Shown here one piece after another: positions 1-49,333 of a stretch of DNA of 49,333 bases. The stretch is taken from assembly GCA_024709105.1 (NCBI GenBank), contig JANJXJ010000125.1:1-49333 (forward strand). Reading direction: 5' to 3'. Position numbers and translations under genes: made by a program. This DNA comes from Lentimicrobium sp. (lineage in GTDB: Bacteria; Bacteroidota; Bacteroidia; Bacteroidales; Lentimicrobiaceae). Position 1 is the first letter of the stretch. Every line of letters starts with the position of its first letter. The notes under the pieces were generated by a model. That model ran no database searches. It was not told the DNA's origin and saw nothing but the letters and a program-made list of their open reading frames with translations.

Positions 1-2408
1 ATGTAGTACAACACAATATAAGGTTGTAAAACATTCATGGCGGTGCCGGAGCCGGTGTTTGCAGTACTGCCGCTGATGGTATGTGTGTGACTTCCTGCAG
101 AACTGGTAGTTCCTGATGTTGTTCGTGGTGTTATTGGAATACAATCGCTACATCCATCATTTTTAACTTTAGTGGAGGTTGGACTATTATTCGGAGCAGT
201 ATATGGGTGGCTATGACTACCATCACTTGTCGTTGCCAGAGTTCCTACGCCATGGTTATGTGCTGGCAACTCAGCAGTGGATATCGTATGGGTTTTCTCC
301 CCACCGGTTTCGCCACGGGTGTCAAATTCGGTTTGAGCAGCATCTAAACCTACCGGAATCCTTCCTTTTAGGTTAGGTACTCTGAATGTGCCTGAACCGG
401 ACCCGTAAGTGGTGCCGATGACTGCGTAAAGTGCAGCATAAGTAGTGGTGCTGTAGGCAGTTCCATCGCACAAAAGCCATCCTGTTGGTGCACTACTTCC
501 AGCCCAGATCATGATCGAACCTACGGGTGCTCCCAGATCACTGTGAGTATGATTACCGGCTGCAACCTGTGTAGCTCCGGTTCCTATGCTGAGTGACACG
601 GTTGGATTACCGCTTACACCGTCGCCATTGGAAACGCTGATTCCATTCCCGCTGGCGGTCAATGTCCTGGCCGAAACCGTTCCCGAGCCGGTTCGGGCAA
701 TCAGTCCGTTGGTTGACAGGTTATGCAAAGCCAGTGCCTGTCCGGTTAATCCGAGGGTTCCGGTGGAGGTGATTGTTCCTCCGGTTATTCCGTTTCCTGT
801 GGCAATAGAGGTAACCGTTCCGGAGCCTGTTCCTGCTCCGATGGCTGTGCGGAAATCGGAAGCATTCAGAGCGGAGACCGAGTTGTCGGCGTTAAAGCGT
901 GGAAATGTTATGGCTGAAGGATTTGCGATGGTATACAGATTGCTGCCCAGGGTGGTAGCTCCCAGGTTGGTTCTCGCTCCTGATGCTGTGGCAGAACCTG
1001 TTCCTCCGTTTGCAATGGGCAAAGTTCCACTGTAGGCGGTGGCGGTAATGCCTGTCAGCTGCGATCCGTCGCCATAGAACCTGGTCGCATAAAGATACCC
1101 GTCGTAGTTGGTACGTGTAGTGTTGGTTGGAGCCGTTACCCCGCCATAGAATCCCCCGGATGTTTTAGAGCCGCTGTGCAGCATAACCCCTGCTGTTGAA
1201 CTGGAAGGCAGCTGGGTGGTTATGGCATGGGAGTGGGTAGTGCCCGAAACGCTGTTGGTGGTTGAACTGGTGAGTGTTGAAGGGGTTCCTAAAGTAACGG
1301 AACCTGATCCTGTGATGGTGGTGAAACTCATGCCATTGCCGGCCGATACGCTGGTAACAGTTCCTGTTCCGGTTAGCGGAGTTCCGTTTACCCTGAAGTT
1401 ACCGGTAATATTAACATCACCGGTAACATCCAGCGGATAAGCCGGATTGACATTACCAATGCCAACATTTCCACCGCTGTATTGTATTTTTCCGCTGCCG
1501 GCTGTACTCCAGTAAGTATCATTCGAGCTTGCAACCGGTATGCCGTTGATGGTTATGGCAGTTCCGTTTATTGAACCATTGACGTTGAGTTTGTACGCTC
1601 CCGGTGAGGTAGTGCCAATGGCTACATTTCCGGTATTATAGTAAATGTCATTCGTTGAAGTAGTCCATTGGCTGGAAACGACTCCATTCCAGTTTGTGAT
1701 ATCACCATTTGTAATGCCATAGGCCGGGCTTGCTGCAAAAACAGGGTCGGTTTCTGTGTAGCTGGAAAGATACCCTGCCGATGCATGGTTTCCCCATCCG
1801 TAGGCTGTGTTCCAGTTTGTGATGTTGGTACCTGTAATTCCATTTGCAGCACTGGCGCTGTACACAGGGTCGGTTTCTGAAAGGGTAGCGGTTGTCAGAT
1901 ACCCTGCCGATGCATGATTGCCCCAGCCATAGGCTGTGTTCCAGTTTGAAATATTGGTGCCTGTAATTCCACTTGCAGCGCTGGCGCCAAAAACAGGGTC
2001 GGTTTCCGACAACGATGTAAGGTATCCGGCCAAAGCATGATTACCCCACCCAAAAGCAGCATTCCAGTTGGTAATGTTTGTACTTGTTATTCCCTGCGCT
2101 GGAGAGGCGGTGAAAACAGGGTCGGTTTCGCTTCCAGCGCTGCCTCCGATCAATGCCCAGGAACTGCCATCAAAATAGTAGAAACCAGCCGGGGAGGTGG
2201 TTTGATAAACCATAAGTCCCTGCGCAGGAGACTGAATCTGTGTCCGTTGTTCTGCCGTCATTCGTGGTATCAGCAGTCCACCTGTGGTTGATTTTACATC
2301 GAGCATGGCCGAAGTATGCGGAGCTGAACCATCAGTGTTAATGCCCACGTTTTGGGACATCAATTGAACTGAAGCAAGCAAAAGAAGCAAGGTAAGGAGC
2401 TTTTTCAT
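1..2408 (-). CDS. secreted phage tail-collar / tail-fibre-like protein (3' end outside window)
   Basis: Reading the minus strand from the ATG at 2408 gives an open frame of at least 802 codons that reaches the window edge without a stop. It begins with a signal peptide (MKKLLTLLLLLASVQLMSQ). Next comes a segment common in Bacteroidota surface proteins (VGINTDGSAPHTSAMLDV, then a GLLIPRM motif). Four tandem repeats of about 41 residues follow at residues 94-244, with the consensus ETDPVF, GIT, NWN, GWGNH, AGYL. The middle resembles phage tail fibres (LPIANGGTGSATASGARTNL). A tail-collar domain starts near residue 625 (GSIMIWAGSSAPTGWLLCDG, then FRVPNLKGRIPVGLD). At least five HxH motifs (HSH, HTH, HNH, HSH, HTH) recall the metal-binding tips of T4-type fibres. 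The last visible residues (NVLQPYIVLYY) resemble the usual end of this family, so little is probably missing. It follows the 137-residue gene by 24 bases, so the two are likely co-transcribed. No other phage genes are visible, so a host surface or adhesion role is inferred. Ligand unknown. Confidence 0.88.
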   Translation of the reverse strand, partial: MKKLLTLLLLLASVQLMSQNVGINTDGSAPHTSAMLDVKSTTGGLLIPRMTAEQRTQIQSPAQGLMVYQTTSPAGFYYFDGSSWALIGGSAGSETDPVFTASPAQGITSTNITNWNAAFGWGNHALAGYLTSLSETDPVFGASAASGITGTNISNWNTAYGWGNHASAGYLTTATLSETDPVYSASAANGITGTNITNWNTAYGWGNHASAGYLSSYTETDPVFAASPAYGITNGDITNWNGVVSSQWTTSTNDIYYNTGNVAIGTTSPGAYKLNVNGSINGTAITINGIPVASSNDTYWSTAGSGKIQYSGGNVGIGNVNPAYPLDVTGDVNITGNFRVNGTPLTGTGTVTSVSAGNGMSFTTITGSGSVTLGTPSTLTSSTTNSVSGTTHSHAITTQLPSSSTAGVMLHSGSKTSGGFYGGVTAPTNTTRTNYDGYLYATRFYGDGSQLTGITATAYSGTLPIANGGTGSATASGARTNLGATTLGSNLYTIANPSAITFPRFNADNSVSALNASDFRTAIGAGTGSGTVTSIATGNGITGGTITSTGTLGLTGQALALHNLSTNGLIARTGSGTVSARTLTASGNGISVSNGDGVSGNPTVSLSIGTGATQVAAGNHTHSDLGAPVGSIMIWAGSSAPTGWLLCDGTAYSTTTYAALYAVIGTTYGSGSGTFRVPNLKGRIPVGLDAAQTEFDTRGETGGEKTHTISTAELPAHNHGVGTLATTSDGSHSHPYTAPNNSPTSTKVKNDGCSDCIPITPRTTSGTTSSAGSHTHTISGSTANTGSGTAMNVLQPYIVLYY
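1676..2129 (-). repeat. four tandem ~125-base coding repeats (ETDPVF / GWGNH units)
   Basis: The plus-strand string cagggtcggtttc (Glu-Thr-Asp-Pro on the minus strand) recurs at about 1742, 1866, 1992 and 2117, spaced 123-129 bases. Each unit encodes about 41-43 residues with conserved NWN and GWGNHA. The fourth unit is truncated after the NWN. Spacing is always a multiple of three, so these are protein repeats rather than a DNA element. Confidence 0.85.
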
Positions 2409-2432
2409 AAGGTTTTCTTTTGGGGTTATTTT

Positions 2433-2846
2433 TTAAATACTGATTGGGGTTTCTTTTTTATTTTTCTGATCAGCTTTCCAGGCTGAATGATTGTACCTGA
2501 CAAGCGCAGGAAAGTTTCCGGATTGCAGAGGCAGATGTATGACATCATTGTAGTTTTTATTGCGGGCAAATTTCAGAGAATTCACTGTGAGGTATTTTAC
2601 AAGCAGAATGACTGGCCTCTCAGGATTCTGAGCTTTCAGAATGCTTACTACATTATCGTGGTCAATAAATTCAGCATCCAGCGAAATCAATACAACAGCC
2701 GCCTCAGGGAATTTTTCGCCCAATGAAACCAGTTCATCGCCGGTACCCGCAATGAGCAACATAACGTCGGGCAACTCCTTAATATCAGTCAGGGAATCTT
2801 TTGAGTCATGATTCACTGCAGCGATAATTGTAAATATAGTATTCAT
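2433..2846 (-). CDS. small protein, possibly a degenerate receiver-like domain
   Basis: A 137-residue protein without signal peptide or membrane segment. I do not recognise a named family. The alternating hydrophobic strands (DVMLLIAG near 27, AAVVLISLDAEF near 48, PERPVILLV near 75, NDVIHLPL near 99) follow the order expected of a CheY-like fold. An Asp at the end of the third strand (ISLDAEF) and a Pro in the last strand (HLPL) sit where a receiver would have its phospho-acceptor and its Lys-Pro. The conserved Lys and the acidic pair are not evident, so it would be a pseudo-receiver at best. It is the first gene of the operon with the tail-collar protein (24 bases apart) and has a good promoter. 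Regulation of that neighbour is possible but unproven. Confidence 0.6.
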   Translation of the reverse strand: MNTIFTIIAAVNHDSKDSLTDIKELPDVMLLIAGTGDELVSLGEKFPEAAVVLISLDAEFIDHDNVVSILKAQNPERPVILLVKYLTVNSLKFARNKNYNDVIHLPLQSGNFPALVRYNHSAWKADQKNKKETPISI

Positions 2847-2863
2847 CGGTGTAAAGATTTATG

Positions 2864-2906
2864 CAAATGTAAGAGGGTAAAAAAGCGGAATGCAAGTTTT
2901 TACCCT
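2864..2906 (-). promoter_or_regulatory. promoter with flanking inverted repeat for the tail-collar operon
   Basis: On the minus strand the -7 box TACATTTG (2864-2871) lies 21 bases from a TTG at 2893-2895, which fits the Bacteroidota primary sigma pattern. A perfect inverted repeat, AGGGTAAAAA (2874-2883) and TTTTTACCCT (2897-2906), separated by 13 bases, brackets the -33 TTG. This is an operator-like placement. The rest of the gap 2847-3184 holds only this site and the terminator at 3131-3159. Confidence 0.6.
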
Positions 2907-3130
2907 TGTAAAAAACTATGGAAAAGTTTGTGAGCTATCCATAAAGTACTGTATATAAATATAATAGATATTGAATATTGTCATGAATAGCAATTCAGGT
3001 AATTCGTTTAAGCTAGATAAATGTAAAATAATGTTACTTAATGAATGTATTTGCCAGGATTTTATGATGATATAACCCTTTTGTTTGCAGGAATTTGCAT
3101 TCCGGGTTTTACAGATTTGCTTAGCATAGC

Positions 3131-3159
3131 AAAAAAAAGGCTTCCCCGTAGAGGAAGCC
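3131..3159 (-). terminator. rho-independent terminator of the cytochrome c peroxidase gene
   Basis: Stem GGCTTCC/GGAAGCC (3139-3145 and 3153-3159) with a 7-base loop, followed on the minus strand by eight T (3138-3131). It lies about 25 bases past the stop of the peroxidase gene. Confidence 0.85.
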
Positions 3160-3184
3160 AATTTCAAATCAGGGAAAAAATAAT

Positions 3185-4216
3185 TTAGTTTAAAGCAGCA
3201 GCAGGAACCTCCCCTGTAAGTGTTTTAAGAAAAGCCACAATATTGTTTACTTGCTCCGGGCTCAGCGTTTTGTTAAGCTCGGCTTTGGCCATTATGTCAA
3301 CAGTTTTGTCAAGTTCCTTCACGCTGCCATCGTGCAGGTAAGGCCAGGTTTCGGCTATGTTTCTGAGGCTGGGAACCTTATAAACATCACGGTCGGCTTC
3401 GTTTTTGGTAACCTGCATTTTGCCGGTATCATCAACATCGCTTCCGGTATATTCCTTATGCGTGCCGAATAAAGGGTATTTCTGGAACATATTTCCACCG
3501 AGCAAAGCTCCTGTATGGCAGGCAGTACAACCCGTTTCAATAAAGGAACCCAGGCCGTCAAGTTCCTGCGCTGTAAGTGCAGTTTTGTCGCCCAGCAGAA
3601 ACTGATCAAATTTTGAAGGAGTGAGCAGGGTTCTCTCAAATGCACCAATCGCTTTGCGCATATTGGTAAAATTAAGGGCATTTTCTTCTTCTGGAAAAGC
3701 TGCGGCAAACATTTTTACATAATTGTCGTCGGCAGCAAGCCTGTCCATTACAATGGCTTCGCTGGGCATATTCATTTCGGCGGGGTTCATAACTGGGCCT
3801 CCGGCCTGCTCTTCAACGTCCTTGTTGCGGCCATCCCAGAACTGCAGGAAATGTAAAGCAGCATTCAGTGTTGTGGGCGAGTTGCGTGTACCCGGGGCTC
3901 CGTTGTCGCCCGGACTGGTTGGCAGATTGTCAACCCCGAAGGTTTTTAAGTCGTGGCAGGTGTTGCAACTCTGTGTTTGGTTCAGCGACAAGCGGTTATC
4001 GTAATACAATGCCTTACCCAGGGCTATTTTCTCAGGTGAAAGCGGGTTCTCAGGATTTAATGCCTCCACTGGCAGCGGTTTGAAAAAATTGTTGGCGAGT
4101 GTCATCAAACTGTCTGCCTTTTTCTCAAGTTTCAGGGCCTGGTTGTTCTGCCCTTGGTTGCATCCGGATACTGCCAGGAGGAGCAAGGCGCTCATAAATA
4201 GTAAAATATTTTTCAT
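3185..4216 (-). CDS. di-haem cytochrome c peroxidase (CcpA/MauG family), lipoprotein
   Basis: A 343-residue protein that should reduce hydrogen peroxide to water in the periplasm using electrons from small cytochromes or the quinol chain. The N-terminus is a lipoprotein signal with lipobox AVSGC (Cys19). Two haem c motifs are visible: CNTCH at 84-88 and CTACH at 230-234. The family segment LGKALYYDNRLS precedes the first haem, and FWDGR and GGPVMNPAEM lie between them. Length and layout are normal for bacterial CCPs. It stands alone with its own terminator and a promoter (-7 box TATATTTG at 4236-4243). Two direct repeats upstream of that box suggest an activator, perhaps redox- or peroxide-responsive. 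MauG-like oxidation of another substrate is the alternative, but CCP is more likely given the lone gene. Confidence 0.9.
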   Translation of the reverse strand: MKNILLFMSALLLLAVSGCNQGQNNQALKLEKKADSLMTLANNFFKPLPVEALNPENPLSPEKIALGKALYYDNRLSLNQTQSCNTCHDLKTFGVDNLPTSPGDNGAPGTRNSPTTLNAALHFLQFWDGRNKDVEEQAGGPVMNPAEMNMPSEAIVMDRLAADDNYVKMFAAAFPEEENALNFTNMRKAIGAFERTLLTPSKFDQFLLGDKTALTAQELDGLGSFIETGCTACHTGALLGGNMFQKYPLFGTHKEYTGSDVDDTGKMQVTKNEADRDVYKVPSLRNIAETWPYLHDGSVKELDKTVDIMAKAELNKTLSPEQVNNIVAFLKTLTGEVPAAALN

Positions 4217-4235
4217 ATGTTGTGATAATTTTTAG

Positions 4236-4303
4236 CAAATATATTAACAGATGTTAGTTATTACATCTCTCTGAAGTAATTTAGAATCTCTCTAAATAAA
4301 TTT
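4236..4303 (-). promoter_or_regulatory. peroxidase promoter with two upstream direct repeats
   Basis: The minus-strand -7 box TATATTTG is at 4236-4243, about 20 bases before the ATG. Upstream lie two direct repeats, 4265-4282 and 4286-4303. In plus orientation they read ATCTCTCTGAAGTAATTT and ATCTCTCTAAATAAATTT (15 of 18 identical) and start 21 bases apart, two helical turns. This is the geometry of a pair of activator sites on one DNA face. The rest of 4217-4402 holds a perfect 11-base inverted repeat at 4340-4369. Confidence 0.45.
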
Positions 4304-4402
4304 GTTTGTCTGTGTATCTGATATTCAGAAGTATATATTTTTCTTTGCCAATTTTATCTGGCAAAGAAACAGGTTTTCAGAAACAAAAAAAGTAATCCGC
4401 TT

Positions 4403-5197
4403 TTATTTTTCAAAAGCCTCAGCCAGCAGTGCTTTTAGTTTTGAGGGAGGAATGTCGGTTTGGATTTCACCGGCACTGCACCACGAAATTTTACCTGTTT
4501 GCTCAGAAACCACAATGGCGATGGCATCTGACTTTTCGGTAATTCCAACTGCCGAGCGGTGCCTGAGTCCGATGTGAGAGGGCAGACTATCATTTCCGGA
4601 AACGGGTAAAATACAGCTGGCTGCAACGATTCTGTTGTTTCTGATAATTACAGCACCATCGTGAAGTGGTGAGTTTTTGTAAAAAATATTTTCGAGCAGC
4701 CTGTCTGAGATTCTGGCTTCAAGCAGCTCTCCGGTTGAAATGTAATCTTCCAGTTCGTTTATTTTAGACATAACAATAAGCGCTCCGGTGTTTGAATTGG
4801 CCATTCTGCGGCAAGCCTGTACAATGGGATCAATGTCGGTTTGGTTGTCACTGTTGTCGCGTATCTTCCAGAATAAAAACCGGCGGCTGCGTTTCCTGTT
4901 AAAAGCCGAGGTACCTACAAGCAGCAGAAATTTCCTGATTTCAGGCTGAAATACCACAATTAACGCAATAAATCCTACACTGATAAATGCACCCAGAATT
5001 TCTGAGAGAAGTTCCATTTCGAGTATCCTGACCAGCCGCCATGCCAGAAAAATGGCAATAATTCCCAGCAGAATATTAATGGCCGCTGTGCCTTTCAGCA
5101 GGTTGTACAGTGCATAAAGCATAAGTGCAACCATAAGAATATCAATAAGATCCAGTATTCTTATCTGCGAAATAACCGGCAATACCAACTCAATCAT
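4403..5197 (-). CDS. cdaA: diadenylate cyclase CdaA (membrane c-di-AMP synthase)
   Basis: A 264-residue protein that condenses two ATP into c-di-AMP, a messenger for osmotic and envelope homeostasis. Three hydrophobic segments (about residues 6-30, 38-57 and 66-84) anchor it in the membrane. The DAC (DisA_N) domain follows, with the catalytic motifs DGA at 180-182 and RHR at 212-214 and the downstream SEQTG. Length is normal for the CdaA/DacA subfamily (TIGR00159). No YbbR/CdaR partner is adjacent. In many Bacteroidota cdaA sits beside folP. Here folP is 6.8 kb away with an efflux operon in between. A promoter with -7 box TACTTTTG lies just upstream at 5215-5222. Confidence 0.93.
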   Translation of the reverse strand: MIELVLPVISQIRILDLIDILMVALMLYALYNLLKGTAAINILLGIIAIFLAWRLVRILEMELLSEILGAFISVGFIALIVVFQPEIRKFLLLVGTSAFNRKRSRRFLFWKIRDNSDNQTDIDPIVQACRRMANSNTGALIVMSKINELEDYISTGELLEARISDRLLENIFYKNSPLHDGAVIIRNNRIVAASCILPVSGNDSLPSHIGLRHRSAVGITEKSDAIAIVVSEQTGKISWCSAGEIQTDIPPSKLKALLAEAFEK

Positions 5198-5214
5198 CTT
5201 TTAAAGCTTTTCTG

Positions 5215-5222
5215 CAAAAGTA
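5215..5222 (-). promoter_or_regulatory. cdaA promoter -7 box
   Basis: TACTTTTG on the minus strand matches TAnnTTTG and lies 18 bases before the cdaA ATG. No convincing -33 TTG at the usual spacing was seen. Confidence 0.45.
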
Positions 5223-5387
5223 ATCAAACCATTGCGATTTCTGATGGCTAATTCAAATAACTGAAATATTGCCTGTTGCAAACACTAATGCTTTGCCTGA
5301 TATCAGTTTGTGAATGTTTTAGTTAACTAAAGACAGAACTTATTTATCTGAAATCATCCTGCTCCTTTTTGAAATAATTTTAGATAG

Positions 5388-5420
5388 AAAACTAAAAAAC
5401 TAAAATAGTTTTGTAGTTTT
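5388..5420 (+). promoter_or_regulatory. 33-base operator palindrome over the tetR/efflux promoter
   Basis: AAAACTAAAAAACTA (5388-5402) and TAGTTTTGTAGTTTT (5406-5420) form an inverted repeat with one mismatch in 15 and a 3-base spacer. The right arm contains two overlapping candidates for the -7 box TAnnTTTG (TAGTTTTG at 5406 and 5414). A dimeric regulator bound here would block RNA polymerase. The adjacent tetR is the obvious candidate for autorepression. Confidence 0.7.
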
Positions 5421-5439
5421 GCAACTGCAAAATCGAAGG

Positions 5440-6066
5440 ATGGAAACCAAAGAGAGAATTAAAGAAAAGGCCATAGAGCTGTTTCTGACCATTGGGGTTA
5501 AAAATGTAACCATGGATTCCATGGCCGCTGATCTGGGCATTTCAAAAAGGACAATTTATGAACTTTTTAAAGATAAAGATGACCTGATTGTGCAGTCATT
5601 GCGCGAAATGATCATCAGGAATAACCGTGAGATGCTTGAAATAATTTCGGAAGCCAGTCATGTGATTGAAGCCATTTTTTTAATCATGAAAAAGGAGACC
5701 GAAAGGCGGGTACAAATGCCCAGGATTTTTGTAGAAGACATTAAAAAATATTATTCGGCAGTGAATGCTTCATTCTATAACTGCGAAGAAAACCTGAAAG
5801 AACTTTCGGCTTCTTATACACTTTTGGAAAAGGGGATTGCTGACGGAATATTCAGAACCGATATAAAGATTGATCTTGTGGATAATTTCCTGCACGAAGT
5901 CATTGGATTGATACACACCAGCGACCGCATAAGGGCACTGCAGCCTGAAAAAGCCGATATTCTTAAGAGCATCTTTCTTCCTTACTTCAGAGGAATCTGT
6001 ACCCGAAAAGGCACTGACCTGATGGAAAAATACTTTGATAATCTTAACGAACTCACAATCAACTAA
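5440..6066 (+). CDS. TetR-family transcriptional regulator of the efflux operon
   Basis: A 208-residue one-component regulator. The N-terminal helix-turn-helix is clear (residues about 24-43: VTMDSMAADLGISKRTIYEL, followed by FKDKDDLI). The C-terminal part is a divergent ligand-binding and dimer domain. I chose the ATG at 5440 because the frame's earlier TTG at 5419 lies inside the -7 box/operator palindrome and would precede the transcription start. The stop is 2 bases from the ATG of the TolC-like gene, so it is the first gene of the RND operon and very probably controls it and itself. The inducer cannot be read from the sequence. Confidence 0.92.
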   Translation: METKERIKEKAIELFLTIGVKNVTMDSMAADLGISKRTIYELFKDKDDLIVQSLREMIIRNNREMLEIISEASHVIEAIFLIMKKETERRVQMPRIFVEDIKKYYSAVNASFYNCEENLKELSASYTLLEKGIADGIFRTDIKIDLVDNFLHEVIGLIHTSDRIRALQPEKADILKSIFLPYFRGICTRKGTDLMEKYFDNLNELTIN

Positions 6067-6068
6067 AT

Positions 6069-7364
6069 ATGAAAACAATTTTTCTGTTTTTTCTCCTGTT
6101 TGCCGGCGCTTCTTTTATGCTTGTCGCTCAGCAACCGCTTACGCTGGATTTGCCATCGGCGCGCCGCCATGCTGTAGAATTTAATAAATCGGCCCTAAAT
6201 GCCAACCTTTCAACGCAAAAGGCACAATTGGCGCTTCGCGAGGCAATTGCCAACGGATTGCCTCAGGTAAATTCTACTCTGGATTATTCCAATGCGCTGG
6301 GTGCCAAAATTTCTATACGGTTTAACGAAAACATGCCGGCTTCCGAAATTGACATCAAGCCTCAGAGTAACTTTAACCTGAATGTTACTCAGCTGGTTTT
6401 CAGTGGAAATTACATTGTTGGAGTTCAGGTGGCCAGACTTTATAAAGACCTGGCCGAAATGAATGTGCTGAAAACCGAACTTGAAATTGAGACACAGGTT
6501 ACAGAAGCCTACCATTTGGTGCTTGTTTCGGAGGAGCTATTAAAAATTCTGAATCAGAATCTCGTGAACCTCAGAAGCCTTTATATAAAAACTTCTGCAC
6601 TCGAGAGCGCCGGAATCATTGAGAAAAATGATCTCGATCAGCTTTCGGTTCAGGTTAATACTCTTGAAAATGCAGTAAATGCTTCATCGAGACAATATGA
6701 GCTTGCAAAAAATATGTTGCGGCTTCACCTGGGTGTTGAGCCTGATACAGAACTTATTCTCACAGAAACACTCGAAGGCGTAATGGCTGCTTCGCTTGCA
6801 CAGTCTGTATTGCAGGAGTTTGATATTCAAAATCAGATTGACTTCAGAATGCTCAGTCAGCAGGAGCTGGTGAATCTTAAAATGATTAATATGCAAAAAG
6901 CCCATGCCTTGCCAACCTTGTCGGGATATTACAGATATACTTACAAGCTTTTGAAACCCGATTTTGATATGACACCTGCCAACATGGTAGGATTACAGAT
7001 GAATATCCCGATATTTTCGAGCGGGGTAAGAAGTGCGCAGGTCAAACAGGCAAGAATTGATTTTGAAACAACCCAAAACAACAAGGATTTGCTGAGCGAT
7101 CAACTGAAAATTCAGGAAAAGCAGCTCAGGTTTAACTACAACAGCAATGTTGAAACGTACACCAATCAGAAAAACAATGTGGAAGTATCACGAAGGGTTT
7201 ATAACAGCCTTAAGCTTAAATATGAGCAGGGCATTTTGTCGGGTCTTGACCTGATTAATGCCGACAACAATTACCTGAAGGCAGAAACTGATTACATTTC
7301 TTCGATGATGCAGGTGTTGCAATCGGGTGTTCAGCTTCAGAAACTTTACGGAAAAATCAACTAA
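6069..7364 (+). CDS. TolC-family outer membrane efflux protein
   Basis: A 431-residue outer-membrane channel component that would complete the tripartite RND pump. A signal peptide ends near MLVAQQ (residue 22). Two similar halves are rich in heptad-like Gln/Asn/Leu helices: the first half has RRHAVEFNKSALNANLS, the second NVEVSRRVYNSLKLKYEQG followed by SGLDLINADNNYL, a typical OEP signature. Length is usual for the family. It sits between tetR (2 bases upstream) and the membrane fusion protein (16 bases downstream) in one operon. Confidence 0.92.
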   Translation: MKTIFLFFLLFAGASFMLVAQQPLTLDLPSARRHAVEFNKSALNANLSTQKAQLALREAIANGLPQVNSTLDYSNALGAKISIRFNENMPASEIDIKPQSNFNLNVTQLVFSGNYIVGVQVARLYKDLAEMNVLKTELEIETQVTEAYHLVLVSEELLKILNQNLVNLRSLYIKTSALESAGIIEKNDLDQLSVQVNTLENAVNASSRQYELAKNMLRLHLGVEPDTELILTETLEGVMAASLAQSVLQEFDIQNQIDFRMLSQQELVNLKMINMQKAHALPTLSGYYRYTYKLLKPDFDMTPANMVGLQMNIPIFSSGVRSAQVKQARIDFETTQNNKDLLSDQLKIQEKQLRFNYNSNVETYTNQKNNVEVSRRVYNSLKLKYEQGILSGLDLINADNNYLKAETDYISSMMQVLQSGVQLQKLYGKIN

Positions 7365-7380
7365 ATACAGGGACATACCC

Positions 7381-8433
7381 ATGAAAAAAACTTTCGGAAT
7401 AATATTGTCGGCCATGGTAATTGTGGCAGCAGCCTGTTCAGGAAACGACAGCAATAAGGCATCAGAGCAAAGCTCTGGTTCAGAAAAGGTAGAAATGGTT
7501 AAGGTTGCCGAGCTTTCGGTTCGCGAAGTTGCCCGGTCGGTGGAATACACGGCTACTCTTCAGGCTTATGAAGAGCTGCACATGGCGCCGGCTGCTCCGG
7601 GCCGTATTGAATCCATTTTTGTGGAAGTAGGAGACAGGGTTGGCAAAGGCGATTTGCTGGTTCAGATGGACAAAACACAGCTGCATCAGGCCGAAATCCA
7701 GCTGCGTACCCTTGAAACCGATTTTAAGCGCTTCGATACCCTGCAAAAAGTTGGCAGCGTTCCACAGCAGCAATACGATCAGATGAAAAGCCAGCTCGAA
7801 ATTGCCCGGAGCAATGTTGCATTTCTGCAGGAAAACACAAGATTGCGGGCACCTTTCAGCGGAGTAATTTCCGGGAAATATTTCGAATCGGGAGAGATGT
7901 TCTCGGGAACTCCGGTTGCTCCTGTTGGAAAAGCGGCCATTGTTTCGCTTGTTCAGATAGACAGGTTGAAACTGACTGTTCCTGTGTCGGAGAGATATTT
8001 TCCAATGATCCGCAAAGGGATGGAAGCTACAGTAAGCTGTGATATTTATCCTGGCAAGTCTTTCACTGGCAGGATATTTAATATCTATCCAACCATAGAT
8101 GCAGGCAGCCGTACTTTTAATATAGAATTGGCGATTGACAACGCTTCTGCCATTCTCAGGCCGGGCATGTTTGCCAGAGTAAGCCTCGATCTCGACAAGG
8201 AAGAAGCCATATTGCTTCCGGCCATTGCAGTGCTGAAGATGCAGGGATCGAACGACCGTTATCTGTTTGTGGAAGACCAAGGAACCGCACGCCGTGTAGC
8301 TGTAACATTGGGTAAACGTTACAATGACCTGATAGAAGTTTACAGCGATGTTTTAAAAAAGGGCGATAAAATCATAGTCAGCGGACAAGCACGTTTGCTA
8401 GATGGCATGAAGGTAAAGGTTGAAGCCAATTAG
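7381..8433 (+). CDS. RND efflux membrane fusion protein (periplasmic adaptor lipoprotein)
   Basis: A 350-residue adaptor joining the inner-membrane pump to the TolC-like channel. The ATG at 7381 gives a lipoprotein signal with Cys19 (VAAACSG). An earlier in-frame ATG at 7327 overlaps the previous gene and lacks a signal peptide. Biotinyl-lipoyl-like halves (GRIESIFVEVGDRVGKGDLL near residue 77, then LRAPFSGVISGKYFESGEM near 158) flank a short alpha-hairpin. A beta-barrel (VPVSERYFPMIRKGMEATV) and membrane-proximal domain (LLPAIAVLKMQG) follow, the standard HlyD/AcrA order. Operon neighbours confirm the role. Confidence 0.93.
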   Translation: MKKTFGIILSAMVIVAAACSGNDSNKASEQSSGSEKVEMVKVAELSVREVARSVEYTATLQAYEELHMAPAAPGRIESIFVEVGDRVGKGDLLVQMDKTQLHQAEIQLRTLETDFKRFDTLQKVGSVPQQQYDQMKSQLEIARSNVAFLQENTRLRAPFSGVISGKYFESGEMFSGTPVAPVGKAAIVSLVQIDRLKLTVPVSERYFPMIRKGMEATVSCDIYPGKSFTGRIFNIYPTIDAGSRTFNIELAIDNASAILRPGMFARVSLDLDKEEAILLPAIAVLKMQGSNDRYLFVEDQGTARRVAVTLGKRYNDLIEVYSDVLKKGDKIIVSGQARLLDGMKVKVEAN

Positions 8434-8459
8434 TTTCTCATCCCGAAAAACAAAGTAAT

Positions 8460-11400
8460 ATGAGTATATACAAATCGGCAGTAAATAAGCCCATTACAAC
8501 TTTTATGGTTTTCACGGCTGTGATTGTTATGGGTATTTACGCACTTTTGCGGATTCCGGTTGACCTTTATCCGGAAATTGACCCGCCCTATCTCTCGGTA
8601 ATGACCACCTACGTGGGTGCCAATGCCGCTGATATAGAAACAAATATCACCAAAAGGCTTGAAGATGCACTCAATACTGTTGATAAGGTTAAGGAGATAA
8701 CTTCTACATCAACAGATAACCTTTCAGTGATCACCATCGAATTTAGTTGGGGTGCCAATTTGGATGAGGCAACCAACGAGGTACGCGATGTGCTCGACCG
8801 CAACTATGAGTATCTGCCCGAAGATGCCGACCGGCCGGTTATTTTTAAGTTCAACACCAACATGATGCCCATCGTTTTCTTTGCGGTTACCGCAAAAGAA
8901 AGCTACCCGGGGCTTGACAAACTACTGGAAGAAAAAATTATCAATCCACTCAATCGTGTGGATGGTGTTGGCTCGGTTTCAATGATCGGTGCTCCCAAAC
9001 GTCTGGTTTATGTGGATGCCGATCCCCGGCGTCTGGATGCTTATAATCTGACCATTGAACAGATAGGGAATGTAATTGCCGCCGAAAATCTGAATATGCC
9101 TTCGGGCAATATCAAGATGGGTGAAATGGATTATCAGCTGAGGGTGCAGGGCGAATTTACCGATAGCCGTCAGCTCAGCAGTCTGGTGGTGGGGAATTTT
9201 AATGGTATTCCGGTCTACCTGCGCGATGTGGCTTCGGTGCGCGATTCGCTCAAAGATCTTTCACTTGAGGAAAAAATTAACGGAGAAACCGGCCTCAGGA
9301 TGTTTGTGATGAAACAATCGGGAGCAAATACTGTAAAAGTTGCCCGGGAAATCAACAAAAACCTGGAAGAACTCAAGAAAACCCTGCCTCCTGACATAAG
9401 TATTGATCTGATTATTGATACCTCAACTTTTATCAAGGGATCAATAAAAAACCTTTCAGAAACGCTGATGTGGGCATTTTTCTTTGTGGTTCTTGTGGTT
9501 CTTTTCTTTCTGGGCAGATGGAGAGCAACCTTCATCATTGTGCTTACCATTCCCATTTCGCTGATTGTTTCTTTTGTGTATTTGTTTATTACCGGAAACT
9601 CCATCAATGTTATTTCACTTACTTCGCTTTCCATTGCCATTGGTATGGTGGTGGACGATGCCATTGTTGTGCTGGAAAACATCACCCGGCACATAGAGCG
9701 GGGCAGCAGTCCGCGCGAAGCAGCCATTTATGCCACCAACGAGGTTTGGCTTTCAGTTATTATCACTACTCTGGTTGTTGTGGCTGTGTTTTTCCCACTT
9801 ACCATGGTGGGCGGTATGACCGGTGTGATGTTTAATCAGCTGGGATGGATTGTTACCATTACAGTAGTGACCTCAACATTAGCTGCAATTACACTTACAC
9901 CAATGCTTTCGTCACGCATGCTGGTATTGCGCGAAAAAAAGCAGAAACCCGGCAGATTTTCATGGACTGCTATTGTTGAGCCCTTGCTTAACAGTCTTGA
10001 CAACTGGTACGAAAAAATGCTCAGATGGGCATTGCATCACAAATTGGTGATTATGCTTTCTTCTCTTGCTATTTTTATTTTTTCCATGTTTCTGATAAAG
10101 TTTGTAGGAACCGATTTTATGCCACAAACCGATGAATCGAGAATAACCATGGCTGTAGAGCTTCAAACCGGCACCAGGGTTGAGGAAACCATAAAAACCA
10201 CACGAAAACTGGAGGAGATGATCAGGGCTCGCTACCCCGAAGTTACCATCATGGCCTCATCTTCTGGATCCGACGATGAAGGCAGTATGTTCTCCCTGTT
10301 CAGCACAACCGGTTCTAATATCATTAATATAATGATGCGGCTCAAAGATGTTGATGACCGCGAACGCACAGTTTGGGAAATAGCTGATGATATGCGCAAA
10401 CAGATTGCTTCATATCCCGAGATTATTACTGCCAATGTTGCAACCACCGGTGGCGGCATGGGAATGGGAGGAAGCAATACAGTGGATGTGGAAATTTACG
10501 GATATGATTTTAATACCACCAACACTGTAGCCGAACAGGTGCGCAATATCCTCAACAATATGGAGGGTGCAGCTGATATAACCGTGAGCCGCAAAAACGA
10601 CAAACCCGAACTGCAGGTTATTCTTGACAAAGAAAAAATTGCCATGCACGGATTAAACAGTGCAACTGTTTCGGCAATGGTGCGTAACCGGATCAATGGC
10701 ATGACTGCTTCACGCTATAAGGAAGAAGGTGATGAATATGAAATCAGGGTGCGGCTGGCTGAAAAATACCGCAGTTCAATTACCGATCTGGAGGAGCTTA
10801 GTATTGTATCGCCTATGGGTAAAAAAATCAAGTTAAAGGAAATTGGCCGTATTGAGGAATACTGGGGACCGCCTGCTATTCAGCATAAGCGCAAGGAGAG
10901 GGTAGTTACCATTGCTGCCAAACCCGATAAAATTGCTCTCGGAGAACTGGCCAATCGAATCAATACAGCGCTCAAAGAAGTAAGTGTCCCGCAGGATGTG
11001 CTTATTCAGGTAGGAGGTGCTTATCAGGATCAGCAGGAGTCTTTTATGGATCTTGGTTTGCTTATGGTTTTGAGTTTGTTACTGGTATTTATAGTCATGG
11101 CTTCGCAATTTGAATCGTTTACCATGCCTTTTATCATCATGTTTTCAATTCCGTTCGCATTTTCGGGTGTAGTTTTCGGACTTCTCATTACAGGTACTAC
11201 CCTGAGCGTGGTTGCTGCATTGGGAGCGGTATTGCTCATCGGTATTGTTGTGAAAAATGGTATTGTGCTGGTTGACTATACCAATCTGATGCGCGACAGG
11301 GGAATGAAACTCTATGAAGCCATTGCTGTATCAGGCAAATCGAGGTTGCGACCGGTGCTGATGACCGCCCTTACTACCATACTTGGAATGCTTCCGCTTG

Positions 11401-11582
11401 CTTTAAGTACAGGCGAAGGTTCCGAAATCTGGCGGCCTATGGGTATTACAGTTATCGGCGGCCTGGTTTTTTCAACTCTGGTAACCATGGTGGTGGTGCC
11501 AGTAATGTACGGAGTACTTGCCCGCAGTGGTGAACGCGACAAAGTCACCAAAGTGAGAAAGAAATTCCGGAATCTGGATTAA
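8460..11582 (+). CDS. RND-family efflux transporter, AcrB/HAE-type inner-membrane pump
   Basis: A 1040-residue proton-driven pump. It has the family's twelve-helix layout with two large periplasmic loops: helix 1 near residues 12-30, helices 2-6 near 335-490, helix 7 near 525-545, and helices 8-12 near 855-1020. The proton-relay pair Asp399-Asp400 lies in helix 4 (IGMVVDDAIVVLEN). A second conserved segment (GIVVKNGIVLVDY) lies in the second half. The start MSIYKSAVNKPITTFMVF is typical. A Gly/Met-rich stretch (TTGGGMGMGGSN) near 660 is a local oddity in the periplasmic domain. Substrate specificity cannot be told from sequence. It is the fourth gene of the operon and is followed by the PG0541-like gene. 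Confidence 0.96.
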   Translation: MSIYKSAVNKPITTFMVFTAVIVMGIYALLRIPVDLYPEIDPPYLSVMTTYVGANAADIETNITKRLEDALNTVDKVKEITSTSTDNLSVITIEFSWGANLDEATNEVRDVLDRNYEYLPEDADRPVIFKFNTNMMPIVFFAVTAKESYPGLDKLLEEKIINPLNRVDGVGSVSMIGAPKRLVYVDADPRRLDAYNLTIEQIGNVIAAENLNMPSGNIKMGEMDYQLRVQGEFTDSRQLSSLVVGNFNGIPVYLRDVASVRDSLKDLSLEEKINGETGLRMFVMKQSGANTVKVAREINKNLEELKKTLPPDISIDLIIDTSTFIKGSIKNLSETLMWAFFFVVLVVLFFLGRWRATFIIVLTIPISLIVSFVYLFITGNSINVISLTSLSIAIGMVVDDAIVVLENITRHIERGSSPREAAIYATNEVWLSVIITTLVVVAVFFPLTMVGGMTGVMFNQLGWIVTITVVTSTLAAITLTPMLSSRMLVLREKKQKPGRFSWTAIVEPLLNSLDNWYEKMLRWALHHKLVIMLSSLAIFIFSMFLIKFVGTDFMPQTDESRITMAVELQTGTRVEETIKTTRKLEEMIRARYPEVTIMASSSGSDDEGSMFSLFSTTGSNIINIMMRLKDVDDRERTVWEIADDMRKQIASYPEIITANVATTGGGMGMGGSNTVDVEIYGYDFNTTNTVAEQVRNILNNMEGAADITVSRKNDKPELQVILDKEKIAMHGLNSATVSAMVRNRINGMTASRYKEEGDEYEIRVRLAEKYRSSITDLEELSIVSPMGKKIKLKEIGRIEEYWGPPAIQHKRKERVVTIAAKPDKIALGELANRINTALKEVSVPQDVLIQVGGAYQDQQESFMDLGLLMVLSLLLVFIVMASQFESFTMPFIIMFSIPFAFSGVVFGLLITGTTLSVVAALGAVLLIGIVVKNGIVLVDYTNLMRDRGMKLYEAIAVSGKSRLRPVLMTALTTILGMLPLALSTGEGSEIWRPMGITVIGGLVFSTLVTMVVVPVMYGVLARSGERDKVTKVRKKFRNLD

Positions 11583-11617
11583 TAATCCCTTACCATTTAA
11601 AATTTAATTACTTACGG

Positions 11618-11911
11618 ATGAAAGCAGTATTTGTAATATTCAACCAGGCGCACACCGAAAGGGTGGAGTTTGTCCTTGATCAGCTTGAAATAAGAGGATA
11701 CACCTGGTGGAGCGAAGTTAAAGGACGCGGCACCAACTCCGGTGAGCCACGCATGGGAACTCACACCTGGCCCGAAATGAACTCGGCATTGATCACCATG
11801 GTTGATGATGAGCAGGTTGCCCCGCTCATCGAAAAGATTAAAAAAATTGATCAGGTAAATGCTGAAGTCGGCATCAGGGCCTTTGTCTGGGATGCTGTTC
11901 AGGCTTATTGA
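11618..11911 (+). CDS. PG0541-family transporter-associated small protein
   Basis: A 97-residue cytosolic protein with a PII/ferredoxin-like pattern (MKAVFVIFNQAH strand, VEFVLDQLEIRGYTWW helix, NSALITMVDDEQV strand). It resembles the small proteins found next to RND pumps in Bacteroidota (PG0541 family). The invariant-looking centre GRGTNSGEPRMGTHTWP is a good signature. It ends the efflux operon, 35 bases after the pump gene and before the shared terminator at 11934. A regulatory or sensing role on the pump is inferred from context; no biochemical function is known to me. Confidence 0.8.
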   Translation: MKAVFVIFNQAHTERVEFVLDQLEIRGYTWWSEVKGRGTNSGEPRMGTHTWPEMNSALITMVDDEQVAPLIEKIKKIDQVNAEVGIRAFVWDAVQAY

Positions 11912-11933
11912 TTAATTATCAATCATTTCAAAT

Positions 11934-11976
11934 CAAATCCGGGGTTTGTCGCATCAAACGGCAAAGTCCGGATTTG
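11934..11976. terminator. bidirectional terminator between the efflux operon and folP
   Basis: CAAATCCGG (11934-11942) pairs with CCGGATTTG (11968-11976). An inner TTTG/CAAA pair strengthens it. T-rich tracts follow on the plus strand and moderately on the minus strand, which fits the convergent genes on each side. Confidence 0.65.
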
Positions 11977-11982
11977 TTATTT

Positions 11983-12867
11983 TCAGCTGTTGACGCTTAA
12001 ATATGTTTCAGTGAGCTTTATGGCTTCCACGGCTTCTTTAACATCATGTACCCTGAGGATACTGGCTCCATTCAGCAAAGCAATGGTATTTATGATGCTG
12101 GTTCCGTTGAGTGCTTCTGCAGCAGTGGTTTTCAATACCTTGTTAATCATGGATTTTCTTGAAACTCCGGCAAGAACTGCATATCCCATGTCTTTAAAAT
12201 GCCGGATATCAGCCAATAGTCTGTAGTTGTGCTCTAAGTTTTTACCAAATCCGAAGCCCGGATCAAGGATAATGTTCTGTTTGCCTTTGCTTTCAAAAAA
12301 ATCAAGCCGTTCTCTGAAAAAACCGGATACTTCTTTTGTTACATCTGAATACACTGGGTTTACCTGCATATTTTCAGGCGTTCCCTGTATATGCATCAGA
12401 ACATAAGCTGCATTAGTATCTGCCATAAAACCGATCATTTTTTCATCCATTGTACCTCCGGAAACATCATTGATTATTCCGGCTCCGGCCTCAATAGCCA
12501 TTTCAGCTGTAGCAGATCTGAATGTATCTGCAGAAATAATTGCTTCAGGATAGTTCTTTCTTAAGATTTCTATAGCCGGAATAAGTTGTTGAATTTCAGC
12601 CTCAGCCGAAACGCCTGCAGAACCCGGCCGCGTCGAAACTGCTCCGATATCAATGATGGAGGCCCCTTCTTCAAGCATCAGGCCGGCCCTGTCAATAATA
12701 CTTTCGTTGGTAAGGTACCTGCCACCGTCAAAGAAAGAATCCTGAGTAATATTTAAAATTCCCATAACCACCGGCTGGTTGAGGTTTAGGATTTGTTGTC
12801 CGCATTCTATTACCCCGGTTTGCGAAAAGTTTGTACCTTTATCCGCCCCCGGATTTGGGTTGGCCAT
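11983..12867 (-). CDS. folP: dihydropteroate synthase
   Basis: A 294-residue enzyme that joins p-aminobenzoate to dihydropterin pyrophosphate in folate synthesis and is the sulfonamide target. All signatures are present: VVMGILNITQDSFFDGG at 33-49, IDIGAVSTRPG near 72, the INDVSGG strand, LDPGFGFGK, GVSRKS for phosphate binding, and RVHDV at the end. Length is slightly above average because of about 20 extra N-terminal residues. Only 39 bases separate its ATG from the divergent DUF1599 gene. A possible minus-strand -7 box TATCTTTG at 12954-12961 lies inside that gene, so the two transcripts may overlap. Confidence 0.96.
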   Translation of the reverse strand: MANPNPGADKGTNFSQTGVIECGQQILNLNQPVVMGILNITQDSFFDGGRYLTNESIIDRAGLMLEEGASIIDIGAVSTRPGSAGVSAEAEIQQLIPAIEILRKNYPEAIISADTFRSATAEMAIEAGAGIINDVSGGTMDEKMIGFMADTNAAYVLMHIQGTPENMQVNPVYSDVTKEVSGFFRERLDFFESKGKQNIILDPGFGFGKNLEHNYRLLADIRHFKDMGYAVLAGVSRKSMINKVLKTTAAEALNGTSIINTIALLNGASILRVHDVKEAVEAIKLTETYLSVNS

Positions 12868-12906
12868 AATTTGTTTCTTTTTCTAATTACCTAATTTTCA
12901 ATTCCT

Positions 12907-13464
12907 ATGACACAAGATACCGCAAAGCAGTTTGATGTTGCCATGGCTGCCTGCAAAGATATATTTTTAACCAAGATGAAAGATTACGGTACAGCCTGGA
13001 GGGTGTTGCGCCCCGAATCGCTTACCGATCAGATCTATATCAAAGCCAATCGTATCCGCAGCCTGCAGGAAAAAGAAATGCATAAGGTAAGTGAAGATGA
13101 ATGGCCTGAATTTATAGGGATTGTTAATTATTCGGTAATTGCCTTGATTCAGTTAGAGTTAGGTAATAATTTTACACTGAATATTCCTCCCGATGAGGTG
13201 GAAAAACTTTATGATAAATACATCAACCAGGCTCGCAGCCTCATGCTCGATAAAAATCACGACTACGACGAAGCCTGGCGGAATATGAGAATAAGCTCCT
13301 ACACCGATATTATACTAATGAAACTATTAAGAGTCAAGCAAATTGAAGACAACAAGGGCTCAACCTACATTTCTGAAGGGGTAGATGCAAATTACTTTGA
13401 CATGATCAATTACGCGCTTTTTGCTCTGATTAAACTTGAAGAACAGAGAAAAAATGTAAAATGA
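12907..13464 (+). CDS. DUF1599 protein with two tandem copies of the domain
   Basis: A 185-residue soluble protein. It consists of two similar halves, about residues 9-85 and 100-178. Each has a KDYGTAWR or NHDYDEAWR motif, then TDQIYIKANRI or TDIILMKLLRV, and a closing NYSVIALIQLE or NYALFALIKLE. This is the DUF1599 family, found in Bacteroidota beside folP and the BT_3928-type gene; a nucleotide-related role has been proposed but I know of no firm activity. The gene heads the plus-strand cluster that continues with the DoxX/MauE-like gene, 80 bases on. Confidence 0.85.
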   Translation: MTQDTAKQFDVAMAACKDIFLTKMKDYGTAWRVLRPESLTDQIYIKANRIRSLQEKEMHKVSEDEWPEFIGIVNYSVIALIQLELGNNFTLNIPPDEVEKLYDKYINQARSLMLDKNHDYDEAWRNMRISSYTDIILMKLLRVKQIEDNKGSTYISEGVDANYFDMINYALFALIKLEEQRKNVK

Positions 13465-13544
13465 GCCATTTTGATGCTTTGCTCACTGCATTCTTCAAAA
13501 ACTTTGTAAAACCAATGTTTGTTTTAAACTAAAACCACTCTCAT

Positions 13545-14666
13545 ATGCGTACAATTCACCTGATAGCCAGAATACTTGTTGGTCTGGTGTTTATGTTTTC
13601 CGGTTTTGTTAAGGGAATTGACCCTCTCGGGATGGGCTACCGGCTTGAGGATTATTTTTATGCCTGGGGTACTCTGTGGATGTTGCCTGCAGCTCTCTCT
13701 CTTTCGGTTTTGCTAAGCACCATGGAGTTTGTGCTTGGTGCTGTAGTGCTGTTTAATCTTAAGCCAAAAGTAAATGCATGGCTACTGCTTGGCGTGATGC
13801 TTTTCTTTACCGGACTTACATTTTATGATGCCCTGTACAATCCTGTGCCCGATTGTGGTTGTTTTGGCGATGCCATTACACTTACCAACTGGCAGACTTT
13901 TTATAAGAACGTAATTTTAATGGTGCCTACGCTGGTTCTTTTCTTCTGGCGCAACAAAACTGTTGATAAATACGGTAATCTGGTTTCTTACGGAAGTGCT
14001 GCCGGACTTATCGCTCTTTTTGTTATGCTCAGCATCTGGTGCTACCGGCATTTGCCCATCATTGATTTTATGGATTGGAAAACCGGGAACAAAATGTATG
14101 TTGAAAATCCCCTTCCTGTCAAGTTTTATCTTACCTACAAAAACAAATTAACCGGCGAAACTCAGGAATATCTTTCTCCTGATTATCCATTTAACGATTC
14201 TGTATGGATGTCGCAATGGGAATTTGTAAGCCAGCGGACTGAAGATCCAAATGTTTTTAAAGGCCATGATCTTCAGATACTTGATATGGAAGGAAATGAT
14301 TATACCGATCATTTTATACAAAACCCTGGGTATCAGTTCCTGCTGGTTAGCTGGGGACTTGACAAGGCAAACCATGATGCTTTGGCCCGCATAAATGATT
14401 TTGCATTAAAGGCCGAAGCTGATGGACATGGTTTTATTGCCCTCACCAGCTCATTGCCCGAAGAAATAGATAGTCTCAGGCAACAACTGAATTTGAATTA
14501 TGAATTTTATCAGGCCGATGACATTACCCTGAAAACCATGGTCAGGGCGAATCCGGGTATGTTGCTTCTGCACGATGGCGTGGTGCTCGATAAATGGCAT
14601 TATAATGATTTTCCGGCCTACGATGAATTTCTCATGAAGTTTCAGCCCACTGCTTCTCAACAGTAA
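13545..14666 (+). CDS. BT_3928-type membrane protein (DoxX/MauE-like, with C-terminal soluble domain)
   Basis: A 373-residue inner-membrane protein. The first 145 residues form four hydrophobic helices with DoxX/MauE features: FMFSGFVKGIDPLG near residue 17, and CGCFGD near 104 at the end of a helix pair. A further helix lies near 150-168. The rest is a periplasmic or cytosolic domain with a thioredoxin-like pattern (NPGYQFLLVSWGL, then GFIALTSSLPEE) but without an evident CxxC pair. MauE relatives take part in disulfide or quinone-linked redox maturation; here the function is unknown. It is tightly linked to the permease gene, whose ATG follows after 3 bases. Confidence 0.8.
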   Translation: MRTIHLIARILVGLVFMFSGFVKGIDPLGMGYRLEDYFYAWGTLWMLPAALSLSVLLSTMEFVLGAVVLFNLKPKVNAWLLLGVMLFFTGLTFYDALYNPVPDCGCFGDAITLTNWQTFYKNVILMVPTLVLFFWRNKTVDKYGNLVSYGSAAGLIALFVMLSIWCYRHLPIIDFMDWKTGNKMYVENPLPVKFYLTYKNKLTGETQEYLSPDYPFNDSVWMSQWEFVSQRTEDPNVFKGHDLQILDMEGNDYTDHFIQNPGYQFLLVSWGLDKANHDALARINDFALKAEADGHGFIALTSSLPEEIDSLRQQLNLNYEFYQADDITLKTMVRANPGMLLLHDGVVLDKWHYNDFPAYDEFLMKFQPTASQQ

Positions 14667-14669
14667 ACC

Positions 14670-15749
14670 ATGACAGCGTTTATCCTCAAACGGTTGTTTT
14701 ACGGTTTTTTTGTGCTGTTGGGCGTTCTAACGCTTGTGTTTTTCCTATTCAATATCCTTCCCGGCGATCCTGCCCGTATGATGCTGGGCCAGCGGGCTGA
14801 TATGGCCTCTGTCGAAGCCATCAACCGTGAGCTGGGCCGGGACAAACCTTTGTCACATCAGTATTTCTCTTTTCTGAACGATGTTTCACCAGTATCGGTG
14901 CATAACAACTCTAACTATAACTCACTTTTTTATCCGGATACACTCAAGTACAATCCGGTTTTGATATTGTCATTATCCTCCGATACCAAAGTTTTTCTGA
15001 AGAAACCATACCTGAGGCGCTCTTACCAGAGTAAACGGGAGGTCACTGAAATACTGGCTCAGGCTTTTCCAAACACCATGCTGCTTGCATTGGTGTCAAT
15101 GACCTTTGCTTCCATTGCCGGAATTTTCCTGGGTATTTTTTCAGCGCTGCGCCGTGGAAGTTATGCCGACCGTATTATTTCAATGCTTTCGGTTTTTGGT
15201 ATGTCGCTGCCTTCTTTTTTTGCAGCGATTCTTATTGCATGGCTTTTTGCTTTTGTTCTGGCTGACTACACGGGGCTTAGCATGTTTGGTTCTCTTTACA
15301 GTGTTGATGACTTTGGCAGAGGTGAATTTATGGATCTGAAAAACCTGATACTTCCGGCCCTTACTTTAGGCATCCGCCCGCTGGCAATTGTAATTGAACT
15401 CACGCGCAATTCTATGCTTGAAGTGCTTTCGCAGGATTATATTCGCACGGCAAGATCAAAAGGGCTCGGAATAAACAGGATTATCGCAAAACATGCCCTG
15501 CGCAATGCACTGAATCCTGTAATTACTGCAATTTCAGGGTGGTTTGCCTCCCTGATGGCTGGCGCTGTTTTTGTTGAATATGTTTTCGACTGGAAAGGAG
15601 TTGGTGTGGTAATTGTTGAAGCGCTCGAAAAGTATGATTTCCCGGTGGTAATGGGTAGTGTACTTTTTATCGCTGTTTTATTGGTGATAATTAATATTTT
15701 TGTAGATATAATTTATGGTCTCCTTGATCCTCGTATCAGGTTGACCTGA
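14670..15749 (+). CDS. DppB/OppB-type ABC transporter permease, no partner genes nearby
   Basis: A 359-residue inner-membrane permease. The first helix and the motif NILPGDPARMMLGQ (about residues 28-41) are those of DppB/OppB. The binding-protein-dependent transport domain runs from about 130 to 355, with the EAA-type loop visible (YIRTARSKGLGINRIIAKHALRNAL shortened here as YIRTARSKGLG and HALRNAL). About 60 residues between the first helix and this domain (NNSNYNSLFYPD region) form an enlarged periplasmic loop. The second permease, ATPase and binding protein are absent here, so partners must be encoded elsewhere. It is translationally close to both neighbours. Confidence 0.88.
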   Translation: MTAFILKRLFYGFFVLLGVLTLVFFLFNILPGDPARMMLGQRADMASVEAINRELGRDKPLSHQYFSFLNDVSPVSVHNNSNYNSLFYPDTLKYNPVLILSLSSDTKVFLKKPYLRRSYQSKREVTEILAQAFPNTMLLALVSMTFASIAGIFLGIFSALRRGSYADRIISMLSVFGMSLPSFFAAILIAWLFAFVLADYTGLSMFGSLYSVDDFGRGEFMDLKNLILPALTLGIRPLAIVIELTRNSMLEVLSQDYIRTARSKGLGINRIIAKHALRNALNPVITAISGWFASLMAGAVFVEYVFDWKGVGVVIVEALEKYDFPVVMGSVLFIAVLLVIINIFVDIIYGLLDPRIRLT

Positions 15750-15779
15750 TGAATGTTAACCCGAAAACCCCTTGAACTG

Positions 15780-16535
15780 ATGAGAAAAAAAATTGTTGCA
15801 GGCAACTGGAAAATGAATAAAACCTTCACCGAAGCCGAAGATTTATTATTTGGTATTGCCGATGAACTGCAGCAGGGTCGCCCCGAAGATGTAGAAATTG
15901 TTGTTTTTCCTCCGGCAATCTTTCTTGAACTGGCCAACGATGTTGCCACAGAAAACGGATTTTTTGCAGGCTTGCAGAATATCAGCGAACACGAATCAGG
16001 TGCATATACCGGTGAACTTTCAGCCGCTATGGTTGCTTCAGCAGGCGGTTCGCATGTTATTCTGGGACATTCTGAGCGCAGAACATATTTCGGAGAAACG
16101 GATGCACTCATTGCGAAAAAAATAGATCAGGCACTAAAACATAATCTCACTCCGGTATACTGCTGCGGCGAAGTACTGCAGGAAAGAGAGGATAACAGGC
16201 ATTTTGATGTTGTTGAAAAACAGGTATCAGAAGCTTTGTTTCACCTGAGTGAAGATGATTTTGCCAAAGTTGTTATTGCTTATGAACCGGTTTGGGCCAT
16301 CGGTACTGGCCGCACTGCAAGTCCGGAACAGGCGCAGGAAATGCATGCTTTTATCCGCAAAGTGCTTGCGGGTAAGTTTGGCGATGCCGCAGCCTCTACT
16401 GCCATTCTCTACGGAGGTAGCTGCAATGCCGCCAATGCCAAAGAGTTATTTGCCAATGCCGATGTTGACGGCGGTTTGATTGGTGGCGCATCCCTCAAGG
16501 CAGTTGACTTTGTTACTATTATCAGAAGTTTTTAA
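15780..16535 (+). CDS. tpiA: triosephosphate isomerase
   Basis: A 251-residue glycolytic enzyme interconverting dihydroxyacetone phosphate and glyceraldehyde 3-phosphate. All catalytic residues are visible: Asn9 and Lys11 in GNWKMN, His97 in GHSERR, Glu169 in AYEPVWAIGTG (167-177) and the phosphate-binding YGGS and GGLIGGASL near the end. I chose the ATG at 15780 (MRKKIVAGNWK). The frame extends upstream to 15753 but that adds residues not typical of TIM. A strong terminator follows. Confidence 0.98.
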   Translation: MRKKIVAGNWKMNKTFTEAEDLLFGIADELQQGRPEDVEIVVFPPAIFLELANDVATENGFFAGLQNISEHESGAYTGELSAAMVASAGGSHVILGHSERRTYFGETDALIAKKIDQALKHNLTPVYCCGEVLQEREDNRHFDVVEKQVSEALFHLSEDDFAKVVIAYEPVWAIGTGRTASPEQAQEMHAFIRKVLAGKFGDAAASTAILYGGSCNAANAKELFANADVDGGLIGGASLKAVDFVTIIRSF

Positions 16536-16551
16536 TTTGACAATCTTCATA

Positions 16552-16600
16552 AAGGTTTCTGTTTCTGATTCTTACAGAAAACAGAAACCTTATGTTTTTT
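16552..16600 (+). terminator. rho-independent terminator after tpiA
   Basis: A perfect 13-base stem, AAGGTTTCTGTTT (16552-16564) and AAACAGAAACCTT (16579-16591), with a 14-base loop, is followed by ATG and six T (16595-16600). Confidence 0.9.
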
Positions 16601-16662
16601 AATGCGGATATATCTGGTATCTGTTGTTTACTTCTTTTGTTTAAATGCACAATAGCAACATC

Positions 16663-17505
16663 ATGGAATACATCGAATTGACCTGCACTCTGTCAGAAAA
16701 CGACCTGCAATTTTCTGAGATAATTATGGCAGCGCTGGGCGAGCTCGGCTTTGAAAGTTTTACCGAAACCGAAAGTGGACTTCAGGCTTACATTCAAGCT
16801 CCGGCTTTTGACCCTGCCATGCTCAACGATCCGAACCTGTGGCCCGAAGGTGCAATGCCTGCTTACACATGGCAAACTATTGAAGATCAAAACTGGAATG
16901 CAGTGTGGGAATCAAATTTCGATCCTGTACTGATTGCCGGAAGATGTGCAGTTCGTGCACCCTTTCACGAGCCTTTCCCGGGTGTGGAATATGATATTGT
17001 GATTGAACCCAAAATGTCGTTTGGTACTGCTCACCACGAAACCACCTACCAGGTGATTGAGGTTATGCTCGGCCTTGATCTTGCCGGAAAAACCGTTTTG
17101 GACATGGGCTGCGGAACCGCAGTGCTGGCAATACTGGCTGCCATGAAAGGGGCTTCTCAAATCACTGCCATCGACAACGACGAGTGGGCTTTTAATAACT
17201 CACTCGAAAACGTGCAGAAAAATAATTTTCCCGATATTAACGTTTATCAGGGAGATGCCGCTATGCTGGATGGCTTGCACTTCGATATCATCATCGCCAA
17301 CATTAACCGAAACATATTGTTAAACGATATGGGAGCTTATCAAAAGGCCCTCAACCCCGGAGGAATGTTGATAATGAGCGGTTTTTATACCGAAGATGTA
17401 CCTGCTATTACCGGTGCAGCAAATAATCTTGGCCTGGAATTTGCCGGGCAAACTCAAAAAAATAACTGGGCTACTGTTTCTTTTATTCTCAGGAATCAGA
17501 GCTGA
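16663..17505 (+). CDS. prmA: ribosomal protein L11 methyltransferase
   Basis: A 280-residue SAM-dependent enzyme that methylates ribosomal protein L11. The N-terminal substrate-recognition region is followed by PKMSFGTAHHETT. The SAM-binding motif is VLDMGCGTAVLAILAAMKGA near residue 146. The motif ANINRNIL near 212 matches the PrmA NxxxN signature. The frame starts at an earlier ATG (16645), but 16663 gives the usual MEYIEL start. It lies after the tpiA terminator and 24 bases before the next gene, so it may be co-transcribed with the giant secreted protein. Confidence 0.95.
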   Translation: MEYIELTCTLSENDLQFSEIIMAALGELGFESFTETESGLQAYIQAPAFDPAMLNDPNLWPEGAMPAYTWQTIEDQNWNAVWESNFDPVLIAGRCAVRAPFHEPFPGVEYDIVIEPKMSFGTAHHETTYQVIEVMLGLDLAGKTVLDMGCGTAVLAILAAMKGASQITAIDNDEWAFNNSLENVQKNNFPDINVYQGDAAMLDGLHFDIIIANINRNILLNDMGAYQKALNPGGMLIMSGFYTEDVPAITGAANNLGLEFAGQTQKNNWATVSFILRNQS

Positions 17506-17529
17506 TGGTTTAAAACTAATTTGCTTGCT

Positions 17530-20500
17530 ATGAACTTGTTGCGTTTTTTGTTTTTCATTTGTCTGTTCAATTCACTTTTACTGGCCGGGAATCATGCTGT
17601 TGCGCAGCAGAATAAACTCTTTTCTGAGGACCCTATAGCTTTTGCTGCCGAATTGGGCGATTTTATGAAGCAGGCCACCGACAAGGAATCAAAACAGGCC
17701 ATGCAGGAATTTGCAGCACGCTGGAATACTGGTATTTATCAACCAGAGGTTCAAACAAGAATTATAGCAACTTTTAATTTGATGATGTCGCAGAGAATGC
17801 GGCCCACCCCTGCCTTCAGGGATTATTTAACTGCGCTTAACTCATTTTCTACTTCCACCGCACCAAAAAACCTCATTGCCTGGCACAAAGGCCTCGAGCC
17901 GAGAATTGACAGTAAAAGTTTGCGTGCTTTGAGCCGGTTTCTCGAAAATACTGCCGAACTGAATCAAAAAAGAGTGTTGTTCCGGTCACAGGCCAATTCC
18001 TGGCAATTCAGGAATGGCAGTTTTACCTGGAATTTCGACAGCACACTTTTTGTTGAACTGGAGAACGTAGACCTTGTCTGCATTTCTGGGCGCGACAGCA
18101 TCCGCATTTTTAAAACCACAGGAATTCATTTTCCTGAAACAGATCAGTTTAAAGGCAGGGGAGGAGTTGTGCTTTGGGAAACATTTGGCTTCGATCCCTC
18201 TAAAGTTTATGCTACCCCGGGCAATTACCTCATCAACCTGAAACAAACAGGATGGAGTGCTGATACCGTTAATTTTTACCATAAGGATTTTTTTGGTTTT
18301 CCCCTTACCGGAAGGCTTGAAGATAGAGTAATGACCGGTATTTCCCCCGACAGGGCTACTAATCCAAGGTTTGTTTCTTATCAGACAGATCTTGAATTTA
18401 AACAAATTTTTAAAGGAATTGACTACCGTGGGGGCTTTACCCTGGAAGGGACCAGAATCATCGGTTCTGGTTATGCTGATCGCGATGCAGTAATCTGGAT
18501 ATCGCGCAAAGGCAGTCCGGTATTAAAACTAAGTAGCAGGAGCTTTGTTATTCGCCCCGAACGCATTTCTTCGCAGAGAACTTCAGCCACCTGGTACTAT
18601 GAGTCCGACTCACTGTTTCATCCGGGGCTCCAGTTTACCTACAACGATCAATCCAAAGAGATAACCTTGCTCAGGCAGGGAGAAGGTACTGCTTCAAGCC
18701 CGTTTTTTAATTCCTGGCATAATCTGGATATGTATTTTGAGTCGTTTTCCTATAAAATGGAGACCGACAGCATTAACTTTGAGATGATGAAAGGAATAAG
18801 GCAACAGGGAAGTGCCATTTTTGAGTCATCAAACTTTTATGCCGAGGAGCGTTATTTAAAACTTCAGGGGATCGATGAAGTTAATCCCATTAATGTAATT
18901 TACAATTTCGTTGAAAAGAACAACAACTACAGGGTATTTTACCTGAACGAACTGGTCGAATTCATGAAAAAACCTGTTGCTCAGGTTAAAGTTATGGTTC
19001 TGAATCTGGCGATAAGTGGTTTTGTAGTTTATAATATTGACAATGAAAGGATTGAAGTAACCCAACGACTCTTTGATTTTTTGTCAGCCAAAAGCAAAAA
19101 AAGAGATTACGATGTTATTCAAATAAATTCTCAGGTCTCTGGAATCAGCAACGCCACCCTGAATCTAAATACTTTTGACCTGAAAATCAGGGGTGTTCCA
19201 CAGGTTTCGATCAGTGACTCTCAGGCAGTTTACATTTTTCCCCGCGATAAGGAAATTATTGTCAGAAAAGACCTCGATTTTGTTTTTACAGGAATGGTAA
19301 AAACAGGTTATTTTGACTTTTACTCAAATAAAAGTTCCTTCGAATACGGCAAGTTTCAGTTAAGTATGCCCCAGATTGATTCCATTTCCTTTAAAGTAGA
19401 TACTATTGCCAAAGGAGGAAAAAGGGTCGATCAGATTATGGTTCGAAATGTATTGGCCAATCTGAGCGGTGAATTGCTGATTGACAAACCCGATAATAAA
19501 TCAGGGATACAAAAGTTGCCGCAATACCCAGTTTTTATCAGTAAAAATGATGCTTATGTTTATTTCGATTATGCCAGAATAGAAAAAGGGACCTACAAGC
19601 GTGATGACTTCTATTATGTGGTTTATCCTTTTACCTTGGATAGTTTGAATAGCTTTACCACCGAAGGGCTGAAGTTTGAAGGACATCTGTATTCCGGCAG
19701 CATTATGCCCGATATTAAAGAGCCATTGCGGGTGATGCCCGATTATTCTCTTGGATTTGCCCGTAAACTCGATCCGGATGGAATCCCTGTTTATGATGGC
19801 AAAGCAACCTTTTACTCAGATCTTAGCCTGAGTAACCGCGGTCTTCTTGGCTCTGGTAAACTTAAATTTATGACTTCGGACTCCGAATCGGATAATTTCC
19901 TTTTTACTCCTGATTCACTCATCGCAGACCTGAGTCGTTTTGAAATTACAGAAAAAGCTGCTCCGCCGGCATTTCCGCAGGTGAGTGCAGATGGGGTGCA
20001 CATGTTTTGGCTGCCATGGCTGGATGTAATGAGATTAAATACTCTTCCGGGAGAAGAATTTGCGATGTTTAATGGAAAATCGCAGCACATAGGAGCATTG
20101 TCGCTTACTACTGCCGGATTGCTCGGGAAAGGTACCAGTCGCCTCGATAATGCCGACCTGGCATCCGGTACTTTTATTTTCAGCAATCAGTCATTTAATA
20201 CCGATACAACTAACTTCAGCCTTTATTATCCCGAAAGGCCAAACCTATCGCTGGTTGTTAAAATACAGCCGGGAAGGGTTGATTTTAAAAACAATATCGC
20301 TACTTTCGGAACTCCAGGAAAAAGTGTAAAGATTGATTTGCCGCTAAGTCAGTACTATTCATTTATGGATAGAATTGAATGGCGGATGAATAAGAATGAG
20401 CTGCTTCTTACCAACTCCCTTGCGCGCAGAGCTGCTCTGGCCGATACTGTTAATCTTAAGGATCTGGTTGACTTCGACTTTTCGGGTTCGGAATTTGTTT

Positions 20501-22023
20501 CAACTAATCCTTCCATGGACTCCTTGCAGTTTTTTGCCATGGAGGCTACTTACCGGATGAAAGAAAATATTATTGATGCACGCGAAGTTAAGATGATAAG
20601 GGTTGCCGATGCAGCTGTATTTCCGGGCGATGAACAGGTTACTATTCTTTCAGATGGAACCATGAAACCCCTGGCCGGAGCCTCGCTGATTGCCAGCCGG
20701 AAGAACAAGGCATTTCTGATCTATAATGCATCTGTTAATGTTAAAACCCGCAAAGACTATTTTGCCTCCGGGTATTACGACTATACCGATGATCTGGGCA
20801 ATGTGCAGCCTGTTTACTTCAACGCTTTGTCGGTTGATGAATCGGGAAATACCTCGGGTAAAGCAATTTTACCCAAAGGACAATTGTTCCCCTTAAATTC
20901 TCATTTTGATTTTACCGGCGAAATCGGGCTGAATGCTTCGCAGCAATTTCTCAACTTCAAAGGAGCATACCGACCGCGCAGCGATTGTTTCGAATCAGAA
21001 GGGCCCTGGGTGGCATTTTCATCACAACTCAATCCTTCCGATATCCGTTTGCCGGTTTCCCCTGTTATGCGCGATACACTGGGCGATCCGGTGCTTGCCG
21101 CCATGGTTTATTCTGACTTTTTCAGCAGCATTTATCCAGCCTACTACAGAAAGCCCAAGGCCTGGGGCGATACCATTGTGGCGTCTTCTGAAGGAGCGAT
21201 AAAGTTTGACAGAAAAACTGAGTCTTTTCTCATCGGGGGTTTTGACAATGCAGGAAACCTGAACAAATCGGGTAACGCGACTACCATTGATACCAAACAA
21301 TGTATAATAACCACCACCGGCGAAATTAAAACCGGGGCAGGTTTTGGCCAGGTCAATCTGAGGAGTTTCGGCTCGGTGAAGCACTTCAGCATTGCTGATT
21401 CAACCAGGTTTGAGCTTGCGCTGGCTTTAAACTTCTTTTTCTCCGATCCCGCCATGAACAGACTGAAAGATGCTTTGCTAAAGTCTGAACTTCAGGGCAC
21501 AGATGTCAGCAGCCCGGCATACCGAACCCTGCTTATGGGCTTGCTCGGCGAAAAGGGTGCTGCCGATTTCCTAAACGAGCTTAATACTACCGGTCAGATA
21601 AGGCGTGTGCCAGCCGAGGTAATTCAAACCATTACACTCACCGATGTAAATATGGCCTGGGATATGAATCTGAAAAGTTTCATCAGTGAGGGACAGTTGG
21701 GAATTGCCGGAATCGGCCGGGAACTTGTAAACCGCAAGGTAAACGGATATCTCGAAATTGGAAAGCGGCGTACAGGAGATATCCTGAATCTTTATATTGA
21801 GGTTAGCAATACAGAATGGTATTTCTTCTCATATGGAAGTGGAATTATGCAGGCGATCTCTTCAAACAACGAGTTCAATAATATAATCAGCAGCCTGAAA
21901 GAAGATAAAAGAATGCTGAAAACTTCAGGTTCAGATGAAGCTTACCAGTTTATTATCTCAACTCCCGAAAGGCGAATTGCTTTTCTAAGAAGAATGCAGG
22001 CACGAAATGCCGGCAATGAATAA
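17530..22023 (+). CDS. very large secreted protein of unknown function
   Basis: A 1497-residue protein beginning with a signal peptide (MNLLRFLFFICLF, cleaved near HAVAQQ). I do not recognise a family. The first 350 residues look helical, then long beta-rich stretches dominate, with many alternating Ser/Thr/Asp strands such as FSGSEFVSTNPSMDSLQFFA. There are no transmembrane helices after the signal, few Cys, and no visible catalytic motif. The C-terminus is mixed alpha/beta and has no obvious T9SS sorting domain. I take the ATG at 17530; the frame's earlier TTG at 17521 would only add three residues. It follows prmA and precedes plsY on the same strand. A periplasmic or outer-membrane-associated scaffold is a reasonable guess, not more. 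Confidence 0.75.
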   Translation: MNLLRFLFFICLFNSLLLAGNHAVAQQNKLFSEDPIAFAAELGDFMKQATDKESKQAMQEFAARWNTGIYQPEVQTRIIATFNLMMSQRMRPTPAFRDYLTALNSFSTSTAPKNLIAWHKGLEPRIDSKSLRALSRFLENTAELNQKRVLFRSQANSWQFRNGSFTWNFDSTLFVELENVDLVCISGRDSIRIFKTTGIHFPETDQFKGRGGVVLWETFGFDPSKVYATPGNYLINLKQTGWSADTVNFYHKDFFGFPLTGRLEDRVMTGISPDRATNPRFVSYQTDLEFKQIFKGIDYRGGFTLEGTRIIGSGYADRDAVIWISRKGSPVLKLSSRSFVIRPERISSQRTSATWYYESDSLFHPGLQFTYNDQSKEITLLRQGEGTASSPFFNSWHNLDMYFESFSYKMETDSINFEMMKGIRQQGSAIFESSNFYAEERYLKLQGIDEVNPINVIYNFVEKNNNYRVFYLNELVEFMKKPVAQVKVMVLNLAISGFVVYNIDNERIEVTQRLFDFLSAKSKKRDYDVIQINSQVSGISNATLNLNTFDLKIRGVPQVSISDSQAVYIFPRDKEIIVRKDLDFVFTGMVKTGYFDFYSNKSSFEYGKFQLSMPQIDSISFKVDTIAKGGKRVDQIMVRNVLANLSGELLIDKPDNKSGIQKLPQYPVFISKNDAYVYFDYARIEKGTYKRDDFYYVVYPFTLDSLNSFTTEGLKFEGHLYSGSIMPDIKEPLRVMPDYSLGFARKLDPDGIPVYDGKATFYSDLSLSNRGLLGSGKLKFMTSDSESDNFLFTPDSLIADLSRFEITEKAAPPAFPQVSADGVHMFWLPWLDVMRLNTLPGEEFAMFNGKSQHIGALSLTTAGLLGKGTSRLDNADLASGTFIFSNQSFNTDTTNFSLYYPERPNLSLVVKIQPGRVDFKNNIATFGTPGKSVKIDLPLSQYYSFMDRIEWRMNKNELLLTNSLARRAALADTVNLKDLVDFDFSGSEFVSTNPSMDSLQFFAMEATYRMKENIIDAREVKMIRVADAAVFPGDEQVTILSDGTMKPLAGASLIASRKNKAFLIYNASVNVKTRKDYFASGYYDYTDDLGNVQPVYFNALSVDESGNTSGKAILPKGQLFPLNSHFDFTGEIGLNASQQFLNFKGAYRPRSDCFESEGPWVAFSSQLNPSDIRLPVSPVMRDTLGDPVLAAMVYSDFFSSIYPAYYRKPKAWGDTIVASSEGAIKFDRKTESFLIGGFDNAGNLNKSGNATTIDTKQCIITTTGEIKTGAGFGQVNLRSFGSVKHFSIADSTRFELALALNFFFSDPAMNRLKDALLKSELQGTDVSSPAYRTLLMGLLGEKGAADFLNELNTTGQIRRVPAEVIQTITLTDVNMAWDMNLKSFISEGQLGIAGIGRELVNRKVNGYLEIGKRRTGDILNLYIEVSNTEWYFFSYGSGIMQAISSNNEFNNIISSLKEDKRMLKTSGSDEAYQFIISTPERRIAFLRRMQARNAGNE

Positions 22024-22065
22024 AAGCCATAAAATGCAAAATGTAAAAGCAGCCTGATAACTGCT

Positions 22066-22073
22066 TATTTTTG
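22066..22073 (+). promoter_or_regulatory. plsY promoter -7 box
   Basis: TATTTTTG matches TAnnTTTG and lies 45 bases before the plsY ATG. The leader contains a short inverted repeat TCCCA/TGGGA. No clear -33 element was found. Confidence 0.4.
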
Positions 22074-22118
22074 CACTTTTGTCCAATAATCCCATCATTG
22101 GGAATAATTCTGAAAAAG

Positions 22119-22760
22119 ATGGATTATCTGAATGTTGCAATTGCTTTGATTTTGGCTTATCTGCTAGGGTCAATCCCTACATCGGTATGGGTTGGAAAAT
22201 GGTTTTATAAATTAGATATACGTAATCAGGGCAGTGGAAATGCAGGCGCTACCAACACCATCAGGGTGCTGGGGCTGAAAGCCGGAATCCCGGTGCTGCT
22301 CTTCGATGTTTTTAAAGCCTGGCTGGCTGTTTCATTGTCAAATTGGCTTACTTACACAGGTTTTTCTCAAGATCAGGAAGTGGTTTACCGCATTCTTTTG
22401 GGCGCAGTTGCAGTTATCGGGCATGTTTATCCTGTATTTGCCGGATTCAGGGGAGGAAAAGGAGTTGCATCGCTGGTGGGAATGGTAATTGCACTTTATC
22501 CGGCTGCTTTTCTCATTATTCTGGCCTGTTTTGTCTTGATTATGATATTTACACGTATAGTTTCTCTCGCATCCATCATCAGTTCTCTCTTCTTTCCTGT
22601 TGTGGTAATTTTGATTCTCGGAGAAAGAAGCCTGCCACTTATGATACTAGCCCTTGCTGTTGCTGTTTTTGTGCCTTATACACACCGGGCTAATATCAAA
22701 CGATTGCTCAATGGGAGTGAAAAAAAATTTGATTTCGGAAAAAACAGAATTACCAAATAG
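22119..22760 (+). CDS. plsY: glycerol-3-phosphate acyltransferase PlsY
   Basis: A 213-residue inner-membrane enzyme that transfers an acyl group from acyl-phosphate to glycerol 3-phosphate, the first step of phospholipid synthesis. Five hydrophobic helices are visible. The three conserved motifs are present: GSIPTSVWVGK near residue 17, GSGNAGATN near 39 and GFRGGKGVAS near 109. I take the ATG at 22119 (MDYLNVAIALILAYLLGS). The upstream in-frame codons from 22071 overlap the probable promoter. Confidence 0.96.
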   Translation: MDYLNVAIALILAYLLGSIPTSVWVGKWFYKLDIRNQGSGNAGATNTIRVLGLKAGIPVLLFDVFKAWLAVSLSNWLTYTGFSQDQEVVYRILLGAVAVIGHVYPVFAGFRGGKGVASLVGMVIALYPAAFLIILACFVLIMIFTRIVSLASIISSLFFPVVVILILGERSLPLMILALAVAVFVPYTHRANIKRLLNGSEKKFDFGKNRITK

Positions 22761-22809
22761 CTCCGGGTTAATAAAGTGTTGATAATTTTATCTTCTTAAC
22801 TTGTCAATA

Positions 22810-22842
22810 TTTGGTACATTGTCAATTAATTTTATAATTTTA
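22810..22842 (+). promoter_or_regulatory. probable dnaN promoter
   Basis: TTTG at 22810-22813, a 21-base spacer and TAATTTTA at 22835-22842 fit the Bacteroidota pattern with one mismatch. Two copies of TTGTCAAT lie at 22801 and near 22819. No DnaA-box cluster that would mark an origin was seen. Confidence 0.4.
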
Positions 22843-22886
22843 CCGGAAACTTAACCAAGTTCTACTACAAAGTAAATTCCTTAATT

Positions 22887-24008
22887 ATGAGATTTATAGT
22901 ATCAAGCCAAAGCCTTCTGAAAAGCCTGCAGTCAATCAGTGGCGTGTTGAACTCAAGCAATACATTGCCCATACTCGACGACTTTTTGTTCGAACTCAGT
23001 GGCAGTTCTCTGCAAATCACAGCTTCTGACCTCGAAACCACCATGCGGGTGAACATTGAAACTACCATGGCCGAAGAAGAAGGTGCTGTAGCTATTCCTG
23101 CAAAAATTCTTCTCGAACTTCTTAAAACCTACGGAGATACTCCACTTACTTTCACAGTAGACAAATCCCTGGGTATAGAAATTGCGGCAGATGAGGCAAA
23201 ATTCAAAGTGGCAGGACATGATGCGGGCGAATTTCCCAAAGCCCCGGTAATGGAAGAAGTTGCAGGAATCAAACTTCCCGCTGAGTTGCTGCTGGCCGCT
23301 ATTAACAAAACCATTTTTGCTACAGGCAACGACGACCTGCGGCCTGCAATGTCAGGTGTTTACTGCGATCTGTCGCCCGATTCAGTGATTTTTGTTGCTA
23401 CTGATGCCCACAAGTTGGTTCGTTACAAACGCTCAGATGTAAGTGCTTCAGAGAGTACAACATTTATCATGCCCAAAAAGCCGCTGAATCAGCTCAAGAG
23501 TATTCTGCCGGCTGATAATACTGAGGTTGAGGTTGAATATAACGGCACCAATGCAAGGTTTACATTCAGGAATGTTGACCTGGTTTGTCGTCTGATCGAA
23601 GGACGCTATCCCAATTATGAAGCCGTAATCCCATCTGATAATCCAAATACCCTCATTGTTGACAGGCTCTCTCTCATTACAACACTTCGCCGTGCTTCAT
23701 TCTTCGCCAATAAGTCAACCAATCAGATCAGGCTTTCCATAACAGGTCAGGAACTTTATATTGATGCCGAAGATGTTGATTTTGCTCATGAATCAAGGCA
23801 AAGGCTTAGTTGCAGCTTTAACGGAGAAGATATGGAAATTGGCTTCAACAGCCGGTTTTTGGTCGAAATGCTCTCAAATCTGAGTACCGAAAATATTCGC
23901 CTCGAAATGTCTGCGCCCAACCGTGCTGGTATTCTTCGCCCTGTCGACAGCGAAAATCCTGCCGAAGACATTCTTATGCTGGTTATGCCGGTAATGCTCA
24001 ATTCCTGA
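22887..24008 (+). CDS. dnaN: DNA polymerase III beta subunit (sliding clamp)
   Basis: A 373-residue clamp that dimerises round DNA and tethers the polymerase. The three-fold domain structure is visible through repeated patterns, for example LLKSLQSISGVLNSSNTLPI in domain 1, ATDAHKLVRY in domain 2 (near residue 172) and the closing LMLVMPVML that replaces the usual MPMR-type ending. Length is normal. It has its own promoter and terminator. Neither dnaA nor recF is adjacent, so this is not the classic origin cluster. Confidence 0.97.
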   Translation: MRFIVSSQSLLKSLQSISGVLNSSNTLPILDDFLFELSGSSLQITASDLETTMRVNIETTMAEEEGAVAIPAKILLELLKTYGDTPLTFTVDKSLGIEIAADEAKFKVAGHDAGEFPKAPVMEEVAGIKLPAELLLAAINKTIFATGNDDLRPAMSGVYCDLSPDSVIFVATDAHKLVRYKRSDVSASESTTFIMPKKPLNQLKSILPADNTEVEVEYNGTNARFTFRNVDLVCRLIEGRYPNYEAVIPSDNPNTLIVDRLSLITTLRRASFFANKSTNQIRLSITGQELYIDAEDVDFAHESRQRLSCSFNGEDMEIGFNSRFLVEMLSNLSTENIRLEMSAPNRAGILRPVDSENPAEDILMLVMPVMLNS

Positions 24009-24026
24009 TCAACCTAAGAATTTGTG

Positions 24027-24066
24027 CGGGCTTTGTTTCGATAAGAAATAAAGCCCGTTTCTTTTT
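24027..24066 (+). terminator. rho-independent terminator after dnaN
   Basis: CGGGCTTT (24027-24034) pairs with AAAGCCCG (24050-24057), followed by a T-rich tract to 24066. Confidence 0.85.
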
Positions 24067-24113
24067 ATAAAACTATTTTAAGCTCCCGATTGTTCTATTA
24101 AAAAACCACCTCC

Positions 24114-24668
24114 ATGAAAACACAAGCCATTTTCAGATCTTTTGCCCTGGTATTAACTTTGGCTTTCGCATTTGCCTTCTCTTCGTGCGAAAAAGTTAAA
24201 GATCTTGCCAAATTCGACATCTCCTACTCAAATCCCGATGTTCGGTTTACTCTTGACTCTTTGGATTATTTGCCGAAATCGGAGGTTTTGCTTCATCAGG
24301 TTACACTGAATGTAAATCTCGACAGCATCATCGCCAAACATGAACTCGATGGAATTGAAAACGCAAAATTTGAGTCGGTAAAAATTGAAATTGAATCTCC
24401 GGCTTCTGCCAATTTCAGCTGGCTTACTTCCGCAAGAGTTACAGTAAGTGCCCCCGGAGTGAATGAAACCGAGGTTGCAGCTACTACATCCATTGCTCCT
24501 GACGGCCGCTCTGCCGATATTGCAGTGACAAATACTGAAGTCATTTCGCAGATTTCAGGCGGGGTTTTTACACTTAAACTCTATGGAAGTATTACACCTC
24601 CGCTACCGGCAGGATCTATTGGTATGCTGCTGTCATCAAAAATTAAAATGACAGTGAAGCCTTTGTAA
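24114..24668 (+). CDS. small lipoprotein of unknown function
   Basis: A 184-residue protein with a lipoprotein signal (AFAFSSCEK, Cys25). The mature part is short beta strands rich in Ser, Thr and Val, with no Cys or His cluster, probably a beta-sandwich. I recognise no family. It is monocistronic, with terminators on both sides. It is probably anchored in the periplasm or outer membrane. Confidence 0.7.
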   Translation: MKTQAIFRSFALVLTLAFAFAFSSCEKVKDLAKFDISYSNPDVRFTLDSLDYLPKSEVLLHQVTLNVNLDSIIAKHELDGIENAKFESVKIEIESPASANFSWLTSARVTVSAPGVNETEVAATTSIAPDGRSADIAVTNTEVISQISGGVFTLKLYGSITPPLPAGSIGMLLSSKIKMTVKPL

Positions 24669-24692
24669 TTTAAATCTTTAACCTTTTTATTT

Positions 24693-24729
24693 TCCCGGAG
24701 ACTGAACATAGGTTTCCGGGATTTTTTTT
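24693..24729 (+). terminator. rho-independent terminator of the small lipoprotein gene
   Basis: TCCCGGA (24693-24699) pairs with TCCGGGA (24715-24721) and is followed by a run of eight T. Confidence 0.8.
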
Positions 24730-24736
24730 AGTTTTG
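24729..24736 (+). promoter_or_regulatory. -7 box for the DUF3795 gene
   Basis: TAGTTTTG matches TAnnTTTG. It directly follows the T tract of the preceding terminator and lies about 43 bases before the ATG at 24779. It places the in-frame TTG at 24743 at the transcription start, which argues against that start codon. Confidence 0.4.
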
Positions 24737-24778
24737 TAATAAGTGTTTCTGCTGCAAGCCTGTTCAAATCTGTTTCAT

Positions 24779-25186
24779 ATGGATATAAGTCTTATTGCTC
24801 CCTGTGGCATAAATTGCAGCACCTGCTATGCTTATCAGCGAACTAAAAACAGGTGCGTTGGCTGCCTCACGCCCGAAGGCAATAAACCCAATCATTGCAT
24901 CATTTGTAAAATCAGAAATTGTGCTCAACATGAAGGGGCTTCTTCCCTGTCTTGTGCAGAGTGTAAAATATTTCCGTGTAAGCGATTAAAGCAACTCGAC
25001 AAGCGATACCGAACCAAATACCACAGTAGCCTGATTCAAAACCTTAAAGATCTAAAGGTATTGGGCGAAGATTTGTACATGAAACGCGAAGAGGAAAGAT
25101 GCCGCTGCAGGGTTTGTGGTGAGATTATCTGCATTCATGCAAAAGAGTGTCAGGCCTGTAAAACCGAACTGCCAGAATTTATATAA
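24779..25186 (+). CDS. cysteine-rich DUF3795 protein
   Basis: A 135-residue cytosolic protein with 17 Cys. The start region APCGINCSTCYAYQ followed by CVGC, CIIC and CAEC is the DUF3795 signature. A second set (CRCRVCGEIIC, then ECQACKTELP near the end) resembles a zinc ribbon. Metal binding, either Zn or Fe-S, is nearly certain from the residues; the biological role is not known to me. I chose the ATG at 24779 because it immediately precedes the conserved N-terminus. Confidence 0.8.
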   Translation: MDISLIAPCGINCSTCYAYQRTKNRCVGCLTPEGNKPNHCIICKIRNCAQHEGASSLSCAECKIFPCKRLKQLDKRYRTKYHSSLIQNLKDLKVLGEDLYMKREEERCRCRVCGEIICIHAKECQACKTELPEFI

Positions 25187-25211
25187 TAATGAATTCTAAA
25201 CCTTTATCTCC

Positions 25212-27098
25212 TCAGTCAAACAATTCACTTAGTTCAAGCCAGCGGTTCGATTTTTCCTCAAGGCTATTTTCTGTTTCCTGGTAGTTTCGGCTAAGGGCTT
25301 CCAATTCTTCGGGCGTGCAGTTTCCGCTGTTCATCTTTTCGAGAATGCCTGCTTTTGTGCTTTCAAGCAGTTCAATCTCTTTGCCAAGGCCTTCGAACTC
25401 TGATTTTTCTTTAAAAGTGGGCTTTCGCGGACCGGTTTGCAGTGTGTTTTCTTTAGTTGGTTTGGGAGCCGGCGGGCTTTTTAACCTGAGTGCGGCAGCT
25501 TCTTCCTCCATTCTAAGCCTGTAATAGGCTGTGTAATTCCCGTAATAATCTTTTACCTTGCCACTTCCCTCAAAAACAAAAACATGATCTACGATTTTAT
25601 CCATAAAATACCTGTCGTGCGAAACTATGAGCAGGCAGCCTTCAAAATTCATAAGAAAGTCTTCAAGAAGATTTAGTGTATGAATATCGAGGTCGTTGGT
25701 GGGCTCATCCAGAATCAGGAAATTAGGATTTTTCAGCAGCTGCATAAGCAGGAACAGTCGCCTTTTTTCTCCGCCGCTTAAACTCGAAAAGTAATTGTAC
25801 TGTAAGGTGTGCGGAAAATTGAAATGTGCCAGAAAAGCCGAAGCAGTAATTCTTCCCTTTCCCATCGGCATTTCCTCCGCAATGTCTTTGGCAATGTCAA
25901 TCACCCTTTTGTCTTCTTTGGGCTGAAATCCTTCCTGACTATAATACCCGTACACAATGGTCTGACCGGTGGTAATTTTTCCCATATCAGGATTGAGCGA
26001 TCCTGTAATCATGTTAAGCAAGGTAGATTTTCCGGTGCCGTTTTTCCCAATTATACCTACTTTATCGCCTTTTTTAAAGGTGTAGGAAAAGTCTTCAATC
26101 AAACGGTTTTCGCCAAAGGCTTTATGGATATTATTTAACTCCAGTATTTTACCTCCTATGCGGGTCATTTTCACCTCCAATGGCCCGGTATCTTTTTCGC
26201 TGCGTTTTGATGCTTTTTCCTGTATGTCATAAAACGCATCAATTCTGGCTTTTGATTTGGTGGTTCGGGCCTGCGGCATGCGGCGCATCCATTCAAGTTC
26301 TTTTCTGAAAAGCCCCCTGGCTTTTTCTGTTTCCACCTGCTCTATGGCCTCGCGTTCAGCCTTTTTTTCAAGAAAATATCCGTAATTTCCCTTGTACTTA
26401 TACAGCCGGTTATTGTCGAGTTCGAGAATTTCGTTGCATACATTGTCGAGAAAATACCTGTCGTGTGTAACCACCAGCAAACTAAGGTTTTGCCGTGAGA
26501 GGTATTCTTCAAGCCATTCAATCATCTCAATGTCGAGGTGGTTGGTAGGTTCGTCCAATATAAGCAAATCGGTTTCTTCGAGCAATGCCTTGGCCAGTGA
26601 AACTTTTTTTCTTTGTCCTCCCGAAAGGGAGCCGGCTTTCTGATCGAGATCGGTAATTTTAAAACGTCCCAGAATTTCTTTGATTCTTACATCGTAATCC
26701 CATGCCCCCATCTGCTCCATGGCAGTGGTTGCCGTTTCCAGCAGGCGGTGCGCTTCAGTTGTGTCTTCATGTCTGAGAAGATTAAGGGCGTATTCGTAAT
26801 TCCTGATGGCCCGCATAAAATCGTTTTCGGCATTGAAAAGTATGTCGAACACGGTTTCATCGTCATTCATTTCAGGGTTCTGCGACAGATATGACCACCG
26901 AATGTCTTTTCTGAAAGTAACTGATCCGCTGTCAGGAAGGTCTTTGCCACTGATAATATTCAACAGGCTGCTTTTGCCTGCGCCGTTTCGGGCAATAAGG
27001 GCAACTTTGCTGCCCTGGTCAATGCCGAATGTAATATCGCTGAAAAGTTCCTTTTCGCCGTATGATTTGCTGAGCTGCTCAACCAGTAGATAATTCAA
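25212..27098 (-). CDS. ABC-F family ATPase (duplicated ABC cassette, no membrane domain)
   Basis: A 628-residue soluble protein with two ATPase cassettes: Walker A NGAGKSS near residue 42 and NGTGKST near 355, signatures LSGGQRKK and LSGGEKRR, and Walker B LLILDEPTNHLDIE and LILDEPTNDLDIH. The linker between them is the charged helical arm of ABC-F factors, which act on the ribosome E site. The C-terminus is a coiled-coil-like acidic helix pair. The start is probably the TTG at 27098 (NYLLVEQLSKSYG): the frame's upstream TTG at 27122 overlaps the -7 box TATCTTTG, so it cannot be in the transcript. A translation factor (Uup/EttA-like) is more likely than a resistance protein, but I cannot tell which. 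Confidence 0.93.
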   Translation of the reverse strand: MNYLLVEQLSKSYGEKELFSDITFGIDQGSKVALIARNGAGKSSLLNIISGKDLPDSGSVTFRKDIRWSYLSQNPEMNDDETVFDILFNAENDFMRAIRNYEYALNLLRHEDTTEAHRLLETATTAMEQMGAWDYDVRIKEILGRFKITDLDQKAGSLSGGQRKKVSLAKALLEETDLLILDEPTNHLDIEMIEWLEEYLSRQNLSLLVVTHDRYFLDNVCNEILELDNNRLYKYKGNYGYFLEKKAEREAIEQVETEKARGLFRKELEWMRRMPQARTTKSKARIDAFYDIQEKASKRSEKDTGPLEVKMTRIGGKILELNNIHKAFGENRLIEDFSYTFKKGDKVGIIGKNGTGKSTLLNMITGSLNPDMGKITTGQTIVYGYYSQEGFQPKEDKRVIDIAKDIAEEMPMGKGRITASAFLAHFNFPHTLQYNYFSSLSGGEKRRLFLLMQLLKNPNFLILDEPTNDLDIHTLNLLEDFLMNFEGCLLIVSHDRYFMDKIVDHVFVFEGSGKVKDYYGNYTAYYRLRMEEEAAALRLKSPPAPKPTKENTLQTGPRKPTFKEKSEFEGLGKEIELLESTKAGILEKMNSGNCTPEELEALSRNYQETENSLEEKSNRWLELSELFD

Positions 27099-27119
27099 TG
27101 CCGTAGTAATTTGCTGGTG

Positions 27120-27127
27120 CAAAGATA
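27120..27127 (-). promoter_or_regulatory. -7 box of the ABC-F gene
   Basis: TATCTTTG on the minus strand fits TAnnTTTG and lies 21 bases before the TTG start at 27098. It decides the start codon of that gene. Confidence 0.5.
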
Positions 27128-27158
27128 AACGATTCGCTGTTGCCGTGGGTAATCAAAT

Positions 27159-27179
27159 AAAAAAGCCCCTTTCGGGGCT
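27159..27179 (-). terminator. rho-independent terminator of the cold-shock gene
   Basis: AGCCCC/GGGGCT stem (27164-27179) with a 4-base loop, followed on the minus strand by six T. Confidence 0.85.
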
Positions 27180-27199
27180 GAGAAACTTTGAAAGAAAAA

Positions 27200-27391
27200 C
27201 TATATTTTTTTTACATCAACAGCTTTCTTTCCTCTTTTGTCTTCGGCTATCTCAAAAGAAACAAGATCATTCTCGTTTACTTTTTCGGTCAGGCCGGTTG
27301 CATGAACAAAAACATCATGCTGGGTTTCGTCGTCAATTATGAATCCAAAACCCTTGCGCTCATTAAAAAATTTAACTTTACCGGTAGGCAT
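27200..27391 (-). CDS. cold-shock domain protein (CspA family)
   Basis: A 63-residue single cold-shock domain that binds single-stranded nucleic acid and acts as RNA chaperone. The start GKVKFFNERKGFGFI contains RNP1, and DVFVHATGL contains RNP2. Length is typical. It has a textbook promoter, an AU-rich leader of about 25 bases and its own terminator. The short leader lacks room for the long thermosensor leader of E. coli cspA, so regulation may differ. Confidence 0.95.
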   Translation of the reverse strand: MPTGKVKFFNERKGFGFIIDDETQHDVFVHATGLTEKVNENDLVSFEIAEDKRGKKAVDVKKI

Positions 27392-27419
27392 AACAATTGA
27401 AAATTAGAGATTAACAACA

Positions 27420-27450
27420 CAAATATAATAGTTTTTTGGTTTGAATCAAA
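27420..27450 (-). promoter_or_regulatory. consensus Bacteroidota promoter of the cold-shock gene
   Basis: Minus strand TTTG (27447-27450), exactly 19 bases, then TATATTTG (27420-27427). This is a full match to the TTTG-N19-TAnnTTTG consensus of the primary sigma factor and is the best promoter in the window. Confidence 0.8.
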
Positions 27451-27945
27451 TTTTTTTTCATTTTTTTTACATGGAGTTACTTTGGTTTATTAAAATTGCC
27501 TTTGTTGATTTTTACAGAAATATACTAAACTATGTGTTCGGGAATTCTTGCCAAAGCTTGATTTTGCTTTAAAGGCCTTTCTGGTATTCGTTTCTTTTCG
27601 GTCTTCAGATTCTGCCGGGACTTTATTTTGGCTGCAATTATTTAATGAACTTTTTTAGACGGCCGAATGCTGCTTAAACAAAAAATAAACAAAAAAAATC
27701 TGTATAAATATTGCTTCTTTTAGCTCAGTAAATTTGCAGATGTAAAAAAAATATACACAAAGGAGTGTGTTGAAAACATTCAAAGTATAAAATTATTTTA
27801 CAAATAAGTTTTGATCAAACTTTCGTAAATAGTTGAAAAACAATGACAAAGAAATATTTATTGATTAAAGCAAAAATATTTCTCAAAATACTTGACAAGG
27901 GGGTGTGTTTTTTAGTATCTTTGTGAATGTAAAAAATAATTACAC
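27428..27945. other. AT-rich intergenic region with no gene
   Basis: About 500 bases between two divergent genes. On the left is the cold-shock promoter; on the right an inverted repeat and the promoter of the DUF4402-like gene. In between I see no credible gene: one plus-strand frame from 27471 is interrupted by TAA at 27570 and its Phe/Leu-rich translation fits the T-rich composition. A long untranslated leader or small RNA cannot be excluded. Confidence 0.5.
27850..27923 (+). promoter_or_regulatory. promoter and operator-like inverted repeat for the DUF4402-like gene
   Basis: The -7 box TATCTTTG is at 27916-27923, and a TTGACA begins at 27892, leaving 21 bases between TTG and box. Upstream a perfect 10-base inverted repeat, AGAAATATTT (27850-27859) and AAATATTTCT (27874-27883), 14 bases apart, sits where an activator would bind. 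The leader to the ATG at 27946 is short. Confidence 0.55.
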
Positions 27946-28365
27946 ATGAAGTCAACATTTACTCTTTTTCTGATCGTGCTTCTCAGCCTTCCGGTTGCGG
28001 AGGTATGCGCGCAGGTAAGAGTTACGGGTCATGTGTGTGCCGAAGTTGTTGAAGCTGCTGATGCCAGTTACAGCGGTGAAACCAGTTTTATGCTTGCTGC
28101 TGAGAATCGCACAAATGTGGAATTGGGCAACATCAGAATCGGTGGAAAACCACAATCTCTGTGCTCATTTACATTGAGCCAGGCTGTTGTGAGAAATATT
28201 CAGGGAGAAGAATTTTCTGTGCATACCATTTCAGATAATGCTCAAGGGTTCCTTACAATCAATGAGCAAGGGAAACGCGATCTGTCGCTGACCGTCAGGG
28301 CCGATGAACTGCCTTCTGGTAATCAGTATTCAGGGAGCTACAACATCACGTTCGCTTACAATTGA
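27946..28365 (+). CDS. secreted DUF4402-like protein
   Basis: A 139-residue protein with signal peptide cleaved near EVCAQ. The mature 115 residues read as a beta-sandwich. The pattern, with a V-strand start (VRVTGHVCAEVVEA), a NVELGNIRI turn and the closing YSGSYNITFAYN, matches secreted DUF4402 proteins of Bacteroidota, but without the usual multiple repeats. Two Cys in the mature part could form a disulfide. It is monocistronic with a defined promoter, an operator-like repeat and a terminator, so it is probably expressed under one particular condition. A surface or matrix role is inferred. Confidence 0.65.
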   Translation: MKSTFTLFLIVLLSLPVAEVCAQVRVTGHVCAEVVEAADASYSGETSFMLAAENRTNVELGNIRIGGKPQSLCSFTLSQAVVRNIQGEEFSVHTISDNAQGFLTINEQGKRDLSLTVRADELPSGNQYSGSYNITFAYN

Positions 28366-28385
28366 ATATTGTGTTTCCTCTTTCA

Positions 28386-28427
28386 ACAGATGCAGTCCAA
28401 TACGGGGGGAAGGCATCTGTTTTTTTA
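28386..28427 (+). terminator. rho-independent terminator of the DUF4402-like gene
   Basis: ACAGATGC (28386-28393) pairs with GCATCTGT (28413-28420), followed by a run of T to 28427. Confidence 0.85.
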
Positions 28428-28525
28428 TTGCTATAAGCTGGCTTCCGGTAAAGGGGATTATGATTATATCTCAGAAGCTCTTTTTAGCTGAATAATCCGC
28501 ATAGCCAGAAGCAGCTAATTAAATT

Positions 28526-29203
28526 CTATTTTAATGATTTATTTACGCTTGTGTTTACAAAGTACAAGCCTTCAATATCAAAATCATTTTTTTGCACTTT
28601 CAAAAAGTCAAATTTTTTCTCAACTCTCATTCTCTGTCCCCCATAACTAAAACCCAAAGCTCTGATCATGTCCATTTGATGCTGAACGGTGATGACATAA
28701 AAAGGGGTTTGTTTGCTTAGTCCGTCTCCTGAGCTGAAAATGGTTTCAATAAGTCTGCCGAATCTGATTTCCAGTTTGCCCGCAAGTTCCTGATTTCCGG
28801 TAAGCCGGCATGCCTGAATGTAAATGTCTAATATCTCAATTTCAAAAGGAGAAGTGCTGAGTAGTGCAGAAGCCTGACTGACAATGGTTTCGTAATCTGA
28901 TTTTCCAAGCATTTCTTTTTTGAGTAAGTCTGATAAAATTTTCGGATACTCAGAGCTGCCGGCAGGCTTATACTCCGGCTGTAAAACATAACCATAATAC
29001 AGCAAATGGTAATCCCTGAGAGATAGGCTGGTATCGTTCTGGTTCAACCGGTTGAGCAATGCAGGGTAATAGGTTGGAGAACCGGCTTTAGATACGGCTT
29101 TGCTGATTTTTTTATAATCCGGAACATTAAAGCTGTTTTTCTGAGCAATCAATGCGAAAGCCGGCATCAGAATCAGTAAAATTATGGCAGCTGATTTTTT
29201 CAT
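28526..29203 (-). CDS. secreted DUF4919-like protein
   Basis: A 225-residue protein with a signal peptide (MKKSAAIILLILMPAFALIA). The mature sequence is mostly helical, with NVPDYKKISKAVSKAGSPTYYPALLNR at the start (shown here as NVPDYKKI and SPTYYPALLNR) and a YYGYVLQ motif, which resembles DUF4919 proteins. Those are poorly studied; no reaction is known to me. The tail (KKFDFLKVQKNDFDIEGLYF) reads as a beta hairpin. It is the second gene of a two-gene transcript, 27 bases after the IscX-like gene. Confidence 0.7.
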   Translation of the reverse strand: MKKSAAIILLILMPAFALIAQKNSFNVPDYKKISKAVSKAGSPTYYPALLNRLNQNDTSLSLRDYHLLYYGYVLQPEYKPAGSSEYPKILSDLLKKEMLGKSDYETIVSQASALLSTSPFEIEILDIYIQACRLTGNQELAGKLEIRFGRLIETIFSSGDGLSKQTPFYVITVQHQMDMIRALGFSYGGQRMRVEKKFDFLKVQKNDFDIEGLYFVNTSVNKSLK

Positions 29204-29230
29204 TTTCAGGAAATAAAAGTTTAAAAAAAA

Positions 29231-29665
29231 TTAATCCCAGGCCTCGTCTTCCTCAAAGTAAGGTTCATCATCATTCAGGCTGATCCAGGTGTAAATAATG
29301 GAGTCAATTACGCCTTCGTCGGGGTCACTTTGATCGGTAAAATTCGGAAGATTTTTCACGAGATCCAGAATACGGTTCTCGCTGATGGCTATCATGTCTT
29401 CGTCGGGGTATGCCTGATTCAGTAAAATAGCCAGTGTTCCGTAATTATTCCAGTTAAGTGGAGCAATGGCAGCCAGTTTAAGCTCGGTGGCAGTCATCAG
29501 GTCATTGATGTGTTGTTCATCAACTTTAAACCCTGTTTTGCTCAGCGCCGACATGAGCATGGAAGTGTTGAGTGGAATATCGGGGTAGGATGAAGGAAAA
29601 AGATGATTACTCTCTGATAAAATCAGCGAGGCAATCTGTCTTATTTCATCATCACTAAGGTTCAT
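29231..29665 (-). CDS. IscX-like domain fused to an unknown N-terminal domain
   Basis: A 144-residue acidic cytosolic protein. Residues about 70-135 align by eye with IscX: the LNW start, AYPDED, the L-x2-V-x2-LPNF stretch, and the IDSIIYTW helix, matching the E. coli pattern of LKW, AYPDLD, DLEDF and ILEAILLVW. IscX binds IscS and iron and tunes Fe-S cluster assembly. The first 69 residues are not part of IscX and I do not recognise them; they look helical. No isc or suf gene is nearby. The acidic tail (YFEEDEAWD) continues IscX's acidic surface. The identification rests on reading alone. Confidence 0.6.
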   Translation of the reverse strand: MNLSDDEIRQIASLILSESNHLFPSSYPDIPLNTSMLMSALSKTGFKVDEQHINDLMTATELKLAAIAPLNWNNYGTLAILLNQAYPDEDMIAISENRILDLVKNLPNFTDQSDPDEGVIDSIIYTWISLNDDEPYFEEDEAWD

Positions 29666-29687
29666 CAGGCTTAGTTTTTTTAACGTA

Positions 29688-29695
29688 CAAAGTTA
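29688..29695 (-). promoter_or_regulatory. -7 box of the IscX-like gene
   Basis: TAACTTTG on the minus strand fits TAnnTTTG, 23 bases before the ATG at 29665. Confidence 0.45.
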
Positions 29696-29857
29696 CTAAG
29701 TATAATTTCAACAATCCCGGCTTTTTTGTAAAAATTTATATTTTGGCCTAATTTTATTGACAGTATAGAAATATGGCAGTTACTGAATGGCTGGTTCAGT
29801 ATTTTGCGAAAGTAAAATCATAACTATTTACCACCTCAGCGCTCAGTACTTGTCTGA

Positions 29858-30448
29858 TCAGGAAATTTTAAACTTTGCTGACATCTGAAAAAACTGCTGC
29901 AGGCATAACATGGTAAGCTGAGCATCCTCCAGGGCATTGTGCGTTTTGTCTTCTCTTTCGAATCCAAACCATGAAGAAATTGCTTTCAGGCTGAGTGATC
30001 GTGGCGTACTTTTTCCGTTTGCCTCAAGAATTCTGAAAGTATAGTAGGCAATGGTATGAAGGTCAATGAGTTTGTTGCTGAATGGCCAGTCCAGATTTTC
30101 ACCGCTGTAAGCGAATTTCAGAAAATTGATGTCAAAGATTACACTCTGGCCGCAGATAATTACATCGTGCAGGCTGCCGCTTTGCCTTTTCAGTAGCTTG
30201 CGTATCCATTTTTCAAAATCTTCAAGAACCTCATAAACCATGGGAGCTTCCTGTAATTCATCCCACGAAAGGCCGTGAATTTGCTCGGCTGAAGCTGTAA
30301 ACGCTTCCTCGTTTTCGGGGTAAACATTGCTGATAAAGGTTCCGAGTTCTGTCCAGTTGTCGTTTAACAACACGGCTCCGATTTGCAGTATTTCATGGTA
30401 ACCAGGTTCTGGTCCGCTCATTTCAAGGTCAACAACTAGGTATGGCAT
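29858..30448 (-). CDS. DnaQ-like 3'-5' exonuclease (DEDDh)
   Basis: A 196-residue nuclease. The ExoI motif is VDLEMSG (Asp6 and Glu8). ExoII lies in VIFDINFL near residue 104. ExoIII is the H-x4-D of HNALEDA near 175-180. The central loop QIHGLSWDEL is typical of epsilon-like exonucleases. It could proofread DNA or trim RNA; the family does not say which. It is a single gene with -7 box TAAATTTG at 30474-30481. Confidence 0.9.
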   Translation of the reverse strand: MPYLVVDLEMSGPEPGYHEILQIGAVLLNDNWTELGTFISNVYPENEEAFTASAEQIHGLSWDELQEAPMVYEVLEDFEKWIRKLLKRQSGSLHDVIICGQSVIFDINFLKFAYSGENLDWPFSNKLIDLHTIAYYTFRILEANGKSTPRSLSLKAISSWFGFEREDKTHNALEDAQLTMLCLQQFFQMSAKFKIS

Positions 30449-30473
30449 AAATTTGAAGTTAGACTTTTTTTGC

Positions 30474-30481
30474 CAAATTTA
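30474..30481 (-). promoter_or_regulatory. -7 box of the exonuclease gene
   Basis: TAAATTTG on the minus strand, 26 bases before the ATG at 30448. Confidence 0.45.
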
Positions 30482-30529
30482 GTCTATTCCTGGTTTACAT
30501 GCAAAGCTGCCTCTTGTCTCAGATAAATA

Positions 30530-31606
30530 TTAACCCGGTACTACTCGTTTTTCAATGTATCTGGAATTCATTATTCTTAATGCACCCATGTAATCGAGCC
30601 GGAACTCAATCAAATCGCCGGTTTTGTATTTTTTTTCATTTTTCCCCAGGTCAATAACTATCATGTCTGAACTTGATCCTGCAAACTGAATCTGGTTGTC
30701 AACCGGGCGAAGATATTTGCTTTCTGCATCGAGTAATCCCAGATCGAGAATTGCTCTGTATGAGGTCTGCCCGTTTTCGCTGTCAGTAAAATCGAAGCTG
30801 TGCCCTTCTACATTGGAGCCCATTTCCCCCATTGGTCTGGTGGGTTTTTCAATGAGCTCAATAATTTCAGTATAAAGCCTGAAAATATCATTGTGCATGC
30901 CTTTCAGGACAGTGTCGTGGTAAACATCAGTGCCCAGGAAAAGAGTTTCTCCCACCCTGAAATGGTTGATACCTGAAGGGAGAAGTTTTTGCAGAATCAA
31001 AGGGATTGATACAGAAGAGCCTCCGGAAACCAGGGGGATGGACTTGTTGAACTTAGCCTCAATCAATTGTTTGTAAAGGCTGAGCTGTATGAGTTTGTCG
31101 TGGTTTGGCAATATTCCGTAAAGGCAGGTAAGGTTGGTTCCAATTCCTGTGATTTCGATGTTCGGCAAGGTAAATACATTTTCATAGAATTTGATCAGGT
31201 CATCGCGCATAACCCCTTCGCGCAACTCTCCCAATTCAATCATTATGATTACCTTGTGGATTTTATTTTGTTTGAGCGCCTCTTTTGAAATCAATTTCAG
31301 AGTTCGTAGTTCAGTATTGAGGCTTATGTCGGCATACCGCACAATTTCAGGAATTGACCTGGCAGGAGGAGGCTTGATATATATAGTTTCAATGTCCGGA
31401 GCCAGTTGTTTGATGCTCTTCAGGTTTGAAACCCTTGAGTCACATAATTGTTTGATTCCCAGATTGATCACCTCCTGAAGGAATGTGCGGTTGCCACACA
31501 AGAGTTTGGTGACAACCGCCCACTGAATTTTTTCTTTAGCAAATAGCTTATCAAGACGTGTGTAGTTGTCTTTCAGCTTTTTCGCATTAAGTGTAATGTA
31601 CGCCAT
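30530..31606 (-). CDS. PLP-dependent alanine/ornithine racemase-family enzyme
   Basis: A 358-residue fold-type III PLP enzyme. Lys34 in VVTKLLCGN is the likely PLP lysine. Family features follow: DSRVSNLKSIK, SLNTELRTLKLISKEA, MIELGELREGV, and the phosphate loop GGSSVSIP. The overall pattern resembles ornithine racemase-type proteins (Orr) more than canonical Alr, which has the C-terminal catalytic Tyr domain. The substrate cannot be read. It starts 1 base after the GNAT gene stop, so the two are made together. Confidence 0.82.
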   Translation of the reverse strand: MAYITLNAKKLKDNYTRLDKLFAKEKIQWAVVTKLLCGNRTFLQEVINLGIKQLCDSRVSNLKSIKQLAPDIETIYIKPPPARSIPEIVRYADISLNTELRTLKLISKEALKQNKIHKVIIMIELGELREGVMRDDLIKFYENVFTLPNIEITGIGTNLTCLYGILPNHDKLIQLSLYKQLIEAKFNKSIPLVSGGSSVSIPLILQKLLPSGINHFRVGETLFLGTDVYHDTVLKGMHNDIFRLYTEIIELIEKPTRPMGEMGSNVEGHSFDFTDSENGQTSYRAILDLGLLDAESKYLRPVDNQIQFAGSSSDMIVIDLGKNEKKYKTGDLIEFRLDYMGALRIMNSRYIEKRVVPG

Positions 31607-31607
31607 C

Positions 31608-32054
31608 TTATGATGATTTCTTTAATCTCATTTCCAGATATTTATTTTGGAAGCCAAGATTCTGGTATAAAAAACGTGCCGGGTTGTCAGATTCCACATG
31701 GAGTGCAATGTCGCCGGCAGCCAGCCTGATGGCTTCTTTCATAAGCTTTTTGCCTATTCCTTTGCCACGCTGATTTCTGTGCACAGCAATGTATACAAGT
31801 ATGTTTTCGGGAATGTAGCCCGACATGCCGGTTTGGTTGACCACAACTGCGCCAACCGGTTCTGAGTTTTCCTGCAGCAAAAGCGTGAAACCGCCAAATG
31901 AAGCGGAATCTTTAACCGAAAAATCAATTGCTTTTATGATGTCTTCTTTTTTGTCACCGTATTCTTCCAAATGGTCAAAAAGAAATTCAGCAATTAGATT
32001 TTTTTGGTTAATGTCTGGCTTTTGTACTGCATTGAAGATTTTGAATTGTTCCAT
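31608..32054 (-). CDS. GNAT-family N-acetyltransferase
   Basis: A 148-residue acetyl-CoA-dependent acetyltransferase. The acetyl-CoA loop RNQRGKGIGKKLMKEA near residue 97 is canonical, and FLYQNLGF near the end is the usual closing motif. I take the ATG at 32054 (MEQFKIFN); the frame extends upstream to 32150 through a Cys-rich stretch that crosses the probable promoter. It is the first gene of the pair with the racemase-like enzyme, so it may acetylate a related amino acid. Upstream, TTTG-N20-TATCTTGC is a plausible promoter. Confidence 0.88.
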   Translation of the reverse strand: MEQFKIFNAVQKPDINQKNLIAEFLFDHLEEYGDKKEDIIKAIDFSVKDSASFGGFTLLLQENSEPVGAVVVNQTGMSGYIPENILVYIAVHRNQRGKGIGKKLMKEAIRLAAGDIALHVESDNPARFLYQNLGFQNKYLEMRLKKSS

Positions 32055-32323
32055 AATATATAGTTTAAATTTCGGTTCGCAAGATAGGCATAATTTGCCT
32101 GACTGCCAAATAAATATATTACAATAATGATTATGAATATAGAAACACATATATTAATGTTAAATTAATGTATTCGTAATGTCCTGTTTGATAGATTTAT
32201 ATTAAATATAAAACAAGGGTAGTATGTGTATGATCGCTTTAAATTTTAATTTTGCTTTTATTGCCGTTTCAAATGTTCTTTGTACTTTTACATGAATGAA
32301 AGTATAAATCAAGAACAAAGACT

Positions 32324-33217
32324 ATGAAATCCAAAAACCTTCACCACGATAACGCCATTCTTGCACAACCCGGCAAAAAACATAAAGTTTCGGATTTTGA
32401 CCCTTCTTACAAAGCTGGTTTAGGAGGTAAAGATGACGGATTATTGTTGCTCGAACAGAATGTGAATGAAATGATTGAGTTGCAGGAAAAGCTTTATGCA
32501 CACAACCGATATTCGGTTCTTCTTATTTTTCAGGCAATGGATGCCGCCGGCAAAGACGGAACCATCAAACATGTTATGTCGGGTCTGAATCCGCAAGGGT
32601 GCGAAGTTTATAGTTTCAAAGCACCTTCGGCTGCCGAACTGGATCACGATTACATGTGGAGAACCAACCGCTGTCTTCCTGAGAGAGGCAGATTTGGAAT
32701 ATTCAACCGCTCATATTATGAAGAAGTGCTGGTTGTTAAGGTGCATCCTGAATTTTTGATGGCACAAAATCTGCCGGGGATTAAAAACACAGCCAATGTC
32801 ACAAAAAAATTCTGGCAGTCGCGCTACAGGCAAATCAATGACCTGGAAAAGCATCTTACCGAAAATGGCACCGTTGTGCTTAAATTTTTTCTGAATGTGT
32901 CGAAAGAGGAGCAAAAAAAGCGTTTCCTTGAGAGAATTGACGACCCCGCCAAAAACTGGAAGTTTTCTTCAAATGATGTAAAGGAAAGGGAACACTGGGA
33001 TGAGTACATGAAGGCATACAGCGAAATGCTTACTGCTACTTCAACAGAATATGCCCCCTGGTATGTTATTCCGGCTGACCGGAAGTGGTTTATGCGTTAT
33101 GCTGTAAGTAACATTATTATTCACCGGTTAAAGGAACTTAAACTTGCTTTTCCGGTTCTCGCTGAAAGTGAACAGCAGAAACTTGAGGAAGCCCGGCAGA
33201 TGTTATTGTCGGAATAA
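32324..33217 (+). CDS. ppk2: polyphosphate kinase 2 (PPK2)
   Basis: A 297-residue enzyme that transfers phosphate between polyphosphate and nucleotides. Walker A is AMDAAGKDGTIKHVM near residue 75. Walker B and the catalytic Arg region is FNRSYYEEVLVVKVHP near 128. The lid region (FLERIDDPAKNWKFS) and a WYVIPADRKWF segment complete the PPK2 layout; size fits the single-domain class. Whether AMP, ADP or GDP is preferred cannot be seen. A promoter similar to TTG-N19-TACTTTTA precedes it. Confidence 0.95.
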   Translation: MKSKNLHHDNAILAQPGKKHKVSDFDPSYKAGLGGKDDGLLLLEQNVNEMIELQEKLYAHNRYSVLLIFQAMDAAGKDGTIKHVMSGLNPQGCEVYSFKAPSAAELDHDYMWRTNRCLPERGRFGIFNRSYYEEVLVVKVHPEFLMAQNLPGIKNTANVTKKFWQSRYRQINDLEKHLTENGTVVLKFFLNVSKEEQKKRFLERIDDPAKNWKFSSNDVKEREHWDEYMKAYSEMLTATSTEYAPWYVIPADRKWFMRYAVSNIIIHRLKELKLAFPVLAESEQQKLEEARQMLLSE

Positions 33218-33244
33218 ACTGGGCATTTGAGATAATTTTATCAA

Positions 33245-33288
33245 AACCTGACAACAATCCATTTTAACGGATTGTCATCAGGTTTTTT
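33245..33288. terminator. bidirectional terminator between ppk2 and the TrpB-like gene
   Basis: AACCTGACAACAATCC (33245-33260) pairs, with one bulged position, with GGATTGTCATCAGGTT (33269-33284), followed by TTTTTT on the plus strand and a T-rich tract on the minus strand. Both converging genes end next to it. Confidence 0.85.
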
Positions 33289-33300
33289 ATTTTGGCAATT

Positions 33301-34662
33301 TCAGGGTTGCAGGGAATCAATGGCTGTAATGGAAGCCCTTATGCTTTCGTCACTCACCTGGCTTTCACCGTTTAGCTTTCCTGATAAGTACATGTCATAG
33401 GCTGCCATGTCAAAGTAGCCATGTCCGCAAAGATTAAAGAGTATGGTTTTGCCCACACCCTCTTCGCGGCAGCGGATGGCTTCATCAATTGCAGAAGCAA
33501 TGGCATGAGTGGCTTCCGGCGCGGGAATGATACCTTCGGCTTTGATAAATTGTGCTCCGGCATCAAAACATCTTTGCTGATTTTGTGAAACAGCTTCAAT
33601 CAAACCGTCTTTGAGTAACTGGCTTACAATAACTCCTGCGCCATGGTAGCGCAGACCGCCTGCATGTATGGGCGAAGGCATAAAATCATGGCCCAGGGTA
33701 AACATAGGCAATAGCGGGGTGAGTCCCATGGTATCGCCAAAATCATATCTAAACTCTCCTCTGGTTAGTTTCGGACACGATTCCGGTTCAACTGCAATGC
33801 AACGGATGTACTGATTTTCAGTAAGATTTAGCCTCAGGAACGGAAAAGCAATGCCAGCAAAATTACTTCCTCCACCAAATGGCGCAATAACTATATCGGG
33901 CTGATGGCCTGCTTTTTCCATTTGAATCATTGCTTCCTGTCCAATAATGGTTTGATGCAGCAGGACATGATTCAGCACAGAGCCGAGTGCATAATGGGTG
34001 TCGGGTTGAGATACAGCTCTCTCAATTGCTTCGGAAATTGCAATTCCCAGGCTGCCTGTCGAATCGGGGCTTGACTCCAATACTTTTCTACCTGCAGAGG
34101 TGAGTTGAGACGGAGAAGCAAAAACTTTTCCGCCAAAAGTGTTCATCATGATTTTTCTGTAAGGTTTTTGATCATAACTTACTTTGACCATAAAAACCTC
34201 ACAATCCATGTCAAACATCTGACAGGCATAGCTCAATGCAGTTCCCCATTGTCCTGCACCGGTTTCGGTAGTAATTTTTTTAATTCCTTCAGCCTTATTG
34301 TAAAAGGCCTGAGCCACTGCAGTATTGGGTTTGTGCGACCCAGCCGGGCTAACCCCTTCGTATTTATAGAAAATTTTAGCGGGTGTATTCAGCGCCTTTT
34401 CAAGATTTACTGCCCTGAAGAGAGGGGTTGGCCTCCATTGGGCATAAATCTTTCGCACTTCAGGGGGAATTTCAATATATCTTTCATTGGAAACCTCCTG
34501 TAAAATCAGTTCACGGGGAAATAATGGCTCCAAAAGGTCGGGTGTAATGGGTTGCCGCGTGCCCGGATGCAATGGTGGCAAGGGTTTGTTGGGCATGTCG
34601 GCTGTAATGTTATAATAAAAACGGGGAATTTCCTGTTCGCTCAGGTTTATTTTGCGTTCCAT
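33301..34662 (-). CDS. TrpB-like (TrpB2 type) pyridoxal-phosphate enzyme
   Basis: A 453-residue PLP enzyme of the tryptophan synthase beta-like subfamily (TIGR01415 type). The PLP lysine is Lys111 in GSHKPNTA. Family signs are RPTPLFRA, TTETGAGQWGTAL, GGGSNFAG and GILPAPEATHA-like IIPAPEATHA. Length exceeds the usual TrpB1 (about 400) by the longer N-terminus, as expected of TrpB2. It is thought to act as a stand-alone Trp synthase from serine and indole or as a salvage enzyme; no trpA is nearby. The gene is preceded by a leader peptide with clustered Trp codons, which supports a true link to tryptophan. Confidence 0.9.
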   Translation of the reverse strand: MERKINLSEQEIPRFYYNITADMPNKPLPPLHPGTRQPITPDLLEPLFPRELILQEVSNERYIEIPPEVRKIYAQWRPTPLFRAVNLEKALNTPAKIFYKYEGVSPAGSHKPNTAVAQAFYNKAEGIKKITTETGAGQWGTALSYACQMFDMDCEVFMVKVSYDQKPYRKIMMNTFGGKVFASPSQLTSAGRKVLESSPDSTGSLGIAISEAIERAVSQPDTHYALGSVLNHVLLHQTIIGQEAMIQMEKAGHQPDIVIAPFGGGSNFAGIAFPFLRLNLTENQYIRCIAVEPESCPKLTRGEFRYDFGDTMGLTPLLPMFTLGHDFMPSPIHAGGLRYHGAGVIVSQLLKDGLIEAVSQNQQRCFDAGAQFIKAEGIIPAPEATHAIASAIDEAIRCREEGVGKTILFNLCGHGYFDMAAYDMYLSGKLNGESQVSDESIRASITAIDSLQP

Positions 34663-34801
34663 GTTGAGTTGGTTTTAAGTAATTTGAGAAATGTTTTATA
34701 AATGGCCTCCACAGTTTTTCAAAATTGATCTGTGAATAGCATGATGATGTATTATTTGACTGATAAGCAGTGGTTAGAACACATGCAGATCAATACATCG
34801 G

Positions 34802-34948
34802 TACTCCCGGCATAAAAATGATATTCCAGGCAGGGCGGAGTATATTACTCCTCAAAAAAGGTTGAGATTAACAGGCAGCCGGGGATGGCCACCACCATGA
34901 CCATGATGTGGAAAGAATGGAAGTAATATTTGCGTTCAGTTTTGTCAT
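34802..34948 (-). promoter_or_regulatory. candidate tryptophan attenuator in front of the TrpB-like gene
   Basis: After the leader peptide stop the minus-strand RNA can fold two ways. GGAGUA (34851-34846) pairs with UACUCC (34842-34837) in a short hairpin. Alternatively UACUCC pairs with a second GGAGUA at 34807-34802, while CCCGGC just after the Trp codons pairs with GCCGGG (34811-34806). The pairings exclude each other. I see no classic stem plus U-run terminator, so the switch may act on Rho or on translation. This reading is inference. Confidence 0.45.
34868..34948 (-). CDS. Trp-rich leader peptide (trpL-like)
   Basis: A 26-codon minus-strand frame from the ATG at 34948 to a TAA at 34868-34870. 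It reads MTKLNANITSILSTSWSWWW, then PSPAAC. Four of five consecutive residues (16, 18, 19, 20) are Trp, codons at 34889-34903. By chance this is very unlikely. It starts 15 bases after a -7 box TAATTTTG and lies about 205 bases upstream of the TrpB-like ATG, the layout of a translation-coupled attenuator in which ribosomes stall at Trp codons when tryptophan is scarce. Confidence 0.7.
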   Translation of the reverse strand: MTKLNANITSILSTSWSWWWPSPAAC

Positions 34949-34963
34949 GGACTTTTCGTAATG

Positions 34964-35005
34964 CAAAATTACTGAAATTATCTGTTGCATTTTCAGGCTG
35001 CAACA
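34964..35005 (-). promoter_or_regulatory. promoter of the trp leader and an adjacent inverted repeat
   Basis: TAATTTTG (34964-34971, minus strand) is a TAnnTTTG match. Upstream, TGTTGCA (34983-34989) and TGCAACA (34999-35005) form a perfect 7-base inverted repeat with a 9-base spacer, in the position of the -33 region. It could be an operator shared with the divergent kinase gene. The rest of 35006-35207 shows no further gene; a plus-strand frame from TTG at 35115 merges with the kinase. Confidence 0.45.
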
Positions 35006-35207
35006 TGTTAACTAAAAATTAACAGCCAATAATGTCGGGAGATTTACTTATTACTGGCAATTCCAGGTTTTTTTCTGGTTTAAATGAGCACAGTGATGCT
35101 GAAATTGAAACAAATTGTGTAATTTAGTAAACAAAACTTTTGTTAACTCATTATGGCAGGCAACTGCTGAAAGGCCGGTTGTTGAGGTTGTTGAAAATCA
35201 TTGTTTT

Positions 35208-38200
35208 ATGGTAAATGAAGCTGGTCAGAATAAATCTTCCAGGGAATCAAGAAATGTTTCTGTAGGAGATTTTCATATAGAAGAGATTGATTATTCATCT
35301 GTTAAGGTAATGGCAGATGGTTTTTGCCAATTATACGGCATCTGGTTGATGCTGCAAGGAAACAGGGGAGATATTTACCTGTTGTCAGGGAGCCCTGATG
35401 AAGTGGAGTTACAGTCTGGGTCAGCCAACCGAACACTTTCTTTTAAAACTGATGATGTCGAATTTCAGATTAATGAAAACAGTATCGGTAGCTGCAGGCT
35501 GGAAGTACAATTGGAGTTGGCGTCTGGTTCAGAAGTAAAATTGGTATTAGGAGGTTTCATTTACAAAGATTTTTATAAATCTGATGAGCAGCACGGGTTA
35601 AGTCATGTAAAGGAAAGTTCAAACAACACAAGCAAACAGGTATTCAGCAGTACTGATCTTGAGAAGATTGTTAGATTTTCGCGACTTCTGATTGATCAGT
35701 TTGCCAAATTGGTGACTGATAATCAGCTGCTTAATGATAGAATATTTCAGGTAGAAAAGGCATTGGCTCAGCAGGAACAAAGTGAAGGGCATTATAAAGC
35801 GCTTTTCAATAATAATCATTCAGTTATGTTGATTATTAGTCCGGATGATGGTGCCATAAGAGATGCGAATGGAGCAGCTTGTAAATTCTATGGATACAGC
35901 AGGAAGCAGCTCATAGCAATGAATATCAGGCAGATAAATACTTCTCCGCCCGAAAGGATTGCAGCAGAAATGCGCAAGGCCAAAGCAGGGCTTGAAAATA
36001 AATTTCATTTTTTACACCGCCTTGCCGATGGAAGTGAGCGAGAGGTTGAGGTTTATTCGGGCAAAATAACCATTAAGAATGAAGACCTTCTTTATTCCAT
36101 TATTCATGATATTACAGAAAGGCGAAAGGCTGAAGAACTTTTACAGCTAAAAACTGAAGAACTTGACAGGTATTTTTCAAATAGTCTGGATTTGTTGTGT
36201 ATTGCCGATACGAATGGTGTTTTTCTCAGATTAAACCCTGAATGGGAAAAAGTAATTGGTTATAAAATTGAGGAACTTGAAGGCAGGAAATTTCTTGATT
36301 TTGTTCATCCCGAAGATGTTCCGGCTACAATGCAGGTTATGTCAAGCCTGATTGATGAAATAGAAATCCTGAGTTTTGAGAATCGCTATATCTGCAAAGA
36401 TGGCAGTTATCGCTGGATAGAATGGCGTTCAAAACCATTGGATAATAAAATTTATGCTGTAGCCCGCGATATTCATCATCGCAAAATGGCTGAGGACAGG
36501 ATTCGCGAAAATGAGCAATTTCTTAAAACGGTAATTTCAGCAGTAACTCAGCCATTTGCAGTCATTGATGTTAATGATTACTCGGTAGTTATGGCCAATG
36601 AGGCATATGGAAGAACCGATGCAGGTTTGCGAAAGTGTTACGAAGTGTCGCATGGTTTTTCAGCTCCTTGCAGCGGATGCGAGGATCCTTGCCCAATGGA
36701 AATGGTAAAATCCACTGCTAAACCTCACACCCTTGAGCATTTGCACCTGGGGCCGGACGGAAAACCAAGAAATATAGAAATTCATGCATATCCCGTATTT
36801 GATAAGAAAGGCAAAGTTGTTCAGATTATTGAATACGGAATTGACATTACCGAAAGGAGAAAAACAGAAGTTGCACTTCGCGAAAGTGAAGAACAGCACA
36901 GATTGTTATTCGAAACAGCCCAGGAAGGAATTCTGGTTATTCAGGATGGTAAGTTTGTTTATTTTAATCCCAAAGCGGTTGAAATAACCGGATATAGTGC
37001 AGAGAAGCTTTTAAACATGAATTTTCTGCATTCTGTTTATGAAGACGATAAGGTAAAGATTGCTGAAAATTACCATAAGAGGCTTTCAGGTAAAGCAGTT
37101 GATAACCATTATGAGTTCAGAATCCTGAATGCCGATGGCGAAGTTAGATGGATTGAACTCAGCGCTGCCCGCTTCGAATGGAAGTCAAATCCGGCTACTT
37201 TAAATTTAATCAGCGATATTACCGAAAAAAAGAAAGCAGAGGTTGCTCTCAGAGAGAGTGAGGATCAGTTTCACAGAATTATCGAGAATCTGCCCTTCTC
37301 GCTCAGTATCATTACTTTTGACGGAACAGTACTTTATGCTAATCAGAGAGCCGTTGGAATGTTTGAAACAAGCAGGGAGGAGTTGCTGGGTAAAAAGTTG
37401 GTTCATCTCGCCTGGGTTAATGCAAGTGATAGGGGAATATGGCTAAAGAAGATCAGAGAAGAAGGTTTGGTTAGCGATTTTGAGATACATGCCCGCACAT
37501 CCTCAGGTAAAGAGCTGTGGTTGCTTGGAAGCGGGTTGGTGATCAAATATCAGGGTCAGGATTGTATATTATCGGTGCATCATGACATCACCGACAGGAA
37601 ACAGGCAGATGAGAAATTAAGAGAGTCGCTTAAAAACCTGAGTGAAAGTGAGGAAAAATACAGGTCTTTGGTTGATACCGCCAGCGAAGTTATTGTTGTA
37701 ATTCAGGATGGATTGATAAAGTTCGTCAACAAAATTGTTGAAACAGTTACTGGTTATACTGCAGAAGAATTATTTATGCAGCCATTTGCAAAGTCTATTC
37801 ATCCTGATGATGCAGGGGCAGCAATACAACGATCAATTTTGCATGAGCAGGGTCAAGAGGTTCCGCATCGTTATGAATTCAGGATTTTAAACAAGTCCGG
37901 TGATGTAGTTTGGCTGCTCAACAATTCTGTAATCATTGAATGGGAGGGGAAACCTGCCATACTGAACCTGCTTACCGATATTACTTTAATAAAAAATACC
38001 TCCGAAGCACTAAGGGTAAGTGAGGAAAAATTCAGGGAAATGGCCGACATGCTGCCGCAGGTAGTGTTTGAAGTTAATTTGAATCTGGAGATAACTTACG
38101 TAAACAAACGATTGTATTCACTTATGCACATTCCTGAAGATGTTAATGTTACAGGAATCAATTCATTGGGTTTTTATGTTGAGGAAGATGCAGAAAGGGT

Positions 38201-41192
38201 AAAGCGAAATGCAAAACTCAGGTTAAAAGGTGAAACCGCTGCAGATAATCAATATACAATCAAAAGATTCGATGGAACCACTTTTCAAGCTTTGATATTT
38301 GTTAACGCGTTCTATCAAAATGGAGTTGCTTCTGGATTCAGAGGTATTCTTGTTGATATTAGCGACCGTATTGAATCTGAAAACAAACTAAAAGAGACCA
38401 ATGCCTACCTTGAAAACCTGATTAATTATGCCAATGCTCCCATAATTGTATGGGACAATGACTATAAGATTACCCGTTTCAACAAAGCGTTTGAACATCT
38501 TACAGGGCATCTGGAGCAGGAAGTATTGGGTAGAAAACTGAGTATATTATTCCCCGAAACCCAAAGAAGCCAAACAGAGCAGTTGCTTGATAAAACCAAA
38601 GCTGGCGGGCGCCTTGAGTCGGTTGAAATTGACATACAACATGCCAATGGAAGTGTGCGGACAGTTTTGTGGAATTCAGCACCGGTTTTTGCTGCAGACA
38701 ACAAAATGATTTCAACAATTGCACAAGGGCAGGACATTACAGGGCGTAAGCAAGCCGAAGCTGAACTGCAAAAAAGTGAAGAAAAATACAGATTACTTAC
38801 TGAAAATTCATCAGATGTTATCTGGGTTTTAAATCTGAATAAGGGTAAATTTTCGTATATCAGTCCTGCCATCAGGCATTTGCGGGGTCTTTCAGTTCAG
38901 GAAGCTCTTGAGGAAAAATTGGAAGATTCAATGTCGCCTGAATCAGCTGAATATGTAAGAAATAAAATCGGACAAAACCTTAAAAGCTTCCTCGAAAACC
39001 AAGAGAACATACATAATGAAGTGGATGAAGTAATGCAACCTCATAAAAATGGAAACATGATATGGGTTGAGGTTTCTACCCGTTTCAGGATGAATAAGGA
39101 TGGTGAAGTAGAAATTGTTGGAGCAAGCAGGAATATAGATGAGCGCAAACGTTTTGAACAGGAACAGAATGCGTTTTTCAGGGCAGCAACAGAGTTGGCC
39201 AATGCTGTAGCCCGGTTAAGGGTGGAAGCCATAGATGAGGGGATAAATGAATGTCTGGGAATTCTGGGCAGATATCTTGATGCAGACAGGGCTTATATCT
39301 TTTCAGCCGATTTCGAAAAGTCAACCTGGTCAAATACGCACGAATGGTGCTCCGCAATTGCAACTTCACAATATGACAACCTTCAGGATTTTCCGTTTGA
39401 ATCTTTCCCGGGATTGATGGAAGTTTTTATTCAGGGAAATCCACTTATTGTTCCTGAGCTGGAAGTTCTTAAAGGTTCTCCAAGCGAAGAGGCTATCGAA
39501 ATGCTTGATGCTCAGGATATCAAAGCCCTTATTATGTACCCGATGTGGGTGGATGGCAAAATGCTTGGCGCTGTTGGCTTTGACGATATAAAGGGCTCAA
39601 GGAAATTCCGCGAAAGCGAACTGGCTCTTTTAAAGCTGGCCGCCGATTATTTTTCTGCAACTCTTGCCAGACATGAGCAATACAAACTCACCCTGAATGC
39701 CAATCTTGAATTGACAAAGTCTATAAAACATGCAACAGAACTTGCAATAAAAGCAGACGCTGCCAATCAGGCCAAAAGTGAGTTCCTGACCAATATAAGT
39801 CATGAAATACGCACCCCAATGAATTCGATCCTTGGCTTCAGCGAAATTATGCTGAATACTACTCAGGATGGAAAACAAAAAAATTACCTCAAAACCATTC
39901 TTGACAGCGGCAGGTCGTTGCTTTCGCTAATCAACGACATTCTCGACTTATCGAAGATTGAAGCCGGAAGAATGGATATTGTTGCTGAACCCACCGATTT
40001 AAGGGGTGTGATTCATGAAATCTCACAACTTTTCCAGTATAGGGCAAGAGAAAAGAATATTAGTCTGGAAACCATTGTTAATGAAGATGTTCCGGTGTCG
40101 GTTATGCTTGATGATATTCGCCTCAGGCAAATTTTACTGAATCTGGCAGGAAATGCGATTAAGTTTACCGAAAACGGATCAGTAATTATTGGCGTGCAAC
40201 TGCTTAATAATTATACTGATAAGGTTGATCTTGAAATTTGGGTATCAGATACCGGTATTGGTATTCCTGCTGAAGATCAGCAAAAAATATTTGAAGCTTT
40301 TAGTCAGCAATCGGGGCAGGATAGCCGCAAATACGGTGGTACAGGCCTGGGTTTGGCAATAAGCAAACGCCTGTGCGAATTGATGGGGGGTGAGATAATA
40401 CTTGACAGCAGGCAGGGCAAAGGCAGCAAGTTCTCTGTGGTTTTTAAAAATATATCAGCTGGCAGTGGAATAGAAAGTAAAAAACTCGATTATTATTGGG
40501 ATGAGCCTGAAGTTGAGTTTTTTGGCTCTAAAATTCTAATTGTTGATGATGCACTTTATAATCGGGCACTTATTGTTTCCTATCTTGAGGGCTTCAGATT
40601 TCAGCTTTTTGAAGCATCAGGAGGCGACGAGGCATTAAAAATTGCCCGCTTGCAGAAACCCGAGCTGGTACTTATGGATATACGTTTGCCCGGAATCAGT
40701 GGTTTTGAAATTGCCAAACAAATGAAAGATGATAAAGAACTGCAATCTTCAAAAATCATTGCGGTATCTGCATCTTCTCTGCGGCACGAAACGGTTGAAA
40801 CAGGAAATGTCTTTGACGGGTACATCCGTAAACCTGTTCAAAAGAACGCCTTGCTTAGAGAATTAATCAGGATTTTGCCTCATAAATTGTCGCAAAAACA
40901 AGCTGTCTTGTCTGCCGCTTCAAATTCAGATGTCGAAACAACAACCGGTATTCCTGAGCCATACAAGACAGAACTGAGAGAAAAGTATTCCTCAAAGATT
41001 TCTGAATTGTCTGAATCAATGATAGTTGAGGAAATTTCAGCAATTTCAATAGAGCTGGGCAGTTATGCTAGTGAAAACCTGATTTCTGAGCTTTCAGCCA
41101 AATCGAAAAAGTTGGATCAGTATATGGCTGATTTCGATTTCGATAAGATTCACGAAACATTGTTGCAAATTCTCAAAATGCTTAAAGATTGA
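35208..41192 (+). CDS. giant hybrid sensor histidine kinase with nine PAS domains
   Basis: A 1994-residue soluble hybrid kinase without membrane segment. After about 190 residues of unrecognised beta-rich sequence come nine PAS domains starting near 194, 321, 437, 563, 687, 817, 941, 1066 and 1193, most ending in a DITERR/DITDRK-type linker. A GAF domain (1322-1490), HisKA with His1532 in ISHEIRTPMN, HATPase (DTGIGIP, GTGLGLAI) and a receiver with Asp1824 (LMDIRLPG) follow. The third PAS has four Cys (477, 488, 491, 495) in a CYEVSHG/CSGCEDPC pattern, suggesting metal or redox sensing. The last 90 residues lack an HPt histidine motif. ATG 35208 is preferred over TTG 35115. The next kinase gene starts 5 bases after its stop. 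Confidence 0.92.
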   Translation: MVNEAGQNKSSRESRNVSVGDFHIEEIDYSSVKVMADGFCQLYGIWLMLQGNRGDIYLLSGSPDEVELQSGSANRTLSFKTDDVEFQINENSIGSCRLEVQLELASGSEVKLVLGGFIYKDFYKSDEQHGLSHVKESSNNTSKQVFSSTDLEKIVRFSRLLIDQFAKLVTDNQLLNDRIFQVEKALAQQEQSEGHYKALFNNNHSVMLIISPDDGAIRDANGAACKFYGYSRKQLIAMNIRQINTSPPERIAAEMRKAKAGLENKFHFLHRLADGSEREVEVYSGKITIKNEDLLYSIIHDITERRKAEELLQLKTEELDRYFSNSLDLLCIADTNGVFLRLNPEWEKVIGYKIEELEGRKFLDFVHPEDVPATMQVMSSLIDEIEILSFENRYICKDGSYRWIEWRSKPLDNKIYAVARDIHHRKMAEDRIRENEQFLKTVISAVTQPFAVIDVNDYSVVMANEAYGRTDAGLRKCYEVSHGFSAPCSGCEDPCPMEMVKSTAKPHTLEHLHLGPDGKPRNIEIHAYPVFDKKGKVVQIIEYGIDITERRKTEVALRESEEQHRLLFETAQEGILVIQDGKFVYFNPKAVEITGYSAEKLLNMNFLHSVYEDDKVKIAENYHKRLSGKAVDNHYEFRILNADGEVRWIELSAARFEWKSNPATLNLISDITEKKKAEVALRESEDQFHRIIENLPFSLSIITFDGTVLYANQRAVGMFETSREELLGKKLVHLAWVNASDRGIWLKKIREEGLVSDFEIHARTSSGKELWLLGSGLVIKYQGQDCILSVHHDITDRKQADEKLRESLKNLSESEEKYRSLVDTASEVIVVIQDGLIKFVNKIVETVTGYTAEELFMQPFAKSIHPDDAGAAIQRSILHEQGQEVPHRYEFRILNKSGDVVWLLNNSVIIEWEGKPAILNLLTDITLIKNTSEALRVSEEKFREMADMLPQVVFEVNLNLEITYVNKRLYSLMHIPEDVNVTGINSLGFYVEEDAERVKRNAKLRLKGETAADNQYTIKRFDGTTFQALIFVNAFYQNGVASGFRGILVDISDRIESENKLKETNAYLENLINYANAPIIVWDNDYKITRFNKAFEHLTGHLEQEVLGRKLSILFPETQRSQTEQLLDKTKAGGRLESVEIDIQHANGSVRTVLWNSAPVFAADNKMISTIAQGQDITGRKQAEAELQKSEEKYRLLTENSSDVIWVLNLNKGKFSYISPAIRHLRGLSVQEALEEKLEDSMSPESAEYVRNKIGQNLKSFLENQENIHNEVDEVMQPHKNGNMIWVEVSTRFRMNKDGEVEIVGASRNIDERKRFEQEQNAFFRAATELANAVARLRVEAIDEGINECLGILGRYLDADRAYIFSADFEKSTWSNTHEWCSAIATSQYDNLQDFPFESFPGLMEVFIQGNPLIVPELEVLKGSPSEEAIEMLDAQDIKALIMYPMWVDGKMLGAVGFDDIKGSRKFRESELALLKLAADYFSATLARHEQYKLTLNANLELTKSIKHATELAIKADAANQAKSEFLTNISHEIRTPMNSILGFSEIMLNTTQDGKQKNYLKTILDSGRSLLSLINDILDLSKIEAGRMDIVAEPTDLRGVIHEISQLFQYRAREKNISLETIVNEDVPVSVMLDDIRLRQILLNLAGNAIKFTENGSVIIGVQLLNNYTDKVDLEIWVSDTGIGIPAEDQQKIFEAFSQQSGQDSRKYGGTGLGLAISKRLCELMGGEIILDSRQGKGSKFSVVFKNISAGSGIESKKLDYYWDEPEVEFFGSKILIVDDALYNRALIVSYLEGFRFQLFEASGGDEALKIARLQKPELVLMDIRLPGISGFEIAKQMKDDKELQSSKIIAVSASSLRHETVETGNVFDGYIRKPVQKNALLRELIRILPHKLSQKQAVLSAASNSDVETTTGIPEPYKTELREKYSSKISELSESMIVEEISAISIELGSYASENLISELSAKSKKLDQYMADFDFDKIHETLLQILKMLKD

Positions 41193-41197
41193 CTTTT

Positions 41198-42361
41198 ATG
41201 AATAAAAATATAATTCTGGCTGTTGATGATCAGCCTAATAACCTGAAAGTAATTGCAGGGGTACTTGGAGATGAATACCAATTGAGTATTGCAAATAATG
41301 GTCATAATGCACTGAAAATACTTGATAAACTTGTTCCCGATCTGATCCTTCTGGACATTATGATGCCGGGTATGGATGGATTTGAGGTTTGTCATGAAAT
41401 TAAACTCAGGCCTCAACTTAAAGATATACCTGTTATCTTCCTCACCGCCAAAACTGAAATTTCTGATATTGTAAAGGCTTTTGAAGCAGGAGCAGTAGAT
41501 TATATTTTTAAACCTTTTAATCCTCTGGAGGTTAAGGCAAGAGTGAATTCTCAGCTACAGCTGTTCCATACCAGCAGGCAATTAAAAGAACTCAATTATA
41601 AACTGGCCGTTTCGCAACAGGAACTTGAACTAACCAATGTTAAGCTGGAAATGCTGAACAAACAAAAAGACAAATTCTTTTCGGTAATTGCTCATGACCT
41701 TAAAACGCCCTTTAACAACGTAATAGCCTTAACCGGTCTTATTTCTGAGAGTCTTGCTTCCAAAGAACAGGAATCATTGCTGGAATATGTTACCATGCTC
41801 AGGAATACCACTGACAAGGCTATGGATTTACTGATGAATTTACTTGAATGGGCCAAATCGCAAACTGGAAATTTAAAATTTACACCCGGCCTGATTCAGC
41901 CAATTTCTATTATTCAGGATGTTTTAGCTATTTATCAGGAGTCAATCAGAGCTAAATCTTTAATAGTTAATTTTGACTGCAATCCTGATTATGAGTTTTT
42001 TGGTGATCAGCCCATGATTGCCACTGTTCTCAGAAATCTTTTAGGCAATGCCATTAAATTTTCGTTGGCCGGTGGTGTAATTTACCTGAAAGTAAATCGT
42101 TTGGCTGATGGTTCAACTCAATTTAGTGTAAAAGATTTCGGAATTGGCATCAGCTCTGATCTGTTACCCTTATTATTTGTTCTTGGAGCCAATACCGGCA
42201 GACCTGGTACCCGGGGAGAGCCTTCCTCGGGGCTGGGACTGATGTTGTGCAAAGATTTTGTTGAAAGACACGGTGGCAGTATCACAGTTGAGTCGGCCGA
42301 AGGTAAAGGCTCTGAATTTAGCTTTACCATTCCTGACTTATCTGAATCAGTAAACAGGTAA
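41198..42361 (+). CDS. response regulator fused to histidine kinase (REC-HisKA-HATPase)
   Basis: A 387-residue protein. The receiver (residues 4-120) has the acidic pair DD, phospho-acceptor Asp53 (LLDIMMPGMDG) and Lys in IFKPF. A coiled-coil linker leads to HisKA with His166 (FSVIAHDLKTPFNN) and HATPase (NLLGNAIKFS, GIGISSDLLP, SSGLGLMLC). Such REC-first kinases take phosphate from a partner and then signal through the kinase. It is co-transcribed with the nine-PAS kinase, whose receiver or kinase is the natural partner. No output DNA-binding regulator is encoded next to it. Confidence 0.93.
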   Translation: MNKNIILAVDDQPNNLKVIAGVLGDEYQLSIANNGHNALKILDKLVPDLILLDIMMPGMDGFEVCHEIKLRPQLKDIPVIFLTAKTEISDIVKAFEAGAVDYIFKPFNPLEVKARVNSQLQLFHTSRQLKELNYKLAVSQQELELTNVKLEMLNKQKDKFFSVIAHDLKTPFNNVIALTGLISESLASKEQESLLEYVTMLRNTTDKAMDLLMNLLEWAKSQTGNLKFTPGLIQPISIIQDVLAIYQESIRAKSLIVNFDCNPDYEFFGDQPMIATVLRNLLGNAIKFSLAGGVIYLKVNRLADGSTQFSVKDFGIGISSDLLPLLFVLGANTGRPGTRGEPSSGLGLMLCKDFVERHGGSITVESAEGKGSEFSFTIPDLSESVNR

Positions 42362-42448
42362 TTTATTAATTCTTCAATCAATCTGGCTTTTCGGTTGTTA
42401 ATTTCTGATCTTCAGTAATTTCAATTATAGTCCGAAAATTCTGTCAAC

Positions 42449-43444
42449 ATGGAAACAAAACACGGATTTCATCTCATGGAAATGGTTGAGTTTGCCGACT
42501 GGCTGAATGCCTGCCAGGTGAACCGGGTAATACAACTTATTCAAAATCACCACACTTATTTGCCTGATTATAATCATTTTAATGGCAGAAATCACTTCGA
42601 TCGTTTGCTGTCGATGAAAAACTACCATATGGTAAATAATGGATGGAGTAATATTGCTCAGACTTTCACTACATTTCCCGATGGCAGAATTGCAGTTTGC
42701 AGGCCTCTGAATGAAGTGCCGGTTGGAATTAAAGGGCACAATTCCAAAGCAATATGTATTGAGCACTTCGGAAATTTTGATGCCGGCAAGGATGTAATGT
42801 CTCCTGAACATGCCGAAACCATTATACAACTCAACGCATTGCTGTGTCTGCGTTTTTCGCTTGAAGCAAATACCTCTCACATTGTGTATCATCACTGGTT
42901 CGACCTGAATAATGGCTTGCGCCTAAATGGAAAAGGAGTTACCAAATCATGCCCCGGTACTGCCTTTTTCGGAGGAAATAAAGTGGAAGATGCCGAAGCC
43001 GGCTTTATTCCGCTTATCAAAGCCAGAATAGATGCTCTTAGAGGTACTTCTACTGGAAATACTGACATATCAGTTCAAAAAATCTACAAACAAGGAATCG
43101 TACTTGCACCTTCACTGAATGTCAGGCGAGGCCCCGGGCTCGGGTTTGCTGTTTCGGCAAGCTTAACTGCCGGTTCGGTTGTGAATATTTATGAAGAACA
43201 ATCTGGCTGGTATAAAATATCAGGCGGTAATGACTGGGTGTCAGGTAGATATATAGCCATTGTACGAAAAGCCAGAGTTGAAGCCTCCAGGCTTAATATT
43301 CGCTCGGGACCTTCAGGTTCATTTTCATCGCTGGGCTCGTTGCACAGAAACGACGAAGTACTGGTTTATGAATCTCTGGGCGATTGGAGCAGAATTGATA
43401 TTAATGAAAAATGGGTTGCCAGCCGTTTCCTGCGTTTTGACTGA
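42449..43444 (+). CDS. N-acetylmuramoyl-L-alanine amidase with two SH3 domains, no signal peptide
   Basis: A 331-residue protein. The first 195 residues resemble amidase_2/PGRP enzymes: NHHTYLPD near residue 33, NGWSNIAQTFTTFPDG, the core CIEHFGNFD, and YHHWF plus KSCPGTAFFG as likely zinc-ligand regions. Two bacterial SH3 domains follow, starting near 215 (SLNVRRGPGLGF) and 275 (RLNIRSGPSGSF). There is no signal peptide, so the protein is either cytosolic, released by lysis or exported in an unusual way, like phage endolysins. It is 87 bases after the kinase gene and before a promoter, possibly in the kinase transcript. Confidence 0.8.
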   Translation: METKHGFHLMEMVEFADWLNACQVNRVIQLIQNHHTYLPDYNHFNGRNHFDRLLSMKNYHMVNNGWSNIAQTFTTFPDGRIAVCRPLNEVPVGIKGHNSKAICIEHFGNFDAGKDVMSPEHAETIIQLNALLCLRFSLEANTSHIVYHHWFDLNNGLRLNGKGVTKSCPGTAFFGGNKVEDAEAGFIPLIKARIDALRGTSTGNTDISVQKIYKQGIVLAPSLNVRRGPGLGFAVSASLTAGSVVNIYEEQSGWYKISGGNDWVSGRYIAIVRKARVEASRLNIRSGPSGSFSSLGSLHRNDEVLVYESLGDWSRIDINEKWVASRFLRFD

Positions 43445-43656
43445 TTATTCCTTCTTTAAAGGCAATTTTAAAACCATACATTTTGGTACGGCGTCTTCCA
43501 TGTCTGGAAAATGAAATCTATTGTCAAATGGGTTTATATTGTTAAATATTGTAAAAAACTGTTGCCTTTGATGCTGTTTTTGTGATTTTGTCGTTATGTT
43601 ATTGACAAAATGTCAGTTTTTTGGCATTTTTCACTGTTTTTGATTTAAGTATATAG

Positions 43657-43664
43657 TAACTTTG
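43657..43664 (+). promoter_or_regulatory. -7 box of the sigma-54 activator gene
   Basis: TAACTTTG fits TAnnTTTG and lies 16 bases before the ATG at 43681. Upstream a small inverted repeat TGACA/TGTCA is at 43603-43615. Confidence 0.5.
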
Positions 43665-43680
43665 CATTGTTTTACAAATA

Positions 43681-44907
43681 ATGATGGACATACAAACAAT
43701 AAAACAGCGTTTCGGTATAATTGGCCATTCAACACTTCTTGACCGGGCCATTGACATTGCGAGGCAGGTAGCCCCCACCGATATTACTGTACTTATAACC
43801 GGTGAAAGCGGGGTAGGCAAAGAGGTTTTTCCTCAGATAATTCACAACCTGAGCGCCAGAAAACATGGGCCTTACATAGCAGTAAACTGTGGAGCCATTC
43901 CTGAGGGAACCATTGATTCTGAACTGTTTGGGCATGAAAAGGGCGCATTCACAGGCGCCCACGAAGCCCGTAAAGGATATTTTGAAGTTGTTAACGGCGG
44001 AACCATCTTTCTGGATGAAGTAGCTGAACTGCCGCTCTCTACCCAGGTGCGTTTGCTGCGTGTGCTCGAAAGCGGCGAATTTATTAAAGTAGGGGCTTCA
44101 AAGGTAATTAAAACCGATGTAAGGGTAGTAGCTGCCACCAATGTAGACATACCTGATGCCATTAACAAAGGCAAGTTCAGGCAGGATTTGTATTACAGGC
44201 TTAATACCGTTCCCATTTACATGCCTCCGCTGCGCGAACGAAAAGAAGATATTGTTTTGCTTTTCAGGAAGTTTGCTGCTGATTTTGCAGAAAAATACCG
44301 TATGCCGGCATTGGAACTCGACGAAGCAGCCAGGCAAATGCTGATGAACTATCGCTGGCAGGGAAATATCAGGCAACTGAAAAACATTACCGAGCAAATA
44401 TCAATCATCGAGCAAAGCCGGTTGATTAATGCTCATATTTTGCAAAGATATTTGCCGGGAGAAAACCGGGAGCTTCCCGTACTTTATAATAAAGAACAGT
44501 CGCAGTCTGATTTTTCTGAACGCGAGCTGCTCTATAAAGTGTTGTTTGACATGAAACGCGATATCAACGAAATGAAAAAGCTGGTAGTTGATATTCTGGA
44601 ACAGGGCGGAGTAAGCCATGATATCAAGCGCGATCACCAGCCTATTATTACTCAGCTGATTAAGGATGTGGAAACTCCGGATGATGATCAGGAAATATAT
44701 CAGGATCAGCACTCAGAGCCCATTGTCCTCGATTCATTTTATACCCATGAAGTAATGGATGAGTCACTTTCACTTGAAAAACGCGAGAAAGAGCTGATTC
44801 GCAGGGCCATAGAGAAGCATGGAGGAAAAAGGAAAAATGCAGCGATTGAACTGGGCATTTCAGAAAGAACACTTTACCGCAAAATCAAAGAGTATGACAT
44901 CCGGTAA
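43681..44907 (+). CDS. sigma-54-dependent activator lacking a receiver domain
   Basis: A 408-residue enhancer-binding protein. The AAA+ domain starts almost at residue 10: Walker A GESGVGKE (41-48), the sigma-54 contact loop GAFTGA (88-93), Walker B IFLDE (109-113) and an Arg-finger region. A long acidic linker (about 280-365) and a Fis-type helix-turn-helix at the end (KNAAIELGISERTLYRKIKEY) complete it. There is no N-terminal sensory or receiver domain, so control is by partner protein, level or autoinhibition. It overlaps lptE by 14 bases, the first gene of an envelope cluster. Confidence 0.93.
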   Translation: MMDIQTIKQRFGIIGHSTLLDRAIDIARQVAPTDITVLITGESGVGKEVFPQIIHNLSARKHGPYIAVNCGAIPEGTIDSELFGHEKGAFTGAHEARKGYFEVVNGGTIFLDEVAELPLSTQVRLLRVLESGEFIKVGASKVIKTDVRVVAATNVDIPDAINKGKFRQDLYYRLNTVPIYMPPLRERKEDIVLLFRKFAADFAEKYRMPALELDEAARQMLMNYRWQGNIRQLKNITEQISIIEQSRLINAHILQRYLPGENRELPVLYNKEQSQSDFSERELLYKVLFDMKRDINEMKKLVVDILEQGGVSHDIKRDHQPIITQLIKDVETPDDDQEIYQDQHSEPIVLDSFYTHEVMDESLSLEKREKELIRRAIEKHGGKRKNAAIELGISERTLYRKIKEYDIR

Positions 44908-45427
44908 AATATTGAAATTGCAGCGTATTGCCGTACTCTCCATCCTGATTTCCGGATTGGCCTTGCTAATGACAGGATGTGGTATTTACTCATTTACAGG
45001 GGCATCAGTACCTCCTGAAGCAAAAACTGTATCGGTTACACTATTCCCAAATAAAGCCGATCTCGTGCAGCCAACTTTAAGCCAGACATTTACCGATGCT
45101 TTGCGCGATAAGTTCGCTTCCCAAACCAGCCTGGCCATTGTACCCAGGGGCGGTGATCTGCACTTTGAAGGAGAAATTACCGGGTATGCAACTGAGCCTG
45201 TGGCTATTACCGGTCAGCAGACAGCTGCTCTGATCAGGCTTAAAATTACTGTAAACGTGAGATATACCAGTAAATTCAGCCCCAAAGACGATTTTGAAAG
45301 CACTTTTACCCGTTACGAGGATTACAACAGCAGCCTCAATCTCAGTGCCGTGGAAGCCGATTTGATTACAAAAATTTCTGAAGCACTGGTAGAAGACATT
45401 TTTAACAAAGCAGTGGTAAACTGGTAA
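44894..45427 (+). CDS. lptE: LPS-assembly lipoprotein LptE (Bacteroidota type)
   Basis: A 177-residue outer-membrane lipoprotein that plugs LptD and helps insert LPS. The signal ends in LLMTGCG (Cys29). The mature start IYSFTGASVPPEAKTVSV and the closing SALVEDIFNKAVVNW-like region are those of the Bacteroidota LptE family. I chose the ATG at 44894, which gives the signal peptide; the longer frame from 44819 would read through the activator's coding end. The overlap with the upstream gene implies translational coupling. Confidence 0.85.
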   Translation: MTSGKILKLQRIAVLSILISGLALLMTGCGIYSFTGASVPPEAKTVSVTLFPNKADLVQPTLSQTFTDALRDKFASQTSLAIVPRGGDLHFEGEITGYATEPVAITGQQTAALIRLKITVNVRYTSKFSPKDDFESTFTRYEDYNSSLNLSAVEADLITKISEALVEDIFNKAVVNW

Positions 45428-45431
45428 TTTT

Positions 45432-46502
45432 ATGAATCAAACTGGTCTTGAAACATACATGCGCAATCCCGCTGGTCTTGATGCTTCAAGCCTTCAGGGA
45501 TTGGAGCAACTGACCAGAGAGTTTCCGTATTTCCAGATAGCCCATATTCTCCTCGCTGTTAATTCGAAAAACATAGCCCATCTTCGCTACAGTTCAAGGC
45601 TCAAACTGGCAGCTGCGTATGCCGGCGACCGAAGCATGCTGAGATTCTATATTGAGAATGCCGGCATTGCAGAACATGAGCAGGAATCAGCCGAACAGGC
45701 AGCCGCAATTTCTGAAACTGATGCAGATATTTCAGAACCCGCCAATATGGAAATGGCAGCTCCTGTGATTGAGGAAATGGAAATTGCTGCCATTGGTCAA
45801 CAGATTGAGCTGGCAGAGGAAGATCAAAACTTTTCAGAAATAAATTCAGCAGCCCAGGCTGATGCCGCAATTCCCGAAAATTCAGTTGCTGATTCCACCA
45901 TTCAAGATGAAGCATCCCACACCCTTGAATTGCTTGACCTGGTTCATCGCCGGCTGGCAGAGATTGAGCAGGAAGAGAAGCAGCACTTGTCAGCCGAAAA
46001 AACAGCGGATACTCAAGCCAATCATCCTGAAACACCTTCTGCTGTTGTTTCTCCCGCTTCAGTGCAAACAGATGAAGTCTCTGAAATACACGAAATTTCA
46101 GATGACGATAATTCTTCAGCTTTTCCTGATGAATTGTTGCTCGAGGAGTTGAAGCTGAGCGCATATCGTCTTGAAGAAGACAACGAAACAATCACTGAAA
46201 AAGATTCACAGATTTCTGATTCTACATCCCGGAATCGCGAGATAATTGACAGGTTTATTGAGTCAGAACCCAGGATCAGCAAGCCGAAGAAAGATTTTTT
46301 TAATCCGGTTGATAAAGCGCGCCAAAGTTCAATTGATCAAGAAGATATTGTTAGTGAGACACTTGCAAAAATTTATCTTGCTCAGGGGAATTTTGAGAAG
46401 GCAATTAAAATTTATCAGAAATTAAGTTTGAATATTCCGGAAAAAAGTAGTTACTTTGCAGCCCAAATTGCGAAAATACAGAACGATCTGTTAAACGCGT
46501 GA
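45432..46502 (+). CDS. acidic protein with C-terminal TPR-like motif, between lptE and secG
   Basis: A 356-residue protein without signal peptide. The first 70 residues form helices with a conserved start (LETYMRNPAGLD, then LTREFPYFQIAHILLA). The middle 200 residues are low-complexity, very rich in Glu, Ala, Ser and Gln. The last 50 contain one TPR-like unit (AKIYLAQGNFEKAIKIYQKL). I know it only as a conserved companion of secG in this phylum; function unknown, perhaps a scaffold at the membrane. It starts 4 bases after the lptE stop and is likely co-transcribed. Confidence 0.75.
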   Translation: MNQTGLETYMRNPAGLDASSLQGLEQLTREFPYFQIAHILLAVNSKNIAHLRYSSRLKLAAAYAGDRSMLRFYIENAGIAEHEQESAEQAAAISETDADISEPANMEMAAPVIEEMEIAAIGQQIELAEEDQNFSEINSAAQADAAIPENSVADSTIQDEASHTLELLDLVHRRLAEIEQEEKQHLSAEKTADTQANHPETPSAVVSPASVQTDEVSEIHEISDDDNSSAFPDELLLEELKLSAYRLEEDNETITEKDSQISDSTSRNREIIDRFIESEPRISKPKKDFFNPVDKARQSSIDQEDIVSETLAKIYLAQGNFEKAIKIYQKLSLNIPEKSSYFAAQIAKIQNDLLNA

Positions 46503-46528
46503 ATTAACTTCAATAACAAAACATTACA

Positions 46529-46852
46529 ATGGGAGCTTATATTTTAGTTTCAGTACTCATACTGATTGCGAGTGTTTTACTGGCTTTGGTAGTTTTGGTT
46601 CAAAACTCAAAAGGAGGAGGACTTGCTTCAAACTTCGCCTCATCGAACCAGTTTATGGGCGTTCGTAAAACTGCGGATTTTCTTGAAAAAACAACCTGGA
46701 CATTAGCCATTATTCTTTTGGTACTCAGTTTGTTCTCGATTTTTGTAATCCCAAGAAACACCCAAACGGTTACCACCGATACAGAACTTCGCGAGCTGAT
46801 TAACGAACAAGCCGCTCCTGTTGAAGATTTTCAGGCTCCTCCGACCGAGTAA
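46529..46852 (+). CDS. secG: preprotein translocase subunit SecG
   Basis: A 107-residue inner-membrane subunit of the SecYEG channel. Two hydrophobic helices (residues 3-23 and 54-74) flank the conserved loop VLVQNSKGGGLASNF. The C-terminal tail is acidic. It ends the lptE cluster and is followed by a strong terminator. Confidence 0.95.
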   Translation: MGAYILVSVLILIASVLLALVVLVQNSKGGGLASNFASSNQFMGVRKTADFLEKTTWTLAIILLVLSLFSIFVIPRNTQTVTTDTELRELINEQAAPVEDFQAPPTE

Positions 46853-46875
46853 AATTTTTCCTGATATACCTGTCA

Positions 46876-46910
46876 ATGTCAGATTGTCACTGCAATCTGA
46901 CATTTTTTTT
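46876..46910 (+). terminator. rho-independent terminator after secG
   Basis: ATGTCAGATTG (46876-46886) pairs perfectly with CAATCTGACAT (46893-46903), followed by a T run to 46910. Confidence 0.92.
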
Positions 46911-47099
46911 GTTTACGCCTGGGCTTTCTGCCATCTGAAGGTTACTGATATTTTATGGCAACTGATTGATAAACAGTAAGTAAGTGTAATTTAATTTACT
47001 TTTTTACATTCATAAACTATTATAAAAACAGTTTGGCATAAAATATGACCGATGGCGGCAGACAAGCCGTAAATTTTAAAACTTAAAAAATCAATAACA

Positions 47100-47378
47100 A
47101 TGACTCAAGTAAATGTAAAACCCTTAGCTGACCGTGTTCTGATTCAGCCTGCTGCTGCAGAACAAAAAACTGCCGGTGGATTTATTATTCCCGACACTGC
47201 CAAGGAAAAACCACAGCGTGGAACAGTTGTAGCCGTTGGTCCGGGTAAAAAGGATGAACCCCTCACCGTTAAGGTTGGAGATGTAGTACTTTACGGAAAG
47301 TATGCCGGAACTGAAATTTCGGTTGATGGCAACGACTATCTCATTATGCGCGAATCTGATATCGTTGCAGTTATTTGA
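47100..47378 (+). CDS. groES: co-chaperonin GroES
   Basis: A 92-residue co-chaperonin that caps GroEL. The start [18 protein letters not shown], the mobile loop region [17 protein letters not shown]-like (written here as KTAGGFIIP and AKEKPQ) and the roof loop are typical. The 247 bases upstream contain no CIRCE element and no clear TAnnTTTG box; a short hairpin CGGC/GCCG lies in the leader near 47052-47072. groEL follows after 39 bases. Confidence 0.98.
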
Positions 47379-47405
47379 TTTTAAATGATTTTGTCAAACA
47401 AGTAA

Positions 47406-49052
<1,647 letters not shown>

Positions 49053-49072
49053 GATTTCCTTCCTTCAAAAAA

Positions 49073-49102
49073 AATGTCCTGCCTGCGCAGGACATTTTTT
49101 TT
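49073..49102 (+). terminator. rho-independent terminator after groEL
   Basis: AATGTCCTGC (49073-49082) pairs with GCAGGACATT (49087-49096), followed by T to 49102. Confidence 0.92.
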
Positions 49103-49188
49103 GCTTTATAACCCCGATATGATCCTGGTAAACAGTCTGGACAATCTGATTTTAATAATAACTTTTAACCAATCTTTAGAATTTATAT

Positions 49189-49253
49189 CTAAAATTTACG
49201 GTCAACCATAAATATTTATACCTAAAAATTACGGTTAACCGTAAATATTTGTA
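49189..49253. repeat. two tandem 32-base repeats, each centred on a palindrome
   Basis: Copies at 49189-49220 and 49222-49253 share 28 of 32 bases and start 33 bases apart. The second contains the perfect palindrome TTACGGTTAACCGTAA (49229-49244). The first has TTACGGTCAACCATAA (49196-49211), two changes from perfect symmetry. They lie in an intergenic stretch after groEL, and a -7-like box TATTTTTG (49307-49314) follows. Together they look like a double operator for a gene just outside the window. Confidence 0.65.
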
Positions 49254-49306
49254 TTAAACATAAACCTGATGGTTGAAACTAAATTCAAGATAATCAATAA
49301 AACTAT

Positions 49307-49314
49307 TATTTTTG
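49307..49314 (+). promoter_or_regulatory. -7 box pointing out of the window
   Basis: TATTTTTG fits TAnnTTTG and lies about 54 bases after the tandem palindromes. The start of the regulated gene is not visible before 49333. Confidence 0.35.
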
Positions 49315-49333
49315 GCATAGTTTTTTACGCTAA

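Follow-up and report, generated by a model that had tools for sequence, protein, structure and literature searches.

A conserved, putatively tryptophan-sensing leader of trpB2 in Bacteroidales, with features of a classic attenuator at many loci and without a plain terminator in the clade of a Lentimicrobium sequence

Introduction

The trpL leader of E. coli is a short reading frame with a run of UGG codons that lies between promoter and gene, together with a terminator and an alternative pairing. The tryptophanase operon has a tryptophan-containing leader peptide, tnaC. This peptide senses free tryptophan (PMC8429421), and the output of the tna operon leader is linked to Rho according to PMC1262725. 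The same source describes classic Trp attenuators in Actinobacteria, one of them before the trpB2-trpA pair of C. diphtheriae, and raises Rho for Mycobacterium Cys leaders that have no terminators.

Among Bacteroidota, the Bacteroid-trp RNA (Rfam RF01692; Table 1 of PMC2864571) precedes the F. psychrophilum trp operon and has been likened to the E. coli Trp leader (PMC6414381). The enzyme TrpB2 is said to have a high affinity for indole (PMC11917138, citing Hettwer and Sterner). Its role as a stand-alone protein is discussed as a guess, namely as an additional function (PMC1854888) or as indole scavenging (PMC11917138). In the accessible text of the literature on these enzymes no mention of their control by a Trp leader was found and, among the matches listed, none is concerned, by its title or abstract, with a Trp leader upstream of a Bacteroidota TrpB2 gene.

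The leader described here was encountered in a stretch of 49,333 nucleotides from Lentimicrobium sp., which is called the window. Comparison of related loci indicates a real, conserved TrpB2 leader that would sense tryptophan. It appears as a classic attenuator at many Bacteroidales loci and as a terminator-less variant in the clade to which the window belongs.

The leader at the window locus

The leader frame precedes trpB2 on the same strand (Table 1). A sequence-only reading of the window had placed here a 26-codon minus-strand frame whose residues 16-20 are W-S-W-W-W, 15 bases after a TAATTTTG box and about 205 bases before the TrpB-like ATG. The frame and both distances proved exact: 15 bases lie between TAATTTTG and the leader ATG, and the stop codon of the leader is 205 bases away from the trpB2 start codon at 34662. 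The list of open reading frames of the window contains a 40-codon version of the frame, beginning at an in-frame ATG at 34990. The start at 34948 is the better one, because position 34990 lies upstream of the promoter box and the leaders of the nearest relatives begin at the position equivalent to 34948 (e.g. MTKAGLHTISLISSSWSWWWPVQAASIKI in locus L035).

Table 1. Positions of the leader elements and of the gene that they precede in the window.
Feature	Position	Strand	Basis or remark
Leader peptide frame, 26 codons, MTKLNANITSILSTSWSWWWPSPAAC + TAA	ATG 34948 to stop 34868	minus	SWSWWWP core and layout shared with relatives
Regulatory Trp codons TGG TCA TGG TGG TGG, residues 16-20 (W S W W W)	34889..34903	minus	
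Putative Bacteroidota -7 promoter box (TAnnTTTG), TAATTTTG	34964..34971	minus	position, and consensus as given in PMC7366714
P1 hairpin GGUGGCC / GGCUGCC, last two Trp codons and leader end	34874..34893	minus	
Spacer from leader stop to P2	34852..34867	minus	UCUCAACCUUUUUUGA in the window, AUAUAACCCC-like in most relatives
P2 hairpin GGAGUA-AUA-UACUCC, at the terminator's place, without U-run	34837..34851	minus	followed by GCCCUGCC
trpB2, TrpB-like PLP enzyme, presumed target gene	33301..34662	minus	NF009057 and TIGR01415 above cut-off

The trpB2 product scores 713.8 bits with NF009057 (cut-off 366) and 622.8 bits with TIGR01415 (cut-off 518.85), which represent TrpB2 or TrpB-like PLP enzymes. 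The solved structures closest to it in sequence are the tryptophan synthase beta chains 6hul (labelled beta chain 1), 4qys and 6hte. It is the only TrpB match in the window genome, which is a Bacteroidales MAG. The gene seems to stand alone, because its downstream neighbour, a PPK2 gene (32324-33217), is located on the opposite strand. The window also encodes, at 30530-31606, a protein resembling the ornithine racemase Orr (NF040742, 336 bits, below the cut-off of 480), which adjoins a GNAT-like protein.

Conservation of the leader

The leaders of the window's clade are referred to as type II and those found in other lineages as type I. The genus was represented by 19 genomes, and it is the single genus representing its family. 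TrpB2 is encoded in eight of these genomes, with a Trp-rich leader upstream in all eight. The short Trp-rich frame that the sequence-only reading proposed to look for in an alignment of TrpB2 upstream regions is therefore present in close relatives, both in the genus and at the 24 type II loci described below.

The frequency of such frames by chance was estimated from 107 order-level TrpB2 upstream regions, with G072, G239 and the lowest-scoring rows below G380 left out. ATG frames of 8-45 codons having at least three Trp in seven occur in 29 of these regions in the sense and in two in the antisense direction. The same scan with the other 19 amino acids gave a like excess for Asn only (15 against 2), which originates from the same NNWWW leaders. 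At this strict threshold 78 of the 107 loci have no such leader, and neither do most TrpB2 loci of Flavobacteriaceae, Saprospiraceae and other Bacteroidota groups. Partial TrpB2 genes without a start (L234-L236 and L255) were left unjudged. Locus L040, which is 74% identical along part of the sequence, lacks a leader and falls outside the type II clade.

The motif TAnnTTTG, given in PMC7366714 as the Bacteroidota -7 promoter box, is found within the 53 nt before the leader ATG at 18/22 type II and 22/31 type I loci (40/53 together); it is absent from four control windows of the same length. The Trp box TCATGGTCATGGTGGTGGCC occurs without mismatch once per genome in seven genus genomes, always before trpB2, and was found before no other gene in the genus genomes. 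Since the leader frame, its Trp enrichment and the promoter box are conserved, transcription of the leader, with a short 5' end, is very probable, as is selection on its Trp codons. Conservation, promoter box and amino-acid specificity together support the prediction of a translated, Trp-specific leader ahead of TrpB2.

Type I loci

Type I leaders occur in other Bacteroidales and in some contigs titled Chlorobiota. From loci with at least two Trp in seven codons, 36 of them were picked by eye. A hairpin with a U-run, having an energy of -10 to -36 kcal, follows the leader at 35 of the 36, mostly about 40-90 nt before trpB2.

Pairing with the terminator was evaluated for the segment reaching from the last Trp codon to just beyond the stop codon, which is fixed by codon position and not by pairing. 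At 35 loci (L120, which has no terminator, was dropped) the mean duplex energy of this segment was -20.4 with the terminator of its own species versus -13.3 with those of other species, a difference reached in 0 of 20,000 permutations. When seven near relatives were dropped, the values for the remaining 28 loci were -20.3 and -13.1 (z = -11.2; 0/20,000). Control segments gave no pairing signal in this test, the z-score being +2.1 for the leader before the Trp codons and +2.4 for the post-stop spacer. The signal is not uniform across loci: in L072 and L195 the native pairing is no stronger than the average of their crosses, and in L073, L098 and L187 it is only slightly stronger. The partner of the leader is the terminator itself, often its loop and 3' half.

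The co-evolution of these segments is strong evidence for two mutually exclusive RNA states, between which a ribosome on the leader could switch. Type I loci, though not every one of them, combine a Trp leader between promoter and gene, a U-run terminator and an exclusive antiterminator pairing. Ribosome-stalling attenuation, which the sequence-only reading had proposed for the window, is thus supported as the likely mode of control at many other Bacteroidales TrpB2 genes. However, it is not borne out in this form in the window's own clade, where no strong terminator and no antiterminator were found.

The type II clade

All 24 distinct type II loci with a readable upstream region, two of which are partial genes, carry a Trp leader. 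The TrpB2 proteins of the other 23 loci are 74-89% identical to that of the window. In a tree of 65 TrpB2 proteins, the 22 type II rows that were included group together as a single clade (support 100/99, recovered in 100% of bootstrap trees), and the type I proteins are scattered.

The conserved RNA elements are the hairpins P1 and P2. Fold and pairing tests were performed on 18 of the then 20 sequences, L007 and L013 having been dropped as near-copies. P1 pairs the last Trp codons with the leader end; its mean minimum free energy (MFE) z-score is -2.1, and 17/18 sequences are below -1. The spacer and P2 folded together have a mean z of -1.0, with 11/18 below -1. Counted by eye in the MFE folds of 20 type II sequences, P1 is present in 19 and P2 in 16. 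The arms of P1 co-evolve (z = -3.5), as do those of P2 (z = -3.0), although the latter were picked by eye, making their test partly circular. In relatives, P2 takes forms such as GGGAGC..GCUCC, GGAAC..GUUCC and GGGGGC..GCCUCC. Five of its pairs are kept in 17/17 aligned relatives (window excluded), and two pairs have two-sided changes. This alignment omits seven of the 24 loci: L001 (as a test), L010, L013, L019 and L035 (poor alignment of P2 or spacer), and the near-copies L004 and L007.

The pairs of the chosen structure are formed in 100% of the cells for P2 but, owing to a bulge in some P1 hairpins, in 75% for P1. The covariation score of this structure is 0.211, and a shift by one column gives a value nearly as high, 0.207. 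Covarying stems, which the earlier reading had proposed to look for, show in the tests of the P1 and P2 arms. From the type II alignment A3, RNAalifold predicted no more than 8 pairs, and these showed little covariation. That reading had also listed mutually exclusive pairings downstream. One of these, GGAGUA with UACUCC at 34851-34837, is the conserved hairpin P2. The second GGAGTA (inside GCCGGGAGTACC) and CCCGGC/GCCGGG are also present in the window sequence, but they are not conserved features, because the type II co-evolution tests with P2 gave no convincing pair.

A covariance model made without the window sequence, though with its same-genus relatives, found the window leader as the only match at E <=0.01 in the window genome (34831-34897, E 8e-8). 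When the type II model was applied to 295 order genomes, 57 had matches at E 0.01, most of them near the threshold, the E-values being rough. The six best matches include four trpB2 leaders from relatives, and the window leader itself. At the matches L260-L265 no Trp-rich frame was found except the window's own (L261); L262 has a Trp-rich frame elsewhere, on the other strand. The match L260 (G159 C3 195109-195164) has an E-value of 7e-8 and no Trp-rich frame nearby, and the best TrpB match of the G159 genome is only 1.8e-26.

The stretch between P2 and trpB2 is enlarged in L003, L004, L021 and L089, placing the leader 411-551 nt from the gene. By eye it contains repeats, which are GGGACGAGGGACG-like in L003 and L004 and of other kinds in L021 and L089. 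In L048 (1-217; contig titled Ignavibacteriales) the trpB2 gene comes with a Trp leader (LTAWWWLSC plus stop codon), a P1-like hairpin GCTTTCC/GGAAAGC and the type II motif ACATATAACCC. By eye, this locus has neither P2 nor a terminator.

The output step of type II leaders

At the window and in type II as a whole a Trp leader lies between promoter and gene, and neither a proper U-run intrinsic terminator nor a convincing exclusive antiterminator was found. The idea that the downstream pairings act as a switch was not supported. Between P2 and the type II leader segment downstream of the Trp codons no co-evolution was seen (native -9.9 versus -10.4, p 0.92; 18 loci). The right arm of P1 gave z-scores of +0.4 and +1.1 with the left and right arms of P2, and the P1 right arm or the spacer gave -0.4 to +1.3 with the P2 arms. 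Among 45 segment pairs tested there was no convincing antiterminator involving P2. In this screen the left arm of P1 reached an uncorrected p of 0.02-0.03 with the spacer and with the right arm of P2, as did the leader body with the left arm of P2 and the last 50 nt with the right arm of P2. Uncorrected p-values below 0.002 outside P1 and P2 were obtained for leader body with spacer (only -3.7 kcal), for the 5' end with the P1 right arm (-6.4 kcal), and for the last 50 nt paired with the region located 33-78 nt beyond P2 (-11.1 kcal; perhaps arising from repeats). The first two of these pairs might matter.

Two further hairpins were considered and rejected. A short CCC/GGG hairpin rivalling P2 as an antiterminator is no better than shuffles (mean z -0.24), and a third hairpin after P2, common by eye, has a mean z of only -0.75 with 7/18 below -1.

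Rho-dependent attenuation is a possible, if tentative, explanation of the output step. The position of the leader ribosome would determine the loading of Rho onto the C-rich, G-poor spacer, in the manner of the E. coli tna operon, though with a starvation logic. Type II spacers contain 34% C and 5.5% G (24 spacers, 397 nt; partly an effect of ending each spacer at the first G of P2), compared with 13.8% and 13.5% in type I. A strong intrinsic terminator is missing in type II, and the same idea was raised in PMC1262725 for Mycobacterium cys leaders without terminators. Nevertheless, the argument is one of composition, in part by construction, and the C excess shrinks to 30% versus 23% when fixed windows downstream of the stop codon are compared.

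It is rather unlikely that P2 is a weak intrinsic terminator working without a full U-run, which would make the window nearly an ordinary attenuator. P2 occupies the place of the type I terminator, and in L005-L007 five or six of the 8 nt after P2 are T, with a four-T run after the stem in L006 and L007. However, the mean is about 3.5 T in type II as against 6.5 in type I, the stem ends having been set by slightly different rules, and the window has a single T of 8, in agreement with the earlier suspicion that the lack of a plain U-run signifies an unusual version. A U-run hairpin after the leader is absent in 6/20 type II loci including the window; in the remaining 14, the hairpins that precede some T-run reach no more than -2 to -10 kcal, weaker than those of type I. 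U-run hairpins do exist elsewhere in the window, for example at 24693-24721 and 27179-27164, although their total of 27 is only a mild excess over the 20.2 of shuffled sequence.

We also consider it improbable that the type II leader is a relic, or that it works only on mRNA stability or translation and exerts no control on transcription. The absence of a strong terminator and of a detectable antiterminator throughout the clade would agree with such a loss, but the Trp codons, P1 and P2 are kept down to 74% TrpB2 identity and the promoter box at 18/22 loci. Furthermore, the trpB2 start lies 187-551 nt after the leader start, in many loci too distant for direct masking of the start site.

That the Trp run is a chance by-product of DNA encoding a His-rich frame (PHHGHGGGHP) or nothing can be dismissed as extremely improbable: another frame of the leader DNA does read His/Gly-rich by eye, but distant leaders keep the Trp reading alone in different surroundings (NNWWWH, TNWWWL), and frames with 3 His in 7 codons occur at 0/107 loci in the sense direction (type II accounting for three of these loci).

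Probable indole recapture

In all 19 genus genomes TrpA (PF00290) and TrpC (PF00218) gave no match above cut-off, while the controls gave matches in 14/14; the TrpA profile has a weak, short sub-cut-off match in nine of the genomes. The genomes are 72-98% complete, so that an absence from a single genome is weak but an absence from all 19 is not. A gene of the tryptophanase family is present in 19/19 genus genomes, none above the TIGR02617 cut-off; the tryptophanase-like protein of the window genome is above the cut-off of NF053783 (tryptophanase).

The absence of TrpA and TrpC suggests that the cell probably cannot make tryptophan from chorismate. It can probably split tryptophan to indole and rebuild it with TrpB2. 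Because TrpA and TrpC were not found and a tryptophanase-like gene is present throughout, the role of TrpB2 is most likely the recapture of indole. At the level of the order, a single TrpB match per genome is seen for 17/29 loci with the leader compared with 23/78 others (Fisher p 0.007, a test that ignores kinship and counts any kind of TrpB as a second match).

The tryptophanase gene of the genus also seems to have a leader, as seen at two loci. In L278 (about 1325-1460, G000 contig C166) a short frame ends in FRNIKNRDEYQF and a stop codon and is followed by CCAATACTTTAACTATTGG and a T-rich stretch. In L276 the short frame ends in MVMLWLTDKVIFRNIKNRDRY and a stop codon and includes a Trp codon. 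The end FRNIKNRD is common to both frames and recalls a TnaC-like stalling peptide.

Proposed mechanism

Taken as a whole, the observations are best explained by control of trpB2 through a Trp-sensing leader, in which the ribosome stalls under starvation, type I loci function by attenuation and type II loci most likely by premature termination. We regard this explanation as likely. Transcription would start just upstream of the leader, as indicated by the promoter box. When charged tRNA-Trp is scarce, the leader ribosome would stall on the UGG run, as the codons and their conservation suggest. At type I loci the RNA past the Trp codons would then be free to pair with the terminator, so that trpB2 is transcribed; the pairings are those found by co-evolution, their function being presumed. 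With ample tryptophan the ribosome would reach the stop codon and cover the RNA following the Trp codons, and the terminator would form.

What remains in type II is the leader with its two hairpins, P1 covering the Trp codons and P2 beyond the stop codon. Their output is most likely premature termination by another route, either through Rho or through a weak P2. The TrpB2 produced would rebuild tryptophan from indole under Trp shortage.

A more specific scenario is put forward tentatively. A Bacteroidales clade may have swapped the intrinsic terminator of the Trp leader for another output, perhaps recruitment of Rho to the conserved, C-rich spacer or a novel hairpin signal made of P1, AUAUAACCCC and P2. 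It would have kept the starvation sensing, which would switch on a lone, indole-recapturing TrpB2 in cells that degrade tryptophan and are unable to make it.

A Trp-sensing leader, combined with a tryptophanase and with no TrpA or TrpC found, would be direct regulatory evidence for a supply of tryptophan via TrpB2 indole recapture. The series of orthologs, with a putative classic attenuator in some lineages and a terminator-less clade, allows the loss of an intrinsic terminator to be studied.

Comparison with known systems

The window leader resembles the Bacteroid-trp RNA RF01692 in being a candidate for cis-regulation of the trp pathway in Bacteroidota. Unlike RF01692 of the F. psychrophilum trp operon, it precedes a stand-alone trpB2. 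RF01692 gave no match to the window leader at E up to 10, and none of 20 related loci reached its gathering score. In the genus there was no match above cut-off, and the weak ones, among the matches listed, are not at trpB2. The presumed target gene encodes an enzyme of the same kind as the TrpB2 tryptophan synthases 4qys, 6hte and 6hul.

The tnaC leader is likewise a peptide with tryptophan, and a Rho-linked output is one of its features. However, tnaC controls the breakdown of tryptophan, whereas the runs of Trp codons before a synthesis gene suggest that starvation is sensed here.

The classic trp attenuator differs in two respects. The type I leader pairs with the terminator itself, often with its loop and 3' half, and in type II a proper U-run terminator is lacking and an antiterminator was not found. 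Nevertheless, the likeness to E. coli trpL is evident: a short leader that carries a run of UGG codons lies between promoter and trpB2, and the type I loci add a terminator and an alternative pairing.
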